Below are positions 1 to 64,000 of a stretch of DNA of 64,000 nt, in pieces. This DNA comes from an uncultured Propionibacteriaceae bacterium (GTDB lineage: Bacteria; Actinomycetota; Actinomycetes; Propionibacteriales; Propionibacteriaceae), in NCBI GenBank assembly GCA_945911015.1, contig CAMDZW010000011.1:1-64000 (forward strand), in the 5' to 3' direction. The notes beneath the pieces are model-generated. The model had not been told where the DNA came from, did not search any database, and saw only the letters and a list, made by a program, of their open reading frames with translations. Both the position numbers and the translations under genes were made by a program. Each line of letters starts with the position of its first letter. Positions within the stretch are counted from its first letter, which is position 1.

Positions 1-322
1 GGTGGTTGTGGGACTCGACCTTGAAGGTGACGGCCCAGCCGTCGCCGATGTCGACCACGCCGGCCTCATCACCGATACCGGCGAGCAGGGGCCCGGTCGC
101 GGTCTCCTGGGGCAACGACCCGAACTGCTTCAGGTGCACCTTGGAGGACTTGTAGGAGCAGTGTTCGGACCACATGACCGAATACATCGCCAGCTCGCAG
201 GAGGTCGGACGACGTCCCAGGATCTCCTTGACCCGGGCATACTCGTCCGCCTTCAGCCCCAGCTCGGCGAAGGGTTGAACGGCATCGGGATCACGCTCAG
301 CGTCACGTACGGTGTCAGCCAC
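1..322 (-). CDS. purL: Phosphoribosylformylglycinamidine synthase subunit PurL (5' part only)
   Basis: This is the N-terminal 107 codons of PurL, the large ATP-dependent subunit that turns FGAR into FGAM with ammonia supplied by PurQ, in purine synthesis in the cytoplasm. The gene runs off the left edge. The visible translation carries the family signature [11 protein letters not shown] followed by a glycine-rich stretch and VESHNH at the edge, which belong to the substrate and ATP-binding part of PurL. I place the start at a GTG (residues [12 protein letters not shown]); an upstream in-frame start is not obvious. purQ and purS are at 5.8-6.7 kb on the same strand, so purL is separated from its partners by three unrelated rightward genes and one leftward gene. 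Confidence 0.95.
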
Positions 323-394
323 GGGCCCAACGCTATCCGAACTGCCGCTGCGACGTCGCGCCAACTCCGGCCTGTGGTCCGGTGACCAGTTACC

Positions 395-2254
395 GTGGCT
401 CAGATGAACAGCCTCAGGACCTTCGGTTTCCGGCGTTGGTGTGCGGTGGGCGTGGTCGCCCTGATGGTGGTGCTGGCCGCCCCGATGGTGGCCCACGCCG
501 ACAGCGACGACGACTCCATCACCCGGTACGACGTGCTGGCCGAGGTCCATGACGACGGTTCGGTCGAGGTCACCATCGATTTCGATTTCGACTTCGGCCG
601 GGACGAGGGCCACGGCCCGTACCTGACACTGCCGGAGCGGATGGGGATCCCCGACGACCCCGATCACTGGCGCGCACTGCCGATCACCGACATCACCGCG
701 AGCAGTGACACCGCTCCGACCGACCTGGAGATCGAGCGGGACGACGGCGCCGTCCTGGTCAGGATCGGCGACGAGTCGGTCGACCTCGAGGGCACCCACA
801 CTTACCGGGTGACCTATCGGATGGCCGGCGCGGTGAATCCGGCGACCGAGAGTGGGCTGGACGAGTTCAGCTGGAATGCTGTCGGCACCGGCTGGGAGAT
901 CCCCCTCCAAGACGTACGGGTCACCGTCCGGACCTCGGCCCAGGTCCAGCAGGCAGCCTGTTTCTCGGGGAAGAAGTACGACCAGCCGTGCACGGCCGAC
1001 ACCGACCGCACCGAAGCGGTCTTCACAGTCGCGATGCTCAGTCCCGGAGAGGGCATGCAGGTGGTGACCGGGGTGCCGCTCGGCACCTTCGACGACGTGG
1101 CCCCGATCCTCACCGAGCGTTATCACCCCAGTCGGGTGCTCGGCCTGAACCCGGTGTCACTGGGTCTGGCCGGGGTCGCGCTGGTCGGCGGCACCGCCGG
1201 GACAGCGGTGGCCCTGCGGCGCGGCGGCAACCGGCAGTATGCCGATGTCGAGCCGGGCGTCATCCCCGACGGTGAAGGCCAGTCACGCCAGACCCGAGCG
1301 ACCGGTGACATCCCGGTTCGGACTGAGCCGCCGCAGTACGTCTCGCCGGGCCTGGTCGGAGTGCTCGACGACCTGGTCGCTGACCAGTCAGATGTCGTCG
1401 CGGCGATGATCGATCTGGCCGTACGGGGCCATCTGCGCTTTGAGGAGTCACCGGCCGAGGAGACCGAGCCGCTCGATGATCTCGACGCCGAGGTCGCCTC
1501 GGCCCGCTGGGCGGTGCGGACCGACCCGCCGGCCGGGGCCATGCTGCGCACTCACGAGCAGGTGCTGCTGGATGCGTTGTTCGCCGACGGAGACCGGGTC
1601 GACCTGTCCGAGCCCGGTGTCCTGACCGACACGGTCACAGCCGCACAGAAGGCCATGTATGTCGAGGCCACCGATGAGCTCGGCTGGTTCAACCAGAACC
1701 CGAGCACGGTCCGGACCAGATGGGTGACCACTGGACTGTTGCTCACCGGACTGGGCGTGGTGTCGGTCTTCGTACTCGGATTCACGCTGCGACTCGGCTT
1801 CATCGGGATCGCGATCGCTGCAGTCGGGCTCCTGATCGCGATCGGGTCGGCATGGGCGCCCGGCCGTACGGCGTTGGGCACCGCTGTCTGGACCCAGGCC
1901 CAAGGATTCAAGCAATACCTCGATCAGGTCAGTGCGGACCAAGTACGGGTCGAGCCGGGCGTGGACCTGTGGTCGCAGTACCTGCCGTGGGCGATGCTGT
2001 GGGGTTCGACCGCCCAATGGACCGGTGTCTTTGCCACCCTGTCGGCCCGCGGCGTCGAGGTGCCGAGCCCGATCTGGTACGTCGGAATCGCCCCGTGGTC
2101 CTGGCACCACGACGTGGGCTCGATCGTGGGCAGCGTCACCGCGCTCAGCACGGCTGCCACCTCGGCCATGACCGCCCCGACCGTCAGCTCCGGCGGTGCG
2201 ACCGGGTTCGCCGGGGGTGGCGGGGTCGGCGGTGGAGGCGGAGGCGGCTGGTGA
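395..2254 (+). CDS. DUF2207 family membrane protein
   Basis: Predicted membrane protein of the DUF2207 family, function unknown. The N-terminus is a signal peptide or first membrane helix (about residues 14-36), followed by an acidic extracellular beta-rich region of about 220 residues, a second helix near 250-275, a cytoplasmic part, two further helices (about 448-490), and a tail ending in a long glycine run ([13 protein letters not shown]). That layout, with a Gly-rich end, is typical of DUF2207 proteins. The start could be GTG at 395 or the ATG three codons later at 404; no strong ribosome site separates them. It is divergent from purL, with 72 bases between, so both promoters must lie in that gap. 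I infer nothing about its substrate. Confidence 0.85.
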
Positions 2255-2321
2255 TCGCCCAGCCGGCAACTGAGTGGGCCCGGGTCACACCTTCTGCCCA
2301 CAAACGCGGCAGGATGGGGGC

Positions 2322-3338
2322 ATGACCCAGCCGTCAGTGCGCGATGCCGTCCGTGAATACCTGGCTCGTCGCCCTCAACTGACCCGGGCGACCGATGCAT
2401 GGGCGGCCGTGCTGACCGTCGCCCTGGATGATGCTGGCATCAACTACCTGGTGGTGGACGGCCGGACGAAAACGGTGGCCAGTTTTGCCGAGAAGGCGTC
2501 ACGGGTCGACAACGGCGCCTTGCTCTATCCCGATCCGTTGACCCAGATCACCGACCAGATCGGGGTCCGGATCATCACCTATGTCCGCGATGATGTGAAT
2601 GCCGTGGCCGAGCTGCTGGGGCAGGAGTTCACCGTCCTCGACGACCGGGACCTCGGCCAGGAGACCGCCAGCCAGGGCCGTTGGGGCTACGGCAGTCGGC
2701 ACCTGCTGGTGGCGATCGATGCCAGCAAGACGTTGCCTCGTGCCCAGCGCGATCTGCGCACCTTCACCGCCTCAGTCCAAGTGCGGACGGTGCTGCAGCA
2801 TGCCTGGGCCGAGTTCGAGCACGACATCCGGTACAAGGGCTCGGTCCCGGCCGAGCACGAGCCGGACCTGAACCGGCGGTTCACCCTCGCAGCCGGTCTG
2901 TTGGAGCTGGCCGACCAGGAGTTCTCCGCGATCCGGGACCGGCTGCGCGTTGCCGTGCCGGAACCGGTGCCCGGCACCGATCCGGTGGACGGCGACGGCC
3001 ATCCCCGGATCGGGGACGGCGAGTTGGCGGCCTTCCTGGCCGGGCGCTATCCCGATGCCGGCTGGTCCCGAACTGCCCACTACGGCTGGATCTGCGGCCT
3101 GCTTGCGGAGTTGGGCATCACCTCGTTGGACCAACTCGCCTCGGTGCTGGGCCGGGTCGACAGTGACGCGCTGACCGCCCACATGGGCTACCGCTATCCC
3201 CCGGCCGCGGTGCGACGGCTCGATGACGCGCTCCTGAGTGAGTACGGGGACAGCTACATCGGCCTGCACGGCAACGAACATCGGGTGGAACAGCTGAGGG
3301 AACGGGCGGTCCGGATGGCATCTGCTGCCGGAGCGTGA
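2322..3338 (+). CDS. RelA/SpoT-domain small alarmone synthetase
   Basis: Likely makes (p)ppGpp or a related alarmone by pyrophosphate transfer from ATP to GTP/GDP in the cytoplasm. The synthetase domain covers about residues 35-205: a conserved block DQIGVRIITY, YGSRHLL, and the sequence VQVRTVLQHAWAEFEHDIRYKG are hallmarks of RelA_SpoT proteins. There is no HD hydrolase, TGS or ACT domain, so it belongs with the small alarmone synthetases. About 110 residues follow the catalytic core (from GDGELAAFLAGRYPD onward); I do not recognise this C-terminal domain. The ATG at 2322 is chosen because it is preceded by a purine-rich stretch and starts the conserved protein; an upstream ATG in frame would add 16 unconvincing residues. 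No stringent-response neighbours are present. Confidence 0.85.
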   Translation: MTQPSVRDAVREYLARRPQLTRATDAWAAVLTVALDDAGINYLVVDGRTKTVASFAEKASRVDNGALLYPDPLTQITDQIGVRIITYVRDDVNAVAELLGQEFTVLDDRDLGQETASQGRWGYGSRHLLVAIDASKTLPRAQRDLRTFTASVQVRTVLQHAWAEFEHDIRYKGSVPAEHEPDLNRRFTLAAGLLELADQEFSAIRDRLRVAVPEPVPGTDPVDGDGHPRIGDGELAAFLAGRYPDAGWSRTAHYGWICGLLAELGITSLDQLASVLGRVDSDALTAHMGYRYPPAAVRRLDDALLSEYGDSYIGLHGNEHRVEQLRERAVRMASAAGA

Positions 3339-3441
3339 TGGCGGCAGACGTACGGTAACGTTGCCCCGGTTCCCCGGTCAGATTCCCCGCTGTGGTTGTG
3401 CTGTGCGGGTGCCGCCCGAAATCGCCGAGAAAGGAACGACA

Positions 3442-4110
3442 TTGGCAACACCGCGAGTCACCCCACAAGAGGCCTGGGATGCGCTGGAACAAGGCAACCA
3501 GCGCTTCATGGCCGGCACCCTGCAGCATCCCCAGCAGGGTGCGGCCCGCCGCAATGAGCTCTCCGCCAGCCAGGCTCCCAACGCCGCATTCCTCGGCTGC
3601 TCGGACTCCCGGGTCGCCGCCGAGATCCTGTTCGACTGCGGGCTCGGTGATCTGTTCGTGGCCAGGAACATCGGACAGATCTCCAATCCGAACACCACCG
3701 CCACGATGGAGTTCGCGGTGGCCGAACTGGGCGTGGCCGTGATCGTCGTGCTGGCGCACTGCTCCTGTGGCGCGGTCGCTGCCGCGATCAACCAGTCCAG
3801 TGATTCCCCGCAGCAGGTCAGCCCGGCGATCCGGCAGGAGCTCGAGGAGATCCGCCCCGCGGTGCAGCAGGAGTGGCTCAGTGAACATCGCGAGACCCCG
3901 TACGTCGACCCGACCAAGATCGACGCCGACGCGGTCGGGCGTCGTCACCTCGCGCTGACCATCAACTCACTCATGCGCGATTCGAAGATTGTCAGCGACG
4001 CCGTCGCGGCGGGCACTCTCGGCATCATCGGTTGCCAGTACCAGCTCGAGGAGGGCCGGGTCGCGCCGATCACCGCGATCGGCAAGCTGCGGCTCCAGCC
4101 AGCTGACTGA
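3442..4110 (+). CDS. Beta-class carbonic anhydrase
   Basis: Reversibly hydrates CO2 to bicarbonate; a cytoplasmic zinc enzyme. The zinc-binding motif CSDSR (with the catalytic Asp-Arg dyad) is present near residue 45, and the second pair of ligands appears as HCSCG further along, in the usual spacing of about 55 residues. Length (222 residues) is normal for the family. I choose the TTG at 3442 because AAAGGA lies 7-12 bases upstream and the translation then begins MATPRVTPQEAWDAL, the usual first helix; the reading frame is open further upstream but looks non-coding. It is transcribed toward the leftward purine cluster and ends near a hairpin. Confidence 0.9.
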   Translation: MATPRVTPQEAWDALEQGNQRFMAGTLQHPQQGAARRNELSASQAPNAAFLGCSDSRVAAEILFDCGLGDLFVARNIGQISNPNTTATMEFAVAELGVAVIVVLAHCSCGAVAAAINQSSDSPQQVSPAIRQELEEIRPAVQQEWLSEHRETPYVDPTKIDADAVGRRHLALTINSLMRDSKIVSDAVAAGTLGIIGCQYQLEEGRVAPITAIGKLRLQPAD

Positions 4111-4126
4111 CTTCTCCCCGGACCGT

Positions 4127-4144
4127 CCGGCTCAGCGGAGCCGG
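4127..4144. terminator. Possible convergent terminator hairpin
   Basis: A 7-bp perfect stem (CCGGCTC / GAGCCGG) with a 4-base loop lies just after the carbonic anhydrase stop and overlaps the stop of the leftward membrane-protein gene. No T-tract follows, as is common in actinobacteria, so the terminator call is an inference from position and symmetry. Confidence 0.4.
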
Positions 4145-5751
4145 GCCAGCATCCAGCCGGACACCCCACACCAGGCAGCGACCGCGGCGAATCCGAGCAG
4201 GTCCAGCACCGAAGGGATCCGCGCGGTCCACACCACGGCGAGCACCGTCATCGCAGCAACGAACAGCACCGCAATCGGCCGTGCCAACCGGTCGAAGGGC
4301 AACGCCGGCTGCTGGGACCGGGTGAGGTCGCGGGACCCTGTCCTCTTGGCCGTGGGGGCCGGTGGTTCCTTCTCAACCGTGCCTTTCGCACGCCACACCA
4401 GGGCGAATCCGACTCCGACGGCCGAGACGAGCAGCAGTGCGGTCACCGACCCGTCAAAGCCGGAGAACAGTGACATCGGCCGCACAGCCAGCACACTGTT
4501 GCGTCGCAGGAATCCGTCGAGCGCGGCATCGGTGACACAGATCAGGAAGGTCACCACCGACAGCAGTCGCCAGCCCACAATGCCTCCGCCCGCAGGTGCC
4601 CCTGGTCCATCGTCGGATCGCCAGTCCTTGCCCCATGCCGAGGCGCCAGTGAGCCCGGCCACCACCAGCCAGGCGATCGCCACCGCGACACCGAGGCTGC
4701 GGCCCGGCGCTTCGCTGCGCCACCAAGCGGTCACCCCGGCCAGGAGCAGAGCCGGCGGCAGACTTGCCGCAATCGTGGCGACCACCACAGGGGCGGTCGT
4801 ACGGACCGGTCCGCGTCCTCGCCACCACGCCACGGCACCGGCCAAGACGATCCCGGCCATGGCTGCGGCGATCCAGACCAGCGGCGCAGTCGGCACCGAC
4901 ACCAGCCGGTCGGTCCCGGCCACATGGGAGCTGAGCTGATCCGGTGACAGGCTCTCCTCGAGGTCGACGACCCCGAGGCCGTCGGTCACTGGTTCGCCGG
5001 AGACGAATCCATGCAGGGTGCGGGCCAGATCGGGAAGGGTCACCACTCCGGTTCGGTCGGTGGCCGCCGAGGTCATCCACCCCGGCAGTGTTGTGCCGAG
5101 CCGGTAGATCAGCTGGGCCTCAGCGGATCCACCGAGGCCGACCACCACCAGTGAGACGTCGTCCAGACCGGCCACCCCGCGGATCACCTCATCCGCGCGG
5201 TCACCGGCGTCGACCAGGACCAACGGACAGGCACTGCGATAGCCAGACCCGATGAAGCCGTCCACGTCGAGGTGTTCGGCGGTGGTCGCGTCCTCGCGGG
5301 CGGCGCCGATGGCGGCCAACGGTCCGACCGCAGAGACACAGTTCGGTCCGTCACCGGCCAGAGCGCCCAGGTTGCCTGCCGTACGGGCAGCTTCGGCTTC
5401 CCGGTCGCGCCAGTCCTCGACCACACCGATGTCGGTCACCGCCGGTGCACAGTCGATCTCAACCGGGGTCATCGCCGACAGGGTGGCCCAGCCGCTCGCC
5501 GCACAGCGGCCTCCGGTGAGGACCGCGCCGGCTTCGACGTCGTACTCGCCGACCAGGTCCCGGTCGACCTCGGTCAGACCCGTCCGGTCGCTGACCCCGA
5601 CCACGACGACCCGCGGGGTGTAGAAGCCGCTGGGTGCGGCCTGCTGCGACAACAGGCCAGTCACCGTACGGAGTCCGATGAACAGCCCACTGATCAGCGT
5701 CAGGGCAATGATGAGCAGGACAACCGCGAGCACACTGCGCTGACGCTGCAT
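4132..5751 (-). CDS. Polytopic membrane protein, possible degenerate alkaline-phosphatase-like domain
   Basis: Unassigned membrane protein of 539 residues. An N-terminal helix (about 8-30) is followed by an extracellular domain of about 260 residues and then at least six hydrophobic segments in the C-terminal half (from about residue 290). The extracellular part contains VVVVG and GWMTSAATDRTGVVTLPDLARTLHGF, which resembles the (L/M)TSA..R.G.VTL.D...T pattern seen in actinobacterial membrane proteins with an alkaline-phosphatase-like fold; I see no metal-binding residues, so activity is doubtful. Its ATG lies 3 bases after the purQ stop, so it is almost surely cotranscribed with purC-purS-purQ, though no purine role is evident. 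Confidence 0.75.
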   Translation of the reverse strand: MQRQRSVLAVVLLIIALTLISGLFIGLRTVTGLLSQQAAPSGFYTPRVVVVGVSDRTGLTEVDRDLVGEYDVEAGAVLTGGRCAASGWATLSAMTPVEIDCAPAVTDIGVVEDWRDREAEAARTAGNLGALAGDGPNCVSAVGPLAAIGAAREDATTAEHLDVDGFIGSGYRSACPLVLVDAGDRADEVIRGVAGLDDVSLVVVGLGGSAEAQLIYRLGTTLPGWMTSAATDRTGVVTLPDLARTLHGFVSGEPVTDGLGVVDLEESLSPDQLSSHVAGTDRLVSVPTAPLVWIAAAMAGIVLAGAVAWWRGRGPVRTTAPVVVATIAASLPPALLLAGVTAWWRSEAPGRSLGVAVAIAWLVVAGLTGASAWGKDWRSDDGPGAPAGGGIVGWRLLSVVTFLICVTDAALDGFLRRNSVLAVRPMSLFSGFDGSVTALLLVSAVGVGFALVWRAKGTVEKEPPAPTAKRTGSRDLTRSQQPALPFDRLARPIAVLFVAAMTVLAVVWTARIPSVLDLLGFAAVAAWCGVSGWMLARLR

Positions 5752-5754
5752 CGA

Positions 5755-6429
5755 TCAGACCAGGGCGTTGACGTAACCGATCACACTGGAGAAGAAGGCG
5801 GCGCCATCGGTGTTCGGTCCGGTCAGCGGATCGACATTGTGTTCGGGGTGGGGCATCAACCCCACGACATTGCCCTTCTCATTGCTGATCCCGGCGATGT
5901 CGTGGGCCGACCCGTTCGGGTTGTCCAGATAGCGGGCCACGACCCGGTCCTCGCCCTCGAGCCGGGCCAAGGTCTCGGCATCAGCGACGAAGTTGCCCTC
6001 ACCGTTCTTCAGCACGATGGTGATTTCCTGCCCCCGGCTGTAGTCCTGGGTCCAGACCGTGTCTCGGGTTTCGATCCGCAGCCGCTGGTCCCGGCAGACG
6101 AACCGCATCCCAGCATTGCGGACCAGCGCACCGGGCAGCAGATGCGACTCACACAGCACCTGGAACCCGTTACAGATGCCGAGAACGGGCATACCCTGGT
6201 CGGCCGCGGTGATGATCTCGCCCATCAGCGGCGCGAAACGGGCGATCGCACCGCAGCGCAGATAGTCGCCATAGGAGAAGCCGCCGGGCAGGATGAGTGC
6301 GTCGATGCCGGACAGACTGTCGCTGGCGTGCCACAGCGGCACCGCCTCGGCGCCGCTGAGGCGGACGGCGCGCAGTGCATCCTGGTCGTCGAGCGAACCA
6401 GGGAAGGTGATGACGCCGATGCGTGTCAT
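5755..6429 (-). CDS. purQ: Phosphoribosylformylglycinamidine synthase glutaminase subunit PurQ
   Basis: Class I glutamine amidotransferase that releases ammonia for the PurL reaction (FGAR to FGAM). The protein begins [17 protein letters not shown], contains the nucleophile motif GICNGFQ (Cys near residue 87) and ends with the catalytic His-Glu context [15 protein letters not shown]. Length of 224 residues is that of small-type PurQ, which works with separate PurS and PurL, and both are present. Its ATG overlaps the purS stop by 4 bases (ATGA), indicating coupled translation. Confidence 0.96.
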
Positions 6430-6668
6430 GCCTCGACCCGGACCTCGAAGGTTTCGATGACGGTGTTGGCCAGCAGCTTGTCGGCTGCCTGCCGGACCTG
6501 CTCGAGTCGTTCGTCGGTGACCTCACCGTCGAACTCGATCTCGAACCGCTTGCCCTGCCGGACACTCAGGCCGTCAAAACCGAGTCGCCCGAGAGCTCCG
6601 GTCACCGCCTTGCCCTGAGGATCGAGGATCTCGGGTTTGGGCATCACATCAACCACCACACGCGCCAT
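6426..6668 (-). CDS. purS: Phosphoribosylformylglycinamidine synthase subunit PurS
   Basis: Small 80-residue bridging subunit of the PurLQS complex, thought to help pass ammonia from PurQ to PurL. The sequence [22 protein letters not shown] and the following [16 protein letters not shown] are characteristic of the family. The ATG at 6668 is chosen because it gives the normal length and start; the longer open frame upstream overlaps the neighbouring gene in another frame. It overlaps purQ by 4 bases. Confidence 0.95.
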
Positions 6669-6678
6669 GGGCGGGAGT

Positions 6679-7368
6679 CTACTGTCTGTCACCGGCCGCG
6701 GCGAGCAGGTCTTCCAAACATCGAATCGCTTCGCCCCGTGCCCGCTCGGGAAGCTGTTCGCCGGAGAAGAGTGCAGCCTCGTACAGATCGGCAAGTTGGT
6801 CAATCGCCCGGCGCGGCAGTTCGGCTGATTCGAGGACCGTACGGGTGAACTCACGTGCTGTCTGGGTCGCCTCCCTCACCGTGCCACCGTCGGCGGCCAG
6901 CTGTTCGAGCCCTTCCCAACAGTGGACGATGACGGTGTTCACGTCGCCCTCGACGTCAAGGGCAGCGGCGACGCGCGTCAGATGCTCGGTGACAGCGGAA
7001 CGCAGCGCAGCCGGCTCGTCGTCGCCGACCTCGTCCTCAACTGCGGGGTGTTGCTGCCGGACCACGTTCTGGATGACCTTGATGGCCACGATCCCGACCG
7101 CCGCGGCCAGGCCGATCACCACGATCGCCATCAGGACCTGCAGGATCGCCTCGAGGATCGGGTTGGCGTCGCCCTGGGGCGTCAGCCGCATGTTGGACGA
7201 CGGCGGCGGGCGTTGCGGTGGACCGCTGCCGGGATCACCGTTGACGCTCGGATACCGATGGATGATCGGGAAGGCCTGGGTCCGGGCGACCACAGCGACG
7301 AAGACCAGCACGAAAACGACCCCGGCGAAGGCCAACGCCCTCGATCCGCGCTGCCCAAGATCACCCAT
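6679..7368 (-). CDS. DUF4129 domain membrane protein
   Basis: Membrane protein of 229 residues with two hydrophobic segments (about 11-30 and 72-100) and a cytoplasmic C-terminal domain. The stretch TAREFTRTVLESAELPRRAIDQLADLYEAALFSGE matches the DUF4129 pattern (AREF...L...L..LYE.A.FS) found in many actinobacterial transglutaminase-associated or stand-alone membrane proteins. Function is unknown. It sits between purC and purS with short gaps (37 and 10 bases), so it is likely part of the purine transcript, but nothing in the sequence ties it to purine synthesis. Confidence 0.8.
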   Translation of the reverse strand: MGDLGQRGSRALAFAGVVFVLVFVAVVARTQAFPIIHRYPSVNGDPGSGPPQRPPPSSNMRLTPQGDANPILEAILQVLMAIVVIGLAAAVGIVAIKVIQNVVRQQHPAVEDEVGDDEPAALRSAVTEHLTRVAAALDVEGDVNTVIVHCWEGLEQLAADGGTVREATQTAREFTRTVLESAELPRRAIDQLADLYEAALFSGEQLPERARGEAIRCLEDLLAAAGDRQ

Positions 7369-7405
7369 GTCATCGCCTCCTCGCGTGAATGGTTCGTCTG
7401 TCGGG

Positions 7406-8278
7406 TCAGAGCATCAGCGGCGACCCGGTGATCCGATCATAGGCAGTGAGGTAGCGCTCGCGGGTGGCCGCGACGATCTCGTCGGGCAGCGGGGGCGGCG
7501 GGGTGTCGGAGGCCTTGTCCCAGCCGGACTCGTGGAGCAGCCAGTTGCGGAGGTACTGCTTGTCGAAGGAGTCGAGCACCCCGTCCTGCCAGGCCCGGGC
7601 GTCCCAGAACCGGGAGGAGTCCGGGGTGAGGACTTCGTCACCCAGCACCAGGGTGCCGTCGGTCCTCGTACCGAACTCGAACTTGGTGTCGGCCAAGATG
7701 ATGCCGCGTTCGCGGGCGATGCCCTCGGCCCTGCGGTAGATCTCGATCGTACGATCCCGCAGTTCGGCGGCCCGGTCGTGGCCGATCTGGGCGGCGACGG
7801 TGGCAAAATCGACATTCTCGTCATGGTCACCGACCGCGGCCTTGGTGGCGGGGGTGAAGATCGGTTCGGCCAATCGGGAACCGTCGTGCAGTCCATCCGG
7901 CAGCGGCACCCCGCACACGGTTCGGTCCACCTGGTACTCGACCCATCCGGAACCAGTGAGGTAGCCGCGGGCGACACATTCGACCGGGAGCATGTCGAGC
8001 TTCTCGCAGATCACCGCCCGTCCGGCAACGGCTTCGGGGACATCAGTGGAGATGACGTGGTGGTCCATGCCGAGCTGGTCGAACCACCACAGCGACAGCT
8101 GGGTCAAGATCGTGCCCTTGTCAGGGATCCGACTGGTCAGCACATGGTCGAAGGCCGAGATGTTGTCCGTGGCGACCATCAGCAGATGGTCCCCCAGGTC
8201 GTACAACTCGCGGACCTTGCCGACGTGGACCAGGGGGAGCCCGAGATGGGTGTACTGCGGGACGAGAGTGGTTGCCAC
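7406..8278 (-). CDS. purC: SAICAR synthase PurC
   Basis: Phosphoribosylaminoimidazole-succinocarboxamide synthase, joining CAIR and aspartate with ATP in purine synthesis. Family motifs are visible: VGKVRELYDLGDHLLMVATDNISAFD at the N-terminus, ECVARGYLTGSGW in the middle and ADTKFEFG further on. The 290-residue length is normal for the bacterial/fungal form. The start is GTG (MATTLVPQ), 44 bases from a divergent membrane-protein gene. It is the first gene of the leftward purC - DUF4129 - purS - purQ run. Confidence 0.96.
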   Translation of the reverse strand: MATTLVPQYTHLGLPLVHVGKVRELYDLGDHLLMVATDNISAFDHVLTSRIPDKGTILTQLSLWWFDQLGMDHHVISTDVPEAVAGRAVICEKLDMLPVECVARGYLTGSGWVEYQVDRTVCGVPLPDGLHDGSRLAEPIFTPATKAAVGDHDENVDFATVAAQIGHDRAAELRDRTIEIYRRAEGIARERGIILADTKFEFGTRTDGTLVLGDEVLTPDSSRFWDARAWQDGVLDSFDKQYLRNWLLHESGWDKASDTPPPPLPDEIVAATRERYLTAYDRITGSPLML

Positions 8279-8322
8279 AGGCTGATCCTAGTGCCCCTTT
8301 CGTTGGGCTAGCCTCAGTGGCC

Positions 8323-8667
8323 ATGGAACCGCACGATCCGACACCGACCGACCAGGTGGAGCCCTGGCCGTACGATCTGCGCCGCTCACGATGGCGGCGC
8401 GGCCCCGTGCAGTGGGTGGTCGTGGTCGTTGTGGCCTCACTGGGACTGGCCGGTCTGGCGGGCGCAGTCCAGAAGGGCAGCTGGCTGTCGGCCGTGGTCA
8501 CGGTGATGTTCGTCGGGCCACTGGTCTGTTTCGCCCTGAGTTTGACCGAGCGCGACAAGCAGCCCACCGGTTCCTTCCGGCTCGTGTCACCGGGCCGCAG
8601 CGGGCCGATCCTGCACCGGTCGACGACTGGCTGCATGTCGCGGGACTGCGACCCCCACGCCGGGTGA
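8323..8667 (+). CDS. Small membrane protein, translationally coupled to the next gene
   Basis: A 114-residue hypothetical protein with two hydrophobic segments (about residues 30-48 and 55-75). It starts at ATG 8323 in a 44-base gap divergent from purC, without a clear ribosome-binding site, so it may be leaderless. Its stop overlaps a GTG of the next frame by 4 bases (GTGA). The last 25 residues are unusually rich in Cys and polar residues, which raises the alternative that this and the next gene are one four-helix protein broken by a one-base frameshift near 8590-8620. Third-position GC favours two intact overlapping genes. Confidence 0.55.
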   Translation: MEPHDPTPTDQVEPWPYDLRRSRWRRGPVQWVVVVVVASLGLAGLAGAVQKGSWLSAVVTVMFVGPLVCFALSLTERDKQPTGSFRLVSPGRSGPILHRSTTGCMSRDCDPHAG

Positions 8668-9239
8668 TCATCGTCGCCATGGGCTGGGCCACCGTCGGAC
8701 TGGCCTGCTTGGTGGTCGCCGCCGCAGCACAACTGATCGGACTGGTCCCCCCATGGAACCCGGACACGACCAGGCCACAGTTCGCGATCGCCACGGCGCT
8801 GTGCGTGGTCTTCGGCGGTGTGACCGGGTGGGTCACCTGGGCTCTGGTCGCGCGGCGACGGGCCAGCACCACCGACGGCCAGAACACGACCGGGGTGGGA
8901 CTGGGTGAACATGCAGTACGGGTCGACGTCCCGGGCCGTCGGGTGAACCTGCGCTGGGACGACATCATCGAGATCGGGGCGAGCCAGCAGCGGCGACCTC
9001 GCACGCGGTTCCCCGGCGAACGTCCGGAGCTCCCCATGATCCGTATCCGCAGCAGCGACCGGCTACCTGCTACCCATCAGGTGCAGTTCATCCCGATCAG
9101 CACCAATCAGGTGCCGGCGGCGGCACTGTGGACGGCTCTGCGGTGGTATCACGCCCACCCCGGGGCTCGCTGGGAGCTCGGACATGCCGAGGGGTCGGCG
9201 CGGCTGGAGCAGTGGCGACGTGAGGCGCTGTTGCGGTGA
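8664..9239 (+). CDS. Membrane protein with bacterial PH-like domain
   Basis: 191 residues starting at a GTG that overlaps the upstream stop (GTGA). Two membrane helices (about 4-24 and 37-58) are followed by a soluble beta-rich part beginning GVGLGEHAVRVDVPGRRVNLRWDDIIEIGA, a pattern like membrane-attached bacterial PH domains. Function unknown. The upstream open frame reads well for about 20 codons before the GTG (DDWLHVAGLRPPRR), so a fused ancestral protein is possible; see the neighbouring entry. Confidence 0.6.
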   Translation: MIIVAMGWATVGLACLVVAAAAQLIGLVPPWNPDTTRPQFAIATALCVVFGGVTGWVTWALVARRRASTTDGQNTTGVGLGEHAVRVDVPGRRVNLRWDDIIEIGASQQRRPRTRFPGERPELPMIRIRSSDRLPATHQVQFIPISTNQVPAAALWTALRWYHAHPGARWELGHAEGSARLEQWRREALLR

Positions 9240-9363
9240 CCAGACCTGACGGGTCCTTGCCAGCCTGACCGAACCCCGAACCCCGAGGACGAGCCCGACG
9301 CCGTGGCGGCAACAGCAGGGTTCCTTCCGGGGTGGCCGGCCGAGGTCCCGCCGAGCGCACGAC

Positions 9364-10422
9364 TCAGGTGTCTCGGCCGTCGCGGACCACGCCTTGGCCG
9401 TCCACCGCCTGGGCCAGTTCCTCGACGAAGCCGGACTGCAACGCCCAGTCGATGCTGAGTGGGCTGGGTCCGTTGGTCGCCATGGCGAGGGTGGCGTCGG
9501 CGATCAGATAGTAGTGGCCGTCAAAGATCGGCTGCCAGCGCGAGAACAGCGGATTGTTCACCGTACGGTCAGAGGTGGCGGCGTCGTTGGACCATCCGAT
9601 GAACAGCTCGGTGCTCAGCGAGTTGAGGTTCTCCAGGCTGACCGCACCATAGAAGGCGTCTTCGTTCTCGGTCTGAAGCTGGTCGAGTGAGGGGCTGTCG
9701 ACGAAGCCGAGCTCGCGCAGGAAACGGACCCGAGGATCATTCGAGACATAGAGGGTCACATCATTGGAGCCCTCACTCAGTCCGGTCCCGTAGAGGAAGC
9801 TGGTCCCGACGAATTCGGGGTGGTCGGTCCGGACCTGGTCCAGCTTCGCCTCGGTCTCGGCGATCTGGGCAGCAGCTTCGTCGGTGCGGCCGAGCGCCCG
9901 GCCGACCAGCTCGACCAGCTCGCGCCAGTCGCCGGACATCCACGGCTTCTCCTGGTAGGCGACGGTCGGGGCGATCTGGGACAGCCGCTCGCACTCCTCA
10001 TCGGTGATGCCCGAGTGCGGAGCAAGGATCAGGTCCGGATCGAGGGCGAGGATCTGCTCAAAGTCCGGGGTGCCGTCCTTGGAGTTGAGCAGCTCGGGAA
10101 GGTCACCGCCGAGCTCGGCGACCCGATCCTTGAACCAGGGCAGGTATCCGTCGGGATCGGCACCCCACTGCGTCGGGCTGCCGACCGGCACGACGCCGAG
10201 CCCGGCCACGACGTCGTCGGTGATCCAGCCGATGGTGACGACCCGTGTCGGCTCGGCCGGGATCGTGGTCGTGCCATGGGCATGCTCGATGGTCACGGGG
10301 AAGGCTCCATCACTGCCGGACGATCCGCTCGCCGAAGGGCCGGGGTCAGTCGTGGCCGATTGGCAGGAGCTGAGCAGGAGCGCCACCGCGAGCAACGCGA
10401 TGAGCTGTCGGATCCGGGACAT
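9364..10422 (-). CDS. Iron-siderophore ABC transporter substrate-binding lipoprotein
   Basis: Periplasmic-type binding protein anchored to the membrane, expected to deliver ferric siderophore to an ABC importer. The lipoprotein signal ends LLLSSC (Cys20). The mature protein has VTIEHAHGTTTIPAEPTRVVTIGW, the standard opening of FhuD/FepB-like (PF01497) proteins, and DFEQILALDPDLILAP at the usual place. No importer permease or ATPase is adjacent: the three ABC genes upstream are an ABC-2 exporter. An IdeR/DtxR-like box lies 24 bases upstream of the ATG, so repression by iron is likely. It appears to be an orphan binding protein that shares a transporter encoded elsewhere. Confidence 0.92.
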   Translation of the reverse strand: MSRIRQLIALLAVALLLSSCQSATTDPGPSASGSSGSDGAFPVTIEHAHGTTTIPAEPTRVVTIGWITDDVVAGLGVVPVGSPTQWGADPDGYLPWFKDRVAELGGDLPELLNSKDGTPDFEQILALDPDLILAPHSGITDEECERLSQIAPTVAYQEKPWMSGDWRELVELVGRALGRTDEAAAQIAETEAKLDQVRTDHPEFVGTSFLYGTGLSEGSNDVTLYVSNDPRVRFLRELGFVDSPSLDQLQTENEDAFYGAVSLENLNSLSTELFIGWSNDAATSDRTVNNPLFSRWQPIFDGHYYLIADATLAMATNGPSPLSIDWALQSGFVEELAQAVDGQGVVRDGRDT

Positions 10423-10445
10423 CGGGGAACCTTCCGAGATTGAAG

Positions 10446-10464
10446 TCAGGTAAGGCTCACCATA
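10446..10464. promoter_or_regulatory. DtxR/IdeR-type iron box
   Basis: The 19-mer TCAGGTAAGGCTCACCATA matches 14 of 19 positions of the DtxR/IdeR consensus TTAGGTTAGGCTAACCTAA, including the central AGG..AGGCT.ACC core. It sits just upstream of the siderophore-binding lipoprotein start, where an iron-bound repressor would block transcription. The match is seen directly; the regulator itself is not in this window. Confidence 0.75.
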
Positions 10465-10573
10465 CCCGTACTCGCGGTGTCGTCCCCTGCCCCACCACTC
10501 GCGCCATTCTGACCCAACAGACAGGATTGGAACGCTTCAGGGCGTCCGTTCGGTCGGAATGCGTGCTGCGGCC

Positions 10574-10646
10574 GGGGCGGAAGGTCGGGGCGGAAGGTCG
10601 GGGCGGAGGGTCGGGGCGGAGGGTCGGGGCGGATGGTCGGGGCGGA
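10574..10646. repeat. 13-bp tandem repeat, five full units
   Basis: Five consecutive 13-bp units (GGGGCGGAAGGTC and variants with GAGGGTC or GATGGTC) plus an 8-base partial sixth unit end five bases before the stop codon of the ABC ATPase gene. The units are almost identical, so copy number probably varies between strains. The region lies downstream of the exporter operon and upstream of the iron-box promoter. No function is evident. Confidence 0.9.
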
Positions 10647-10650
10647 GAGC

Positions 10651-11619
10651 TCAGGCGGAGCCGCGCGCGCCGTAGAGGGTGCGGACGATGTCCTCGATGG
10701 CCGGTTCCTGCAGCGTCAGGTCGCGCACCTCGCCGAACCGACTGGCCTCGGTGACCACCTTGGCGGCCGTGGTCTGTGTGGGATGGAAACGGTACGACTG
10801 GCGCAGCCCGTCGATCTCGTAGCCGACCCGTTCGGTGCCGGGGATCTCGTGCGGTGGCTGGGGTTCTGCGTAGTCGACGACCATCGTGCGGTCGAGCGCG
10901 ACGGTGCGCCGTAGCTCGCCGAGGGCACCGTCGTGGACGAGTTGGCCCTGGTCGACGACCAGGACACGCTCACAGAGCCGTTCGATGTCGCCCATGTCAT
11001 GGGTGGTCAGCAACAGTGTGGTGCCCCGTTCGGCCCGCTCGGCGACCAGGAACTGGCGCAGACGCTCCTTGCTGATCATGTCCAGACCGATGGTCGGCTC
11101 ATCCAGGATCAACAGACGGGGCCGGTGCGCCAGTGCGGCAGCCACCTCACCGCGCATTCGTTGTCCCAGGGAGAGCTGCCGCACGGGGGTGTCCAGAAAC
11201 TCGGCCAGCTCGAGTTCGGCGACGAGCTGGTCGATCCGGTCGGCAGCCGCCCGCGCACCGATGCGGTGGATGGCCCCGAGGATGGTGAAGGATTCGCGCA
11301 GGGGAAGGTCCCACCACAGCTGGGTGCGCTGTCCGAAGACGACCCCGATCTGCCGAGCGAGGTCCTTGCGCCGCTCCACCGGCGGAAGCCCACACGTGGT
11401 GACCCGACCCGAGGTGGGGACGAGGATGCCGGTGAGCATCTTGATGGTGGTCGACTTCCCCGCACCATTGGCGCCGATGTAGCCGACCGACTCGCCCTCG
11501 GCGATCGAACAGCTGATCCCGTCGACAGCCGCCACCACCTTTTTCGTACGGGTGAAACGGCCGGCCTTGGCGCGCACGATGAATTCGCGTCGCAAGTCCT
11601 CGGTTTCGATGATGGTCAT
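10651..11619 (-). CDS. ABC-2 exporter ATP-binding subunit
   Basis: ATPase of a three-gene ABC exporter. Walker A is GANGAGKST, the signature is LSLGQRMR, Walker B is LLILDEPTIGLD and the switch His is in TTHD. The ATG at 11619 (MTIIETEDL) is chosen because it lies 1 base after the upstream permease stop and begins the conserved domain. After the ATPase core there is a C-terminal extension of about 85 residues, common in ATPases paired with PF06182-type permeases. Substrate unknown; the order permease - permease - ATPase with tiny gaps or overlaps marks one operon. Confidence 0.92.
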   Translation of the reverse strand: MTIIETEDLRREFIVRAKAGRFTRTKKVVAAVDGISCSIAEGESVGYIGANGAGKSTTIKMLTGILVPTSGRVTTCGLPPVERRKDLARQIGVVFGQRTQLWWDLPLRESFTILGAIHRIGARAAADRIDQLVAELELAEFLDTPVRQLSLGQRMRGEVAAALAHRPRLLILDEPTIGLDMISKERLRQFLVAERAERGTTLLLTTHDMGDIERLCERVLVVDQGQLVHDGALGELRRTVALDRTMVVDYAEPQPPHEIPGTERVGYEIDGLRQSYRFHPTQTTAAKVVTEASRFGEVRDLTLQEPAIEDIVRTLYGARGSA

Positions 11620-11620
11620 G

Positions 11621-12454
11621 TCAGCCTCCAGCTCCGGTGTATTTGCGCACGCCGGCCCGCCACACGACCAACGCCAGAACCCATGCCCACACAGCAAACA
11701 GTGGTGCTCCCCAGCCAAGCACCTGGGGCAGGAGTGCCGGACCGGGCTTGTCCAGCAGGATGAGCACCGGCAGATAGGTCGTCACCGTGGCGGGGACGAC
11801 AAAGGTGAAGAAGACCCGGATCGGAGTCAACAGCACCGGGCCGGGCAGCTGGGAGACGTACTTTCCCCCGTACACAAAGGCATTGGTGAACTCGGTGCCG
11901 TTGATCAGCCAGAACTGGCAACCTCCGGCGAGCACGAAGAGGGCGGAGAAGATCGTCGTGCCGAACACGAGGGCCCCGACAACCACGCCAACCATGACCG
12001 GTGACCAGGCGATGCCAGCATGGGGCACGGCGATCGCGAAGGTGATCACACCCAGGAGTACTCGGGCGAGGCGACGCAGCTGAACCGTGCTGGTGATCAT
12101 CTGCGGTACGAGACGCAGCGGCTTGGTCAGGAACGACTCGAGTTGTCCTTGTTTGATGAACGAGGGAAGGGAATCCATCTGCCCGAAGACCATGTCAGCC
12201 AGGCCGAAGCTGACACTGGACAGGGCGAAGACCAGGCTTGCCTCGGGCAGGGTGAGGCCGCCGAAGATCGGTGCCGTCGCCAGCAGGACATAGATCTCGA
12301 CGAACTCGATCAGTCCGGTGAAGAAGGTGCCGATGACGTTCAGCACGAAACTCGTACGGTAGACCATCTGACTGCGCAGCCGGGCCATGACGATCGTGCG
12401 CCACAGGGGTAATGGACGATCAGGGGGAAGTGGCCGATCCAGAGTGTCAGCCAC
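11621..12454 (-). CDS. ABC-2 exporter permease (PF06182-like)
   Basis: Membrane subunit of 277 residues with about six hydrophobic helices. The central segment GQLESFLTKPLRLVPQM and the end GVRKYTGAGG (R-x-Y-x-(G/S)-x-G) fit the ABC-2 family PF06182, in which two such permeases and one ATPase form an exporter. It overlaps the upstream permease gene by 8 bases and is followed by the ATPase 1 base later. What it exports cannot be told from sequence. Confidence 0.87.
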   Translation of the reverse strand: MADTLDRPLPPDRPLPLWRTIVMARLRSQMVYRTSFVLNVIGTFFTGLIEFVEIYVLLATAPIFGGLTLPEASLVFALSSVSFGLADMVFGQMDSLPSFIKQGQLESFLTKPLRLVPQMITSTVQLRRLARVLLGVITFAIAVPHAGIAWSPVMVGVVVGALVFGTTIFSALFVLAGGCQFWLINGTEFTNAFVYGGKYVSQLPGPVLLTPIRVFFTFVVPATVTTYLPVLILLDKPGPALLPQVLGWGAPLFAVWAWVLALVVWRAGVRKYTGAGG

Positions 12455-13241
12455 CTTGGATCACCAGCCTGCGGGTGCCGAAGTGGGTCATCACCCGGGT
12501 GCCGACCAACAGCACGAGCAGCCAGGCCAGCTGGATCCCGATGATCGGCAGCACGTCCACCCCGGTGGTCCGACCGGAGATGAGGTCGACCGGATACTGG
12601 TACATCGAGGGGAACGGACTCCACTCGGCGATGGTCTTCAGCCAACCGGGGAACAGGTGGATCGGCACCGTGAACCCGGTCAGCAGCGAGACCACCACCA
12701 TGTAGAGGATCTGGAAGCCCTGCATCTCGATGGTCCAGAAGGAGATCAGGTTCAGGGCATAGCGGCCGAGGAAGTTCACTGCGAGCCCGAGGATGAGCCC
12801 GAGGGCGCCGGCGAGCCAGACCAGTGGATCGGTCGGCGGCGGGACCCGGAGCACGACTGAGCCGAGGATGAGGATCGGCAGTCCCCGACCGAGAAACTGC
12901 ATGGCAGCCCGACCGAGATCGCGGAACCACCAGTAGACCTGCAGGTCGATCGGGCGTGCCAGATCGACCGCGATCTCACCGGTACGGACCCGGCTGGCAA
13001 CCTCATTCCAGCCCCACATCGGGATCGCGCCGAGCAGCGCCTGCCCCCACAGGACATAGAGGATTGCGGTACGGGCGTCATACCCTCCGGCCTCCCCGCC
13101 AGCACCGGCGACCGCCGCCAGCAGGACCCCGGCGCGGATCAGGCCGAAGATGCCATTGGTGAACACCCCAGCGGCCAGCGCGAGCCGGTAGGTGGACTGC
13201 CTCCGGAACTCGGCGGCGATCAGCTGGAGGTGAACAGACAC
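12447..13241 (-). CDS. ABC-2 exporter permease (PF06182-like), first gene
   Basis: Second membrane subunit (264 residues, about six helices) with GEIAVDLARPIDLQVYWW and the end VMTHFGTRRLVIQGG, again matching PF06182. It is the promoter-proximal gene of the operon and faces the divergent solute-binding protein gene across a 312-base gap. Pairing of two non-identical permeases suggests a heterodimeric channel. Confidence 0.86.
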   Translation of the reverse strand: MSVHLQLIAAEFRRQSTYRLALAAGVFTNGIFGLIRAGVLLAAVAGAGGEAGGYDARTAILYVLWGQALLGAIPMWGWNEVASRVRTGEIAVDLARPIDLQVYWWFRDLGRAAMQFLGRGLPILILGSVVLRVPPPTDPLVWLAGALGLILGLAVNFLGRYALNLISFWTIEMQGFQILYMVVVSLLTGFTVPIHLFPGWLKTIAEWSPFPSMYQYPVDLISGRTTGVDVLPIIGIQLAWLLVLLVGTRVMTHFGTRRLVIQGG

Positions 13242-13553
13242 AAGCGCAGGAGCTTACGCCCGTGACCGGGGTCACCGCAACAGCACTCCTCAACCGCAGC
13301 CAGAACGACAACAACTCGATCACACTGCAAGACAGATTGCAGCAATTTGCAGCATGCTCGCGTCACAAGAGGCCACATGTCGACCGCAGTCCGCCAGGAC
13401 GTATTCTTTTTTGTCGTTTCGGATGTCCTTATTTGATCCCTCGTGGTTGCTGTCGGTTCATAGGGGGAGCTACTTTCCACCTCACGAGCGGCGGCGCTCG
13501 CAACGCGAACCAGATCAGGCAAGGGCGGGGCCGCCAGTGTTGAGAGGACAAGC
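13242..13553. other. Divergent intergenic region with AT-rich patch
   Basis: 312 bases between the exporter operon (left) and the family-5 binding protein gene (right). No open frame here looks coding. It contains a dyad with flanking direct repeats at 13325-13354, and a marked AT-rich run (13398-13440, TATTCTTTTTT and CTTATTT) unusual for this DNA. It ends with a good ribosome site (GAGAGGACA) before ATG 13554. Promoters for both directions are expected here. Confidence 0.6.
13325..13354. promoter_or_regulatory. Candidate operator: CTGCAA dyad plus TTGCAGCA repeats
   Basis: CTGCAA and TTGCAG form perfect 6-bp arms with a 6-base spacer (13325-13342). The right arm is part of TTGCAGCA, which is repeated 10 bp later (13347-13354), i.e. 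one helical turn. This looks like a cooperative repressor or activator site for the binding-protein gene or the exporter. No cognate regulator is next to it, so the assignment is inference. Confidence 0.45.
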
Positions 13554-15530
13554 ATGACCATCACTTCGCGCGCAGCGGTGCTGAAGGACCCGGGACATCT
13601 GGACCGTCGAACCCTCCTGCAGAACGGGCTGACCCTGACCGCGGCCGGGGCGGTTGGTCTGGCCGGCTGCAGCACCAACCCCGGTGAGAACCCCTCCCCC
13701 ACTGCTTCCGCTCCCGCCGTCAGCAATGACCTGCTCGAGTCACCCCTGCTGACCGCCCAGGTCGATACCGGAGAGCTCCCACCGCTCGCCGAGCGTCTCC
13801 CAGACAACCCCGTGGTGATCGAGCCTCTCGACGGGGTTGGGCAGTACGGCGGCAGCCTGCGGTACGCGTCATTGGCGGACTCAGTGACACCTTTGATCAC
13901 GCATGCTGCCGCCGGCTTCCTCGAGTGGGATTTCGAGGGCACCGAGTTGCTGCCCAGCATCGCTGAGTCCTTCGAGGCCAACGAGGACAGCACGGTCTAC
14001 ACCATCACCATCAGGGAAGGACTCAGGTGGTCCGACGGTGAGCCGTACGACAAAGACGACATCGACTTCGCGATGTTGCACTTCGCGTCGGACCAGGTGC
14101 TGATGCCCGCCGCACCGTATTGGTTCAGCGATGCCAACCAGGAGGTGCCGACCTACGAATGGGTCGGAGACCGTACGTTCACCCTCACCTTCGGCACGCC
14201 GAACCCACTCTTTCCCAAGTACATGGCACACACCGCCATCGGCTACCAGTTCATGAAGCCTGCGCACTACCTGAAGGAGTTCCATGCCGAGTTCATTGGC
14301 GAGGACGAAGCCGATGCGCTGGCGAAGAAGGCCGGCTTCGACGGTTGGAACCTCTACTGGTACGACCGCGCGAACATCTGGACCAACCCTGACGTGCCCG
14401 TGCTGGGTGCCTATCGGGTAGTCTCCCCATCGACCGGCTCGGGCACCGCAACCCTGGAACGGAACCCCTTCTACTTCAAGACAGACGCCGATGGTCGCCA
14501 GCTGCCGTACATCGACGAGATCTCGGTGCAGGTGCTCGGTCAAGAGGCGCTCGATCTGCGCTCAGCAAACGGGGAGATCGACCTCCTCGCGAACGGCCTT
14601 GCCTTCAGTGGAGCCCAGCTGCTGCAGGAAAATGCGGCCAGCAACGACTACCAACTCGCCCGGTGGCAGAACTCGGGCGGCACAGCGGCGCTGTGCCCGA
14701 ACCTGTCGCACAAGGATCCCGCACTGCGGGAGATCTTTGCCGACGTACGCTTCCGGGCAGCGCTGTCCCACGCAATCAACCGCGAGAATGTCAACCAGGC
14801 GCTGATGAACGGCATCGGTGTGGTGCGGCAGCCGATTGCCTCGGACGGCACCGAGTACGCGGTGGCCGGGGCAGGCGAGACCTTCATCGAGTACGACCCG
14901 GCCAAGGCAGAAGAGCTGTTGGACGAGATCGGCATGACCAAACAGGGCCAGTGGCGCACCCTGCCCGACGGCAGCCATTTTGAGCCGGTGATCATCTATG
15001 TCGAGAGCAACAGCCAAGTCCCGCTGTCCGATGCCTTCCACATGGTCGTCCAGGACTTCGCTGCGGTCGGATTGAAGGTCCTGACCAAGTCCATCGACAA
15101 CACCCTGTACGGACAGTTGCGCTCCAGCAATGACTTCGACATCGACGGGACGCTCGCACCGAGTGACTTCATGGATCTGGAGTCGGTGTGGTGGATCCCG
15201 ACGGCCGGCAACAGCCACACCGCGCCGGGCTACGGCCTCTGGTACGCCTCGCAGGGCGAGACGGGCATGGAGCCGACCGAGGAGATGAAGCAGCTGATGG
15301 ACAACTGGGACGCGCTTCGGACCGCCACTACGCAGGAGGGTCGGATCGCTGCGGGCAAGGAGATCGTCCAGCAGCACAAGGACAACGTCTACATGATCGG
15401 CATCGTCCGGCCGCCGTTCCAACCTGTCGTCGTGACCAACCGGACACACAACGTGCTCCCGGAGGGTCTCTACTCCTTCGCCACCGGACGCGAGGGCATC
15501 ACCAAGACCGAGCAGCTGTGGCTCGGCTGA
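13554..15530 (+). CDS. ABC transporter substrate-binding lipoprotein, family 5
   Basis: Extracellular solute-binding protein of the peptide/oligosaccharide class (SBP_bac_5), 658 residues. A twin-arginine pair (DRRTLL, residues 17-22) precedes a lipobox GLAGC with Cys39, so it may be Tat-exported and lipid-anchored. The mature protein has the family pattern GGSLRYASL, LLPSIAESFE..EDSTVYTITIREGLRWSDGEPYDKDDI and DVRFRAALSHAINRENV. The long form is often seen with plant oligosaccharide uptake in actinobacteria. It is an orphan: no permease or ATPase genes follow. Two beta-helix proteins come next after 40 bases, so I infer the ligand is a carbohydrate. Confidence 0.92.
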   Translation: MTITSRAAVLKDPGHLDRRTLLQNGLTLTAAGAVGLAGCSTNPGENPSPTASAPAVSNDLLESPLLTAQVDTGELPPLAERLPDNPVVIEPLDGVGQYGGSLRYASLADSVTPLITHAAAGFLEWDFEGTELLPSIAESFEANEDSTVYTITIREGLRWSDGEPYDKDDIDFAMLHFASDQVLMPAAPYWFSDANQEVPTYEWVGDRTFTLTFGTPNPLFPKYMAHTAIGYQFMKPAHYLKEFHAEFIGEDEADALAKKAGFDGWNLYWYDRANIWTNPDVPVLGAYRVVSPSTGSGTATLERNPFYFKTDADGRQLPYIDEISVQVLGQEALDLRSANGEIDLLANGLAFSGAQLLQENAASNDYQLARWQNSGGTAALCPNLSHKDPALREIFADVRFRAALSHAINRENVNQALMNGIGVVRQPIASDGTEYAVAGAGETFIEYDPAKAEELLDEIGMTKQGQWRTLPDGSHFEPVIIYVESNSQVPLSDAFHMVVQDFAAVGLKVLTKSIDNTLYGQLRSSNDFDIDGTLAPSDFMDLESVWWIPTAGNSHTAPGYGLWYASQGETGMEPTEEMKQLMDNWDALRTATTQEGRIAAGKEIVQQHKDNVYMIGIVRPPFQPVVVTNRTHNVLPEGLYSFATGREGITKTEQLWLG

Positions 15531-15570
15531 CAGGGGAGGCCGTTCGGGCCACACCCAGGAGAGGACAACC

Positions 15571-17193
15571 ATGACCACCTCAATCTCACGCAGACGTGTG
15601 CTGGGGGCCGCCGCCACTGTAGGCGTCGCTGTCCCGGCACTCGCTCCAGCCGCCAGTCCCGCCGCGCCGGTCGACCCAGGACTACCCGCCGCCGACGATC
15701 CCAACGTGCTTCGGGTGTCGACCCTCGGTCACGACATCGATGACTCAACCGAGTTCCTCCAGGCCGCGCTCGACTCCAACTATGCGACCGTCGTCATCGA
15801 TCACGTCCCGGGCGGGTGGACGACACGGCCTCTGGTCATCAATCGGGACGATCTGCGACTGGTCGTCGAACCCGATGTCATGGTGCGAGCGCTGCCGGGC
15901 GGATATGCCGCCACCTCGGCATCGATGCTCACCATCCGCAACCGGTCGAACATCACCATTTCGGGGTACGGAGCGACGTTCGCCATGAACAAGCCGGAGT
16001 ACACCTCGGGTGAACACCGGATGGTGATCCGGGCCTACGGCTGCCATGACCTGACGATCGAGGGTCTGACCGTACGTGACAGTGGTGGCGACGGGATCTA
16101 CCTCGGTGCCGGGACGACGCCGTGCCGGGACGTGGTCATCCGCGACGTAGTCTCCGACAACAACCGCCGCCAGGGAATCAGCGTCATCTCGGCGGAGCGA
16201 CTGGTCATCGAGGGGTGCGCACTCCTCAACACCAACGGGACCGCACCGCAGTCAGGGATCGACTTCGAGCCCAACACCGCGACCGAGCGATTGACCGATG
16301 TGGTCATGCGCGACTGCGTTCTGTCTGGCAACCACACCGGCGGTGTACGGGTGAGCATGATGCAGTTGCGGGAGACGTCACACCCGGTCTCGATCCTGAT
16401 CGAGCGCACCACCATCGGCAGCCAGATCGGCGGCACTCCGCAGATCATGATCGCCTGTGACAAGGTCCACGACTTCCCGGGCACCTTCGAGGTCCGCGAC
16501 AGCCTGATCGATGTCAGTCCCGGCACCGGCGCCTTCCAGATCCGACGCAGCGGACCGGGTGGTCTGCTGGCCAAGCTGACTCGCACCTCGATGTGGGTGT
16601 GGGGCAATCCGTTCCTCGTCTTCGGACCGATGACACTGTCGAGTGAGAGCGCGCCGATCTACGGCAATCTCCATTGCGACCAGGTCGAGGTACACACGGA
16701 CCTGCCCGGACCTTACCTGCGAACTGACGGACTGCCCGACACCACGGTGCACAATGTCAAGGGCACGGTGACGGTGTCCGGACCGGAAGTGACCACCGAG
16801 GAGTTGGGCGACCATCTCGACGAGGTCACCCTGAGCTCGACCATCATCCGTCCCGGAGATGCCGTGATCCCGAAGGTCTCGGTTGCTCCGACCCGCGGCC
16901 GCGTGCTCGGCGGCACCGCTGCCGAGGTCCGTTTCACCCGCACCGGCGACCTCAATCGTTCGCTTGCCGTGGCGTACGAAACCTGTGGCAGCGCACGGGA
17001 GCGGTACGACTACGGCGGGTTGGGCAAGGTCGTGGTCTTCGAACCGGGATCACGGGAGGCTACGCTGCGGATCCGCACTCATCAGCGGCGTCGCAGTTCG
17101 GACCCGGCTCGTCGGGAGATTGTCGTCAGCGTCGTCCCAGGTCGCGGCTACCAGGTCAAACCCGACGCCCGTACGCTGGAGATCGACGGATGA
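15571..17193 (+). CDS. Tat-exported right-handed beta-helix protein with Calx-beta-like tail
   Basis: 540-residue protein with a Tat signal (SRRRVLGAAATVGVAVPALAPAA). The middle (about 50-400) is a parallel beta-helix: repeated short strands such as LRLVVEPDVMVRALPG, NITISGYGATFAMN, HDLTIEGLTVRDSGGDGIYLG and DVVIRDVVSDNNRRQGISV, as in pectate-lyase-like and polysaccharide-modifying enzymes. I cannot point to catalytic residues. The last 110 residues (RVLGGTAAEVRFTRTGDLNRSLAVAYETCGSARERYDYGG) resemble a Calx-beta sandwich. It is 41 bases after the binding-protein gene and is the paralog of the next gene, with near-identical stretches such as IDHVPGGWTTRPLVINR versus IDNVPGGWTTGPLWVNR. Confidence 0.85.
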   Translation: MTTSISRRRVLGAAATVGVAVPALAPAASPAAPVDPGLPAADDPNVLRVSTLGHDIDDSTEFLQAALDSNYATVVIDHVPGGWTTRPLVINRDDLRLVVEPDVMVRALPGGYAATSASMLTIRNRSNITISGYGATFAMNKPEYTSGEHRMVIRAYGCHDLTIEGLTVRDSGGDGIYLGAGTTPCRDVVIRDVVSDNNRRQGISVISAERLVIEGCALLNTNGTAPQSGIDFEPNTATERLTDVVMRDCVLSGNHTGGVRVSMMQLRETSHPVSILIERTTIGSQIGGTPQIMIACDKVHDFPGTFEVRDSLIDVSPGTGAFQIRRSGPGGLLAKLTRTSMWVWGNPFLVFGPMTLSSESAPIYGNLHCDQVEVHTDLPGPYLRTDGLPDTTVHNVKGTVTVSGPEVTTEELGDHLDEVTLSSTIIRPGDAVIPKVSVAPTRGRVLGGTAAEVRFTRTGDLNRSLAVAYETCGSARERYDYGGLGKVVVFEPGSREATLRIRTHQRRRSSDPARREIVVSVVPGRGYQVKPDARTLEIDG

Positions 17194-17279
17194 CCGGGAC
17201 GTGATCAGCACCTGATTCCTGCCTGCTGCTGCGTGGTACTGTCGCCCGAAATGTGACGCCATGGCGGGAGGGAGCGACG

Positions 17280-18629
17280 GTGACCGTTCCCGTACCCCAG
17301 GCCCAGCGGAGCGTCGCGTCGAGCTTCGGTCATGATTCACGTGACTCGACCCATCACCTGCAGGCTGCACTTGACTCCGACGCAGCAATCGTCGTGATCG
17401 ACAACGTGCCCGGCGGTTGGACCACCGGGCCGTTGTGGGTCAACCGCAGCGATGTCACCATCGTCATCGAGCCAGGGGTGGTGATTCGGGCACAGGGCAG
17501 CGGCGAGTTCGCTTCCTTGCTCACCATCCTTGACCAGCAGCGGATCCGGATCATCGGCTACGGAGCCCGGATCGAAATGACCAAGAATCGATTCCGTGGT
17601 CGGACCGCACAACGGATGGCCATCGCTCTGCGCAGCGTCACCGATGTCACCATTGAAGGCATCACCATCGTCAACTCAATCGGTGACTCGATCTATCTCG
17701 GTATCGGTCGCGAGCGGGCCCACTCGACGCGGGTGACCGTTCGCGACGTATCCTGCATCAACAGCTCCCGCCATGGCATCGGCGTCACCACAGTCGCCGG
17801 TCTGCTCATTGATGGCTGCTCCTTCCTCGAGTCCAACGGCAGCGAGCCCGAGGTGGGCCTCACCTTCCACCCGAACCAGTCGGGCGAGCAGCTCACCGGG
17901 ATCACCGTCCAGAACTGCACCTTCCACGGCAACCTCGGCCATCAGATCCTGATTGATGACACCAAGCTGTCAGACACGTCACAGCCTCTCGACATCACCA
18001 TCGATCAGTGCAACTTCTCCACCATGACAAGGAATCTGACGCGCCCGATGATTCAGGTCAGACAGCGATACCGCGGCGTCATCGACATCCAAGGATCACT
18101 GATCCGCTACAGCAACCGGGCCAGGGTCCTCAGTGTGGGTTCCTCCGATGAGGCCGACACCAGCTGGGACTACGAGCTCGCCAAGGACGCGGAGCCGATC
18201 GTCCTGCTCACCAAGGGTGACTACGCCCATGGGGCACTCCAGCTCCACAACATCGTCGTCATGCCCTATGACGCTGCCACCGACGATCAGGCTCTGGTGA
18301 CAGTGAAGCCCTTGACACCGACGATTACGCGCGGTCGCACCGGTGGTTTCGTCTTCCGCCGGGAGAGGGGCAGCTTCCACCAGCCGCTGGCGATCCCCTT
18401 CACCACCACAGGTTCCGCGACGGAACGCTACGACCACGGCGGCCTTCCCGGGTTCGTCGTGCTACCCGCCGGAGAGACCGAGGTGATCCTTCCGGTGCGG
18501 GCACTGCCCCGGCGTCGGCCGTCGGATCCGGGGACCGTCACCCTCGGTATCCACGTCGACGAAGGCCCGGTGCGACTGACCGGGCACCACGCGCAGCTCA
18601 CCATCCAGGACGAAGGAGATGCGCGTTGA
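17280..18629 (+). CDS. Beta-helix protein, paralog lacking a signal peptide
   Basis: 449-residue paralog of the preceding protein with the same beta-helix and Calx-beta-like tail (GGFVFRRERGSFHQPLAIPFTTTGSATERYDHGG). I choose GTG 17280 because a GGGAGGGAG ribosome site is 4-13 bases upstream; a longer start at 17253 would add nine residues and still no signal peptide. With no export signal it should be cytoplasmic, which is odd for a beta-helix lyase-like protein; either it acts on imported sugar or its signal was lost. Its stop overlaps the next start by 4 bases (TTGA), so both are coexpressed. Confidence 0.82.
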   Translation: MTVPVPQAQRSVASSFGHDSRDSTHHLQAALDSDAAIVVIDNVPGGWTTGPLWVNRSDVTIVIEPGVVIRAQGSGEFASLLTILDQQRIRIIGYGARIEMTKNRFRGRTAQRMAIALRSVTDVTIEGITIVNSIGDSIYLGIGRERAHSTRVTVRDVSCINSSRHGIGVTTVAGLLIDGCSFLESNGSEPEVGLTFHPNQSGEQLTGITVQNCTFHGNLGHQILIDDTKLSDTSQPLDITIDQCNFSTMTRNLTRPMIQVRQRYRGVIDIQGSLIRYSNRARVLSVGSSDEADTSWDYELAKDAEPIVLLTKGDYAHGALQLHNIVVMPYDAATDDQALVTVKPLTPTITRGRTGGFVFRRERGSFHQPLAIPFTTTGSATERYDHGGLPGFVVLPAGETEVILPVRALPRRRPSDPGTVTLGIHVDEGPVRLTGHHAQLTIQDEGDAR

Positions 18630-20059
18630 CTCGTACCGGAGATCGCCTCACCGTGCCCGCCTTCCGAGGTCTGGCCGGTGTCAGTACGGCCGATGTGACC
18701 CCTCCGGTCGGGATCCGGGCCCGCAACTGGGGACCGGCCGACTGGGACGCGGCAACCGGCGTCCACCGGCCGATGGCAGCGACCGCCGTCGCATTGGCCA
18801 CGTCGGACCGACCGGACGAACCGGTCGTCATGGTCGGGATCGACGCAACATGGTGGCGTCGGGTCGACGACGAGAGGCGTTGTCGTGAACAGGTCCTGAG
18901 TGCCACCGGGTTGCCGCCCGAGCGGCTTGTCATCTCCCTGTCTCACACCCATGCCGGCGCGGTGATCTGCTCCGCCGACCGGGAGTTGCCAGGCGGGGAC
19001 CGGATCGAGGACCACCTGACGCGGATGGCTGCCGCGATCACCACCGCCGCCCAAAAGGCGTTGGCTCGACTGCAGCCGGCCATCCTCGAGTGGGCCACCG
19101 GCCGATGCGATCTCGCCACCAACCGGGAGCTGCTCCTGGACGAGGGTTGCGGCGGCACACCACGACCGTTGGTCGGTCACAATCCGGAGGCTGTCGCCGA
19201 CGACACCGTGCTGGTGGGCCGACTGACCTCGCTCGACGGCGCCCCGATGGTGACGGTGGTGAACTACGCCTGCCATCCGACCACTCTTGCCTGGCAGAAC
19301 AGCTTGCTCTCCCCCGACTATGTCGGACAGATGCGTACCGTGGTCGAACGGGCGACCGGTGCCCCGGTGGCTTTCTTCCAAGGTGCCTCGGGCGAACTCG
19401 CTCCTCGCCAGCAGTACACCGGGGATCTGGCGGTGGCGGATCGTCATGGCGAGATGCTGGGCCATGCAGTCCTTTCGGCTCTGGCTGGGCTACCGCCGGC
19501 TGGCACCGAGTTGAGCTTGACCGGCGTTGTTGAGTCCGGCGCACCGTTGGCCATGTGGGAGCCCGTCCCTCGCCACGACGACGCGACCGCGATCCTTGCG
19601 GTGGCCAACACGTCGGTGGAGCTCGAGCTGAGATCGCTGCCCAGCTTGGAAGAACTCAAGCAACAGTGGGCCGACATCGATCCACGTTCTCGTGCCGAGC
19701 GTCTGCAGCGGGCTCGGAACCTGCGCGACGGCTACGTCACCGGGCCGACCGTTGCGCACCCGGTCTGGGTCTGGCGACTCGGGACTGCACTGCTGGTCGC
19801 CCATCCCGGTGAGGCCTACTCAGACTTCCAACAGGACCTGCGCAGTCGGGTGCCGGATGCCGCCGTGCTGGTGGCGAATCTGACCAACGGCCCGGGTTTC
19901 GTCTACCTGCCGACGAGGTCTGCGTACGACGTGAACGCCTACCAGGCGTGGCAGACCCCACTTGCGCCCGGCAGCTTGGAACGACTCACCGAGCATGCCT
20001 GCGCCCTGATCGACCGTGTCGGGTGGGAGTCCATCTCAGGAACATCGGTGATGGGATGA
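18626..20059 (+). CDS. Neutral/alkaline ceramidase N-terminal domain-like protein
   Basis: 477 residues resembling the neutral/alkaline non-lysosomal ceramidase N-terminal domain (PF04734): GLAGVSTADVTPPVGIRARNWG at the start, LVISLSHTHAG with metal-type histidines, VTVVNYACHPTT, and FFQGASGELAPRQ. Bacterial proteins of this family often sit in carbohydrate clusters and their substrates are not established. There is no signal peptide. The TTG start is supported by AAGGAG at 18613-18618 and by the 4-base TTGA overlap with the beta-helix gene. It probably belongs to the same operon and acts in the cytoplasm on the same unknown substrate. Confidence 0.75.
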   Translation: MTRTGDRLTVPAFRGLAGVSTADVTPPVGIRARNWGPADWDAATGVHRPMAATAVALATSDRPDEPVVMVGIDATWWRRVDDERRCREQVLSATGLPPERLVISLSHTHAGAVICSADRELPGGDRIEDHLTRMAAAITTAAQKALARLQPAILEWATGRCDLATNRELLLDEGCGGTPRPLVGHNPEAVADDTVLVGRLTSLDGAPMVTVVNYACHPTTLAWQNSLLSPDYVGQMRTVVERATGAPVAFFQGASGELAPRQQYTGDLAVADRHGEMLGHAVLSALAGLPPAGTELSLTGVVESGAPLAMWEPVPRHDDATAILAVANTSVELELRSLPSLEELKQQWADIDPRSRAERLQRARNLRDGYVTGPTVAHPVWVWRLGTALLVAHPGEAYSDFQQDLRSRVPDAAVLVANLTNGPGFVYLPTRSAYDVNAYQAWQTPLAPGSLERLTEHACALIDRVGWESISGTSVMG

Positions 20060-20169
20060 AGGTCGCAAACGGCCTGCCAGAGTAGAGCCGTTGGTAGGGC
20101 ACCTACCCTTGCCGTTGCTGTGCCACCCTCACGCCAGACCCATCCGATCCGCTCTATCCAGGAGTCACC

Positions 20170-20937
20170 ATGACCGAACACCCGCCTCGCAGCGTCGTCG
20201 TGACCGGCGCCGGTCGTGGCATCGGGCTCGGCATCGCCACCATCCTGGCGGCCGACGGCTGGACGGTGATTGGCGTCGACACCGACGCGGCTACCGAGAC
20301 ACCGTGTGCGGAGGTGATCACCGGCGACACCCGAGACCAGGCCGTCCATCGCGAGGCGGCCACGGCCGCCCGTGCCCTCGCACCGCTGACTGGATGGGTG
20401 AACAATGCCGGCATCACTCGGGAGACGCCCTTGCACGGGTTGGCCGACCCGGCAGTTGCCGCGACCATCGACGAGGTGATCGACATCAACGGGCGTGGCT
20501 ACCTGTGGGGATCCGCGGTTGCAGTCGAGTCCTTCCTCGAGCAGGAAGTGGCTGGCGCGATCGTCAACATCAGCTCGATCCACGGCCGAGCGGCCTGGAC
20601 CGACCACGCGGCCTATGAGTTCACCAAGGGTGGAGTCGATGCGATGACCCGCAGCCTGGCGGTCACCTATGGCCACCAGGGGATCCGGGCCAATGCGGTC
20701 GCACCTGGACGGATCCGCACCGAGTCGATCGATCATTGGATCGCGGACGCGTCCGACCCTGCCGCGCGACAGCGTGACCTCGACGCCGGTCCGCCACTGC
20801 AGCGGATGGGCACTGCATCCGAGATCGGTGAGGTGGTGGGCTTCCTGCTGTCGGACCGGGCTTCCTACCTCACCGGCCAGTCGATCGCCGTCGACGGCGG
20901 ATGGACGTCCCAGTTCGGTCAGCCGCCCCATGCTTGA
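20170..20937 (+). CDS. SDR family oxidoreductase
   Basis: Classical short-chain dehydrogenase/reductase of 255 residues. The nucleotide site is TGAGRGIGLGIA, the structural motif is NNAG, and the catalytic set is Ser in NISSIHG plus YEFTK (Tyr-x-x-x-Lys). The end GQSIAVDGGWTSQFG is typical. NAD(P)-dependent oxidation or reduction of a sugar or alcohol is likely given its place behind the beta-helix cluster, but the substrate cannot be read. A GGTAGG/CCTACC dyad lies in the 110-base gap before it. Confidence 0.9.
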   Translation: MTEHPPRSVVVTGAGRGIGLGIATILAADGWTVIGVDTDAATETPCAEVITGDTRDQAVHREAATAARALAPLTGWVNNAGITRETPLHGLADPAVAATIDEVIDINGRGYLWGSAVAVESFLEQEVAGAIVNISSIHGRAAWTDHAAYEFTKGGVDAMTRSLAVTYGHQGIRANAVAPGRIRTESIDHWIADASDPAARQRDLDAGPPLQRMGTASEIGEVVGFLLSDRASYLTGQSIAVDGGWTSQFGQPPHA

Positions 20938-20947
20938 GGCCCACCCG

Positions 20948-21136
20948 TCAGACGAGTGCGGTGAGCTCGTCTCGCGGCATGTGGGCGCCCACGTCGTCGT
21001 CGCGAGTCTGTAGGAACAGAAGGTAGGACCCATCCGGCCCGAGCCGGATCGCAACCGTAGTCCTTGGGAACGCAACCACAGCCCTCGGCCGCGAAGCCGG
21101 GTGGGGTGCTGGATGGGGACCTGACTGAGACATCAT
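20948..21136 (-). CDS. Small hypothetical ORF (62 codons)
   Basis: A short leftward frame whose second half reads like protein (TTVAIRLGPDGSYLLFLQTRDDDVGAH). I do not recognise it. No good ribosome site precedes the ATG-ATG at 21131-21136, so it may be a C-terminal remnant of a lost gene rather than a functional one. It occupies most of the 238-base gap between the two SDR genes. Confidence 0.3.
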   Translation of the reverse strand: MMSQSGPHPAPHPASRPRAVVAFPRTTVAIRLGPDGSYLLFLQTRDDDVGAHMPRDELTALV

Positions 21137-21175
21137 TGCTGACAGACGTCGACCGTGGCGCGATCGTCAGCCAGA

Positions 21176-21955
21176 TCAGAGCGGTGTGGTGAAACCGCCG
21201 TTCGACAACAGACGTTGCCCACGGATCCAGGCGCCACGCTCGCTGACCAGGAACCTCACCAGGTCCGACACGGTCTCCGGGCCGCCGAGTTCACCGCCAG
21301 GTGTCTGGGCGGCCGCGGCAGTACGGATCTCCTCGCTCATCCAGCCGGTGTCGATTGGCCCGGGGTTGATCACGTTGGTGCGGATCCCCCGGTCGGCCAA
21401 CTCGTGGGTGCCGGCCAGCACGATCTGGTCCAGGGCAGCCTTGGACGCCCCGTACGGCAGGTTGTGGACGGTGTGATCGCTGGTCAGTGCAATCACTGCT
21501 GCGCCGGAGGTGTCGGTGCCGGTCGGGACCTGTTCGGCGAAGGCCTTCAGCAACAACCAGGTGGCGCGGGCATTGACCGCCATGTGACGGTCAAAGCTCT
21601 CGATCGTGGTGTCGAGGATCGAGGAATCGACCGACTCGCAGTGGCTCATCACCAGCACCCCGATCGGGCCGAGCACCTCACCGGCGGCCGCCACGATCCG
21701 AGCCGGTTCCGCCGCTGCGGTCAGGTCTCCGGGGACCAGGCTGACTCCGGCGCCTGCGGACCGGAGCTCCTCGGCCAGTGCCTCGACATCGGAGGGCTGG
21801 TCGTGCACCCGCCGATCGTACTCGTCGGACCACGACAGCGCCAAGGCGAACCCGTCCTCTGCGAGGCCACGGGCGATCGCGGCACCGATCCCGCGGCGCC
21901 GTCCGACGCCGGTGAGCAGGGCCGTACGGGTCAGCCGGGCATCAGCGGAAGTCAT
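21176..21955 (-). CDS. SDR family oxidoreductase
   Basis: Second SDR enzyme, 259 residues, not closely similar to the first. It has TGVGRRRGIGAAIA at the cofactor site, Ser in IALTSDHT, and YGASK (Tyr-x-x-x-Lys) as active site, ending RGQRLLSNGGF. The NNAG motif is replaced by VMSHCE, which departs from the classical pattern and may reflect a divergent 3-oxoacyl reductase-like subgroup. Transcribed alone, leftward, with 75 bases before the DsbA-like gene. Confidence 0.88.
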   Translation of the reverse strand: MTSADARLTRTALLTGVGRRRGIGAAIARGLAEDGFALALSWSDEYDRRVHDQPSDVEALAEELRSAGAGVSLVPGDLTAAAEPARIVAAAGEVLGPIGVLVMSHCESVDSSILDTTIESFDRHMAVNARATWLLLKAFAEQVPTGTDTSGAAVIALTSDHTVHNLPYGASKAALDQIVLAGTHELADRGIRTNVINPGPIDTGWMSEEIRTAAAAQTPGGELGGPETVSDLVRFLVSERGAWIRGQRLLSNGGFTTPL

Positions 21956-22030
21956 CGGTCCATCCTAGGAACTCAGGTCCAGCGGCTGCTCAGAGAAACC
22001 CGATGATCGTGCCGGCGCCGACCAGCCCAG

Positions 22031-22687
22031 TCAGTCTGCAGCTTCGCTGGCCTCTCGGGCCTCGGTGAAGGCGGCAACCAGGACCTCGGGCGGCTGCGCC
22101 CCGGACACCCCGTACGCTCCATCGATCACGAAGAACGGCACCCCGCTGATCCCGTACGCACGGGCCTGGTCGATGTCCTGGCGGACACCGTCGGCCCCGG
22201 CGTCGCCGGCGAGTCCTTCGCGCACCTGATCAGCCGGAAGACCGATCTGCACGGCAAGCTCGACCAGGGCTTCCTGGTCCGACAGCGCAATGCCCTGGGT
22301 GAAGTAACCGGTGAAGAGCCGCTCGATCACCGCGTCGACCTTGTCAGGCGCAACTTCGGCGACGATGTGGGCGAGCCGGTGCGCATCGAAGGTGTTGCTC
22401 GGCCGGGCGAGGTCCCACCGGAAGTCGAGACCGACCTCGGCAGCCTTCGTACGTAGTTGTTCCTGATTGGCTTCGGCTTCGGCCAGGTCCATCCCGTACT
22501 TCGCGGCCAGCCCGGCCGCACCCGAGCCGGGTTCACCGGCCGGACCCGAGGTCGGGTCGAGCTGGAAACTGCGCCACACGACCTCAGCTTCGTCGGCGTG
22601 CTCCCAGGTGGACAGGGCTGCCTTCAGATTCTGCCGCCCCAGAGCGCAGAACGGGCACACCACATCGGACCAGACCTCAATCAACAT
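22031..22687 (-). CDS. DsbA family oxidoreductase (FrnE-like)
   Basis: Thioredoxin-fold protein of 218 residues with the active-site motif CPFC near the N-terminus (SDVVCPFCALGRQNL) and the cis-Pro region GISGVPFFVID. These match the FrnE/DsbA-like family, cytoplasmic thiol-disulfide or polyketide-isomerase-like enzymes linked to stress tolerance in related organisms. No signal peptide is present. The gene lies 44 bases downstream of the GH105-type gene in the same direction and could be cotranscribed. Confidence 0.92.
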   Translation of the reverse strand: MLIEVWSDVVCPFCALGRQNLKAALSTWEHADEAEVVWRSFQLDPTSGPAGEPGSGAAGLAAKYGMDLAEAEANQEQLRTKAAEVGLDFRWDLARPSNTFDAHRLAHIVAEVAPDKVDAVIERLFTGYFTQGIALSDQEALVELAVQIGLPADQVREGLAGDAGADGVRQDIDQARAYGISGVPFFVIDGAYGVSGAQPPEVLVAAFTEAREASEAAD

Positions 22688-22731
22688 GTCAGGTACAAGT
22701 CAGATCGGCGCCCTGGCATTCCCGATCGGGC

Positions 22732-24129
22732 TCAGCCGGCGTGGAACTCGCCGTACGCCTGAGCAGCCAGACCCATCCCCATCTGCGACCGCACCCGATA
22801 GCCAAACCGTTGCAGGCCCTCTCCCCCGGCATTGTGCTGGGAGACCCCACCGAGGATCCCGTCGGGATCGATGTGGGGTTCCAGTCCGTCGAGGGCCGCA
22901 GCCACGGCCGTACGGGCATCGACGAGTCCCAGCTGGGTGCCGATCGCCAGCCCGGCCGCGATCCCGGCCGACCCGGAGGTCTCGGCCCCGGTGACGGGTT
23001 CGTCGACATAACAGGCCCACAGCCCGTCGCCACCTTGGCGGTCGAGCAGCCACCTCGCCATCGCGATCCAAGCAGACTCGAGGCGCCCGAGCTCCTCACT
23101 CAGGTCCCTCTCGACCCCGCGCAGAGTGCGGATCACCTTGGCCAGACCGAGGAGATACCAGGCATGACCACGGGCCCAGTTGTGGTACATACCGCCCCAG
23201 GGGCAGGGCTTGGTGCGGGGGGTGAGGCCGTCGGCCCCGGCCAGCTTCGCGATGCGGAGCTCAGCTTCGGCGATCGCCCGGTCGAAGGCTTCACGGCTGC
23301 CGGTGTGGGCGCCGATGACCGCGAGTGGATGGGCGATGGTGTACATGCCTTCGGCGGTGATGTCGTACGAGTCCGGGTCTCGTCCGTCTCTGGCCCGGAT
23401 CCTGTCCAGAGTGAGCCGGGCCCACTTCTCCCCTCCAGATCGGGGGACCAGGGTGGCAAAGGGAAGCAGCGCTTCGGTGGTGCCGACCTGGTCGATCCGG
23501 CGGACCCCGTGAAGATCGACATGGTCGAGGACACCGTCACGGATGTACTCGGCCAGGTGTTCCTCCAGCGCCGCCGAGTCCTCGGCGACCGCGGTGATCC
23601 CTTCGATGACACAGCCCTCCAGCCACCCGAACGGTTGCAGCGAGTCCAGCGAGCAGACCGCCCCGACCAGGGCGGACCAGTCACCCGTGCCGCGGGACAG
23701 CAACAGATGTGGTTGGCAAGCGGTGGCTCGACCGTCGACGCGGCCGGTCAGCATCGCGAAGGGTTCACCAGTGGCGACCGCGACCCGGACACCGTCGGTG
23801 AGCACCGATGCCAGCGCGGCTCGAGGAATGTCGACGGCGAAGAGCTCGAAGGCATGGGCATAGCGCAGATCGATGGTGCCGAGCCTGGTGCCGTCCGACA
23901 CCAGGGTGACGTCCAACAGATATTGCGCACGGCAGTCCGATCCGATCGGGATCCGCAGTGCGGCCGCATCGGCGGAGCCGATCTCGTCAGCCGAGCCGGC
24001 GAAGCGGAGCACGACTCCGGCCTCGTCGACGGTGGTGGCGGTCCAGCCTTGCGGCACCTGGTCGTCGGTCACGGCGACGGCATCGACTGCGGCCGGCAGT
24101 CGGGTCCATCGATCGTCGTTGATCCTCAT
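22732..24129 (-). CDS. GH105/GH88-type unsaturated glucuronyl/galacturonyl hydrolase
   Basis: 465-residue glycoside hydrolase. The (alpha/alpha)6-barrel part (about 175-465) has NWARGHAWYLLGL (317-329), ETSGSAGIAAGLA and GGVSQHNAGGEGLQRFGYR, which match GH105 and related GH88 enzymes that remove the unsaturated uronic acid left by polysaccharide lyases. About 150 extra N-terminal residues form an unrecognised beta-rich domain. No signal peptide, so it should act on imported oligosaccharide; this fits the lyase-like beta-helix proteins at 15.6-18.6 kb. It follows purB by 24 bases and may ride on the purine transcript. Confidence 0.82.
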   Translation of the reverse strand: MRINDDRWTRLPAAVDAVAVTDDQVPQGWTATTVDEAGVVLRFAGSADEIGSADAAALRIPIGSDCRAQYLLDVTLVSDGTRLGTIDLRYAHAFELFAVDIPRAALASVLTDGVRVAVATGEPFAMLTGRVDGRATACQPHLLLSRGTGDWSALVGAVCSLDSLQPFGWLEGCVIEGITAVAEDSAALEEHLAEYIRDGVLDHVDLHGVRRIDQVGTTEALLPFATLVPRSGGEKWARLTLDRIRARDGRDPDSYDITAEGMYTIAHPLAVIGAHTGSREAFDRAIAEAELRIAKLAGADGLTPRTKPCPWGGMYHNWARGHAWYLLGLAKVIRTLRGVERDLSEELGRLESAWIAMARWLLDRQGGDGLWACYVDEPVTGAETSGSAGIAAGLAIGTQLGLVDARTAVAAALDGLEPHIDPDGILGGVSQHNAGGEGLQRFGYRVRSQMGMGLAAQAYGEFHAG

Positions 24130-24153
24130 CTGCGTCCTTTGTCGTGTCCTGGG

Positions 24154-25587
24154 TCAGAGCACCGTGCCGGGCACATAGGCAGCCGCGGCCGGATGCTCGG
24201 TGGCGATCGACGCCACTTGGTCGGCCACCGCCGTGACCTGCGATCGGGCGGTGCCGGTCAGATCGAGTGGGTCGCTGACCAGACTCGCCAGCTGGTCGAC
24301 GTCGAGACCGAGACGACCGTCGGTGGCGAGTCGGTCGTACAGGTCGTTGGTGGCCAACCCCTGCTGACGCATGTCGAGCGCAGTCGCGACAGCATGTTCC
24401 TTGATCACCTCGTGGGCGACCTCGCGACCCACTCCGTGACGGACCGCACCCATCAAGATCTTTGTGGTGGTGAGGAAGGGGAGGTACTTGGCGAGCTCGG
24501 CCTCGATCACGGCCGGGAAGGCCCCGAAGTCCTGCAACACGGTCAAGAAGGTTTCGAAGAGTCCGTCCAGGGCGAAGAAGGAGTCCGGCAGGGCGACGCG
24601 ACGGACCACCGAACAGGAGACGTCACCTTCGTTCCACTGGTCACCGGCAAGTTCGCCGACCATGGACACATGGCCGCGGATGATGACCGACAGACCGTTG
24701 ACCCGTTCGCAGGAGCGGGTGTTCATCTTGTGCGGCATGGCACTGGAACCCACCTGTCCCTCGGCGAAGCCCTCGGTGACCAGTTCGTGGCCGGCCATCA
24801 GCCGGATGCTGGTCGCCACATTCGACGGTGCTGCGGCGACCTGGGCGAGTGCAGTGACCACGTCATAGTCCAGCGAGCGCGGGTAGACCTGACCGGTGCT
24901 GGTGAACACCCCGGATGCGCCGAGGTGGGCGATGATCCGCTGCTCCAACTCGGCAAGGCGGGCAGTGTCGCCGTCGAGCAGGTCAAGCATGTCTTGGGCG
25001 GTGCCCACCGGGCCTTTGATGCCGCGCAGCCGGTAGCGGGACCGCAGGTCGACGATCCGCCCGTACGCGCCGAGGAGCTCGTCAGCGGCGGTGGCGAAAC
25101 GCTTGCCCAAGGTGGTGATCTGGGCGGCGACATTGTGGCTGCGGCCAGCAATCGCGGTGTCGGACCACTGGACCGCAATCCGCGACAGCTGGACCAAGGT
25201 GGCCACGATCTTGTCGTGCACGATGCCCAGCGCCTGGGTGACCTGGAGTTGCTCGACATTCTCGGTGAGGTCGCGCGAGGTCATGCCCTTGTGCACGTGC
25301 TCGTGACCGGCGAGGTCGTTGAATTCCTCGATGCGGGCCTTCACGTCGTGCCGGGTGATTCGTTCACGGGCCGCGATCGATCCCAGGTCCACCTGATCGA
25401 CGACGGCCTCGTAGTCGGCGATCACCCGATCGGCGTCGTCGCCGCCGAAGTCGACACCGAGATCACGTTGGGCCCGCAGAACTGCCAACCACAGCTGACG
25501 TTCCAGCACGATCTTGTGCTCGGCCGACCACAGAGTCTGCATCGCTTCCGAGGCATAACGGTTGGCCAAGACGTTGCTGATGCTCAT
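24154..25587 (-). CDS. purB: Adenylosuccinate lyase
   Basis: Cleaves SAICAR to AICAR and adenylosuccinate to AMP, releasing fumarate. 477 residues with KGMTSRDLTENVEQLQ and the flexible catalytic loop GSSAMPHKMNTRSCERVNGL, both characteristic. The ATG overlaps the purD stop by 4 bases (ATGA), so the two are translationally coupled. Confidence 0.96.
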   Translation of the reverse strand: MSISNVLANRYASEAMQTLWSAEHKIVLERQLWLAVLRAQRDLGVDFGGDDADRVIADYEAVVDQVDLGSIAARERITRHDVKARIEEFNDLAGHEHVHKGMTSRDLTENVEQLQVTQALGIVHDKIVATLVQLSRIAVQWSDTAIAGRSHNVAAQITTLGKRFATAADELLGAYGRIVDLRSRYRLRGIKGPVGTAQDMLDLLDGDTARLAELEQRIIAHLGASGVFTSTGQVYPRSLDYDVVTALAQVAAAPSNVATSIRLMAGHELVTEGFAEGQVGSSAMPHKMNTRSCERVNGLSVIIRGHVSMVGELAGDQWNEGDVSCSVVRRVALPDSFFALDGLFETFLTVLQDFGAFPAVIEAELAKYLPFLTTTKILMGAVRHGVGREVAHEVIKEHAVATALDMRQQGLATNDLYDRLATDGRLGLDVDQLASLVSDPLDLTGTARSQVTAVADQVASIATEHPAAAAYVPGTVL

Positions 25588-26876
25588 GCGTTCTCTCCTC
25601 CGCGCTGCTGCTCGGCAGCAGTCAGGGCGATGTCGGTGCGGTGGTGACCGCCGGGCAGGTCGATCCTCGCCAGCGAGGCGTAGGCATGATGGCGGGCATC
25701 GGTCAGGTCGTCGCCGACACCGACGACGGCCAGCACCCGTCCCCCGGCACTGACCAGTCGGTCGTCAACGATCGCGGTGCCGGCATGGACGACATGGGCA
25801 GGGGTGGCCACGGTGTCGGTGCCAATGATCAGATCACCGGTACGAGGAGTGTCGGGATAGTGGTGCGAGGCCAGCACGACGGTCACGGCTGAGGCATCCT
25901 TCCACCGCAGCTCACCGACCTCACTGAGCCGCCCCTCAGCGGCCGCGAGCAGCACGTGACCGAGCGGATTTTCCAACAGGGGAAGCAAGGACTGGGTCTC
26001 GGGGTCTCCGAAGCGAGCGTTGAACTCGATCACCTTCGGCCCCTTCGAGGTGATCGCCAGACCGGTGTAGAGCAACCCGGTGAACGGGGTGCCCCGGCGG
26101 GCCATCTCGTCGACGACCGGACGGATCACCGTACGGACAACCTCGTCAACGGTGCCGCTCGGCAGCCAGGGCAGCGGCGCATAGGCGCCCATGCCGCCGG
26201 TGTTGGGTCCGGCATCGCCGTCGCCGACCCGCTTGAAGTCCTGGGCGGGCAACAGCGGCAACACAGTCTGGCCGTCGGTGATCGCAAACAGGCTGACCTC
26301 CGGACCGTCGAGGAACTCCTCGATGACAACCTTCTCGCAGGAGGCCGCATGGGCCAGAGCAGCGTCGCGGTCGTCGGTCACCACGACGCCCTTGCCCGAG
26401 GCGAGACCGTCATCCTTGACGACGTGGGTCGGGCCGAACTCGTCCAGTGCGGCGGCTGCCTCGGCCTCGTTGACACAGACCCGGGCCTGGCCGGTCGGCA
26501 CGCCGGCAGCGGCCATGATCTCCTTGGCGAAGGCCTTGCTCGCCTCGATCCGGGCGGCCTGCGCCGAAGGCCCGAAGCAGGGGATCCCCGACTCCCGTAC
26601 CGCATCGGCGACGCCCGCAGCCAGCGGCGCCTCGGGCCCGACGACAACCAACCCGACGCCGAGCTCGCGAGCCAGTGCAGCCACCGCAGCCGGATCGGTG
26701 GCCGAAACATTGTGATTGGTGCCGATCTGCGCGGTGCCCGGGTTCCCGGGAGCGGTGTGCACCGCACTCACTGACGGGTCTGCTGCCAGCGCCAGCCCGA
26801 GGGCGTGTTCACGCCCACCATTGCCGACGACAAGGACTTCGAAGGAGTTGATCGGTGCTACTGGTGCGCTGGTCAC
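25584..26876 (-). CDS. purD: Phosphoribosylamine-glycine ligase (GAR synthetase)
   Basis: ATP-grasp enzyme joining phosphoribosylamine and glycine in purine synthesis. The N-terminus has VLVVGNGGREHALGLALA, the ATP-grasp part has KDDGLASGKGVVV and PNTGGMGAY, and GLLYTGLAIT and EFNARFGDPETQ follow: all family features. I take GTG 26876 (MTSAPVAPINSFEV), giving 430 residues; the open frame continues far upstream but there overlaps the divergent GTPase gene in antisense. Only 45 bases separate the two divergent starts. Confidence 0.96.
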   Translation of the reverse strand: MTSAPVAPINSFEVLVVGNGGREHALGLALAADPSVSAVHTAPGNPGTAQIGTNHNVSATDPAAVAALARELGVGLVVVGPEAPLAAGVADAVRESGIPCFGPSAQAARIEASKAFAKEIMAAAGVPTGQARVCVNEAEAAAALDEFGPTHVVKDDGLASGKGVVVTDDRDAALAHAASCEKVVIEEFLDGPEVSLFAITDGQTVLPLLPAQDFKRVGDGDAGPNTGGMGAYAPLPWLPSGTVDEVVRTVIRPVVDEMARRGTPFTGLLYTGLAITSKGPKVIEFNARFGDPETQSLLPLLENPLGHVLLAAAEGRLSEVGELRWKDASAVTVVLASHHYPDTPRTGDLIIGTDTVATPAHVVHAGTAIVDDRLVSAGGRVLAVVGVGDDLTDARHHAYASLARIDLPGGHHRTDIALTAAEQQRGGENA

Positions 26877-26921
26877 GCACCGAATCCTATCGACTCGCTG
26901 CCGCTGACTATCCTGTGCCCG

Positions 26922-27905
26922 ATGTCGCGCCCACCGATCCCCGTCCTGCTGGTCACCGGATTCCTCGGTTCCGGCAAGACGACGCTGGTCAACCACCTGC
27001 TGCGCAACGATCTCGGGCTGCGCCTCGCCGTGGTCGTCAACGACTTCGGCGCGGTCAACATCGACCAGTCGCTGATTGTCGGTCAGGTCGGTTCGGCGGT
27101 GTCGCTGAGCAATGGGTGTCTGTGTTGTGCAGTCGACAGCTCCGGCCTGGACGACATGCTCGGCCAACTCGCCGCGGCCGACCTGGACGGGATCGTGGTT
27201 GAGGCCAGCGGCCTGGCCGAACCGATCAGCCTGATCCGGATGATCCGCGCCTCCCAGCGTCCGCAGCTGCAGTTCGGCGGCGCGGTCCACGTCATCGACG
27301 GCCCCCGACTGCTCGACCTGTTGGACACCCATCCGGAGACGTCGACCCATCCGGCGATCGCCGACCTTGTCGTGCTCAACAAGATCGATCTGCTCGACCA
27401 AGGCCCGCCCGACCAGGCGATCGCCGTACGAGAGAGGCTCACCCAGCTTGCCGACGGCACTCCGGTCCTCGAGACCCACGACGCCGCCGTCGATGCGAGG
27501 CTCCTCTTCGACCTGGCGGACCGACCTCAGCCGGACCAACCGATGCTGCCCTTCCACGATGACCGCCACGAGCACCACCACCTCCACGCCGGCTATGTCG
27601 CGGTCGAGGTCAGCACCGAGGTGCCGCTGGACCCGCGACGGCTGGTGGCTCTGCTCAGCGATCCCCCGGCCGGCTGCTACCGGATCAAGGGCCACGTCCG
27701 CCTCAGCGGAGACCCGTCGCGTCGTTGGACGGTCCAGGTGGTGGCCGGTCAGATCCGTTTCAGCCCGGCCGAACGGGGCGGCGGCTCGATCCTGGTCCTG
27801 ATCGGGCCGGGACTGGCGCCCGATGCCGTACGGGCAGCAGTCACCTCCTGTGAGGACGAAACTGACGCCGGCGAGGGGTTCCGCCCGATCGAGCGGTTCC
27901 GGTAG
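26922..27905 (+). CDS. COG0523 family metal-chaperone GTPase
   Basis: G3E-family P-loop GTPase (CobW/YjiA/ZNG1 group), 327 residues. Walker A is GFLGSGKT (13-20), the conserved metal-binding CXCC is CLCC (66-69), NKID gives guanine specificity and a His-rich stretch (HDDRHEHHHLH) precedes the CobW C-terminal domain. Such proteins insert or deliver metals, often zinc, using GTP. ATG 26922 is chosen as the start of the conserved region. I see no Zur-type box upstream, so metal control is not supported by sequence. Divergent from purD, 11 bases before a methyltransferase gene. Confidence 0.92.
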   Translation: MSRPPIPVLLVTGFLGSGKTTLVNHLLRNDLGLRLAVVVNDFGAVNIDQSLIVGQVGSAVSLSNGCLCCAVDSSGLDDMLGQLAAADLDGIVVEASGLAEPISLIRMIRASQRPQLQFGGAVHVIDGPRLLDLLDTHPETSTHPAIADLVVLNKIDLLDQGPPDQAIAVRERLTQLADGTPVLETHDAAVDARLLFDLADRPQPDQPMLPFHDDRHEHHHLHAGYVAVEVSTEVPLDPRRLVALLSDPPAGCYRIKGHVRLSGDPSRRWTVQVVAGQIRFSPAERGGGSILVLIGPGLAPDAVRAAVTSCEDETDAGEGFRPIERFR

Positions 27906-27916
27906 CGTCACAGCAC

Positions 27917-28648
27917 ATGTCGACAGCCGATCCCCGAGCCCTGTCCTTCGGCGATGCCGCCGCGTCCTACCAACGGGGTCGACCGGACTATCCGACCGAG
28001 TTGGTCGAGTGGCTGGTCGGCGACGCCCGCCAGATCGTGGATGTCGGTGCCGGCACCGGCAAACTGACCGGCGTCATGCTCGGGCTGGGCCATGAGCTCA
28101 CCGCGGTCGACCCCGATCCGCGCATGCTGGACGCACTGTCCGAGAAGTATCCGCAGGTCGACACCCATCCGGGATCGGCCGAGTCACTGCCCCTGCCGGA
28201 CAACAGCGCCGACCTGATCACCTTCGGCCAGGCTTGGCACTGGGTCGATCCGGGACCCGCCTCGATCGAAGTGGCCCGGGTGCTACGTACGGGCGGGGTG
28301 CTGGGCCTGATCTGGAACCTGCGCGATGAATCGGTCGACTGGGTCGCCGAGCTGACCGAAATCATCAAGCCCAGCGCCGCCGAACAACTACTCGCGGCCG
28401 GACCACCCCCGTACGGGCCGCCGTTCGAGGCCATGGAGCAGCGCAGTGCGGGGTGGACCTATGTCCTGTCGCCGGACCAATTGGTCGACCTGGCGAGCTC
28501 GCGCAGCCACCTGCTGTCGCTGCCGCCGCACGAGCAGCGGGAGGTCCTGGCCCAGGTCGCCGAACTCGCTGAGCAGGTCACTGATGCCGATGGCAGGGTG
28601 CAACTCCCCTACTCCACCGTGGCCTTCCGGATCCACCTCCCGGGCTGA
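27917..28648 (+). CDS. Class I SAM-dependent methyltransferase
   Basis: 243 residues with the SAM-binding loop IVDVGAGTGKLT and later motifs LTAVDPDPRML and SADLITFGQAWHWVDP, as in Methyltransf_11-type enzymes. The substrate is unknown. It starts 11 bases after the GTPase stop and is probably cotranscribed with it. Confidence 0.9.
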   Translation: MSTADPRALSFGDAAASYQRGRPDYPTELVEWLVGDARQIVDVGAGTGKLTGVMLGLGHELTAVDPDPRMLDALSEKYPQVDTHPGSAESLPLPDNSADLITFGQAWHWVDPGPASIEVARVLRTGGVLGLIWNLRDESVDWVAELTEIIKPSAAEQLLAAGPPPYGPPFEAMEQRSAGWTYVLSPDQLVDLASSRSHLLSLPPHEQREVLAQVAELAEQVTDADGRVQLPYSTVAFRIHLPG

Positions 28649-28747
28649 GCCCCCGCTGAGCCGGAGTTGCCCGCCCACCGCGGCCTGCATAGAGTCCCGC
28701 TCGGCGACGCGCCCCGCGTGGCCATCATGTCTGAAGGAGTGAGCGTC

Positions 28748-29347
28748 GTGGAGCCAGTTGCAGTGGTGGCCCTGGTCGTTGTCGTTGTGGTGGTCATCGC
28801 CTTGGCGGGTTGGATCATCAGCACCAGGAACCGTCTTCTGCGCTCCCGCAACCGGTCCACCGAGGCCCTGAAGGGCATCGACATCGCGCTGAGCACCCGC
28901 TATGACCAGGTGAAGTCGCAGGCCGACGCCGCAGCCGGCGCAGTCAGCAAGGAGGTCGAGCTGGTGCTGGGCAACACCGGGCTACGGACCGGGCGCAAGG
29001 TCAGCGACCTGTCGGTGGCGGAGAAGTCTGATCTCCACCGTGCCCTGCAGGATGCGGAGCGGTCCCTCCTCGGGGCCGGTGGTGTCAGCGTTTCGGTCGA
29101 GGCCAACCCCGAGCTGACCACCCGCCACAACATCGAACTGTTGCAGCGGACCATCAACGAGACCGAGGAACGGCTCCAGGCTGCTCGACGGGTCTACAAC
29201 AGTGCCGCCACCGACTACAACACCCGGCGCCAGCTCTTCCCGACCGTGCTGATCGCGGGGATGCTCGGCTTCAGCGATCACCAGCTGTTCGAGCTCAGCG
29301 ATCCCGGCAAGCGTGAACCCACTGATCTGTCGGGCTTCCTGCAGTGA
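28748..29347 (+). CDS. LemA family protein
   Basis: Membrane-anchored coiled-coil protein of 199 residues: one N-terminal helix (about 4-24), then RNRLLRSRNRSTEALKGIDIALSTRYDQV and an all-helical body ending with FPTVLIAGMLGF, as in LemA. GTG 28748 is preferred since GAAGGAG lies 8 bases upstream; ATG 28727 would add seven residues. Role unknown, but LemA and DUF3137 proteins commonly travel together, as here. Confidence 0.9.
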   Translation: MEPVAVVALVVVVVVVIALAGWIISTRNRLLRSRNRSTEALKGIDIALSTRYDQVKSQADAAAGAVSKEVELVLGNTGLRTGRKVSDLSVAEKSDLHRALQDAERSLLGAGGVSVSVEANPELTTRHNIELLQRTINETEERLQAARRVYNSAATDYNTRRQLFPTVLIAGMLGFSDHQLFELSDPGKREPTDLSGFLQ

Positions 29348-30363
29348 TGAACCCTCCCACCGGCGTCTCGGTCCCACCCTTCGACGAGATCTGGTCCGAG
29401 GTCTCTGACCCTGCCCGCGACATCAGCCGCTCGACGAGTTGGATGAGCAAGAACAGCCCGATCGGTTGCCTGTTGATGGTCGTGATGGCTGTCGGCCTCT
29501 GCCTGATCATTGTCGGTTGGCTGGCCATCGACGACCTCGCGATTGCCCTCCCGGCCCTGGCGGTCGGACTGGCCGCCGTCGGCATCCCCATGGCCGCAGG
29601 GCTCCGAGGCCTGAAGCGGGCCAACCAACTCCACACCAGTGGTGTTCTGGGGCCGATCTTCACCCACATCGCCCAACAGATGAGCGCAACCTCGGCCGGC
29701 GGGAGCACCGCCACCCTGGAGGTGCAGTACGACCCGTCCGGCTCGATTCCATCTGCTCTGCTGCGGTCCAGTGGCTTCATCGACAACACCCGCGTCCCGC
29801 AGCGCAACCTGTTCCACGGGCGGTTCGGATCGACCGATTTCGCCATGGTGGAGGTGAAGTGGGAGGCTGCGGAGCTGCCGGACCAGTCGGCATTGGTCGA
29901 CCAGACCGGGTCGCTGCTCCACTTCACCGCCGACTTCCACAAGTTCTTCACCTCACGGACCCACCTGTTCCCCAAGGACAACCGTCGTGGCGCGCTGCGC
30001 GAGCTCAGCGACGAGGCAGCCCGGAGCAAGGGCCTGGAACCGCTGCGCCTGGAAGATCCGACGATCGAACGTCTCTTCACCTGCTGGACTGATGATCAAC
30101 TCGAGGCCCGCTATCTCATCACTCCGGAGTTGATGGTGGCCCTCACTGACCTGGTGCAGGCCCTCGACTCCCGCGCGATTGCGGTGTCCTTCACCGACGA
30201 CCGGCTACATCTGGCGGTGGTGTCCACCACCACCATCTTCGGGCTGGACGTGAACAGCCCGGACGCCCGGGCCGCGGCTCGACGGGTCTACGACAACCTG
30301 GTGCTCTTCCTGTCCTTGACCGAACACTTCGACCTGAACACGCGGATCTGGTCCAAGGCCTGA
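29344..30363 (+). CDS. DUF3137 domain membrane protein
   Basis: 339-residue protein with two adjacent membrane helices (about 40-60 and 63-85) and a long cytoplasmic domain (FIDNTRVPQRNLFHGRFGSTDFAMVEVKWE) matching DUF3137. Its GTG overlaps the LemA stop (GTGA; an ATG follows directly), so the two are translationally coupled and likely act together in the envelope. Function unknown. Confidence 0.85.
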   Translation: MMNPPTGVSVPPFDEIWSEVSDPARDISRSTSWMSKNSPIGCLLMVVMAVGLCLIIVGWLAIDDLAIALPALAVGLAAVGIPMAAGLRGLKRANQLHTSGVLGPIFTHIAQQMSATSAGGSTATLEVQYDPSGSIPSALLRSSGFIDNTRVPQRNLFHGRFGSTDFAMVEVKWEAAELPDQSALVDQTGSLLHFTADFHKFFTSRTHLFPKDNRRGALRELSDEAARSKGLEPLRLEDPTIERLFTCWTDDQLEARYLITPELMVALTDLVQALDSRAIAVSFTDDRLHLAVVSTTTIFGLDVNSPDARAAARRVYDNLVLFLSLTEHFDLNTRIWSKA

Positions 30364-30365
30364 AC

Positions 30366-31484
30366 TCATCTGGCTGACAGGTCGAGCAACTCCCGTACAG
30401 GTGGTTCCAACCCCTGAGCCATGAACCAGAACCCCAGGTCGGTCAGGTGGGCCCCGTCGACCGTGCACTCGTCGACGATCCCGGCCGGCAACAGATCGCC
30501 ACACTCGAACAGGTGCAGCTTCTCGTCTCCGCGGTCCCGCAGCGAGCCAACCACCTCACGCGCCACTTCTCGGCAGGCCGACCGGCGATGCGTCACCGTG
30601 GGGAAGGCTGCCTCTCGGGCGTACGGGACACGCGTGAGGACCAGGATCGGCACTCGGGGATGGGCTGCCCGCAGGATCGCAATGAACGCGGGCAAGGTCC
30701 TGGCCAGGGCATCGGCACCGCCGCTGTTGCCTTCGTAGTCGAGGATGAACAGCGCGGGATCGGGTGCGGTCGCGATCACCTCGGCGACTTCTGGCTCACC
30801 GCGGCCATTGCCGGAGAAGCCGAGATTGACCACCGGCATCTGCAGCGCTCGCCCGAGGATGTTGCTGTAAACCATGCCGGGTCGACTCGCGCATCCACCC
30901 TGGGTGACCGATGTCCCGTACAGGATGATCTGCCCCGGCCCCGCGTACGGTGTCGGCGCGGCCATCTGCGCCTCGTCCGGGACACCTATCGCAACCTCGT
31001 GGACCCCTTGGTACAAAGGACAGTTGACCACCACCTCCCGTACACGATCGGGTTCTCCCTCCGGCAGGTCGAGCACGGTCGCGACATAGTCGGTCCGCTC
31101 GGGACCGAACCTGGCCACGCCAGCATGGGTCATGGCCCCGGGCTCGCCGATGTAGCAGTCGAATCCGCTCTGTCCGGTCGGTGGCATGTGGTCCATCCGG
31201 GCAGGGCCAGCCATCCGGGCCGCCACCAGGATGCGGCGAGCATCGGTCCGGAAACTGATCTGGCCCCCGGTGGTCGCCCGAGCCAAGGCATCGACCGCCT
31301 CAGGAACCACACCGGTCGATGACACCGGCAACCGACGAAGGGCCCGGTCCTGCCCGTACCAGGCAAATCCGGACAACCGCAGGGGCGCCTCATCCGGTGC
31401 CCACCAACGGATCCCGGTGACGTCACCGCCATCGATCCGCATCGCCGGATCCCATCGACCTGCCTCGACCGCTTCAGCTGACAC
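30366..31484 (-). CDS. SGNH/GDSL-type esterase with N-terminal beta domain
   Basis: 372-residue hydrolase. The C-terminal part has YGTSVTQGG (nucleophile Ser), NLGFSGNG, LDYEGN and DGAHLTDLGF (catalytic Asp-His), the blocks of SGNH esterases. The first 170 residues look like the GxDLY-type beta domain often found before this esterase (GFAWYGQDRALRRLP). Such enzymes deacetylate carbohydrates; with no signal peptide it is probably cytoplasmic. GTG start. It ends 3 bases from the convergent DUF3137 gene. Confidence 0.85.
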   Translation of the reverse strand: MSAEAVEAGRWDPAMRIDGGDVTGIRWWAPDEAPLRLSGFAWYGQDRALRRLPVSSTGVVPEAVDALARATTGGQISFRTDARRILVAARMAGPARMDHMPPTGQSGFDCYIGEPGAMTHAGVARFGPERTDYVATVLDLPEGEPDRVREVVVNCPLYQGVHEVAIGVPDEAQMAAPTPYAGPGQIILYGTSVTQGGCASRPGMVYSNILGRALQMPVVNLGFSGNGRGEPEVAEVIATAPDPALFILDYEGNSGGADALARTLPAFIAILRAAHPRVPILVLTRVPYAREAAFPTVTHRRSACREVAREVVGSLRDRGDEKLHLFECGDLLPAGIVDECTVDGAHLTDLGFWFMAQGLEPPVRELLDLSAR

Positions 31485-31563
31485 TCGACACTCCCGTTCC
31501 CTCGGTACGGAAACCAGCCTGTCACAATCCGTCGACCCCGCGACCGGGCGACCTGGTGCCGGA

Positions 31564-32137
31564 TCAGTCCAGCAGGAGCGGGAGCATCACCTCGTCGACG
31601 ATGCCAGCGACCAACGCATCGTCGACCTTGCCCATCAGGACCTGGTGCCTCAGATAGGCCACCCCCACCTCCAGGCGCGGTCGACGGAGCCGTTGTGGTG
31701 ACACCTCCCCGCGCGCCACAGCCCGTTCGACCACCGCGGTGACCGCAGCCACACTGTTCCCCGTCGACAGGGCCTCCAGATTCTCGTGGGCTCCCAGGGC
31801 CTCACCGACCACACCTCGCATCGCCTCGCCGAGCGGTCCTCGCAGCTCGGCGGCCATGGTGGCGACCAGATCGAATAGGTCGTCGCGGAGGCTGCCGTGG
31901 TCGGGGATGGTGAGCCGGTCGGGGATGACCTGGCGCACCGCGGCCAGCACCAGGCGTGGTTTGGTCGCCCATCGTCGATAGATCGAGGCCTTGCTCGCTC
32001 GTGCTCGTGCGGCGACCAGCATCGACGGTGAGTGCGGCGTAGCCGTGGTCGGTGAGCTCGCCCAGCACCGACTCGAGGATCGCCGCCTCGAGCGTCTCGC
32101 CACGGCGACGGGACCCGGCCGGCTGCCGGGCGGTCAC
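31564..32137 (-). pseudogene. TetR family regulator, frameshifted
   Basis: A TetR-type repressor broken by one extra base. The first frame starts at GTG 32137 behind GGAGGA and reads MTARQPAGSRRRGETLEAA... to GYAALTVD, the first helix pair; the rest continues in another frame from VAARARASKASIYRRW through the ligand domain to the stop at 31564. Removing one base near 32016-32020 restores TVDAVAARARASKASIYRRW, the classical TetR helix-turn-helix. Either a real mutation or a sequencing error. The start overlaps the upstream PEP-synthase-like stop by 4 bases, so they form one operon, with a TetR-type palindrome in front. Confidence 0.85.
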
Positions 32138-32907
32138 GATTCCTCCGCCAGCACGAGTCCACGATCCCCGTCGACCCTCACCCGCACACCGTCAGTCAGC
32201 ACCACGGTCCCGGTCCCGGTCCCCATCACTGCCGGGATCTGGTATTCCCGGGCCACGATCGCGGCATGGGAACCGGAGCCACCCGAATCCACCACGACCG
32301 CGGCGGCCCGCTGGAACAGCGGCGTCCAGGCCGGATTGGTGTACGGACAGACCAACACGTCGCCAGAACGCAAGCGACCGAAGTCCTCGGGGTGACTGAT
32401 CACGCGAACCGGCCCGCTGGCCTGGCCACGACTGGCCGGAGTTCCCGTCACCAGGGCGTCGCCCCCTTCCACCCGGCCAACCCGGTTGGCGATCGAGATC
32501 AGGGGTACCCCTTCGAGATGCTGTCGCCGTGCGCGGCGGTCGGTCACCCTTCGCCGCAGGTCTCCGCGGGGCACCGTCACCAGTTCGTCCCACCGGCAGT
32601 GCCAGACATCGTCGACTCGGTCGAGGATGCCTTCGGCGACCAGGCGACGGCCCAGTTCCACCAGCGTGGTCGCACCGGGTAGATCCTCGGCGGTGGCGCT
32701 GGCCCCCAGCAGTTCGTACTGCTGGCCGATCTGGGTGATCAGCTCTGGTGGCAAAGGCCCCGTGAGGCCGGCGAGCGCCGCTGTGGTGATGACGAATCCG
32801 TCAGGCACGGGTTGGCCGATCCGGACGAGCTCGCCGAGAATGGCGCCCTTGCCACCAGCCTGGGCAAACGTCCGGCACTCCCGCAGCGGGAGAGTCTGCG
32901 GCGCCAT
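32134..32907 (-). CDS. Internally deleted PEP synthase / rifampin phosphotransferase-like protein
   Basis: 257 residues. The start matches the PEP/pyruvate-binding domain (GGKGAILGELVRIGQPVPDGFVITTAAL), reaches SATAEDLPGA, then jumps to a segment normally just before the C-terminal domain (RLVAEGILDRVDDVWHCRWDELVTV), and ends with the swivelling phospho-His domain (GGSGSHAAIVAREYQIPAVMGTG). Family proteins are 750-900 residues, so about two thirds, including most of the ATP-grasp fold, is missing without breaking the frame. Catalysis is unlikely; a regulatory or vestigial role is possible. ATG 32907 has an AGGAGG site. Coupled to the frameshifted tetR. Confidence 0.8.
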   Translation of the reverse strand: MAPQTLPLRECRTFAQAGGKGAILGELVRIGQPVPDGFVITTAALAGLTGPLPPELITQIGQQYELLGASATAEDLPGATTLVELGRRLVAEGILDRVDDVWHCRWDELVTVPRGDLRRRVTDRRARRQHLEGVPLISIANRVGRVEGGDALVTGTPASRGQASGPVRVISHPEDFGRLRSGDVLVCPYTNPAWTPLFQRAAAVVVDSGGSGSHAAIVAREYQIPAVMGTGTGTVVLTDGVRVRVDGDRGLVLAEES

Positions 32908-32918
32908 GACAACCTCCT

Positions 32919-32936
32919 GAGAAACGGTGCGTTCTC
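32919..32936. promoter_or_regulatory. Candidate TetR operator
   Basis: GAGAAACGGTGCGTTCTC contains a perfect AACG-gtg-CGTT palindrome and near-symmetric GAGAA/TTCTC outer arms. It lies 12 bases upstream of the PEP-synthase-like start, in the gap divergent from the ABC-F gene, where an autorepressing TetR protein would bind. Assignment to the adjacent TetR is inference. Confidence 0.5.
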
Positions 32937-33016
32937 TATTCACGGCAGAGCTCAGGAGGCACTGACACAACAAACCACGTGCGGCGGCCCACCTGACCCC
33001 TGCAGAATGGGCACAC

Positions 33017-34672
33017 GTGGGACATCTCGAGCTGGCCGGCATCACCTACACCCTCCCGGACGGGCGGGTGCTGCTCGATGACGTCGGGTTCAGGGTCGGC
33101 GACGGGGCGATCGTGGCGCTGATCGGCGCCAATGGGGCCGGAAAGTCAACCCTGCTTCGGATCATTCGGGGTGAAACCTCCCCCACGGATGGCACGATCA
33201 CCCGTAACGGCGCGCTCGGCGTGATGCACCAGATGGTCACGCAGGGACGTGACAACTGGACCGTACGGGATCTGTTGCTGTCTGTTGCCCCGCCGCGGAT
33301 CCGGGAGGCGGCCGCGAGAGTCGATGCGCTCGAGCTGCGGTTGATGGAGGTCGATGATGAAGCGACTCAGCTGCGCTATGCCTCCGCGTTGGCCGAGTTC
33401 GCCGATGCCGGCGGGTACGACCTCGAGGTGACCTGGGATGTTTGCGCCACTGCTGCCGTGGGCAAGTCCTACGACCAGGTCAGACTCCGCGAGGTCCGCA
33501 CCCTGTCCGGAGGGGAGCAGAAGCGGCTCGTCCTGGAGGCGCTGCTCCGTGGCCCCGACCCGATCCTGCTGCTCGACGAGCCGGACAACTACCTCGATGT
33601 GCCGGGCAAGCAGTGGCTCGAACGCCAGTTGCAGGCGACTGACAAGACGGTGCTGTTCGTCAGTCACGACCGGGAGCTGTTGGCCAATGCTGCGACGCGG
33701 ATCGTCACGGTCGAGCTCGGCGCCGTCGGCAACACGGTCTGGACCCACCCCGGCGGCTTCGCGACCTACCAGAAGGCCCGCAACGACAGATTTGCCCGGC
33801 TCGACGAGCTACGCCGGCGCTGGGACGAAGAACATGAGAAGCTGCGCCAGCTGATGCTGCTGTACAAGAACAAGGCGGCCTTCAACTCTGACATGGCCAG
33901 CCGCTATCGGGCCGCGCAGACCCGGCTGCAGCGGTTCGAGGATGCAGGCCCGCCCGAGGCACAACCACTGCGTCAGCAGGTGTCGATGCGGCTCACCGGC
34001 GGCCGCACCGGCAAACGGGCCGTCGTCTGCTCCGCTCTCGAGTTGACCGGCCTGATGCAGCCTTTCGACCTCGAGCTCTGGTATGGCGAGAGGCTCGGTG
34101 TGCTCGGCGGCAACGGCACAGGTAAGTCACATTTCCTTCGCCTGTTGGCTTCTGGCGGCTCTGACCCCGATCCGGCCCTCAAACTCGATCCTGACATTGC
34201 GCCGGTCGCCCACACCGGCCACGCCAGACTCGGCGCCCGGGTCCGCCCCGGATGGTTCGTCCAGACTCACGAACATCCCGAGCTGCTCGGCCGTACGTTG
34301 CTCGACATCCTTCACCGCGGTGACGACCACCGCACGGGGATGGACCGGGAGACCGCAGCGCGTGCGCTGGACCGCTACGAGTTGGCACGCTCGGCCGAGC
34401 AGAAGTTCGACTCCCTCAGCGGCGGTCAACAGGCCCGGCTGCAGATCCTGCTGTTGGAGCTGTCCGGCGCAACCCTGCTGTTGCTCGACGAGCCGACCGA
34501 CAACCTCGACCTGGAGTCGGCCGAGGCTCTCGAACATGCCCTGGATTCCTACCAGGGCACAGTTGTGACCGTGACCCACGACCGTTGGTTTGCCCGGACG
34601 CTCGACCGGTTTCTGGTCTTCGGCGCCGACGGGTCGGTGACCCAGTCAGACGTGCCGATCTGGTCCCACTGA
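33017..34672 (+). CDS. ABC-F family ATPase
   Basis: 551-residue soluble protein with two ABC domains and no membrane part, as in ABC-F ribosome-acting proteins. Domain 1: Walker A GANGAGKST, signature LSGGEQKRL, Walker B LLLLDEPDNYLD. A linker follows with coiled-coil-like sequence (RRRWDEEHEKLRQLMLLYKNKAA). Domain 2: GGNGTGKSH, LSGGQQARL, LLLLDEPTDNLD. It could be a translation factor or an antibiotic-protection protein; the sequence does not decide. GTG 33017 has no ribosome site, so the transcript may be leaderless. Confidence 0.9.
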   Translation: MGHLELAGITYTLPDGRVLLDDVGFRVGDGAIVALIGANGAGKSTLLRIIRGETSPTDGTITRNGALGVMHQMVTQGRDNWTVRDLLLSVAPPRIREAAARVDALELRLMEVDDEATQLRYASALAEFADAGGYDLEVTWDVCATAAVGKSYDQVRLREVRTLSGGEQKRLVLEALLRGPDPILLLDEPDNYLDVPGKQWLERQLQATDKTVLFVSHDRELLANAATRIVTVELGAVGNTVWTHPGGFATYQKARNDRFARLDELRRRWDEEHEKLRQLMLLYKNKAAFNSDMASRYRAAQTRLQRFEDAGPPEAQPLRQQVSMRLTGGRTGKRAVVCSALELTGLMQPFDLELWYGERLGVLGGNGTGKSHFLRLLASGGSDPDPALKLDPDIAPVAHTGHARLGARVRPGWFVQTHEHPELLGRTLLDILHRGDDHRTGMDRETAARALDRYELARSAEQKFDSLSGGQQARLQILLLELSGATLLLLDEPTDNLDLESAEALEHALDSYQGTVVTVTHDRWFARTLDRFLVFGADGSVTQSDVPIWSH

Positions 34673-34684
34673 GAATGGGCAATC

Positions 34685-35113
34685 CTAGAATTGCTCGATC
34701 TGTTGCTGAGTCTGAGGGCAGGACCACCAGAGCTGAGCATCTGCTGCTATCAGCATCATGGGATGGGAGTGACTGGGACATCTCGGCACAGGGCTGCCAT
34801 CCTCGACTTCGATGACAAGGTCCTGAATCTGCCCACCCATGGCTGGTATTGAGACCATCCGCCACTCTTCGCTGAGGTCCCCGGTCCAGGAAACGTCACC
34901 AACCCGACGACCGTCACGTAGAATCTCAACGCTGCAGGCAGGAATGGACTCAGCGACGTCACCAACCAGAACTCGCACCAGCTTGGCATCGAGCCGATCC
35001 AAACGAACTCGCCCGACCATGAACTCAGCTTCGAGCTCATCACTCAACCGCGAAACTATCTGCATCGAAATATCTCGGACACGCTCCAAGTAATCATCAC
35101 TACACTCGATCAC
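34685..35113 (-). CDS. Hypothetical protein in low-GC island
   Basis: 142-residue protein I do not recognise. Sequence is acidic and soluble, with no signal or membrane segment; it ends CPQTQQQIEQF. Base composition (near 50% GC) is well below the surroundings, pointing to recent acquisition. The GTG overlaps the upstream gene by 4 bases (GTGA), so the two were inherited as a pair. Its stop is 12 bases from the convergent ABC-F stop. Confidence 0.65.
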   Translation of the reverse strand: MIECSDDYLERVRDISMQIVSRLSDELEAEFMVGRVRLDRLDAKLVRVLVGDVAESIPACSVEILRDGRRVGDVSWTGDLSEEWRMVSIPAMGGQIQDLVIEVEDGSPVPRCPSHSHPMMLIAADAQLWWSCPQTQQQIEQF

Positions 35114-35707
35114 GACTTGATCTCCAGAGTGCCAAATATTGTGATCCGCGCACTCCCTCCACCTGCAATATTGTGCTCGTAGTCAAAGAAATCGACGTAC
35201 TGAATCACATCGCCCACATACATAGGATTCAAGGTTCCATGAAACTTGTAGTCAGGGTACTCACTATGAGGAGCCAACTTTGGTTTGATTACATAGTTTC
35301 TCGACCACAACATGCCCTCTTCGTGCAGTAGGCCGACTACGGTAGTGCGAAGACTCGGCCTCATCTTCCAACCCCACGGCATGAACGCATGACTAGCACC
35401 GCAGCTCAACGCAAGTTCAATGTCGCCATTGACATCATAGGCATGAATTGCACCACCACACGTGATACTTCCACTAACAAGAGGGGTGATTGCATTTTCG
35501 AATTCGCCTCGAATTTCCACTGCCTCATTAATTGATATCGGATTGTCGAAGGTGAGCTCGATCCTCGAGTTTAAAGTATCCCTGTCGACTCTCCATCACC
35601 AACTCAGTCAGCTCATCCGCTGCCAAAGCACGGGGAGCACCACCTAGTCCGGCAATCAAGAATGCCGCAACTGCAACAATGACACTTACTGTTCTGATTC
35701 TGGATAT
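35110..35707 (-). pseudogene. Secreted hypothetical protein, apparently broken (start codon and frame)
   Basis: Read leftward, an AGGAGGAG ribosome site is followed 9 bases later by ATA (35705-35707) instead of ATG, then by a convincing signal peptide (SRIRTVSVIVAVAAFLIAGLGG then RALAADELTELVMES). Near 35590-35605 the frame shifts by one and continues as DRDTLNSRIELTFDNPISINEAVEIRGEFENAI and on to the stop at 35110. An internal GTG at 35520 could still start a 136-residue cytoplasmic product. I read this as a secreted protein gene with a lost start and one indel. Low GC, coupled to the next gene; family unknown. Confidence 0.6.
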
Positions 35708-35967
35708 CCGGCGCCGCTCCTCCTCGTTGACAAGTCTGGAACAGACTACCGTCTACGATCGAAGCTGTCCAGAAGCTGACCCGATCTTTCGTGGCGACAG
35801 TGCTCGGGGCTGGCCGACGCCCGTGGCGTCGTTGTAGTTGGTGATCGTGACAGGTGACAAGGCCGCCGCGTGGCGCTTGCGGCGGCCTGGAAGTACGAGA
35901 TCCGGACGTACCGATCTGGTTGCCCTGACGTCCGGCTCCCACCAACCGGACACCAGACCTGGACCAC
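35708..35967. other. Intergenic region, no clear gene
   Basis: 260 bases between the low-GC island and the Gfo/Idh gene. A leftward open frame contains SPVTITNYNDATGVGQ, which might be a decayed protein tail, but has no start or family match that I can see. GC returns to the high level of the flanks here, so this marks the island border. Confidence 0.4.
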
Positions 35968-37053
35968 TCAGCCCTGTGGGACGTCAGTGCGGTTGTTCAC
36001 CATCGGGGTGAACTCGATCGGTTCGGCCGGGGTCGGCGGCCCGGAGAACTCCGGGTGGGTGACGATCCCGCGCAGGTCGGCCATGGTGCGGTTCTGTTCG
36101 GCCTCATACAGCTTCCAGATCACCTGCAGACCTTGGATGGACTGCTCCGCGTCAGTGTGCGGGGCACGCCCCTCGTCGATCGCATCGAAGAACTCGACAA
36201 TCTCACCCAGCACATTCTTCTTGATGTCGTTCTGGGCAAGGAGAGTCTCATCGGCGCCGTGGATGTGGGTGAGCGTGCCGGCGCGGAAGTTGAGCTCGAC
36301 CATACCCTCGGAGAACTGGGCGTGGATCGCATACTTCAACCGCGATCCCTTCGCACCCCAGGTGCCGCCGTGATAGCCGAGGATGCCGTTCTCGAACCGG
36401 ATGACCGCATCACTGGTGCCCTCCCCCTCCATCCAGGGCGTGCCGAGGGTGGTGCCGAGGTGGATGCCTTCAGCCGGGCGGCCACAGAACCACAACATCA
36501 GATCGATGTAGTGACACCCGTGACTGACGAACTGACCACCACCGAGCGTCTCCTTCTTCAGAGCCCAGTGGCCGGGCTCATAGCGGGTGTACTGCTCGGT
36601 CCAGATGTTGACGTGGAACAGCTGGCCGTAGGTGTGGTTGTCAATGAGCTCCTTGAGCTTGACCACCAACGGGTTGTACCGCATCGGGTAGGCCGTCATC
36701 AAGATGACACCCTGCTTCTCGGCTTCGGCCTGCAGGTCACGACACTCCTGCTCGGTCATGGCCAGCGGCTTCTCCATCAGCACATGTTTGCCCGCCCGCA
36801 GCGCATCCATGCCGACCTCGTGGTGGACATGGTGGGGCAGCACACCGAGCACCGAGTCGACGTGCTCGAGCACCTCACTGTGATGGGCCGCAACGATGGG
36901 CGCACCGAGCGCTTCGGCGGCGGCCTGCGCCCGTTCCAGGATCGGGTCGACACAGGCGACCACCTCCACCCGGTCACTGAGATCGCCGAACACCTGTTGG
37001 TGGGACTTCTCCATGCCGCCGCAACCGAGGATGGCAATGCGGTGACGAGTCAT
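35968..37053 (-). CDS. Gfo/Idh/MocA family oxidoreductase
   Basis: 361-residue NAD(P)-dependent sugar or inositol dehydrogenase. The Rossmann start is RIAILGCGGMEKSH, the catalytic lysine motif is MEKPLA, and GGGQFVSHGCHYIDLMLWF holds the usual His-Asp of the C-terminal domain. It lies downstream of the LacI gene on the same strand and opposite a sugar-binding lipoprotein, so it most likely works on the sugar this regulon imports. Confidence 0.93.
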   Translation of the reverse strand: MTRHRIAILGCGGMEKSHQQVFGDLSDRVEVVACVDPILERAQAAAEALGAPIVAAHHSEVLEHVDSVLGVLPHHVHHEVGMDALRAGKHVLMEKPLAMTEQECRDLQAEAEKQGVILMTAYPMRYNPLVVKLKELIDNHTYGQLFHVNIWTEQYTRYEPGHWALKKETLGGGQFVSHGCHYIDLMLWFCGRPAEGIHLGTTLGTPWMEGEGTSDAVIRFENGILGYHGGTWGAKGSRLKYAIHAQFSEGMVELNFRAGTLTHIHGADETLLAQNDIKKNVLGEIVEFFDAIDEGRAPHTDAEQSIQGLQVIWKLYEAEQNRTMADLRGIVTHPEFSGPPTPAEPIEFTPMVNNRTDVPQG

Positions 37054-37237
37054 GGTTGTTCTTCCTCACTGGCCCGCACTTCGGGCCTTGTGCACCGAAG
37101 TCTGCCGGTCTGTCCTCGCCCACCACGAGCGCAACAGCACTGCGGCCCACCCAACGGACCCCGTACGGTCCGGCGGTTCGCCCTGCGCGACAGAAGAATC
37201 AGTCGTGCCGCCCGGGGAGACGAGCCCTCTGCACAAG

Positions 37238-37259
37238 GACCGGTGACCTGTCACCGGTC
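37238..37259. terminator. 22-bp near-loopless palindrome behind lacI-type gene
   Basis: GACCGGTGAC and GTCACCGGTC are perfect 10-bp arms with a 2-base centre, starting 11 bases after the LacI gene stop. Position suggests termination of that gene; the tiny centre also fits a protein-binding operator upstream of the Gfo/Idh gene. I cannot decide between the two. Confidence 0.45.
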
Positions 37260-37270
37260 GCTATGGAGAG

Positions 37271-38326
37271 TCAGCCGACCCGGTGAGGACTCACCGAATC
37301 TCGTACGACGATGTGGGTTCCCAGCACGGTCGGCCCGTCATAGGCGCCGGCCTGGTCGAGACCGATCCGGGCCGCGACCCGGCCGAGCTCGACCTGGGGT
37401 ACATGCACCGTGGTGAGGGTCGGCGTGAGATCGATCGCCAGACCGGAGTCGTTGTACCCGACCACCGACACGTCTTCGGGGACGCGCAGACCCAGGTCCT
37501 TCAATGCGCGCATCGCGGCTGCGGCCATGTGGTCATTGCCGGCCAGCACCGCAGTGAAGTCGAGCCCATCCCGTACGAGATCGGTGACGCGGCGGATGAC
37601 GTCGCGGCGTTCCATCGGGCCGAGGTTGACCAGGGCAGGATCGGGATCGATGCCATGGTCCGCGAGCGCCCGGTTCAGACCGACCACCCTTCCCTCGGTG
37701 AAGGTGTAGCGATCAGGCCCGCCGAGCAGCAGGATTCGCTTGTGCCCTTGGGAAATCAGGTGTTGGGTCGCGGCATACGATCCACCCTCGTTGTCATAGG
37801 TGACCTCGAGGATGTCACCACTCGGATCAGCGGGCGGACGGACACAACTGACCAGTCGCGAGCCAGTCGCAGCCATTGCCCTGGCTGCCGACTCGAGTCG
37901 AGCCTGATGCTCGGGGGGATGAGTGTTGCCACCGACCATGATCACGGCCTGGGGAGCCCGTTCGCGCAACATCGCCAGCGCACTCCACTCCCGATCAGCG
38001 CTGCCCTTGGTGGCAACCACGACCAGGACGCCACCGGCGGCCGACACCTGCTCCTCAATACCCGAAGCGACCGCCATGAAGAACGGCGAGTCGAGCAGCC
38101 CAGTGACCAGACCGATGGTGTTGGACGTGGTCGAGGTGAGCGCGCGGGCATTGGCGTTGACGACATAGTCGAGGTCACGGACAGCCGCCATCACCCGGGA
38201 CTCGGTCGCGGCGGGGGCGGTGTAGGTGCCATTCAGGATCCGCGAGACAGTCGCCACCGACACTCCCGCCCGGCCAGCGACATCACGGATCGTGACCCGC
38301 CGAGAACTCACCGGAGCAACCCCCAC
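37271..38326 (-). CDS. LacI family transcriptional regulator
   Basis: 351-residue sugar-responsive repressor. The helix-turn-helix and hinge are RVTIRDVAGRAGVSVATVSRILNG; the ligand domain follows (NTIGLVTGLLDSPFF, GHKRILLLGGP, VPEDVSVVGYNDSGLA). GTG 38326 is taken as start; a second GTG five codons later is possible and no ribosome site decides. It is divergent from the sugar-binding lipoprotein gene, and two LacI-type operators lie between, one next to each gene, so it likely represses both. Confidence 0.93.
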   Translation of the reverse strand: MGVAPVSSRRVTIRDVAGRAGVSVATVSRILNGTYTAPAATESRVMAAVRDLDYVVNANARALTSTTSNTIGLVTGLLDSPFFMAVASGIEEQVSAAGGVLVVVATKGSADREWSALAMLRERAPQAVIMVGGNTHPPEHQARLESAARAMAATGSRLVSCVRPPADPSGDILEVTYDNEGGSYAATQHLISQGHKRILLLGGPDRYTFTEGRVVGLNRALADHGIDPDPALVNLGPMERRDVIRRVTDLVRDGLDFTAVLAGNDHMAAAAMRALKDLGLRVPEDVSVVGYNDSGLAIDLTPTLTTVHVPQVELGRVAARIGLDQAGAYDGPTVLGTHIVVRDSVSPHRVG

Positions 38327-38346
38327 TCATGACGCAGCATTGTTTC

Positions 38347-38360
38347 AGTATGCGCTTTCA
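38347..38360. promoter_or_regulatory. Second LacI-type operator, proximal to the regulator gene
   Basis: AGTATGCGCTTTCA agrees at 8 of 10 fixed positions with the LacI-family pattern TGNAANCGNTTNCA. It lies 21 bases upstream of the LacI GTG, as expected for autoregulation. Confidence 0.4.
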
Positions 38361-38411
38361 CGCCTCGTTCTGGCAACGCTCCCATCTCACTCCTGATCAG
38401 TCGACGTGCCC

Positions 38412-38441
38412 TTGACTCCAACGACCTTGGAGCTCTATGCT
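38412..38441 (+). promoter_or_regulatory. Sigma70-type promoter of the sugar-binding lipoprotein
   Basis: TTGACT (38412-38417) and TATGCT (38436-38441) are separated by 18 bases, a good vegetative promoter. The LacI operator begins 5 bases after the -10 box, covering the expected start of transcription. Confidence 0.65.
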
Positions 38442-38445
38442 TCGA

Positions 38446-38459
38446 TGAAATCGGTTACA
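38446..38459. promoter_or_regulatory. LacI-family operator (cre-like)
   Basis: TGAAATCGGTTACA fits the LacI/CcpA-type consensus TGNAANCGNTTNCA at every fixed position, with the central CG. It sits just downstream of the -10 box of the binding-protein promoter, where a bound LacI protein would block transcription. Confidence 0.75.
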
Positions 38460-38491
38460 CAACACTGCAGCGATGCAGAAGGGGGCACACC

Positions 38492-40153
38492 ATGACCACG
38501 GACGGACTGAAGCGGCGCACCTTCCTCACTGGCGCCGGCCTGGCCGGTGCCGCACTGGCGAGCGGAGCATTTGTCGGTGCGTGCAGCAGCGACGCCGGGC
38601 CCGGCGCGGGCACCACCTCGCCGCCAGCACCGGTTGACCCATCTGCCGTACTGCCGAGTTTCAAGGCCTTCGACCTCGTCCAGCCCGACCTGCCGTCCGA
38701 CGAGTTCGGCACCCTGCCCGGCTACCTGAGTTACCCCTATCCGGCGCAGTCCTTTGTCGAAACGCCCCCCGGCAAGGGCGGCTCCGTGACCGCCGTCTGC
38801 CAGTACGGCAACGCTGGCGTGCCGCCGGAGCTCAGCCGCAACCGCCTGTGGCAGCAGCTCAACGAGAAGCTCGGTGTCGAACTCGACTTCAACGGCGCAC
38901 CGACCTCCGACTACAGCGCCAAGTTCTCCACGATGCTGGCTGGCCGGGACATCCCCGATCTGGCCCAGGTCCCGCTCGGTGGCATGCCGCGACTGCCCGA
39001 GCTGCTGGAGTCGCAGTTCGAGGACCTGAGTGAACACCTCGGTGGCGACAAGGCCTTCGCCTACCCGGCACTCGCTGCGATCGACCCGGCCGCCTGGCGG
39101 TCCTGCACCGTCAACGGACGCCTCTACGGTCTGCCACTGCCACGGGGCAGCCTCCGCGGAGGCCTTCAGGTCCGAGCCGACTGGGCCGACAAGGTCGGCG
39201 TCTCGATCGAGCCTTCCAGCGCCGACGAGTTCCTCGAGATGTGTCGAGCTCTGACCGATCACGCCAACAACCGGTGGGCGATCGCGCTGGCCGACGGCAT
39301 GCAGCTGTTCGTCCGCCAGATGTTCGGCGTCCCCAACGAGTGGCGGGTCGACGACAACGGCGGGTTCACTCATGCCTGGGAGACTGAGGAGCAGAAGGAG
39401 TCCTTGGCGTTCACGGCGCAGCTGTGGGCCGAGGGTCTGTGTCATCCCGACGGATTCGGAGCCCAGCAGCACGTCGCCTGGATGGGTGCGGCAACCCCGA
39501 TCACGTCGCTGATCCAGACTGGCATGGGCTTCTGGTTCAGCTTGAGCACCGAGACTGCGCCAGGCCTGCGGATGGCCGGCATCCGGCCACCCAAGGCGAA
39601 CGGTGACGGTTGGGCGCGCGCCCATCTCGGCAACCCGGTCTACAGCTACACCGTGGTCAAGAAGGGTTCGGCCGAGCGGATCCAGGAGCTACTCGGCATC
39701 GCCAACTATCTGGCCGCCCCGCTCGGCACCGTGGAGAACCTGGTCTGCAAGGACGGCGTCGAGGGCTACCACTGGAACTGGCAGGACGAACAGCCGGTGC
39801 GTACCGATCAGGGCACCGAGGACCGGCTGCTGCCCACTGCCTACGTCGTGGCCGGCAACGCCACCCTGTACCACCCCGCCAACCCGGATGCGGTCAAGGA
39901 TCGGCACGCCTTCGAGCACACTCTGCTGTCCGAAGACGCCGAGCCATTGCCGACCCTCGGCCTCTACTCCGAGACCCAACTCAGCGAGGGCCCGTCACTC
40001 GCCTCCCGCATGCAGGACCTGATCAACGAGATCATCCAAGGCCGCAAGCAGGTCTCCGACTGGGATGCCGGCGTTGCCGAATGGCGCAACGGTGGCGGCG
40101 ACCAGATCCGCAGTGAATACGAGGCCGCGCACGCCCAGGCGCAGCCGAGCTGA
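38492..40153 (+). CDS. Sugar ABC transporter substrate-binding lipoprotein
   Basis: 553-residue extracellular binding protein of the family-1/LplA-like type. A twin-arginine signal (KRRTFL) leads to the lipobox FVGAC with Cys31. The mature protein has DYSAKFSTMLAGRDIPDLAQV and NGRLYGLPLPRGSLRGG, typical of long sugar-binding proteins. Good ribosome site (GAAGGGGG) before ATG 38492. Permease genes, normally next, are absent; instead the tail of another gene follows directly, suggesting that part of an import operon was deleted. Controlled by the LacI operator upstream. Confidence 0.9.
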   Translation: MTTDGLKRRTFLTGAGLAGAALASGAFVGACSSDAGPGAGTTSPPAPVDPSAVLPSFKAFDLVQPDLPSDEFGTLPGYLSYPYPAQSFVETPPGKGGSVTAVCQYGNAGVPPELSRNRLWQQLNEKLGVELDFNGAPTSDYSAKFSTMLAGRDIPDLAQVPLGGMPRLPELLESQFEDLSEHLGGDKAFAYPALAAIDPAAWRSCTVNGRLYGLPLPRGSLRGGLQVRADWADKVGVSIEPSSADEFLEMCRALTDHANNRWAIALADGMQLFVRQMFGVPNEWRVDDNGGFTHAWETEEQKESLAFTAQLWAEGLCHPDGFGAQQHVAWMGAATPITSLIQTGMGFWFSLSTETAPGLRMAGIRPPKANGDGWARAHLGNPVYSYTVVKKGSAERIQELLGIANYLAAPLGTVENLVCKDGVEGYHWNWQDEQPVRTDQGTEDRLLPTAYVVAGNATLYHPANPDAVKDRHAFEHTLLSEDAEPLPTLGLYSETQLSEGPSLASRMQDLINEIIQGRKQVSDWDAGVAEWRNGGGDQIRSEYEAAHAQAQPS

Positions 40154-40155
40154 GC

Positions 40156-40242
40156 CCCGATTCTTGCCGTTTCGCCAAACTGGTGCTGCGCACCGACGGC
40201 GAGATCCATCTCGACGATGCCATCGTGATCGCCGAGAACTGA
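40156..40242 (+). pseudogene. C-terminal remnant of a lost gene
   Basis: Right after the binding-protein stop, in another frame, the sequence reads FAKLVLRTDGEIHLDDAIVIAEN and stops, just before a strong hairpin. It looks like the end of a beta-sandwich protein, but there is no start. I infer a deletion between the binding-protein gene and the end of the original operon. Confidence 0.45.
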
Positions 40243-40249
40243 TCGTTGC

Positions 40250-40282
40250 GGGACCGACCATGCCACCGCAACGGTCGGTCCC
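40250..40282. terminator. Bidirectional terminator hairpin
   Basis: Perfect 10-bp arms GGGACCGACC and GGTCGGTCCC around a 13-base loop lie between the convergent stops at 40242 and 40286. This supports both flanking fragments being ends of former genes. Confidence 0.7.
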
Positions 40283-40285
40283 ACC

Positions 40286-40488
40286 TCACCAGTCAGAGGT
40301 GTCGAGCTCCTGCGGGACGAGGTACTCGACCAGGAGCTCGCCATCAGCTGGCATCAACGCTGTCACCGAGTCGAGCAGGTCCCTCTCATGTCCGAGCCGG
40401 ACCTGGAGCGGCGTCACCGTACCGTCAGCTCCGTGATGGGCAATGCTGATCCGGTAATCAGGGCCATCCGGCGAGAAACACCGAAACG
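40286..40488 (-). pseudogene. C-terminal gene fragment truncated next to the ISL3 insertion
   Basis: About 60 residues (DYRISIAHHGADGTVTPLQVRLGHERDLLDSV... ending VPQELDTSDW) read leftward to a stop at 40286. The frame runs into the IS end at 40489, and restoring the pre-insertion sequence across the 8-bp duplication gives a stop 4 codons upstream with no start codon. So it was already a remnant, or uses an unseen start. Family not recognised. Confidence 0.45.
40481..40488. repeat. Left target-site duplication CCGAAACG
   Basis: The 8-bp sequence CCGAAACG abuts the left IS end and recurs at 43429-43436 next to the right IS end. Eight bases is the normal duplication size for ISL3-family elements, so the whole block entered as, or grew from, one insertion. 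Confidence 0.85.
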
Positions 40489-40617
40489 GGCTCTTCACAA
40501 TCCAGGGTGTAGTTGTGGCCTGAACCCGCCGGATTCCAGGAGCGCTCGGGCGATGTAGTGGGTGAGGTTGCGAAAGCCAAGGGCAAGTCCGCGCAGGTGT
40601 TCGAGCCGACCATTCAC
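40489..40617. mobile_element. ISL3-family element A, left 129-bp fragment
   Basis: Identical over 129 bp to the first bases of the complete element A at 42056-42184, including the terminal GGCTCTTCACAATCC. It is cut at 40617, where element B begins. So the array holds a partial copy and a full copy of A with B between. Confidence 0.9.
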
Positions 40618-42050
40618 GGCTCTTCACAGTTGACGGTGTAGGAGTTGGGGTCTGAAGCCGCCGGTCTCGAGCAGCGATCTGGCGATGTAGTTCGTCAGGT
40701 TCCGGAAGCCCAGGGCCGAGCCGCGGAGGTGTTCGAGTCTGCCGTTGATGGCCTCGGTCGGGCCGTTGCTGGTGCCGGGCCGGTCGAAGTAGGCAATCAC
40801 GTCAGCGGCCCGCTTCTTCAACGTCCGCCCGAGCCTGGCGACCTCGATCAGTGCCTTCGGCACACCCGCACTGATGTCGGCGATGAGCTTGAGCATCAAC
40901 TGGCGTCCGTGTGCTCGGTCTTCGGCGCGGTAGGCCTCGATCATGCGCTGGTAGATGCCCCAGGTCGCTTCGACCTCGACGTGCGCGTCGTCGACGAAGA
41001 GCCGGTTGAGTCGGTCGATCTGTCGGTCGGTGAGCAGCCCGGTGCCGGTGTGCAGCGTCCGTCTCGTCTTGTAGAGCGGGTCGTCCTTGAAGCCGCGGTG
41101 GCCGTGGATGGCGAGCTGGACACGGCGGCGGCACTGGTCGAGTGCGTCGCCGGCCAGGCGGACCACGTGGAAGGGGTCCATCACCGCGACGGCGTCGGGG
41201 ACCTCTTCGGCAGCAGCGGTCTTGAAGCCGGTGAACCCGTCCATGGCGACGACCTCGACGCCGTCACGCCAGGCATCGGGGCGTTCACTCAGCCAGGTCT
41301 TGAACGCGGACTTCGACCGGCCCTCGACCATGTCGAGCAGGCGTGCGGGTCCGGTGCCGTCGCGGATCGGGGTGAGATCGATGATCACGGTGACGTACTT
41401 GTCGCCGCGCCTGGTGTGGCGCCACACGTGCTCGTCGACGCCGATCACCGCGACCCCGTCGAACCGTTGCTCGTCATCGATGAGGACCCGCTTGCCTTCG
41501 GCCAAGATGGCGTCGTTGGCGGTGTTCCACGCGACTGCGAGCCCTTCGGCGACACGGGAAACGGTGAGGTGCTGGACCACGATCCCTTCCAGCGCCCACC
41601 GCAGTCCGGTGCGGGTCAGCTTCGCCCGCGGCTCGGCGGCCCGGCTGGTGTCTTGGCGCCACACATGTCCGCAGCCGGTGCACCTGTATCGGCGGATCGA
41701 GACCAGCAGGGTGGTCGGCCGCCAGCCCAGCGGAACGTGGGCCAGCCGTCGGGTCACGGTGTCGCGCGCGACGCCTTGGCAGCCGCACCGTCGGCACCAC
41801 TCATCGGTGCCGACGTCGACGACGCGGCACGCCAGAACGGCACGGTCAGGTTCGAGGTGTTGGCCGACGACTTCGAGACCGAGGTCGTCGAGCCGGCAGA
41901 ACTTGGTCAGGTCGGGGCGCGCGAAGGTAACGTCAGGCAAGTCGAGGTCTTCTGGATGGGTGGCGTAGGAACCTCCATCTTCAGTGGACCTCGACCCCTA
42001 TCCAGCCAGCACCCCACCGACGCCCGTCACACCCTCAACTGTGAAGAGCC
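40618..42050. mobile_element. ISL3-family insertion sequence B (complete)
   Basis: 1433 bp with inverted ends GGCTCTTCACAGTTGACGGTGTAG (left) matched by CTACACCCTCAACTGTGAAGAGCC-like sequence at right (ends at 42050). It carries one intact transposase gene and is related to element A. No 8-bp duplication flanks B itself: the left side is element A sequence and the right side is a 5-base spacer followed by the start of A. Confidence 0.88.
40624..41940 (-). CDS. ISL3 family transposase (intact)
   Basis: 438-residue transposase. N-terminal zinc-finger cysteines (WCRRCGCQG, YRCTGCGHVW), then the DDE catalytic domain with GVDEHVW, VVAMDGF and the later TSNGPTEAINGRLEHLRGSALGFRNLTNY, all characteristic of ISL3. 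TTG start (MPDVTFARPD). It fills almost all of element B, which is therefore likely mobile. Confidence 0.93.
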   Translation of the reverse strand: MPDVTFARPDLTKFCRLDDLGLEVVGQHLEPDRAVLACRVVDVGTDEWCRRCGCQGVARDTVTRRLAHVPLGWRPTTLLVSIRRYRCTGCGHVWRQDTSRAAEPRAKLTRTGLRWALEGIVVQHLTVSRVAEGLAVAWNTANDAILAEGKRVLIDDEQRFDGVAVIGVDEHVWRHTRRGDKYVTVIIDLTPIRDGTGPARLLDMVEGRSKSAFKTWLSERPDAWRDGVEVVAMDGFTGFKTAAAEEVPDAVAVMDPFHVVRLAGDALDQCRRRVQLAIHGHRGFKDDPLYKTRRTLHTGTGLLTDRQIDRLNRLFVDDAHVEVEATWGIYQRMIEAYRAEDRAHGRQLMLKLIADISAGVPKALIEVARLGRTLKKRAADVIAYFDRPGTSNGPTEAINGRLEHLRGSALGFRNLTNYIARSLLETGGFRPQLLHRQL

Positions 42051-42055
42051 TTAGC
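42051..42055. other. 5-base spacer between abutted IS ends
   Basis: TTAGC separates the right inverted repeat of element B from the left inverted repeat of element A. Abutted ends with a few bases between them are what circular IS intermediates or targeted end-to-end insertions leave; see findings. Confidence 0.6.
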
Positions 42056-43428
42056 GGCTCTTCACAATCCAGGGTGTAGTTGTGGCCTGAACCCGCCGGA
42101 TTCCAGGAGCGCTCGGGCGATGTAGTGGGTGAGGTTGCGAAAGCCAAGGGCAAGTCCGCGCAGGTGTTCGAGCCGACCATTCACGGCCTCGGTGGGTCCG
42201 TTGCTGGTGCGTGGGCGATCGAAATAGGCCAGGACGTCCTCGGCGCGTCTGGCCAGGGTGCGGCCAAGCTTGCGCAGCTCGACCAAGGCGGTGGGCACGC
42301 CGTCGGTGAGGGCGTCGAGCGTGTCTGGATGCGGCCGCGGGCACGGTCGGGGGTCGCGGTAGGCGGAGATCATGCGCTGGTAGGTGCCCCAGGTGGCCTC
42401 GACCGGCACGTGCTCCTCGCGGGCGAACAGCTTCTCGAGCCGGTCCTGTTGTTTGTCGGTGAGCAGGTCGGCGCCGGTGTGCAGGGTCCGCCTGGCCGAG
42501 TACAGCGGGTCGCCCTTGCGTCCGCGGTGACCATGGATCTGCTGCTGGACCCGGCGGCGGCACTCATCCAGGGCGTCGCCGGCAAGGCGATTGACGTGGA
42601 ACGGATCCATGACGGTGACCGCCTCGGGCAGCTCCTCGGTGGTGGCGGTCTTGAACCCGGCGAACCCGTCCATGTCCACGACCTCGATCCCGTCGCGCCC
42701 GACATGGTCGCGCTCGGCCAGCCAGTCCTTGAACGCCTTCTTGCTGCGGCCTTCGACCACGGCCAGCAGCCGGGAGGGACCGGTGCCCTCACGGACCGGG
42801 GTCAGGTCGATGACCACGGTGACGTACTTGTCCCCGTGGCGGGTGTGCTGCCACACGTGCTCATCAACCCCGACACCTTCGCGCCCTCCAGGCGGGTCGG
42901 GTCGGCGATCAGTAGCGTTGTCCCTCCGCCAAGACCGCGTCGTTGGCGGTATTCCACGCCACGCCCAGCCCCTCGGCGACCCGGGACATCGACAAGTGCC
43001 CGACCACGATCCCGACCAGTCCCCACCGCAGCCCGGCCCGGGAGATCTTGGCCCGCGGCTGCGCAGCCTTACCGGTGTCCTGACGTCACACATGGCCGCA
43101 CCCGATGCACCCGAACGGCACGTGTGCCAGCTCCCTGGTCACCGTGTCGCGCGGGGAGCCCTGGCAGCCGCACCGCCGGCACCAGTCGTCCGGCTCGATC
43201 ACCCGGCAGGCCAGAACAGCACGGTCGGGTTCGAGACACTGGCCGGTGACCTCCAACCCGAGGTCGTCCAAGCCGTTGAAGGTCGTCGGGTTAGGGCACG
43301 TGAAGGTAACGTCAGGCACGTCGAGTCTTCCGGATGGGCGGTGTGACAACTCCCATCATCGGAAGACCTCGACCCCTACCCGGCCAGCGACGCGCGGACG
43401 ACCTCTACACCCTCATCTGTGAAGAGCC
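42056..43428. mobile_element. ISL3-family insertion sequence A (complete ends, dead transposase)
   Basis: 1373 bp from GGCTCTTCACAATCC to GTGAAGAGCC, with imperfect inverted ends, followed by the right target duplication. The ends look intact, so it could be moved in trans by element B transposase. Confidence 0.88.
42062..43319 (-). pseudogene. ISL3 family transposase, multiply broken
   Basis: Same family as the neighbour (CRRCGCQGSPRDTVTRELAHVP at the start; VGVDEHVWQHTRHGDKYVTVVIDLTPV and TSNGPTEAVNGRLEHLRG later) but inactivated in several ways: a deletion removes the residues between HVPFG and CIGCGHV, the next Trp codon is TGA (43086-43088), and two small indels near 42880-42925 shift the frame before the catalytic domain. 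GTG 43319 is the probable original start. Confidence 0.88.
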
Positions 43429-43436
43429 CCGAAACG
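43429..43436. repeat. Right target-site duplication CCGAAACG
   Basis: Exact copy of 40481-40488, directly after the right end of element A and 15 bases before the purA stop codon, so the insertion sits just behind purA. Confidence 0.85.
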
Positions 43437-43450
43437 GCGAGCGGGATCAC

Positions 43451-44770
<1,320 letters not shown>

Positions 44771-44785
44771 TCAGCCGACGGGGTC

Positions 44786-45217
44786 TTACCCGAGCATGCT
44801 ACCGGACAGTGCCTGCCACCCGGTCTCGGAGCTGTCCCGCAGGAACTGGCTGCAGCGTTCGGCCTCGTCGGACTCGCCGATCCGACCGGCTGCCACAGCC
44901 AATGCCGCCAAGCAGCGCAGGAAGCCACGGTTCGGTTCGTGCTCGTACGGCACCGGGCCGGTGCCGCGCCACCCGGATCGACGCAACATGTCGAGGCCGC
45001 GGTGATATCCGGTACGGGCGAAGGCATAGCCGTCGATGGTGTCACCGGCCTCGAGGGCGGCTTCGGCCAGCTCGGCCCAGACCAGACTGCTGGCGGGATG
45101 GGTCGCCGCCACCTGACGTGGATCGACCGAGTCGGCCAGCAGTGCGGCGGCCGGGTCGACCGGCAGCAGGGTCGGCTCGGGGCCGTCGGCGAGGAGGTTG
45201 TGGTGAGTGTGGCTCAT
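44786..45217 (-). CDS. DUF3151 family protein
   Basis: 143-residue actinobacterial protein of unknown function. The sequence SHTHHNLLADGPEPTLLP, ARTGYHRGLDMLRRSGWRG and NRGFLRCLAALAVAAGRIGE matches DUF3151. ATG 45217 gives the conserved start. Commonly found next to purA or fba in actinobacteria, as here, which hints at a link with central metabolism that sequence alone does not explain. Confidence 0.88.
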   Translation of the reverse strand: MSHTHHNLLADGPEPTLLPVDPAAALLADSVDPRQVAATHPASSLVWAELAEAALEAGDTIDGYAFARTGYHRGLDMLRRSGWRGTGPVPYEHEPNRGFLRCLAALAVAAGRIGESDEAERCSQFLRDSSETGWQALSGSMLG

Positions 45218-45324
45218 GCGGTCATGGTACGGAATGGCCCCCCACGACGTCCGGCAGTGGACTCGGCCCGGTCCGAGAGCTATGGTCGATCCCTGCCAAA
45301 GAGACATTGACCAAGGAGACTGTG

Positions 45325-45681
45325 GTGGCACTGCCATCGGAGGAACTCGACCAGCTCTATGACGCCGTGGTCCAAGACCAGGACGGCGAAAAGGTGGGCA
45401 CCGTCGGACAGATCTACGTCGACGACACCACTGACGAGCCAACGTTCATCACCGTACGGTCGGGGCTGTTCGGCACCAAGGAGTCGATCATCCCCGTCTG
45501 CCATGCCGAGTACACCGAGGACGGCGATGTCCAGGTCCCGTACGACCGCGCCACGATCAAGCACTGCCCCCTGATCGAACCCGAGGGCCATCTCGACAAG
45601 GACGAGCAGGCCACCCTGTACGACCACTACGGCGTCGATGCCGATGAGATCCCCGCCACGGAGCCCGGCTCCCGGGACTGA
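45325..45681 (+). CDS. PRC-barrel domain protein
   Basis: 118-residue soluble protein. The N-terminal half (LYDAVVQDQDGEKVGTVGQIYVDD...EPTFITVRSGLFGTKESIIPV) is a PRC-barrel, a small beta-barrel found in RimM, photosynthetic reaction centres and many actinobacterial stress proteins. GTG 45325 has AAGGAG 6 bases upstream; the GTG one codon earlier is also possible. Function unknown. It runs into a strong terminator shared with fba. Confidence 0.85.
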   Translation: MALPSEELDQLYDAVVQDQDGEKVGTVGQIYVDDTTDEPTFITVRSGLFGTKESIIPVCHAEYTEDGDVQVPYDRATIKHCPLIEPEGHLDKDEQATLYDHYGVDADEIPATEPGSRD

Positions 45682-45701
45682 ACCACCCCCAAAGATGCAC
45701 A

Positions 45702-45735
45702 CAGGCCGGAAGGGAGCGGGCTCCCTCCCGGCCTG
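45702..45735. terminator. Strong bidirectional terminator
   Basis: CAGGCCGGAAGGGAG pairs with CTCCCTCCCGGCCTG (14 of 15 positions) around a 4-base loop. It lies between the convergent stops of the PRC-barrel gene and fba and should serve both. Confidence 0.85.
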
Positions 45736-45754
45736 ATCCGGTTGTCAGAAGAAC

Positions 45755-46780
<1,026 letters not shown>

Positions 46781-47013
46781 CAGATGCCCCCTTTCTCAGA
46801 CGGCGAACTCGTGGTCGGTCTCCATCTTCCCACCGTCGCTCGATGACAGCGAGTCGGTTCCCACGTCGGCAGGACCAGCCCCGGGAGTGGTCTGGGACCC
46901 CGCCCGCTCAGAAACAGGTCCTCGATTTCCGGGCAATCGGTTTCCGGGTTCGTTCAGGAAATCCAGACTGAGAAAGTGAGCGCCGACCGTACGACCAGTG
47001 GTCCCGTACGAGC

Positions 47014-47067
47014 CAGTGGTCCAGCGGGTCAGGGGTCCAGCTGAGTCAGTGGTCCAGCGGGTCAGGG
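47014..47067. repeat. 21-bp direct repeat in fba upstream gap
   Basis: CAGTGGTCCAGCGGGTCAGGG occurs twice, 33 bp apart, with further GTGGTCC and GGTCCAGC fragments around. The 296-base gap 46781-47076 holds no convincing gene. The repeats are close to the stop of the leftward membrane-protein gene; no function is evident. Confidence 0.7.
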
Positions 47068-47076
47068 CCGGTACGT

Positions 47077-48075
47077 TCAGCGGTCCAGCTGGCGGGTGTC
47101 GATCCGCACCTGACCGGCCGACAGGGTCCGCACGGCCTGGTCGATCGTCGACAGCACGACCGGCACCTGGTCCAGCCGCAAGGTCTCCTCGGCTCCCCTG
47201 GCCCGCAGCCACCGGTCCGGGACCAGCAGGCCGAAGACCAGTCCGATCACCGCGGCCACCACCGACGCCAACAAGGCCAACCAGCTGAACGGCAATAGCA
47301 CGATCGCGACCACCAATCCCGTGACCACGGCCGGGAGCGCACGGCCCTGACCGGTCATGACCCACCACGCGGAGTACACCAGGGCCACGATGCCCACCGC
47401 AGCCACGGCACCCAGAGCGACGGAGATCAGGGCCACCACTCCGGTCCCGAGTCCGGCAACCTCGTCCAGTGCCTCCTGCTCGGTGAGCCCGGCAAGCAGA
47501 TGCAACACCTGGGCGACCGATCGCAGCCACGAGGTGCTCCGCACGATCGCGTACACCACCCCGATCAGCATCGCGACGGCGGCCAACGCCCGCGCACCAC
47601 CGGCCACGGTGACCTGGACTGGCCGTCTCGTGCTGGTCTCGACCCCCGGCGCGGTTGTACTCAGCTCGAGGAATGAGTCCTTGCGCGACCATGGGGTCCG
47701 CGCCCGGAGCAGGGCGACTTGCGCCCAGGACGCGGCGGTCTGGCCCAACTGCATCCCGTCGCGGTCGACGTGGATCGCGGTCGTTCCCCACGCCGTCCGT
47801 CGCAGCACACCCACCGCCGACTGCCACCGCACCAGCGCATTGGTCACCCGGTACAGGTTGAGCAGACCGAAGAAACCGTAGAAGAACCAGATCATCGGCT
47901 CGTTCCACCGCGTGATCAAGAAGATGACGCCGGCAATGACCACGCTGAGGCCGAGGCCGATCAGGCTGCGGAAGAAGCCCTTGCGCCACGCGTCCGCGCG
48001 GGCCTGGGTGAGTGTCGGGTCGTAGGGCAGGACGAGTTCGTCGGCCACGACCGCTTCGGGACCCAGGACTGTCAT
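47077..48075 (-). CDS. Polytopic membrane protein with PH-like segment
   Basis: 332 residues, unrecognised family. Two helices (about 33-75), then a soluble beta-rich piece (GTTAIHVDRDGMQLGQTAASWAQVALLRAR) like a bacterial PH domain, then about four more helices (155-285), and a short tail. Possibly an envelope protein. It stands alone, with repeats before and a GntR gene 42 bases behind on the same strand. Confidence 0.7.
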   Translation of the reverse strand: MTVLGPEAVVADELVLPYDPTLTQARADAWRKGFFRSLIGLGLSVVIAGVIFLITRWNEPMIWFFYGFFGLLNLYRVTNALVRWQSAVGVLRRTAWGTTAIHVDRDGMQLGQTAASWAQVALLRARTPWSRKDSFLELSTTAPGVETSTRRPVQVTVAGGARALAAVAMLIGVVYAIVRSTSWLRSVAQVLHLLAGLTEQEALDEVAGLGTGVVALISVALGAVAAVGIVALVYSAWWVMTGQGRALPAVVTGLVVAIVLLPFSWLALLASVVAAVIGLVFGLLVPDRWLRARGAEETLRLDQVPVVLSTIDQAVRTLSAGQVRIDTRQLDR

Positions 48076-48117
48076 GCCCCTGATTCTGTCAGACGGAGGG
48101 CAACGCAGCGCCGCCGG

Positions 48118-48927
48118 TCAGCGAGCTCCCCGCGGGGTGATCGCCATGTGGATGCGATAGCGGTCCGCCCGGTAGCTCGACATGGAGAACTCGATGATCC
48201 GGTCACCGGACCAGGTGATCCGTTCGGTGACCAGCAGCGGCGACCGCTTGCTCAGTCCGAGGATGGTGGCGCGCTGCCGGTCCGCAGCCTCTGCCCGTAC
48301 GGTCTGTTCGCCATTGGTGACCACCACGCCGTACTCGCTGGCGAACACGTCGTAGAGCGAGCCGAGCTCGCGACCGAGAAGCCCCGGGAACAGTGCCGAC
48401 GGGTAGTAGCCGACCTCATAGGCCATCGGTGAGCTATCGGCGGTGCGGAGCCGTTCGACCCGGATGACCTTGTTCATCGGACGGATCCGCAGGGCGAAGG
48501 CGATCTCGTCATCGGCCTCGATCTCGGTCGCCGAGAGCACCACGGTGGCCGGTTCCAGCCCCCGGGCCCGCATCTCGCGGGAGAACGAGGTCAGGTGGAG
48601 CCTGGAGTCGACCTGCGGCCCGGTGACATAGGTGCCCTTGCCGTGGACCCGCTCCAGCGCACCTGCCTCGACCAGGTCGGAGATGGCCTGCCGCACCGTG
48701 ACGCGACTGACTCCGAGCCGCACCACCAGAGCGCGTTCGGAGGGGATGGCATCCCCGGGATGGAGTTCGGCATCGATCAGGTCCGACAGGATCTCACGGA
48801 CCTGGGCCCGTTTGGTCGTTGCTCGACCCAGACCTTGCGCCAACATCTCCAGCCGGCCGCCTGGGAATTCGTCGACCTCGGGCACCGCCGCTCCCTTCAC
48901 AGCCTCAAACGGCTCTACGATGTTCAT
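48118..48927 (-). CDS. GntR family regulator with UTRA domain
   Basis: 269 residues. An N-terminal winged helix (PSERALVVRLGVSRVTVRQAISDLVEAGALERVHGKGTYV) and a C-terminal UTRA ligand domain (VIRVERLRTADSSPMAYEVGYYP) identify a HutC/DasR-type regulator, which often senses phosphorylated sugars or amino acid catabolites. Its 45-residue N-terminal extension is longer than usual. Half-sites like those of DasR overlap the divergent promoter, suggesting autoregulation. Confidence 0.9.
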   Translation of the reverse strand: MNIVEPFEAVKGAAVPEVDEFPGGRLEMLAQGLGRATTKRAQVREILSDLIDAELHPGDAIPSERALVVRLGVSRVTVRQAISDLVEAGALERVHGKGTYVTGPQVDSRLHLTSFSREMRARGLEPATVVLSATEIEADDEIAFALRIRPMNKVIRVERLRTADSSPMAYEVGYYPSALFPGLLGRELGSLYDVFASEYGVVVTNGEQTVRAEAADRQRATILGLSKRSPLLVTERITWSGDRIIEFSMSSYRADRYRIHMAITPRGAR

Positions 48928-48928
48928 C

Positions 48929-48946
48929 AGACCACTCCATACCAGT
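48929..48946. promoter_or_regulatory. GntR-type half-sites in direct repeat
   Basis: AGACCACT and ATACCAGT, 10 bp apart, lie directly in front of the GntR start. AGACCACT equals a half-site of the DasR consensus AGTGGTCTAGACCACT. The direct rather than inverted arrangement is unusual, so binding is only a possibility. Confidence 0.35.
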
Positions 48947-48960
48947 ATGACGGAGCGCGC

Positions 48961-49851
48961 GTGGAACTCACAAGACCTGACGCAGATGAACTCATCATCT
49001 CAGCGGGAAGTACGGGACGTGACGGATCCGTACGAGGTGAGTCCAGCACCCTGCCGCTACCGCCGACCACCCGGTTCTCGGTACGGGTGGACTCCCGGCG
49101 CTGGTGTCTGGGACACCGGGACGGATCCGGCCGCCGGCATTCGTGCCCGGATCGGACCGAGATCACCAAGGCCCGATCCTGTGAACGCTGTGCCGAGCTG
49201 GACCCGTACCGGTGGATGCACATCGCCCACCGCAGCCAGTGGCCGCCGGATCCACAGCTGCGCGAGCATCTGATGCGGCCGCACTGGCTCTACATCGCCA
49301 CCTTCGCCGGCGGCCAGACCAAGGTCGGCACGGCGGTCGACGACCGCAAACATGCCCGCCTCGATGAGCAAGGGCCCGTCCTGGCGCACTGGGTCGCGGT
49401 CGCCGCCGACGGTGTCGAGGTGAGGATGTGGGAGGACCGAGTCTCCCAGGTCGCCGGGATCGGCCAGGTCGTGCGACCGTCGGCGAAAGCTGCCGGTCTG
49501 AGCGGACCGATCGACCTGTCCGGACTCGCCGCAAGCCATCGCGAGGCGGTGGCACGGGCACAGGAGGCGCTGGCCGGGTTCCAGGATGCGGTGCCTTTTG
49601 CCGATCCGTGGCCGAACCCCCGCGATCCGCAGACCCTGCTGGGTGATGACATCAGGCCCTACCCGACCTCGCTGGGCTCGGGGGAGCACGGGTTCTCGAT
49701 CGACTCATGGTGGGGGCCGACGGCACTGGTGCGTCTCGACGGTGTCCCGGAGTTGCGGTGGGCGACCGACATGTCCGCCCTGGTCGGGCACCGGATCAGT
49801 CAGGGAGAATGGGTGACCGCAGCGCCGGCCGTACAGGACTCACTGTTCTGA
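48961..49851 (+). CDS. DUF2797 family protein
   Basis: 296-residue protein. A zinc-knuckle-like set of residues (Cys49, Cys62, Cys74, Cys77) precedes HWLYIATFAGGQTKVGTAVDDRKHARLDEQGP, which matches DUF2797, a family with a fold related to GIY-YIG domains. Function unknown. GTG 48961 has GGAG 5 bases upstream. Divergent from the GntR gene with only 33 bases between; its end overlaps the convergent methyltransferase by 12 bases. Confidence 0.85.
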   Translation: MELTRPDADELIISAGSTGRDGSVRGESSTLPLPPTTRFSVRVDSRRWCLGHRDGSGRRHSCPDRTEITKARSCERCAELDPYRWMHIAHRSQWPPDPQLREHLMRPHWLYIATFAGGQTKVGTAVDDRKHARLDEQGPVLAHWVAVAADGVEVRMWEDRVSQVAGIGQVVRPSAKAAGLSGPIDLSGLAASHREAVARAQEALAGFQDAVPFADPWPNPRDPQTLLGDDIRPYPTSLGSGEHGFSIDSWWGPTALVRLDGVPELRWATDMSALVGHRISQGEWVTAAPAVQDSLF

Positions 49852-50496
49852 CCCGGCCCAATCCCGGGCCCAGTGATACATGGCGATCGCGGCGGCGGCG
49901 CCGGCGTTGATTGAGCGGGTCGACCCGTACTGGGTGATCGCGACGTGCTGTTCGCAGATCGCCAGGACATCCTCGGTGAGGCCCTCCCCTTCCGAACCGA
50001 AGATCAAACAGGACCGTTCGGGGAGCCGGACCCCTTCGAGCGGCACCGAACCGGGGACATTGTCCACCCCCACCGGGCTCAGCTGGTTGGCGCGCAGCCA
50101 CTCGGCGAGGTCGGCGGCATCCCGGTGGTGGTGGACGTGGAGGTAGCGGTCGGTGACCATCGCACCCCGACGATTCCAGCGACGACGTCCGATGATGTGC
50201 ACCCCGGCGACATTGAAGGCATTCGCGGTGCGGACCACCGAGCCGATGTTGAAGTCGTGCTGCCAGTTCTGGATGGCGACGTGGAGTGGGTGCCGGACCT
50301 GGTCCAGGTCGGCCACGATGGCCTCGAGGCGCCAGTAGCGGTAGCGATCCACCACATTGCGTCGGTCCCCTGCCTCGAGGAGCTCGGGGTCCAACCGAGG
50401 ATCGTCGGGCCACGGCTCGGGGGGCGGCCCCACACCGATCGTGTGCTCGTCGGGCGCCACCGGGTTGTCGTCGCCCTCGGGGGTCGGATCGGTCAT
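49840..50496 (-). CDS. TrmH/SpoU family RNA methyltransferase
   Basis: 218-residue knotted (SPOUT) methyltransferase using SAM on the 2'-O of rRNA or tRNA. Motif 1 is NIGSVVRTANAFNVAGVHIIG, motif 2 IFGSEGEGL and motif 3 QYGSTRSINAGAAAAIAMY, all intact. ATG 50496 begins the protein; the longer open frame overlaps the next gene in antisense. Only 24 bases separate it from the divergent DUF368 gene. Confidence 0.93.
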   Translation of the reverse strand: MTDPTPEGDDNPVAPDEHTIGVGPPPEPWPDDPRLDPELLEAGDRRNVVDRYRYWRLEAIVADLDQVRHPLHVAIQNWQHDFNIGSVVRTANAFNVAGVHIIGRRRWNRRGAMVTDRYLHVHHHRDAADLAEWLRANQLSPVGVDNVPGSVPLEGVRLPERSCLIFGSEGEGLTEDVLAICEQHVAITQYGSTRSINAGAAAAIAMYHWARDWAGSEQ

Positions 50497-50520
50497 GGCC
50501 GACACAGTAATCTGGCGTGC

Positions 50521-51519
50521 GTGCCTACTGCAGACCAGCCCGTGACCGACCCCGTCCCGGACGCCGCCGAGACCATCACTCGGCCACCTTCCATGCTCGA
50601 CGGCCTGCCGGGGTGGCTGGTCACTGTCATCAACCTGTTCCGAGGTGGGGCGATCGGCGCCTCGGAGGCCCTGCCCGGGATCAGCGGCGGCACCACGGCC
50701 CTGATCATCGGGCTCTACGACGATCTGATCGCCGGAGCGGGCCATGTCATCCGGGGCGCGAAGCATTTCACGGTCGACCTGGTCCGCAGGCAGGGCGCCG
50801 GCCGTGCTGTCGCCGAGTGGCGCCAGGCCCGGTGGAGCATCATCGTGCCGGTGCTGGTCGGCATGGGTGTGGCCCTGATCCTGTCGGCCAAGGTTCTGGC
50901 GCCCTTGGTCGAGCGCCACCCGCAGTATGCTCTCGCGGCCTTCTTCGGCCTGGTGCTGGCCTCGCTGCCGATCCCGTACCGTCACTCCGGGCAGCCGTGG
51001 AAGGTGCGCCACTATGTGATCGCCCTCGTGGCCGGTGCGGCATCCTTCCTGTTCACCGGGCTGCCGCAGGCAGTCCTGCCGCAGCATCCGGTCGTGATCT
51101 TCTTCGCCGCCGCCATCGCGGTCTGCGCCCTGGTCCTGCCCGGGTTGTCCGGCGCCTTCATCCTGTTGACGGTCGGGCTCTATGAGCCGACGCTGCGTGC
51201 GGTCGCCGAGGCCAACATCGGCTACCTGACGATCTTCGCCCTCGGCATGGTCGTGGGCATGGCCTCGGTGGTCCAGGTGATGCAGTTCCTGTTGAAGCAC
51301 CACCACCACCTGACCACGGTCGTGCTGACCGGACTGATGGCGGGGTCCCTGCGGGCCCTGTGGCCGTGGCAGGACGAGGGGCGCAGTTTCGCCCAGCCGA
51401 GCGATGTCGGTCCCACCGTGCTGTGTGCGGTGATCGGGTTCGTCGTGGTCACCGGCTTCATCCTGCTCGGGAGTCGAGCGGCGAAGCGTCAGCACAAGCT
51501 CCACGCCGGGGGCGTCTGA
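50521..51519 (+). CDS. DUF368 (PopT-type) membrane protein, probable undecaprenyl-phosphate transporter
   Basis: 332-residue polytopic protein with about eight helices. FRGGAIGASEALPGISGGTTALIIGLYDDLI and VLPGLSGAFILLTVGLYEP are the two conserved inverted-repeat motifs of DUF368. Proteins of this family have been reported to recycle undecaprenyl phosphate across the membrane for cell-wall synthesis; that role is by family, not seen here. GTG 50521 is used; with TAATCT about 8-13 bases upstream the message may be leaderless. Confidence 0.9.
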   Translation: MPTADQPVTDPVPDAAETITRPPSMLDGLPGWLVTVINLFRGGAIGASEALPGISGGTTALIIGLYDDLIAGAGHVIRGAKHFTVDLVRRQGAGRAVAEWRQARWSIIVPVLVGMGVALILSAKVLAPLVERHPQYALAAFFGLVLASLPIPYRHSGQPWKVRHYVIALVAGAASFLFTGLPQAVLPQHPVVIFFAAAIAVCALVLPGLSGAFILLTVGLYEPTLRAVAEANIGYLTIFALGMVVGMASVVQVMQFLLKHHHHLTTVVLTGLMAGSLRALWPWQDEGRSFAQPSDVGPTVLCAVIGFVVVTGFILLGSRAAKRQHKLHAGGV

Positions 51520-51556
51520 ACGGCGCAGCACCCGTCGCGTCCACGCCCGGGGACCT

Positions 51557-52498
51557 TCAGCTGGCGGTGATCTCGTCGATCCGGGCCAGCTCCTCATCGG
51601 TCGGCACCCACAGCCCGGCCGACACATTGGCCTCGATCTGTTCGACCCGGGTCGCTCCGGCGATCACGGAACCGACGCTCGGCATGGCGGCCAGACCGCC
51701 GATGGCGATCTGGAGCAGAGTGATGCCACGCTCGTCGGCGAAGTCCTGCAGCGCTTCCACGGTGTCGAAGTCGACCCCGGCCAACCGGTCGGGCTGTTTG
51801 GCCAGACGGGTCCCTTCCGGGGCGCCCTCACCACGTCGGTACTTGCCGGTCAGCGCTCCACCGGCCAGCGGAAGATAGGGCAGCATCGACTGGCCGGTGT
51901 AGAGCAATGCGGGGACGAGTTCGGCCTCGGCCTCACGATGCAGCCAGGAGTAGTGGTTCTGCGCCGAGACGAAGGGTTCCAGGCCGCCGCTGCGAGCGGT
52001 CCAGTCGGCATCGACGACCTGCCAGCCGGCAAAGTTGGACGATCCGATGTAGCGGATCTTGCCCTCGTGGACCAGGTCGTTGAGGACGTCGAGGGTTTCC
52101 TCGATCGGGGTGTGCGGATCGGGGCGATGCATCTGGTAGAGGTCGATCCACTCGGTGCCGAGACGTCTCAGGCTGGACTCCACCGCGCGCCGCACATAGC
52201 GACGCGACCCTCGTACCCCCCAATCCGGACCGTTGAGGCCGTTGAGCCCCACGCCGAACTTCGTGGCCACGACGACATCGCCCCGGCGGGAGCCGAGTGC
52301 AGCGCCGAGCAGTTCCTCGGAGCGACCGCCTCCGCCGTAGCAGTCGGCGGTGTCGAACAGCGTGATGCCCGCATCGATCGCCGCGTCCACCACGGGCGCC
52401 ACATCCTCATCGGCCATGCGGCCGCCGAAATTGTTGCACCCCAGCCCGACGGTGGACACGGTGAGGCCGGAGTTGCCGAGCTGACGACAGGTCATCAT
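51557..52498 (-). CDS. Aldo/keto reductase
   Basis: 313-residue NADPH-dependent reductase of the AKR superfamily. The tetrad is visible: Asp and Tyr in FDTADCYGGGGRSEELLG, Lys in VATKFG and His in LYQMHRPDP. Substrate unknown; the group resembles general-stress/potassium-channel-beta-like AKRs. ATG 52498 or the next ATG is the start. A 218-base gap with no evident gene separates it from the lipase-fusion gene. Confidence 0.92.
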   Translation of the reverse strand: MMTCRQLGNSGLTVSTVGLGCNNFGGRMADEDVAPVVDAAIDAGITLFDTADCYGGGGRSEELLGAALGSRRGDVVVATKFGVGLNGLNGPDWGVRGSRRYVRRAVESSLRRLGTEWIDLYQMHRPDPHTPIEETLDVLNDLVHEGKIRYIGSSNFAGWQVVDADWTARSGGLEPFVSAQNHYSWLHREAEAELVPALLYTGQSMLPYLPLAGGALTGKYRRGEGAPEGTRLAKQPDRLAGVDFDTVEALQDFADERGITLLQIAIGGLAAMPSVGSVIAGATRVEQIEANVSAGLWVPTDEELARIDEITAS

Positions 52499-52716
52499 GT
52501 CGGGATCGTTGCACACCCGACCGTCCGGGCCAAGCTTGGGTCTGGGCCCGGACAGTCGCACCCCCGATCAGGTGGATGACCGGCGCATCCGGAAGGGCTG
52601 ACCAACCCCCGGTGCCGTTGCCTGCCACGGTCACTGTAGAAATGCTCAACCGGCAACGAACGACCCGTGAGTGATGGCCAGTGACCAAGGAGGACGGCCA
52701 CCACGACTGATCTTCT

Positions 52717-54492
52717 TTATGCGGACGGGCTCAGGAGGCCGTCGGCCCAACGGAACAGATCATCCACCAGTGGCGACCCCGGCGCCACCACTCCCATGTG
52801 GGTGTAGCCCGGATATTCGTGTGCCTCGAGCAGAGCCGACCGGGAGCCCAGTCGTTCCACGAAGCTTCGCTGCATGGTGATCGGCACGACTTCGTCGTCG
52901 GTCCCCTGTCCGAGGAACAGGGGGGCCGTCCCAGGGTCCCGGGCAATGTTGTGCACGAGCCGCTGCCGTACCGGCCCCGGACCAAGATCCAAGGAGTAGA
53001 GCGGTTGGCCGTGACTGATGACCGATGCGGTGAGAATCGACACCAACATGGTGGTGTCGGTCGCACAGCGTGAGGCATAGGCCTCGACAAATCCCCGTCC
53101 CGCAGGGTGGACCATCGATTCCAGGGTCATCTCGGGGTACTCGTTGCTGTAGGGCACCAACACATAGGAGGTGATCACGCCAGACACTGCGGAACTGGAC
53201 CGCGATGTGACACCGATCGCCAGCGTGAGCGGATCGACGGCGGCGGACAGGGCAGCGACACCGAGGACGTGCAGTTCCGGCGCGTATTCCGCAGCGAGCT
53301 GTCCGGCCCACAGGGAGGCGTGGCCACCTTGGGAGTGTCCCCACAAGAACACATCGTTGGAGGCGTTGAAGTCGTCGATCGAGCGCACGGCGCGGACCGC
53401 ATCAAGGACGGCTCGACCTTCGCCTTCGCCGATCAGATAGGGATAACGACCGCGTGTCCCTTGACCGGGATAGTCGGTGGCCACGACGATCCACCCCCGT
53501 GCCATCGCCTCCCCGATGCCTGGAATTGCCTCCTCCGAGAGGGCATTGTCCTTCAGGCTGGGAGCACATTCGACCGCAACCCCGGTGGTGCCGTGCTGCC
53601 AGGCCAGGACGACGCGGTCCCCGTCGTGGTCCCGGTCCGGGACCGCGGCCACGGCGCTGGCCACCGTGACCGATCCGTCCTCCCGTGTCGTCGAGTAGAG
53701 CAGCCGCACGGCGCGAGCCCCCTCCGGGGCTTGCCCGTCGTACGGTGCGACCCGCAGGAGTGTCCCTGGCGCGGACGGGACCTCAGCATGCCATTCATAG
53801 AAATCATCGGGTGTGTCGACGCTGGCCCGCAGGGCCACCGACAGAACCAGCAGCAAGCACCCCACCAGCACCAGGAGAACCGATGCCACTGAGCTCACCG
53901 CGCCAGCCACGCGGCCCAGCCCCCTCTCCGACCGGTGCCCCCTCTCCGACCGGTGTCCCCGCTCCGACCGGTACTGGCGTACGGCCCTGGTCAGAAACAC
54001 CACCCCGACGGCCAGCACCGCAATGTCAAAGACGTACGCCGTGACCACCAGTCCGACATCGGCCCACAACAGGCACACCGCACCCCACACGAGCACAACC
54101 ACACCACCCAGGATCGGCAACCGTCGCACCATCGGGTGCCGACGGTCGAAGGCGATGGCCACCCACGCGCCCAGGGCCAGGACGGCAACCAGCGGCCCCC
54201 AGGTCGGCAGCACCAGCAGGGGAATGTGTATCCACAGCACCAGCGCGGCGGCGCCGCCCGCCACGACCAGACCCAGGACCCGGCTGGGCCAGGAGCGGGC
54301 GCGGACGGCCAGCACCACGCCGCCGACGAAGAGCACCGCGATGATGGTCACGGTGAGGACCATCAGGCTCATCAGGGGTTCGGTGGCCAGGAAGAGCGCG
54401 GCCGCCACCAGCGCGGCACCGCACAGCCCCAGTGCGACGCGGTGAAGTGTTGGCCCGGAGCCGGTCAGTACTGCGCGTGGGGAATCAGTCAC
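52717..54492 (-). CDS. Membrane protein fused to secretory-lipase-type hydrolase
   Basis: 591 residues. The N-terminal 220 residues hold about eight hydrophobic helices and an arginine-rich repeat (RSERGHRSERGHRSERG, 175-191). The C-terminal part (about 225-591) is an alpha/beta hydrolase of the secretory lipase (LIP) type with AWQHGTTGVAVECAPS, ATDYPGQGTRG, nucleophile GHSQGGH (Ser387), and late Asp-His (TDDEVVPI and GYTHMG). LIP proteins are normally secreted without such a membrane domain, so this is a fusion that would tether the lipase to the outer face of the membrane. Confidence 0.85.
   Translation of the reverse strand: MTDSPRAVLTGSGPTLHRVALGLCGAALVAAALFLATEPLMSLMVLTVTIIAVLFVGGVVLAVRARSWPSRVLGLVVAGGAAALVLWIHIPLLVLPTWGPLVAVLALGAWVAIAFDRRHPMVRRLPILGGVVVLVWGAVCLLWADVGLVVTAYVFDIAVLAVGVVFLTRAVRQYRSERGHRSERGHRSERGLGRVAGAVSSVASVLLVLVGCLLLVLSVALRASVDTPDDFYEWHAEVPSAPGTLLRVAPYDGQAPEGARAVRLLYSTTREDGSVTVASAVAAVPDRDHDGDRVVLAWQHGTTGVAVECAPSLKDNALSEEAIPGIGEAMARGWIVVATDYPGQGTRGRYPYLIGEGEGRAVLDAVRAVRSIDDFNASNDVFLWGHSQGGHASLWAGQLAAEYAPELHVLGVAALSAAVDPLTLAIGVTSRSSSAVSGVITSYVLVPYSNEYPEMTLESMVHPAGRGFVEAYASRCATDTTMLVSILTASVISHGQPLYSLDLGPGPVRQRLVHNIARDPGTAPLFLGQGTDDEVVPITMQRSFVERLGSRSALLEAHEYPGYTHMGVVAPGSPLVDDLFRWADGLLSPSA
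53920..53970. repeat. 18-bp in-frame tandem repeat inside the lipase fusion
   Basis: Three near-identical 18-bp units (CTCTCCGACCGGTGCCCC and variants on the plus strand) encode RSERGH repeats in the cytoplasmic loop between membrane helices. Being a multiple of three, copy number can change without a frameshift. Confidence 0.8.
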
Positions 54493-54552
54493 ATCCGGGA
54501 CCGTTGGCTCCCTGATCCAGGAGGAACGACGGTGACGTTCCCACTCGACGCG

Positions 54553-55113
54553 TCAACGGACTCCCCCTGCGTCGTCCACCACCAGATCAGCCTTGCCGAT
54601 GGCGAACCGGTACGGCAGGCCTGCGGCCTCGATGGCCTCCTTCGCGCCGGTGTCGCGGTCGACGATCACAGCAACGCCGACGACCTCGGCACCAGCCGCA
54701 CGCAACGCCTCGACCGCGGTCAGCACCGATCCGCCGGTGGTGGAGGTGTCCTCGACGGCCAGCACCTTGCGTCCCACGATGTCGGGACCCTCGATGAGAC
54801 GCTGCAGTCCGTGGGTCTTGTTGGCCTTGCGGACGACAAACGCGTCAAGCCGGTCACCGGCAGCGGCCGCCGCGTGCAGCAGGGAAGCGGCGACCGGGTC
54901 GGCGCCCAGGGTGAGACCTCCGGCGGCGGCATAGTCCCAGTCGGCGGTGAGTTCGCGCATCACACGTCCCACCAGCGGGGCGGCCTCACCGTCAAGGCTG
55001 ATCCGGCGCATGTCGATGTAGTAGTCGGACTCCTGGCCCGAGGAGAGAGTGACCCGCTGCCGTACGACGGCGCGTTCGTTGACCAGTTCAGTCAGTCGTG
55101 CAAGATCGTCCAT
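54553..55113 (-). CDS. pyrE: Orotate phosphoribosyltransferase
   Basis: Attaches orotate to PRPP in pyrimidine synthesis. 186 residues with SSGQESDYYIDMR, FVVRKANKTHG and the PRPP loop VLAVEDTSTTGGSVLTAVEAL. ATG 55113 gives the conserved start. It lies 11 bases behind the sortase gene, an unusual partnership, and no other pyrimidine genes are near. Confidence 0.95.
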   Translation of the reverse strand: MDDLARLTELVNERAVVRQRVTLSSGQESDYYIDMRRISLDGEAAPLVGRVMRELTADWDYAAAGGLTLGADPVAASLLHAAAAAGDRLDAFVVRKANKTHGLQRLIEGPDIVGRKVLAVEDTSTTGGSVLTAVEALRAAGAEVVGVAVIVDRDTGAKEAIEAAGLPYRFAIGKADLVVDDAGGVR

Positions 55114-55124
55114 GATGCAGAACT

Positions 55125-55952
55125 CTACTTGTTCTGCACGTCCACGAGATGGCCGAAGCCGACCGAGCGGTCCGGCGAATGGAACAGGTCCTGACAGGTG
55201 GTGAGGGTGATCAGTGCCTGGCTGGGCTCCTCGCCCTGCTTGCCGGGCACCGGGTCCAGAACCCAACCCCCGTCACTTGCGTCGACGGTCAGCTCCGAGG
55301 GAGGGACGTCGATGACATAGGTGTAGATCGCGTCCCGCGTCTCCACGATGATCTCGTCGCCCTTCTGGATCTCGAGCAGACGGCGGAACGGTTCGCCTCG
55401 AGTGATGCGGTGTCCGGCGACCGAGAAGTTGCCGATCTCACCCGGGGCGACGGCCTGGTCATAGATGCCCACACCACTGGACAGAGCGTCGTCGGAGATG
55501 CCGGGGATGAGTGGAACCTCGAAGTCGGGGCCGAAGCGCGGGATCCGCAGCAGCGCCACGGCTCGGGCGTCACGTGCATCCGAATCCCCGCTGCCACCGG
55601 CCGGATCCGCTTCCTGGGACCCGGAGTTGTCGCCCTGGTCGTCGGCCGGTGGGTTCTCCCATTCCTGGCGGAGCTTGTCCTTCTCGTCCTCGAACCGCTT
55701 CTCGGCGATGACATTGGTGCCGACGTACTGGTAACCGACCCAGCCGAGTACGCCGACCCCGATCAGCATCAGACACAGGCCAAGGATCAGCGGGACTCGA
55801 CGACCGCGACCCGTAGTGCGGCGGGGCTTCTGCTCGCCGGCATCATCGGCGGCATCTGCGTCATCGGCAGCGGCTGAGTCCTCTCCGGCGAAAAGGTCGT
55901 CGGAGAGGTCGGAGTCAGGCCGGTCATCCTGCGGGTCAGGCATACCGTCCAT
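55125..55952 (-). CDS. Class E sortase
   Basis: 275-residue membrane-anchored transpeptidase that attaches proteins to the cell wall. A disordered acidic N-terminus, one helix (about 53-76), an acidic linker and the catalytic barrel: His181 (VAGHRIT), Cys253 (LITLTTC) and Arg262 (DRSVG). Class E enzymes in high-GC Gram-positives recognise LAXTG signals; none of the proteins here carries one that I can see. ATG at 55952 or 55943. Upstream of pyrE in the same transcript. Confidence 0.93.
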   Translation of the reverse strand: MDGMPDPQDDRPDSDLSDDLFAGEDSAAADDADAADDAGEQKPRRTTGRGRRVPLILGLCLMLIGVGVLGWVGYQYVGTNVIAEKRFEDEKDKLRQEWENPPADDQGDNSGSQEADPAGGSGDSDARDARAVALLRIPRFGPDFEVPLIPGISDDALSSGVGIYDQAVAPGEIGNFSVAGHRITRGEPFRRLLEIQKGDEIIVETRDAIYTYVIDVPPSELTVDASDGGWVLDPVPGKQGEEPSQALITLTTCQDLFHSPDRSVGFGHLVDVQNK

Positions 55953-56054
55953 TATGTCCTACTCACAAGACCCCCATAAGGAGTCAGAGGCGACTCACGA
56001 GCCCCAATGATGCCGGGGTCGACCCGGCTCGGCATGCCTGACCGATCCCAATGC

Positions 56055-56885
56055 TCAGCTGAACATGCCACGGCCGTGGACCGGGGTGTCGTAGTCGTCG
56101 ATGTCTCGGATCGGCGAGGCGCCGGTGACGAACCTTTTCCAGGTGCTTCCGTGGAGGAGTCGGTACGGGAAGACGCCGCGCGACGCCTTGGCCTGGAGGG
56201 CGTCGATCGGCAGTGGAGCCGCGCTGCCCAACAGGATGATGTTGCCGACGCGACGGCCCTTCACGGTGGCGGGCTCGGCCGACAGGCAGGTGTGGCCGAA
56301 GGTCTCGGCCAGGCCGGCGGCAGCACGGCGGGCGAAGTCGAAGGGTGCCTTGTCGGTGAGGTTCCACATGATCGTGCCAGTGCCGACCAGGACTCGGGCG
56401 ACGTCGGCGAGGAATTCGGCGGTGGCCAGTTCGGGCGGGACCTTCGATCCGATGAACGCGTCGACGATGACGATGTCGGCATAGTCGTCACGCATGGCAG
56501 CAATCCCGGAGCGGCCGTCAGTGGCGCGGACCTTGATCCCGGAGTTGCGGGCCAACGGGACAGTCTGGCGGACCCGTTCGGTCAGGTCGGCGTCGGGTTC
56601 GAGGACGATCTGTGCCGAGGAGGGTCGGGTGTGGGCAACGTAGCGGGCCAGGGTCATGCCGGCGCCGCCGACGTGGATGACGCGCAGCCGCTCACCGTCC
56701 GGAGCGTGAACGTCGATGGCATCAGCGATCCGTTGCACGTAGTCGAACTCGAGTCGGGTCGGGTCGTCCGGGTCGATCCAGGACTGTTCGGTGCCGTTGA
56801 CCATGATCGACCATGCACCTGGGAAGTCGAGGTCGCGGACCAGGTGGGGGCGGTCCCGCTCGTCCTCGTCGCAGTTGTCTGTCAC
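56055..56885 (-). CDS. Spermidine-synthase-like (fused-type) protein
   Basis: 276-residue protein with a Rossmann methyltransferase-like fold. RVIHVGGAGMTLARYVAHTRPSSAQIVLEPD is the cofactor loop and DYADIVIVDAF the later strand, as in the spermidine-synthase-like proteins common in actinobacteria. The polyamine-binding aspartate pattern is incomplete, so the actual reaction is open. GTG 56885 begins MTDNCDEDER; the frame further upstream overlaps the next gene. Confidence 0.8.
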   Translation of the reverse strand: MTDNCDEDERDRPHLVRDLDFPGAWSIMVNGTEQSWIDPDDPTRLEFDYVQRIADAIDVHAPDGERLRVIHVGGAGMTLARYVAHTRPSSAQIVLEPDADLTERVRQTVPLARNSGIKVRATDGRSGIAAMRDDYADIVIVDAFIGSKVPPELATAEFLADVARVLVGTGTIMWNLTDKAPFDFARRAAAGLAETFGHTCLSAEPATVKGRRVGNIILLGSAAPLPIDALQAKASRGVFPYRLLHGSTWKRFVTGASPIRDIDDYDTPVHGRGMFS

Positions 56886-56931
56886 TGCCCGAGCGTATCG
56901 AACCAGGCCGGCCGCGTGGCGATCAATGGCG

Positions 56932-57630
56932 TCAGTCGCTGTCGAGCGTGGTCGCGGTGCCAAGGTCGCGCCACCGTTCGGCAAAGTCCTTGGCCTCCTT
57001 GAGGCCGAGACCGGTCGATTCCCGAACCTTCTTGATCGCCTGGATGAGTTTGTCCTCGGCGAGGAGCTTGCCGATCTCGAGGCGGTCGAGGTCATGGATG
57101 GTGGTCGTGTCGAGGCTGTCCGGCGGCAGGATGACCGGCCCGGTCATCGGCATGGTGTCGCGGTGGCCGTGGGGAGGCGCCGGGAAGGATGTCGGCCCAA
57201 AGGTGGTGTCATCGTCGACATTGCCGAGGGCGCCGTGGTCGCGCCACCGTTCGGCGTACTCCTTGGCTTCCCTGAGTCCAAGACCGGTCGATTCGCGAAC
57301 CAATTTGATCGCGGCGATCAGCTGCCGATCAGCCAACAGGCGACCGATCTCGGTGCGGGTGGCGTCGCTCAGGTCGCTGGTGTCCATGGCGTCGGGCGGC
57401 AGGACAACCTGGCCCGATGTCGCGCGCGGTTTGGATGCGTTGTTGCGGTCCGGAACGGCCGGGAACGGCGCGTTGTCATCGGTGAGCGCCGGGTCGGTTG
57501 TGCTGCCAGCCACTTGGTTGCGGCGGCGCAGCGAGGAGACGGCGACGATGACGCCGACCGCGATGCCTCCACCGAAGAGCAACGCGAGCACCACCGCGAT
57601 GACGGCGATCTCCGCCGGACCGATGTTCAT
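56932..57630 (-). CDS. Membrane protein with duplicated L7/L12 C-terminal-like domain
   Basis: 232 residues. One N-terminal helix (about 8-33), a linker, then two copies of a 58-residue unit (74-131 and 164-222): VLPPD..DT...LEIG.LLA...LI.AIK.VRESTGLGL.EAK.FAERWRD. The core ..AIK.VRE.TGLGLKEAK... equals the helical hairpin of ribosomal protein L7/L12, the part that recruits translation factors. A membrane-bound tandem copy is not a ribosomal protein; its partner is unknown. It is divergent from a gene with a third diverged copy. Confidence 0.75.
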   Translation of the reverse strand: MNIGPAEIAVIAVVLALLFGGGIAVGVIVAVSSLRRRNQVAGSTTDPALTDDNAPFPAVPDRNNASKPRATSGQVVLPPDAMDTSDLSDATRTEIGRLLADRQLIAAIKLVRESTGLGLREAKEYAERWRDHGALGNVDDDTTFGPTSFPAPPHGHRDTMPMTGPVILPPDSLDTTTIHDLDRLEIGKLLAEDKLIQAIKKVRESTGLGLKEAKDFAERWRDLGTATTLDSD

Positions 57631-57678
57631 GGCCTCACCCTAACCGGGCTCTGCTCACCACTCGGGCACAATGTGGCC

Positions 57679-58206
57679 ATGGCGCTCCTCGAGATCCTCG
57701 CCACCATCGCCTTCATCGGGCTCGTGTGTGTCGCTGCTGTGTTCCGCTTCAAGCATCAATCCGCCCAACTGCACGCCCGCGGCGACATGGAGTTGCCTGG
57801 CCATGAAGCGATCCTCGCCCGCGCTCGCGCTCGGACGGCGCAGCGAGGCGCGCTGATGATCGAACCACCTCGCAACCTGGCTCGCAAGGTCTACGACAAC
57901 GACCGCCAGGCGATCGGTGAGGCGTTGGCAGAACGCCGTCTCGACGACGCGATCGCGCTCTACCGAGATGCGACGAAGTGCACATCGATGACTGCGAACC
58001 GGGTGATCAACCGTTGGATGGCCCAAGGCCGACGGGTCAGGGTCGAGCCCGATCCGGCGCTCGGTTCGGTTCGTCGGCCGTCGGGCCAGGAGCCGACAAT
58101 GCTGCCGACGGTCACTGATCCCGTACGAGATCGTCGGGTTGGCGACGGATCGGCGTGGCCGACTCTGCCCGAGCGGAACCAGGAACGGTTCCACTCGGGC
58201 GAGTGA
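57679..58206 (+). CDS. Membrane-anchored hypothetical protein with diverged L7/L12-like hairpin
   Basis: 175 residues. An N-terminal helix (4-22) precedes a basic segment and IGEALAERRLDDAIALYRDATKCTSMTANRVINRWM (79-114), which follows the same spacing as the repeats of the divergent gene (IGKLLAEDKLIQAIKKVRESTGLGLKEAKDFAERW). The rest is low-complexity and basic. Starts 48 bases from its divergent neighbour; ATG 57679. I infer a shared ancestry and probably a shared function, unknown. Confidence 0.65.
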   Translation: MALLEILATIAFIGLVCVAAVFRFKHQSAQLHARGDMELPGHEAILARARARTAQRGALMIEPPRNLARKVYDNDRQAIGEALAERRLDDAIALYRDATKCTSMTANRVINRWMAQGRRVRVEPDPALGSVRRPSGQEPTMLPTVTDPVRDRRVGDGSAWPTLPERNQERFHSGE

Positions 58207-58207
58207 G

Positions 58208-60790
58208 TCAGTCGTCGACGATCGTCAGTGCATCCCCGGCCTCGTTGAGGTCGAACCGGACGGTGTCGCCCTCGGAGACCTCACCGGCCAGCACCCGGCG
58301 GGCGAGCAGGTCTTCGATGGTGTTCTGGACCAGGCGTCGCAGTGGACGTGCCCCGTACACCGGGTCGAAACCTGCCAGTCCAAGCCAGTCCTGAGCTGCT
58401 TGGCTGACCTCGACACTGATCCGTCGGTCGGCGAGCCGCTGGTTGAGCCGGCCCAGATTGATCGTGACGATCTGGGCAAGCTCGTCGGCATGGAGTGCGT
58501 CGAAGAGGACGACATCGTCGAGGCGGTTGAGGAACTCCGGCTTGAACGCATTGCGCACCACATTCATCACCGACTCCCGCTTGACCTCATCGTTCAGCTT
58601 CGGATCGGCGAGGTACTGCGAGCCGAGGTTCGAGGTGAGGATGAGCAGGACATTGCGGAAGTCGACCGTACGCCCTTGGCCGTCGGTGAGGCGACCGTCG
58701 TCGAGGACCTGCAACAAGATGTTGAAGATCTCCGGGTGCCCCTTCTCGACCTCGTCGAGCAGGACGACCGAGTAGGGACGACGCCGGACGGCTTCGGTGA
58801 GCTGACCGCCTTCCTCGTATCCGACATAGCCCGGAGGTGCCCCCACCAGACGGGCGACCGAGTGTTTCTCGGAGTACTCACTCATGTCGATGCGGATCAT
58901 GGCGCGTTCGTCGTCGAAGAGGAACTCGGCCAAGGCCTTGGCGAGTTCGGTCTTGCCGACACCGGTCGGGCCCAGGAAGAGGAACGATCCAGTCGGCCGA
59001 TTCGGGTCGGAGATGCCGGCCCGGGATCGCCGTACGGCATCGCTGACCGCTTGGACCGCGGTGCGCTGGCCGATGAGGCGTTCGCCGAGGCGATCTTCCA
59101 TGTGGAGCAGCTTCTCGCTCTCGCCCTGCATCAGTCTCCCGACCGGGATGCCGGTCCAGTTGGCGACGACCTCGGCGATGTCGTGGGAGCTGACCTCCTC
59201 ACGCACCATCGAGTCCGGACGGGTCTCGGCCTCGGCCGCGTGGGCCATCTGCTCTTCCAGGGCAGGGATCTGGCCGTAGAGCAGCTCCGAGGCCCGGGCC
59301 AGGTCACCGTCGCGCTGGGCACGGTCGGCCTCGGTACGAAGACGATCGATCTCCTCACGCAGGTCACCGACTCGGTTGAGGGAGGATTTCTCGTCCTCCC
59401 ACCGTTGTTCGAGGGAACGGAGCTCCTCGTTGGCGTCGGCCAGTTCGGAGTTCAACCGGTTCAGTCGCTCAACGCTGGCGGGATCGGTCTCCTTCGCCAG
59501 GGCGAGCTGTTCCATCGTCATCCGGTCGACCTGGCGCCGGAGCTGGTCGATCTCCTCCGGCGAGGAGTCGATCTCCATCCGCAGCCGGGATGCGGCCTCG
59601 TCGATCAGGTCGATCGCCTTGTCCGGCAGCTGTCGGGCGGTGATGTAGCGATGGGACAGGCTCGCGGCGGCAACCAGGGCCGAGTCGGTGATCGCGACCT
59701 TGTGGTGCGCCTCGTACCGCTCGCGCAGGCCACGCAGGATGGCGATGGTGTCCTCGACGCTGGGCTCGCCGACCAGGACCTGCTGGAAGCGACGCTCCAG
59801 GGCGGGGTCCTTCTCGATCCGTTCGCGGTACTCGTCCAAGGTGGTGGCACCGATCATGCGGAGCTCACCGCGAGCCAGCATCGGCTTGAGCATGTTGCCA
59901 GCGTCCATGGACGAGTCCCCGGAGGCTCCGGCACCGACCACGGTGTGCAGCTCGTCGATGAAGGTGATGATCTGGCCCTCGGCGTCACGGATCTCGGTGA
60001 GGACGGACTTGAGCCGTTCCTCGAACTCGCCGCGGTACTTGGCACCGGCAACCATGGCCGACAGGTCGAGGCTGATCAGACGGCGCCCCCGCAGCGAGTC
60101 GGGGACGTCCCCGGCGACGAGTCGCTGGGCGAGGCCCTCGACGACGGCGGTCTTGCCGACACCGGGTTCGCCGATCAGGACCGGGTTGTTCTTGGTACGG
60201 CGGGCGAGGACCTGGACGACGCGTCGGATCTCGGAGTCGCGGCCGATGACCGGGTCGAGCTTGCCCTCGCGGGCATGTTCGGTGAGGTCCACGCCGTACT
60301 GGTCGAGGGCAGAGCTGGTGGCTTCGGACTCCTGGCTGGTGACCCGCTTGGAGCCGCGGATGCTGTTGAACGCCTCGATGATCTTCTCTGCGGTGGCGCC
60401 GGCGTTGGTGAGGATCTTCTTGGCCGGCGAGTCGATCGTGGCCAGCGAGATCAGCAGGTGTTCGGTGGCGACGAACTGGTCACCGAGCTGTTCGGCGCGA
60501 GTCTCGGCGTCGGCGTGGACACGAGCGATCGCACCCGACATGGTCGGCTGGGAGACCGATGTTCCCTTGGCCGCGGGCAGCTTCTTGATCGCGGCCGCCG
60601 CCTCGGCGTCAATCAGCTTCGGGTCGGCCCCGACCTGGGTCAGCAGCGGCGCCACAGTGTTGTCAGGGATCTGCAGCAGGGTGTGCAACAGGTGCACGGG
60701 CTCAACACTGGGGTTGCCATTGTTCAGCGCCTCGCGCACTCCGGCCGAGACCGCGTCCCGGCTCATGGTCGTCAGCTTGTTTGCGTCCAT
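58208..60790 (-). CDS. clpB: ATP-dependent disaggregase ClpB
   Basis: 860-residue Hsp100 chaperone that works with DnaK to rescue aggregated proteins. Order: N-domain repeats ([17 protein letters not shown]...), AAA1 with GEPGVGKTA and the DELHT box, a long coiled-coil middle domain (about 400-530), AAA2 with GPTGVGKTE, and the C-terminal domain. ATG 60790 is preferred (AGAGGA upstream, standard first residues); GTG 60811 would add seven. Two HAIR operators and a good promoter precede it, so HspR control is expected although hspR is not in the window. Confidence 0.96.
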
Positions 60791-60822
60791 CGAGTCCTCT
60801 GAATCACTCACGCAGACCCGGG

Positions 60823-60843
60823 GTTGAGTCTGCCGGACTCAAC
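60823..60843. promoter_or_regulatory. HAIR operator 1 (HspR site)
   Basis: GTTGAGT-N7-ACTCAAC is a perfect inverted repeat with the 7-base spacing of HAIR elements (CTTGAGT-N7-ACTCAAG), differing only in the outermost base of each arm. It covers the region just after the clpB -10 box. Confidence 0.85.
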
Positions 60844-60870
60844 TATGCCATCGGAACACCCGGGGTGCAA
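60842..60870 (-). promoter_or_regulatory. Probable clpB promoter
   Basis: On the minus strand TTGCAC (60870-60865) and CATAGT (60847-60842) are spaced by 17 bases. The box positions lie between the two HAIR sites, so bound HspR would cover the promoter from both sides. Confidence 0.55.
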
Positions 60871-60876
60871 GCCAAA

Positions 60877-60897
60877 GTTGAGTGCACCACGCTCAAC
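60877..60897. promoter_or_regulatory. HAIR operator 2 (HspR site)
   Basis: GTTGAGT-N7-GCTCAAC, one mismatch from symmetry, lies 54 bp (about five turns) from HAIR 1 and just upstream of the -35 box. Confidence 0.75.
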
Positions 60898-60929
60898 CCA
60901 GCATTTGTCCTTGCGCCGCCCCAAGCACG

Positions 60930-61011
60930 CCGGCCCGCACGGCAAGGCAGGCCGGCCAGCACGGTAGGGCATGCCGGCCAGCACGGTAGGGCATGCCGGC
61001 CAGCACGGTTT
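60930..61011. repeat. 22-bp tandem repeat upstream of clpB
   Basis: About 3.7 units of CCGGCCAGCACGGTAGGGCATG: two exact copies (60952-60995), a partial third, and a degenerate first. The region 60898-61108 holds no convincing gene; it lies between clpB regulatory DNA and the end of the nucleoside hydrolase gene. Confidence 0.88.
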
Positions 61012-61108
61012 CCGACCGAACGGACGCCTCGAAACGATTCATTCACGCCTGTTGGGTCAGAATCCTTGACCGAGTGCGGTATGGATCGGGCCGAGAGCTC
61101 GGCGCTGG

Positions 61109-62068
61109 TCACCGCAACCGGGGCAGGCCCTCGCGCAGTGCGGCAAGGAGGTGGTCGACGAAGGCAACGGCGTCGGGCTGCTCGACCAGGGCGATGTTCG
61201 GCTCTCGACCCCAGCGACCCAGGCGGTCGCCGACGGTCTGGCCCCGAGTCAGGGTGCCGACGAGTTCGATGTCCACGGCGAGCGGCACCGTACGGGCCAG
61301 ATGTGGTTCGAGGGCATGGGCTGCCACGAAGGGGTCGTGGACATGCGCAAGCCAACCGAAGCCATCGGCGCGGTGAAATTCGAAGTACCAGCGGAATGCG
61401 TTAGTCAGCAGCGGAATCACCGGATGATCAGCGACCCGGCTGAGCGCTTCGAGGGTGTCGGCGCGGAAGATGACCGATTCGGTGGCATCGAGCGGGGCAA
61501 GGACCGGCAGCTGGCTGGCACTGCTGAATGCGGTGATCACCCGCTGGGCGGCTTCCGGGTCGACGGCGATGTTCCACTCGGTGGTGGGCATGGTGTTGCC
61601 GCGGTGGTTGATCGCGCCGCCCATGATGTGGAGGCGCCGCAGCAGTCGGGGCAGCTCCGGCTCGATCTCAAGGGCCAGCGCCAGGTTGGTGTGTGGGCCG
61701 ATGACCAGCCCGACAAGTTCGCCGGGATGAGCTCGGGCGGCGTCGACCCAGAGCTGGGCGCCGCTGCGCGGGTCGACCTCCCGTACGGGGTCAGCTGTCG
61801 TCGCGTGCCCCAGGCCCTGGGGGCCGTGGGTGTCGTCGGCGATCATCAGCTCGGCGACCAACGGGGTCGGATTGCCGCGCGCCACTGGAGCGTCAAGGTG
61901 CAGCAGCTCGGACAGGACGAGGTTGTTGCGCACGACAGCATCGACCCCGACATTGCCCGCAGTGGACACCAGCGCAACGATGTCGACAGCACCCCGGCAG
62001 GCGAGATAGGTGAGCGCGAGGGCATCGTCGATGCCGGTGTCACAGTCCACCAGGAATGGGATTGCCAT
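61109..62068 (-). CDS. Inosine-uridine preferring nucleoside hydrolase family protein
   Basis: 319 residues. DCDTGIDDA at the N-terminus supplies the calcium-binding aspartates, EWNIAVDPEAA and VHDPFVAA the substrate and catalytic region, as in the IUNH family that splits ribonucleosides into base and ribose. Cytoplasmic, salvage role likely. It faces the clpP pair across a 305-base gap holding a long inverted repeat. Confidence 0.92.
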   Translation of the reverse strand: MAIPFLVDCDTGIDDALALTYLACRGAVDIVALVSTAGNVGVDAVVRNNLVLSELLHLDAPVARGNPTPLVAELMIADDTHGPQGLGHATTADPVREVDPRSGAQLWVDAARAHPGELVGLVIGPHTNLALALEIEPELPRLLRRLHIMGGAINHRGNTMPTTEWNIAVDPEAAQRVITAFSSASQLPVLAPLDATESVIFRADTLEALSRVADHPVIPLLTNAFRWYFEFHRADGFGWLAHVHDPFVAAHALEPHLARTVPLAVDIELVGTLTRGQTVGDRLGRWGREPNIALVEQPDAVAFVDHLLAALREGLPRLR

Positions 62069-62134
62069 TCGTCGATCGTACGGCTGTCGATCCGACCGGT
62101 GATCGGCCAGGCGGGTGACTCACCGTGTCACCGC

Positions 62135-62221
62135 GAGGCGTACCGTCGATCCACCCATTGGGCACGGGGACCGGTTCCCAGCACCGGCAGACGACTGATT
62201 CATGGATCGACGGTACGCCTC
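62135..62221. repeat. 19-bp perfect inverted repeat
   Basis: GAGGCGTACCGTCGATCCA (62135-62153) and its exact reverse complement (62203-62221) flank 49 bases that contain smaller self-complementary pieces. The structure could form a long hairpin in RNA or a cruciform in DNA, or be two binding sites in opposite orientation. No IS ends or ORF are associated. Confidence 0.9.
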
Positions 62222-62318
62222 AGGCAGCTCGGGCAGGCCACGCTCACTGCGCGCATTCGGGACGCTTGCGAGGGCTCCTGAAGTTCGGCTACTGGCAACC
62301 GCGCTGCTTGCGGCGGAT

Positions 62319-62334
62319 CTGCTGTACGCAGCAG
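62319..62334. promoter_or_regulatory. Candidate operator of the clpP pair
   Basis: CTGCTG-TACG-CAGCAG is a perfect 6-bp dyad with a 4-base centre, 40-55 bases upstream of the first clpP start. A second loosely symmetric CGC-N5-GCG lies 10-20 bases before it. Either could be the site of the ClgR/PopR-like regulator; the known ClgR pattern is not matched well. Confidence 0.35.
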
Positions 62335-62373
62335 GCTCTGGGTTTGGCATCGCAGCGGCTCCACGATGGCGCC

Positions 62374-62988
62374 ATGACAGAGAACGACGACAGACAGTTC
62401 ACCAGGCGTGACCGGGAGGAGCTGCTCGCTCGACGGGTGGTGGTCCTCGATGGACCGCTCGACGACGACAACGGCACCCTGCTCGCCACCCAGATGCTGA
62501 GGCTGGCGGCCACCGACGACTCGGCCGACATTGCCCTGTGGATCCATTCCCCCGGCGGATCGGTGCCCGCCATGTTGGCAATCCGCGACATCATGCGACT
62601 CATTCCGTGTGAGGTGTCGACGCTGGCGCTCGGCCTTGCCTGCAGTGCCGGGCAGTTCCTGTTGTCGGCCGGGACGCCGGGACGGCGACGCGCGCTCCCG
62701 CACGCCCGGATCCTGATGCACCAGGGGTCAGCCGGCATCGGCGGGTCGGCGGCCGATGTCGAACTGCAGGCTGATGACCTGCGCCACACCCGCGACACCG
62801 TCCTCGGTCTGATCGCTGAGGACACCGGCCAGCCATTCGATCGGATCGCGGCCGACTCGGCACGTGACCGGTGGTACACAGCAGGCGAGGCTGTCTCGTA
62901 CGGCTTCGTCGACGAGATCGTCTCCGACTTCACCCTGCTGGCACCACCACCGGCTCGTACCGGCTTCGGCCAGGCGGGAGGTCTGTGA
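62374..62988 (+). CDS. ClpP-family serine protease, catalytically complete
   Basis: 204-residue ClpP subunit. The triad is present: Ser91 in GLACSAGQFLL, His116 in ILMHQ and Asp165 in ARDRWYTA. Substrate-binding WIHSPGGSVPAMLAI is conserved. ClpP forms a double-ring chamber fed by Clp ATPases. Its stop overlaps the next start by one base (TGATG), so it is made together with the degenerate partner. The arrangement resembles the accessory clpP3-clpP4 operon of Streptomyces; whether a second, main clpP pair exists in this genome is not visible. Confidence 0.9.
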   Translation: MTENDDRQFTRRDREELLARRVVVLDGPLDDDNGTLLATQMLRLAATDDSADIALWIHSPGGSVPAMLAIRDIMRLIPCEVSTLALGLACSAGQFLLSAGTPGRRRALPHARILMHQGSAGIGGSAADVELQADDLRHTRDTVLGLIAEDTGQPFDRIAADSARDRWYTAGEAVSYGFVDEIVSDFTLLAPPPARTGFGQAGGL

Positions 62989-63575
62989 TGTCGTACCCCG
63001 TCCCGAATGTCATCGAGCGCACACCGAGCGGCGAGCGGTACAGCGATGTCTGGTCACACCTGCTGTCGGGCCGGATCATCTATGTCGGCACCCCGGTTGA
63101 TGCCGGTGTCGCCAATGCGCTGGTCGCGCAGCTGCTGCACCTCGATGCGGACAACTCCGAGCGCGACATTCAGCTCTACATCAACTGTGCCGGTGGCGAC
63201 CCGGCGGCCATGCTGGCGGTCTACGACACCATGCAGCACATCCATGCCACGGTGGCCACCACCTGTGTCGGGCAGGCGGTGGCCGCTGGGGCAGTCCTGC
63301 TTGCCGCGGGAGCTCCGGGGAAGCGATCAGCAACGCCACACTCGCGGATCGTGCTGCACCAGCCTGGGGTCGACGGGGGCCGGGGCGCGATCCCTGACCT
63401 GATCATCGAGGCCGAGGAACTGGCTCGGATGCGGGGGCAGCTCGAAACGATCCTGGCTCGCCACAGCGGCAGGGAACCGGCGCAGGTCCGAGCCGACACC
63501 GACAGGACCCGGGTCCTCACTCCGGCCGCCGCGATCGAGTACGGGGTGATCGACCACATCGTCCAGGGCCGCTGA
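62988..63575 (+). CDS. ClpP-family protein with degenerate active site
   Basis: 195 residues, clearly ClpP (INCAGGDPAAMLAVYDTM, VGQAVAAGAVLLAAGAPGKR, EYGVIDHIV) but the nucleophile serine is Ala99 (GQAVAAGA instead of GQAASAGA) and the catalytic aspartate position is Thr174 (DTDRTRVLT instead of DTERDxxLT). Only His124 remains. It should fold and assemble but not cleave, like plant and cyanobacterial ClpR subunits. Coupled to the active subunit by a 1-base overlap. Confidence 0.9.
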   Translation: MSYPVPNVIERTPSGERYSDVWSHLLSGRIIYVGTPVDAGVANALVAQLLHLDADNSERDIQLYINCAGGDPAAMLAVYDTMQHIHATVATTCVGQAVAAGAVLLAAGAPGKRSATPHSRIVLHQPGVDGGRGAIPDLIIEAEELARMRGQLETILARHSGREPAQVRADTDRTRVLTPAAAIEYGVIDHIVQGR

Positions 63576-63583
63576 CCCCCGCC

Positions 63584-63628
63584 GACATGACTCAGGCCGA
63601 CATGATTCAGGCCGGCATGGCTCAGGCG
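63584..63628. repeat. 15-bp tandem repeat at the convergent clpP/regulator junction
   Basis: Three units of GACATGACTCAGGCC (with GACATGATTCAGGCC and GGCATGGCTCAGGCG) fill the gap after the second clpP stop and run into the stop and last codon of the regulator gene, where the unit contributes the Ala-stop end. Confidence 0.8.
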
Positions 63629-63963
63629 GCAATCGCCCAGGCCGTCACCGGCGGGCCGTCCATCCGCGTCGGCGTGCTGGCCTGGGCGCTCAGGTCGAGA
63701 CGGACCGGCTGCTGGGACAGCTGCTGGCCGACAGCGATGGCGACCTCGGCCACGGTGGAGCCCAGGGCGAGCGCAACCGCTTCGATCATTTCACTGGAGG
63801 GATCCTTGCGGCCCCGTTCGATCTCGGAGAGGTACTGGGTGGAGATACCGGCCCGTGCCGCGACATCGAACAATCGTTCGCCCCGCGTGCGGCGCAGCCA
63901 ATGGAAGTGTGCGCCGAGCACATCCCGAAACAGCGGCTCCCGTGGCCTGTCGCGGATCTCCAT
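63622..63963 (-). CDS. ClgR/PopR-like XRE family regulator
   Basis: 113-residue DNA-binding protein. The helix-turn-helix RGERLFDVAARAGISTQYLSEIERGRKDPSSEMIEAVALALG is of the ClgR/PopR type that activates clpP operons in actinobacteria. It ends AWAIAA; in the Streptomyces relatives two C-terminal alanines mark the regulator for ClpP degradation, which closes a feedback loop. ATG 63963 gives the normal start (MEIRDRPREPLFRDVLGAHFHWLRR); the frame extends nine codons upstream. Convergent with the clpP pair it likely controls. Confidence 0.88.
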   Translation of the reverse strand: MEIRDRPREPLFRDVLGAHFHWLRRTRGERLFDVAARAGISTQYLSEIERGRKDPSSEMIEAVALALGSTVAEVAIAVGQQLSQQPVRLDLSAQASTPTRMDGPPVTAWAIAA

Positions 63964-64000
63964 GACCGCACAGTACGTTGCCGATCCCATCGCAGGGCAG

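Follow-up and report, generated by a model that had tools for sequence, protein, structure and literature searches.

Repeated loss of the ClpP4 catalytic site in clpP3-clpP4-popR reserve protease modules

The 64,000-nucleotide stretch of DNA analyzed here (the window) carries a Streptomyces-type clpP3-clpP4-popR reserve protease module in which the ClpP4 subunit lacks the Ser and Asp residues of the ClpP catalytic triad. This pairing of a dead subunit with an intact one is not peculiar to the window genome: the module is widespread, and the dead subunit recurs in it. The reserve module itself is already known; the wide recurrence of dead ClpP4 appears to be new. No earlier report of ClpP4 lesions was found in the open literature searched, a scope that leaves the founding 2000 and 2002 papers outside, and a literature search for inactive or pseudoprotease ClpP in actinobacteria returned nothing relevant. 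We favor, with a probability of roughly 0.7, a reading of the module as a reserve protease in which ClpP3 cuts, ClpP4 docks the ATPase, and PopR builds up when the housekeeping ClpP1P2 protease fails.

The clpP3-clpP4-popR locus

The locus and its neighborhood include the following features.

58208 to 60811, minus strand: full gene for the ClpB chaperone, about 1.6 kb from clpP3
62303 to 62317, plus strand: upstream PopR-like box, GCTGC-N5-GCGGA, 2 mismatches to TCTGC-N5-GCAGA
62318 to 62332, plus strand: second PopR-like box, TCTGC-TGTAC-GCAGC, 1 mismatch to TCTGC-N5-GCAGA
62374 to 62988, plus strand: clpP3, ClpP1-type subunit of 204 amino acids (open reading frame, Pfam, alignment, joint tree)
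62988 to 63575, plus strand: clpP4, ClpP2-type subunit of 195 amino acids (open reading frame, Pfam, alignment, joint tree, predicted model)
63622 to 63990, minus strand: popR-like gene for an HTH activator of the ClgR family, C-terminus AIAA, with an alternative start at the inner ATG at 63963

The original prediction placed the two clpP genes in one operon with a 1-base overlap, and the open reading frames and coordinates bear this out, as the TGA and ATG have base 62988 in common. Both products match PF00574 (ClpP family) across the whole domain (5.3e-54 for ClpP3 and 4.3e-59 for ClpP4). In a joint tree with the housekeeping proteins, the sister group of ClpP3 is ClpP1 and ClpP4 is placed as sister to ClpP2, so the operon probably arose via duplication of clpP1P2. 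The assembly (3.72 Mb, 69 contigs) carries its housekeeping clpP1-clpP2 pair separately, on contig 8 and with full triads. ClpC is encoded on contig 39, and contig 53 carries a fragment of ClpX at its edge. A motif scan located an LGF-type ClpP-binding loop in the ClpX and ClpC of this genome. The neighboring ClpB was considered as a dedicated partner and rejected, since the motif scan found no LGF/IGF-type loop at its ClpP-binding site.

The popR-like gene is convergent with clpP3-clpP4. Its product resembles ClgR in belonging to an HTH activator family and ending in Ala-Ala, but it scores 58.7 bits against the ClgR model (NF041677), below the cut-off of 170. PopR is a paralogue of ClgR, and the missed cut-off therefore fits a PopR. 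We rejected the window regulator as the ClgR of this genome because a better candidate, also with an Ala-Ala end, is encoded on contig 26 (127.8 bits). Upstream of clpP3, the two PopR-like boxes stand in tandem at intervals of 15 bp. The same arrangement is found in the operator published for S. lividans clpP3, TCTGCC-N3-GGCGAATCTGCC-N3-GGCAGA, which amounts to two tandem TCTGC-N5-GCAGA boxes at 15 bp (PMC9775585). In the module loci surveyed below, 88 of 117 have a box ahead of clpP3 with no more than one mismatch (1.6 expected), and 116 of 117 have one when two mismatches are allowed (18.6 expected). Palindromes with the same layout, scanned as controls, showed no enrichment in this region with up to one mismatch. 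These boxes, together with an Ala-Ala end in 109 of the 118 module regulators, support the initial description of the regulator as a ClgR/PopR-like activator ending in Ala-Ala.

The clpP3-clpP4 operon of Streptomyces is turned on by PopR, which ClpP1P2 degrades, so that ClpP3P4 is made only upon failure of the housekeeping protease (PMC9765437, PMC12607617, PMC7142297). The window shares with this system a two-gene operon, a convergent PopR-type activator with an Ala-Ala end, tandem TCTGC-N5-GCAGA boxes upstream of clpP3 (62303-62332), and a separate clpP1P2 and ClgR. With its ClpP3 of ClpP1 descent, its ClpP4 of ClpP2 descent, and a housekeeping set alongside, the window locus has the makeup of a Streptomyces-type clpP3-clpP4-popR reserve module.

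One element of the original prediction needs correction. It proposed a self-limiting loop in which the regulator is destroyed by the same ClpP that it controls, but in Streptomyces it is the housekeeping enzyme that removes PopR (PMC9765437, PMC12607617). Because of this precedent, and because the window genome has its own clpP1P2 and ClgR, the main loop is by analogy probably cross-talk between paralogues and not simple self-limitation. The 2002 founding paper reportedly allows that ClpP3P4 may also destroy PopR, to a lesser degree.

Several repeats lie in the same region. A perfect 19-nt inverted repeat (GAGGCGTACCGTCGATCCA; arms at 62135-62153 and 62203-62221, with 49 nt between them) sits in the gap that separates the PopR boxes from the nucleoside hydrolase gene. 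A tandem 22-bp repeat (60925-61009; 3.9 copies, 92% match) lies in the interval from clpB to the nucleoside hydrolase gene, and a tandem 15-bp repeat of about 3 copies (63581-63627) occupies the clpP4-popR gap and extends into the last popR codons. An Rfam search of the window gave no matches.

Catalytic residues in the window and across module loci

Alignment to relatives and solved ClpPs confirms the triad originally proposed for the first subunit, with Ser91, His116, and Asp165 of ClpP3 in the catalytic positions. In the second subunit, Ala99, His124, and Thr174 fall on the Ser, His, and Asp columns when the protein is aligned to solved ClpPs and to ClpP4/ClpP2-type relatives, as had been predicted. 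The flanks are ungapped (GQAVAAGAVL versus GQAASMGA, RIVLHQP, and ADTDRTRV versus DTERDRF), and the alignment offers no substitute Ser or Asp at the catalytic columns. These flanks, together with relatives that have the same or neighboring lesions, rule out sequencing error or misalignment. The idea of a dead subunit paired with an active one is supported for the window. The predicted model of ClpP4 is confident (pLDDT 88), its best match among solved structures is the ClpP2 chain of the M. tuberculosis ClpP1P2 complex, and the protein keeps the N-terminal axial loop motif and pocket Tyr64.

By its residues, ClpP4 is a ClpP homologue without a catalytic triad, like the ClpR that accompanies active ClpP in cyanobacteria, plastids, and apicoplasts (PMC7966870). 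Unlike ClpR, it is predicted to be PopR-controlled, it is sister to actinobacterial ClpP2 (in a tree that contained no ClpR sequence), and its triad has disappeared several times over in separate lineages. Judged from these sequence comparisons, ClpP4 is most likely a convergent, ClpR-like subunit.

ClpP4 relatives were gathered from 197 genomes of the same family, 394 genomes of the class, named contigs, and plasmids. A module locus was defined as a clpP pair with a convergent PopR-like gene, which gave 118 loci. The ClpP3 triad is Ser-His-Asp in all 117 readable loci. An intact triad in ClpP4 occurs in only 33 of the 118 loci, a share of about a quarter that is not a population estimate because the survey was drawn by similarity to a profile containing dead ClpP4. 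This share is overstated if anything, since two of the 118 loci (L145 and L163), both intact, resemble housekeeping pairs with a chance HTH neighbor. The paired control consisted of housekeeping ClpP1 and ClpP2 from 30 of these genomes, and all of them are Ser-His-Asp.

The ClpP4 lesions in the survey are varied. Ser is replaced by Ala, Gly, Asp, Glu, Trp, or Phe; His by Gly, Gln, Thr, Ser, Ala, or Asp; and Asp by Asn, Ser, His, Thr, Gln, or Glu, the last of which might leave partial function. The lesions are often mutually exclusive, in that proteins with Ser in place have lost His, or conversely. Even without reference to a tree, this points to losses that occurred independently. A change of His to Gly marks a family of 6 to 11 Mb genomes (f18), probably Streptomyces, in which eleven genomes lack His, and is also present in the named Streptomyces fungicidicus plasmid copy (L164), whereas the window protein lacks Ser and Asp. 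All three triad residues are lost in the Corynebacterium copies. At L070, L076, L103, L106, and L141, the catalytic Ser is replaced by a bulky Trp or Phe, whose side chain should take up the space of the catalytic pocket. The accessible text of the Streptomyces reports describes ClpP3P4 as a backup core and makes no mention of a defective ClpP4.

In a ClpP4 tree computed with the triad columns omitted, the distribution of intact and broken proteins requires at least six state changes, and a single clade for all broken ClpP4 is rejected by the AU test (p-AU 4.5e-12). The test and the mutually exclusive lesions together rule out a single ancient loss of catalysis. The closest relative of the window ClpP4 is that of Gordonia hydrophobica (70% identity, pairing with 97% SH-aLRT), which keeps Ser and has Thr for Asp. 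A search of related genomes for the window substitutions recovered Thr at the Asp column in this species, and in the surrounding clade the Ser column is occupied by Ala, Gly, or Asp. With its Ser inside such a clade, the Gordonia protein (L036, 4001-4579) either regained Ser in a triad that still does not work or marks losses that happened several times in parallel. A genome of the window's genus (G023) has an intact version of ClpP4 that belongs to a different branch. The module also occurs on large plasmids of Streptomyces, Embleya, Tsukamurella, and Prescottella (L164 to L167). Plasmid carriage in several genera is a possible route for the transfer of the module between lineages, which is likely to have taken place.

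Probable division of labor between ClpP3 and ClpP4

In Streptomyces ClpP1P2, the catalytic Ser of ClpP1 is reported to be needed and that of ClpP2 dispensable, whereas the ATPase pocket is essential in ClpP2 and not in ClpP1 (PMC9765437). We compared the pocket positions tested in that study (60, 62, and 82 in mature E. coli numbering). ClpP4 has Tyr62 in 121 of 123 sequences and Phe, Tyr, or His at position 82 in 122 of 123, and most ClpP4 proteins carry an N-terminal G-E-R motif that was found in none of the surveyed ClpP3 proteins. All three positions are aromatic in housekeeping ClpP1; in ClpP3, position 60 is mostly Ser, Ala, or Arg and position 82 mostly Leu, Ala, or Thr. The pocket of the window ClpP3 is degenerate (Ala54, Trp56, and Leu76). 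The original proposal of a dead subunit that determines which ATPase is used agrees with this pocket pattern and, by analogy, with the ClpP2 precedent. Streptomyces and Mycobacterium ClpP1P2 likewise combine two unlike subunits, with ClpP1 cutting and ClpP2 docking the ATPase in Streptomyces. Both of their triads are full, however, whereas the putative docking-type subunit of the window has lost its own.

According to our preferred reading, PopR would normally be removed via its Ala-Ala tail by housekeeping ClpP1P2 and a Clp ATPase. If ClpP1P2 failed, PopR would build up, bind the tandem boxes before clpP3, and turn the operon on, and the product would be a mixed ClpP3/ClpP4 barrel. All catalytic sites of this barrel would come from ClpP3, and its ClpX- or ClpC-binding face would come from ClpP4. 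The catalytic site of ClpP4 would be dispensable in the mixed barrel, which may be why it has been lost here and many times elsewhere. For the window organism, we infer the assembly of ClpP3 and ClpP4 into rings, docking on ClpP4, and the regulatory circuit. The pocket of the window ClpP4 departs from the canonical aromatic pair, with Gln at position 60 and His at position 82, and position 62 is still Trp or Tyr in some ClpP3 proteins. Given both observations, docking may instead take place on ClpP3. Furthermore, the intact ClpP4 of about a quarter of the modules counts against a division in which ClpP3 cuts and ClpP4 docks.

Antibiotic pressure could also bear on the module. ClpP3P4 is reported to be ADEP-insensitive (PMC12607617), and a degenerate ClpP3 pocket would fit this property. 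We consider it rather unlikely that the ClpP3P4 barrel is proof against Clp-targeting natural products and that such pressure drives the repeated catalytic death of ClpP4. If so, ClpP3 would have retained its cutting site and lost the aromatic pocket by which ADEP grips ClpP1, and ClpP4 would have retained its ATPase-docking face and lost the nucleophile attacked by serine-reactive beta-lactones.

Dead ClpP4 might instead regulate the housekeeping protease, as a non-cutting subunit that enters ClpP1P2 rings and dampens or redirects them. Its ClpP2 descent in the joint tree is consistent with this role, as is the precedent of ClpP-ADEP, which shows that additional ClpPs are able to break up tetradecamers of ClpP1 and to partner with ClpP2 (PMC12607617). 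Nevertheless, in almost all module loci clpP4 shares an operon with an intact clpP3, and life in S. lividans is reported to require at least one of clpP1P2 and clpP3P4 (PMC9765437), which fits a working protease and not a poison. We therefore regard this role as decidedly unlikely.

We give hardly any credence to a ClpP4 that still cuts, via an altered catalytic arrangement or with the help of ClpP3. Listeria ClpP1, with Asn for Asp, turns active in a mixed complex (PMC9765437), and some ClpP4 proteins have only Asp changed; however, the nucleophile itself is absent from the window ClpP4, and the Ser column holds Ala in 56 of 175 ClpP4/ClpP2-type sequences and Gly, Trp, or Phe in others. Decay of clpP4, as the second gene of a rarely used operon drifting toward a pseudogene, might be suggested by the many different triad lesions and by the silence of the operon in normal S. 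lividans cells (PMC9765437), but it is extremely improbable and is rejected by pairwise dN/dS values for dead ClpP4 of 0.07 to 0.19 (about equal to those of the partner ClpP3), by frames that are intact over old clades with the pocket and N-terminal motif kept, and by the confinement of triad lesions to ClpP4. The dead clpP4 genes are still under purifying selection.

Meaning for two-subunit ClpPs

The module constitutes a natural evolutionary experiment on the reason for two-subunit ClpPs, in which ClpP4 loses catalysis many times and ClpP3, in this sample, never does. From the pattern of loss it can be predicted, without a structure, which ring does the cutting and which one carries the ATPase. 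The ClpP3P4 backup of Streptomyces, which is used as a reporter of ClpP failure and is tied to the survival of ClpP-targeting drugs, is probably a protease with half its sites dead.
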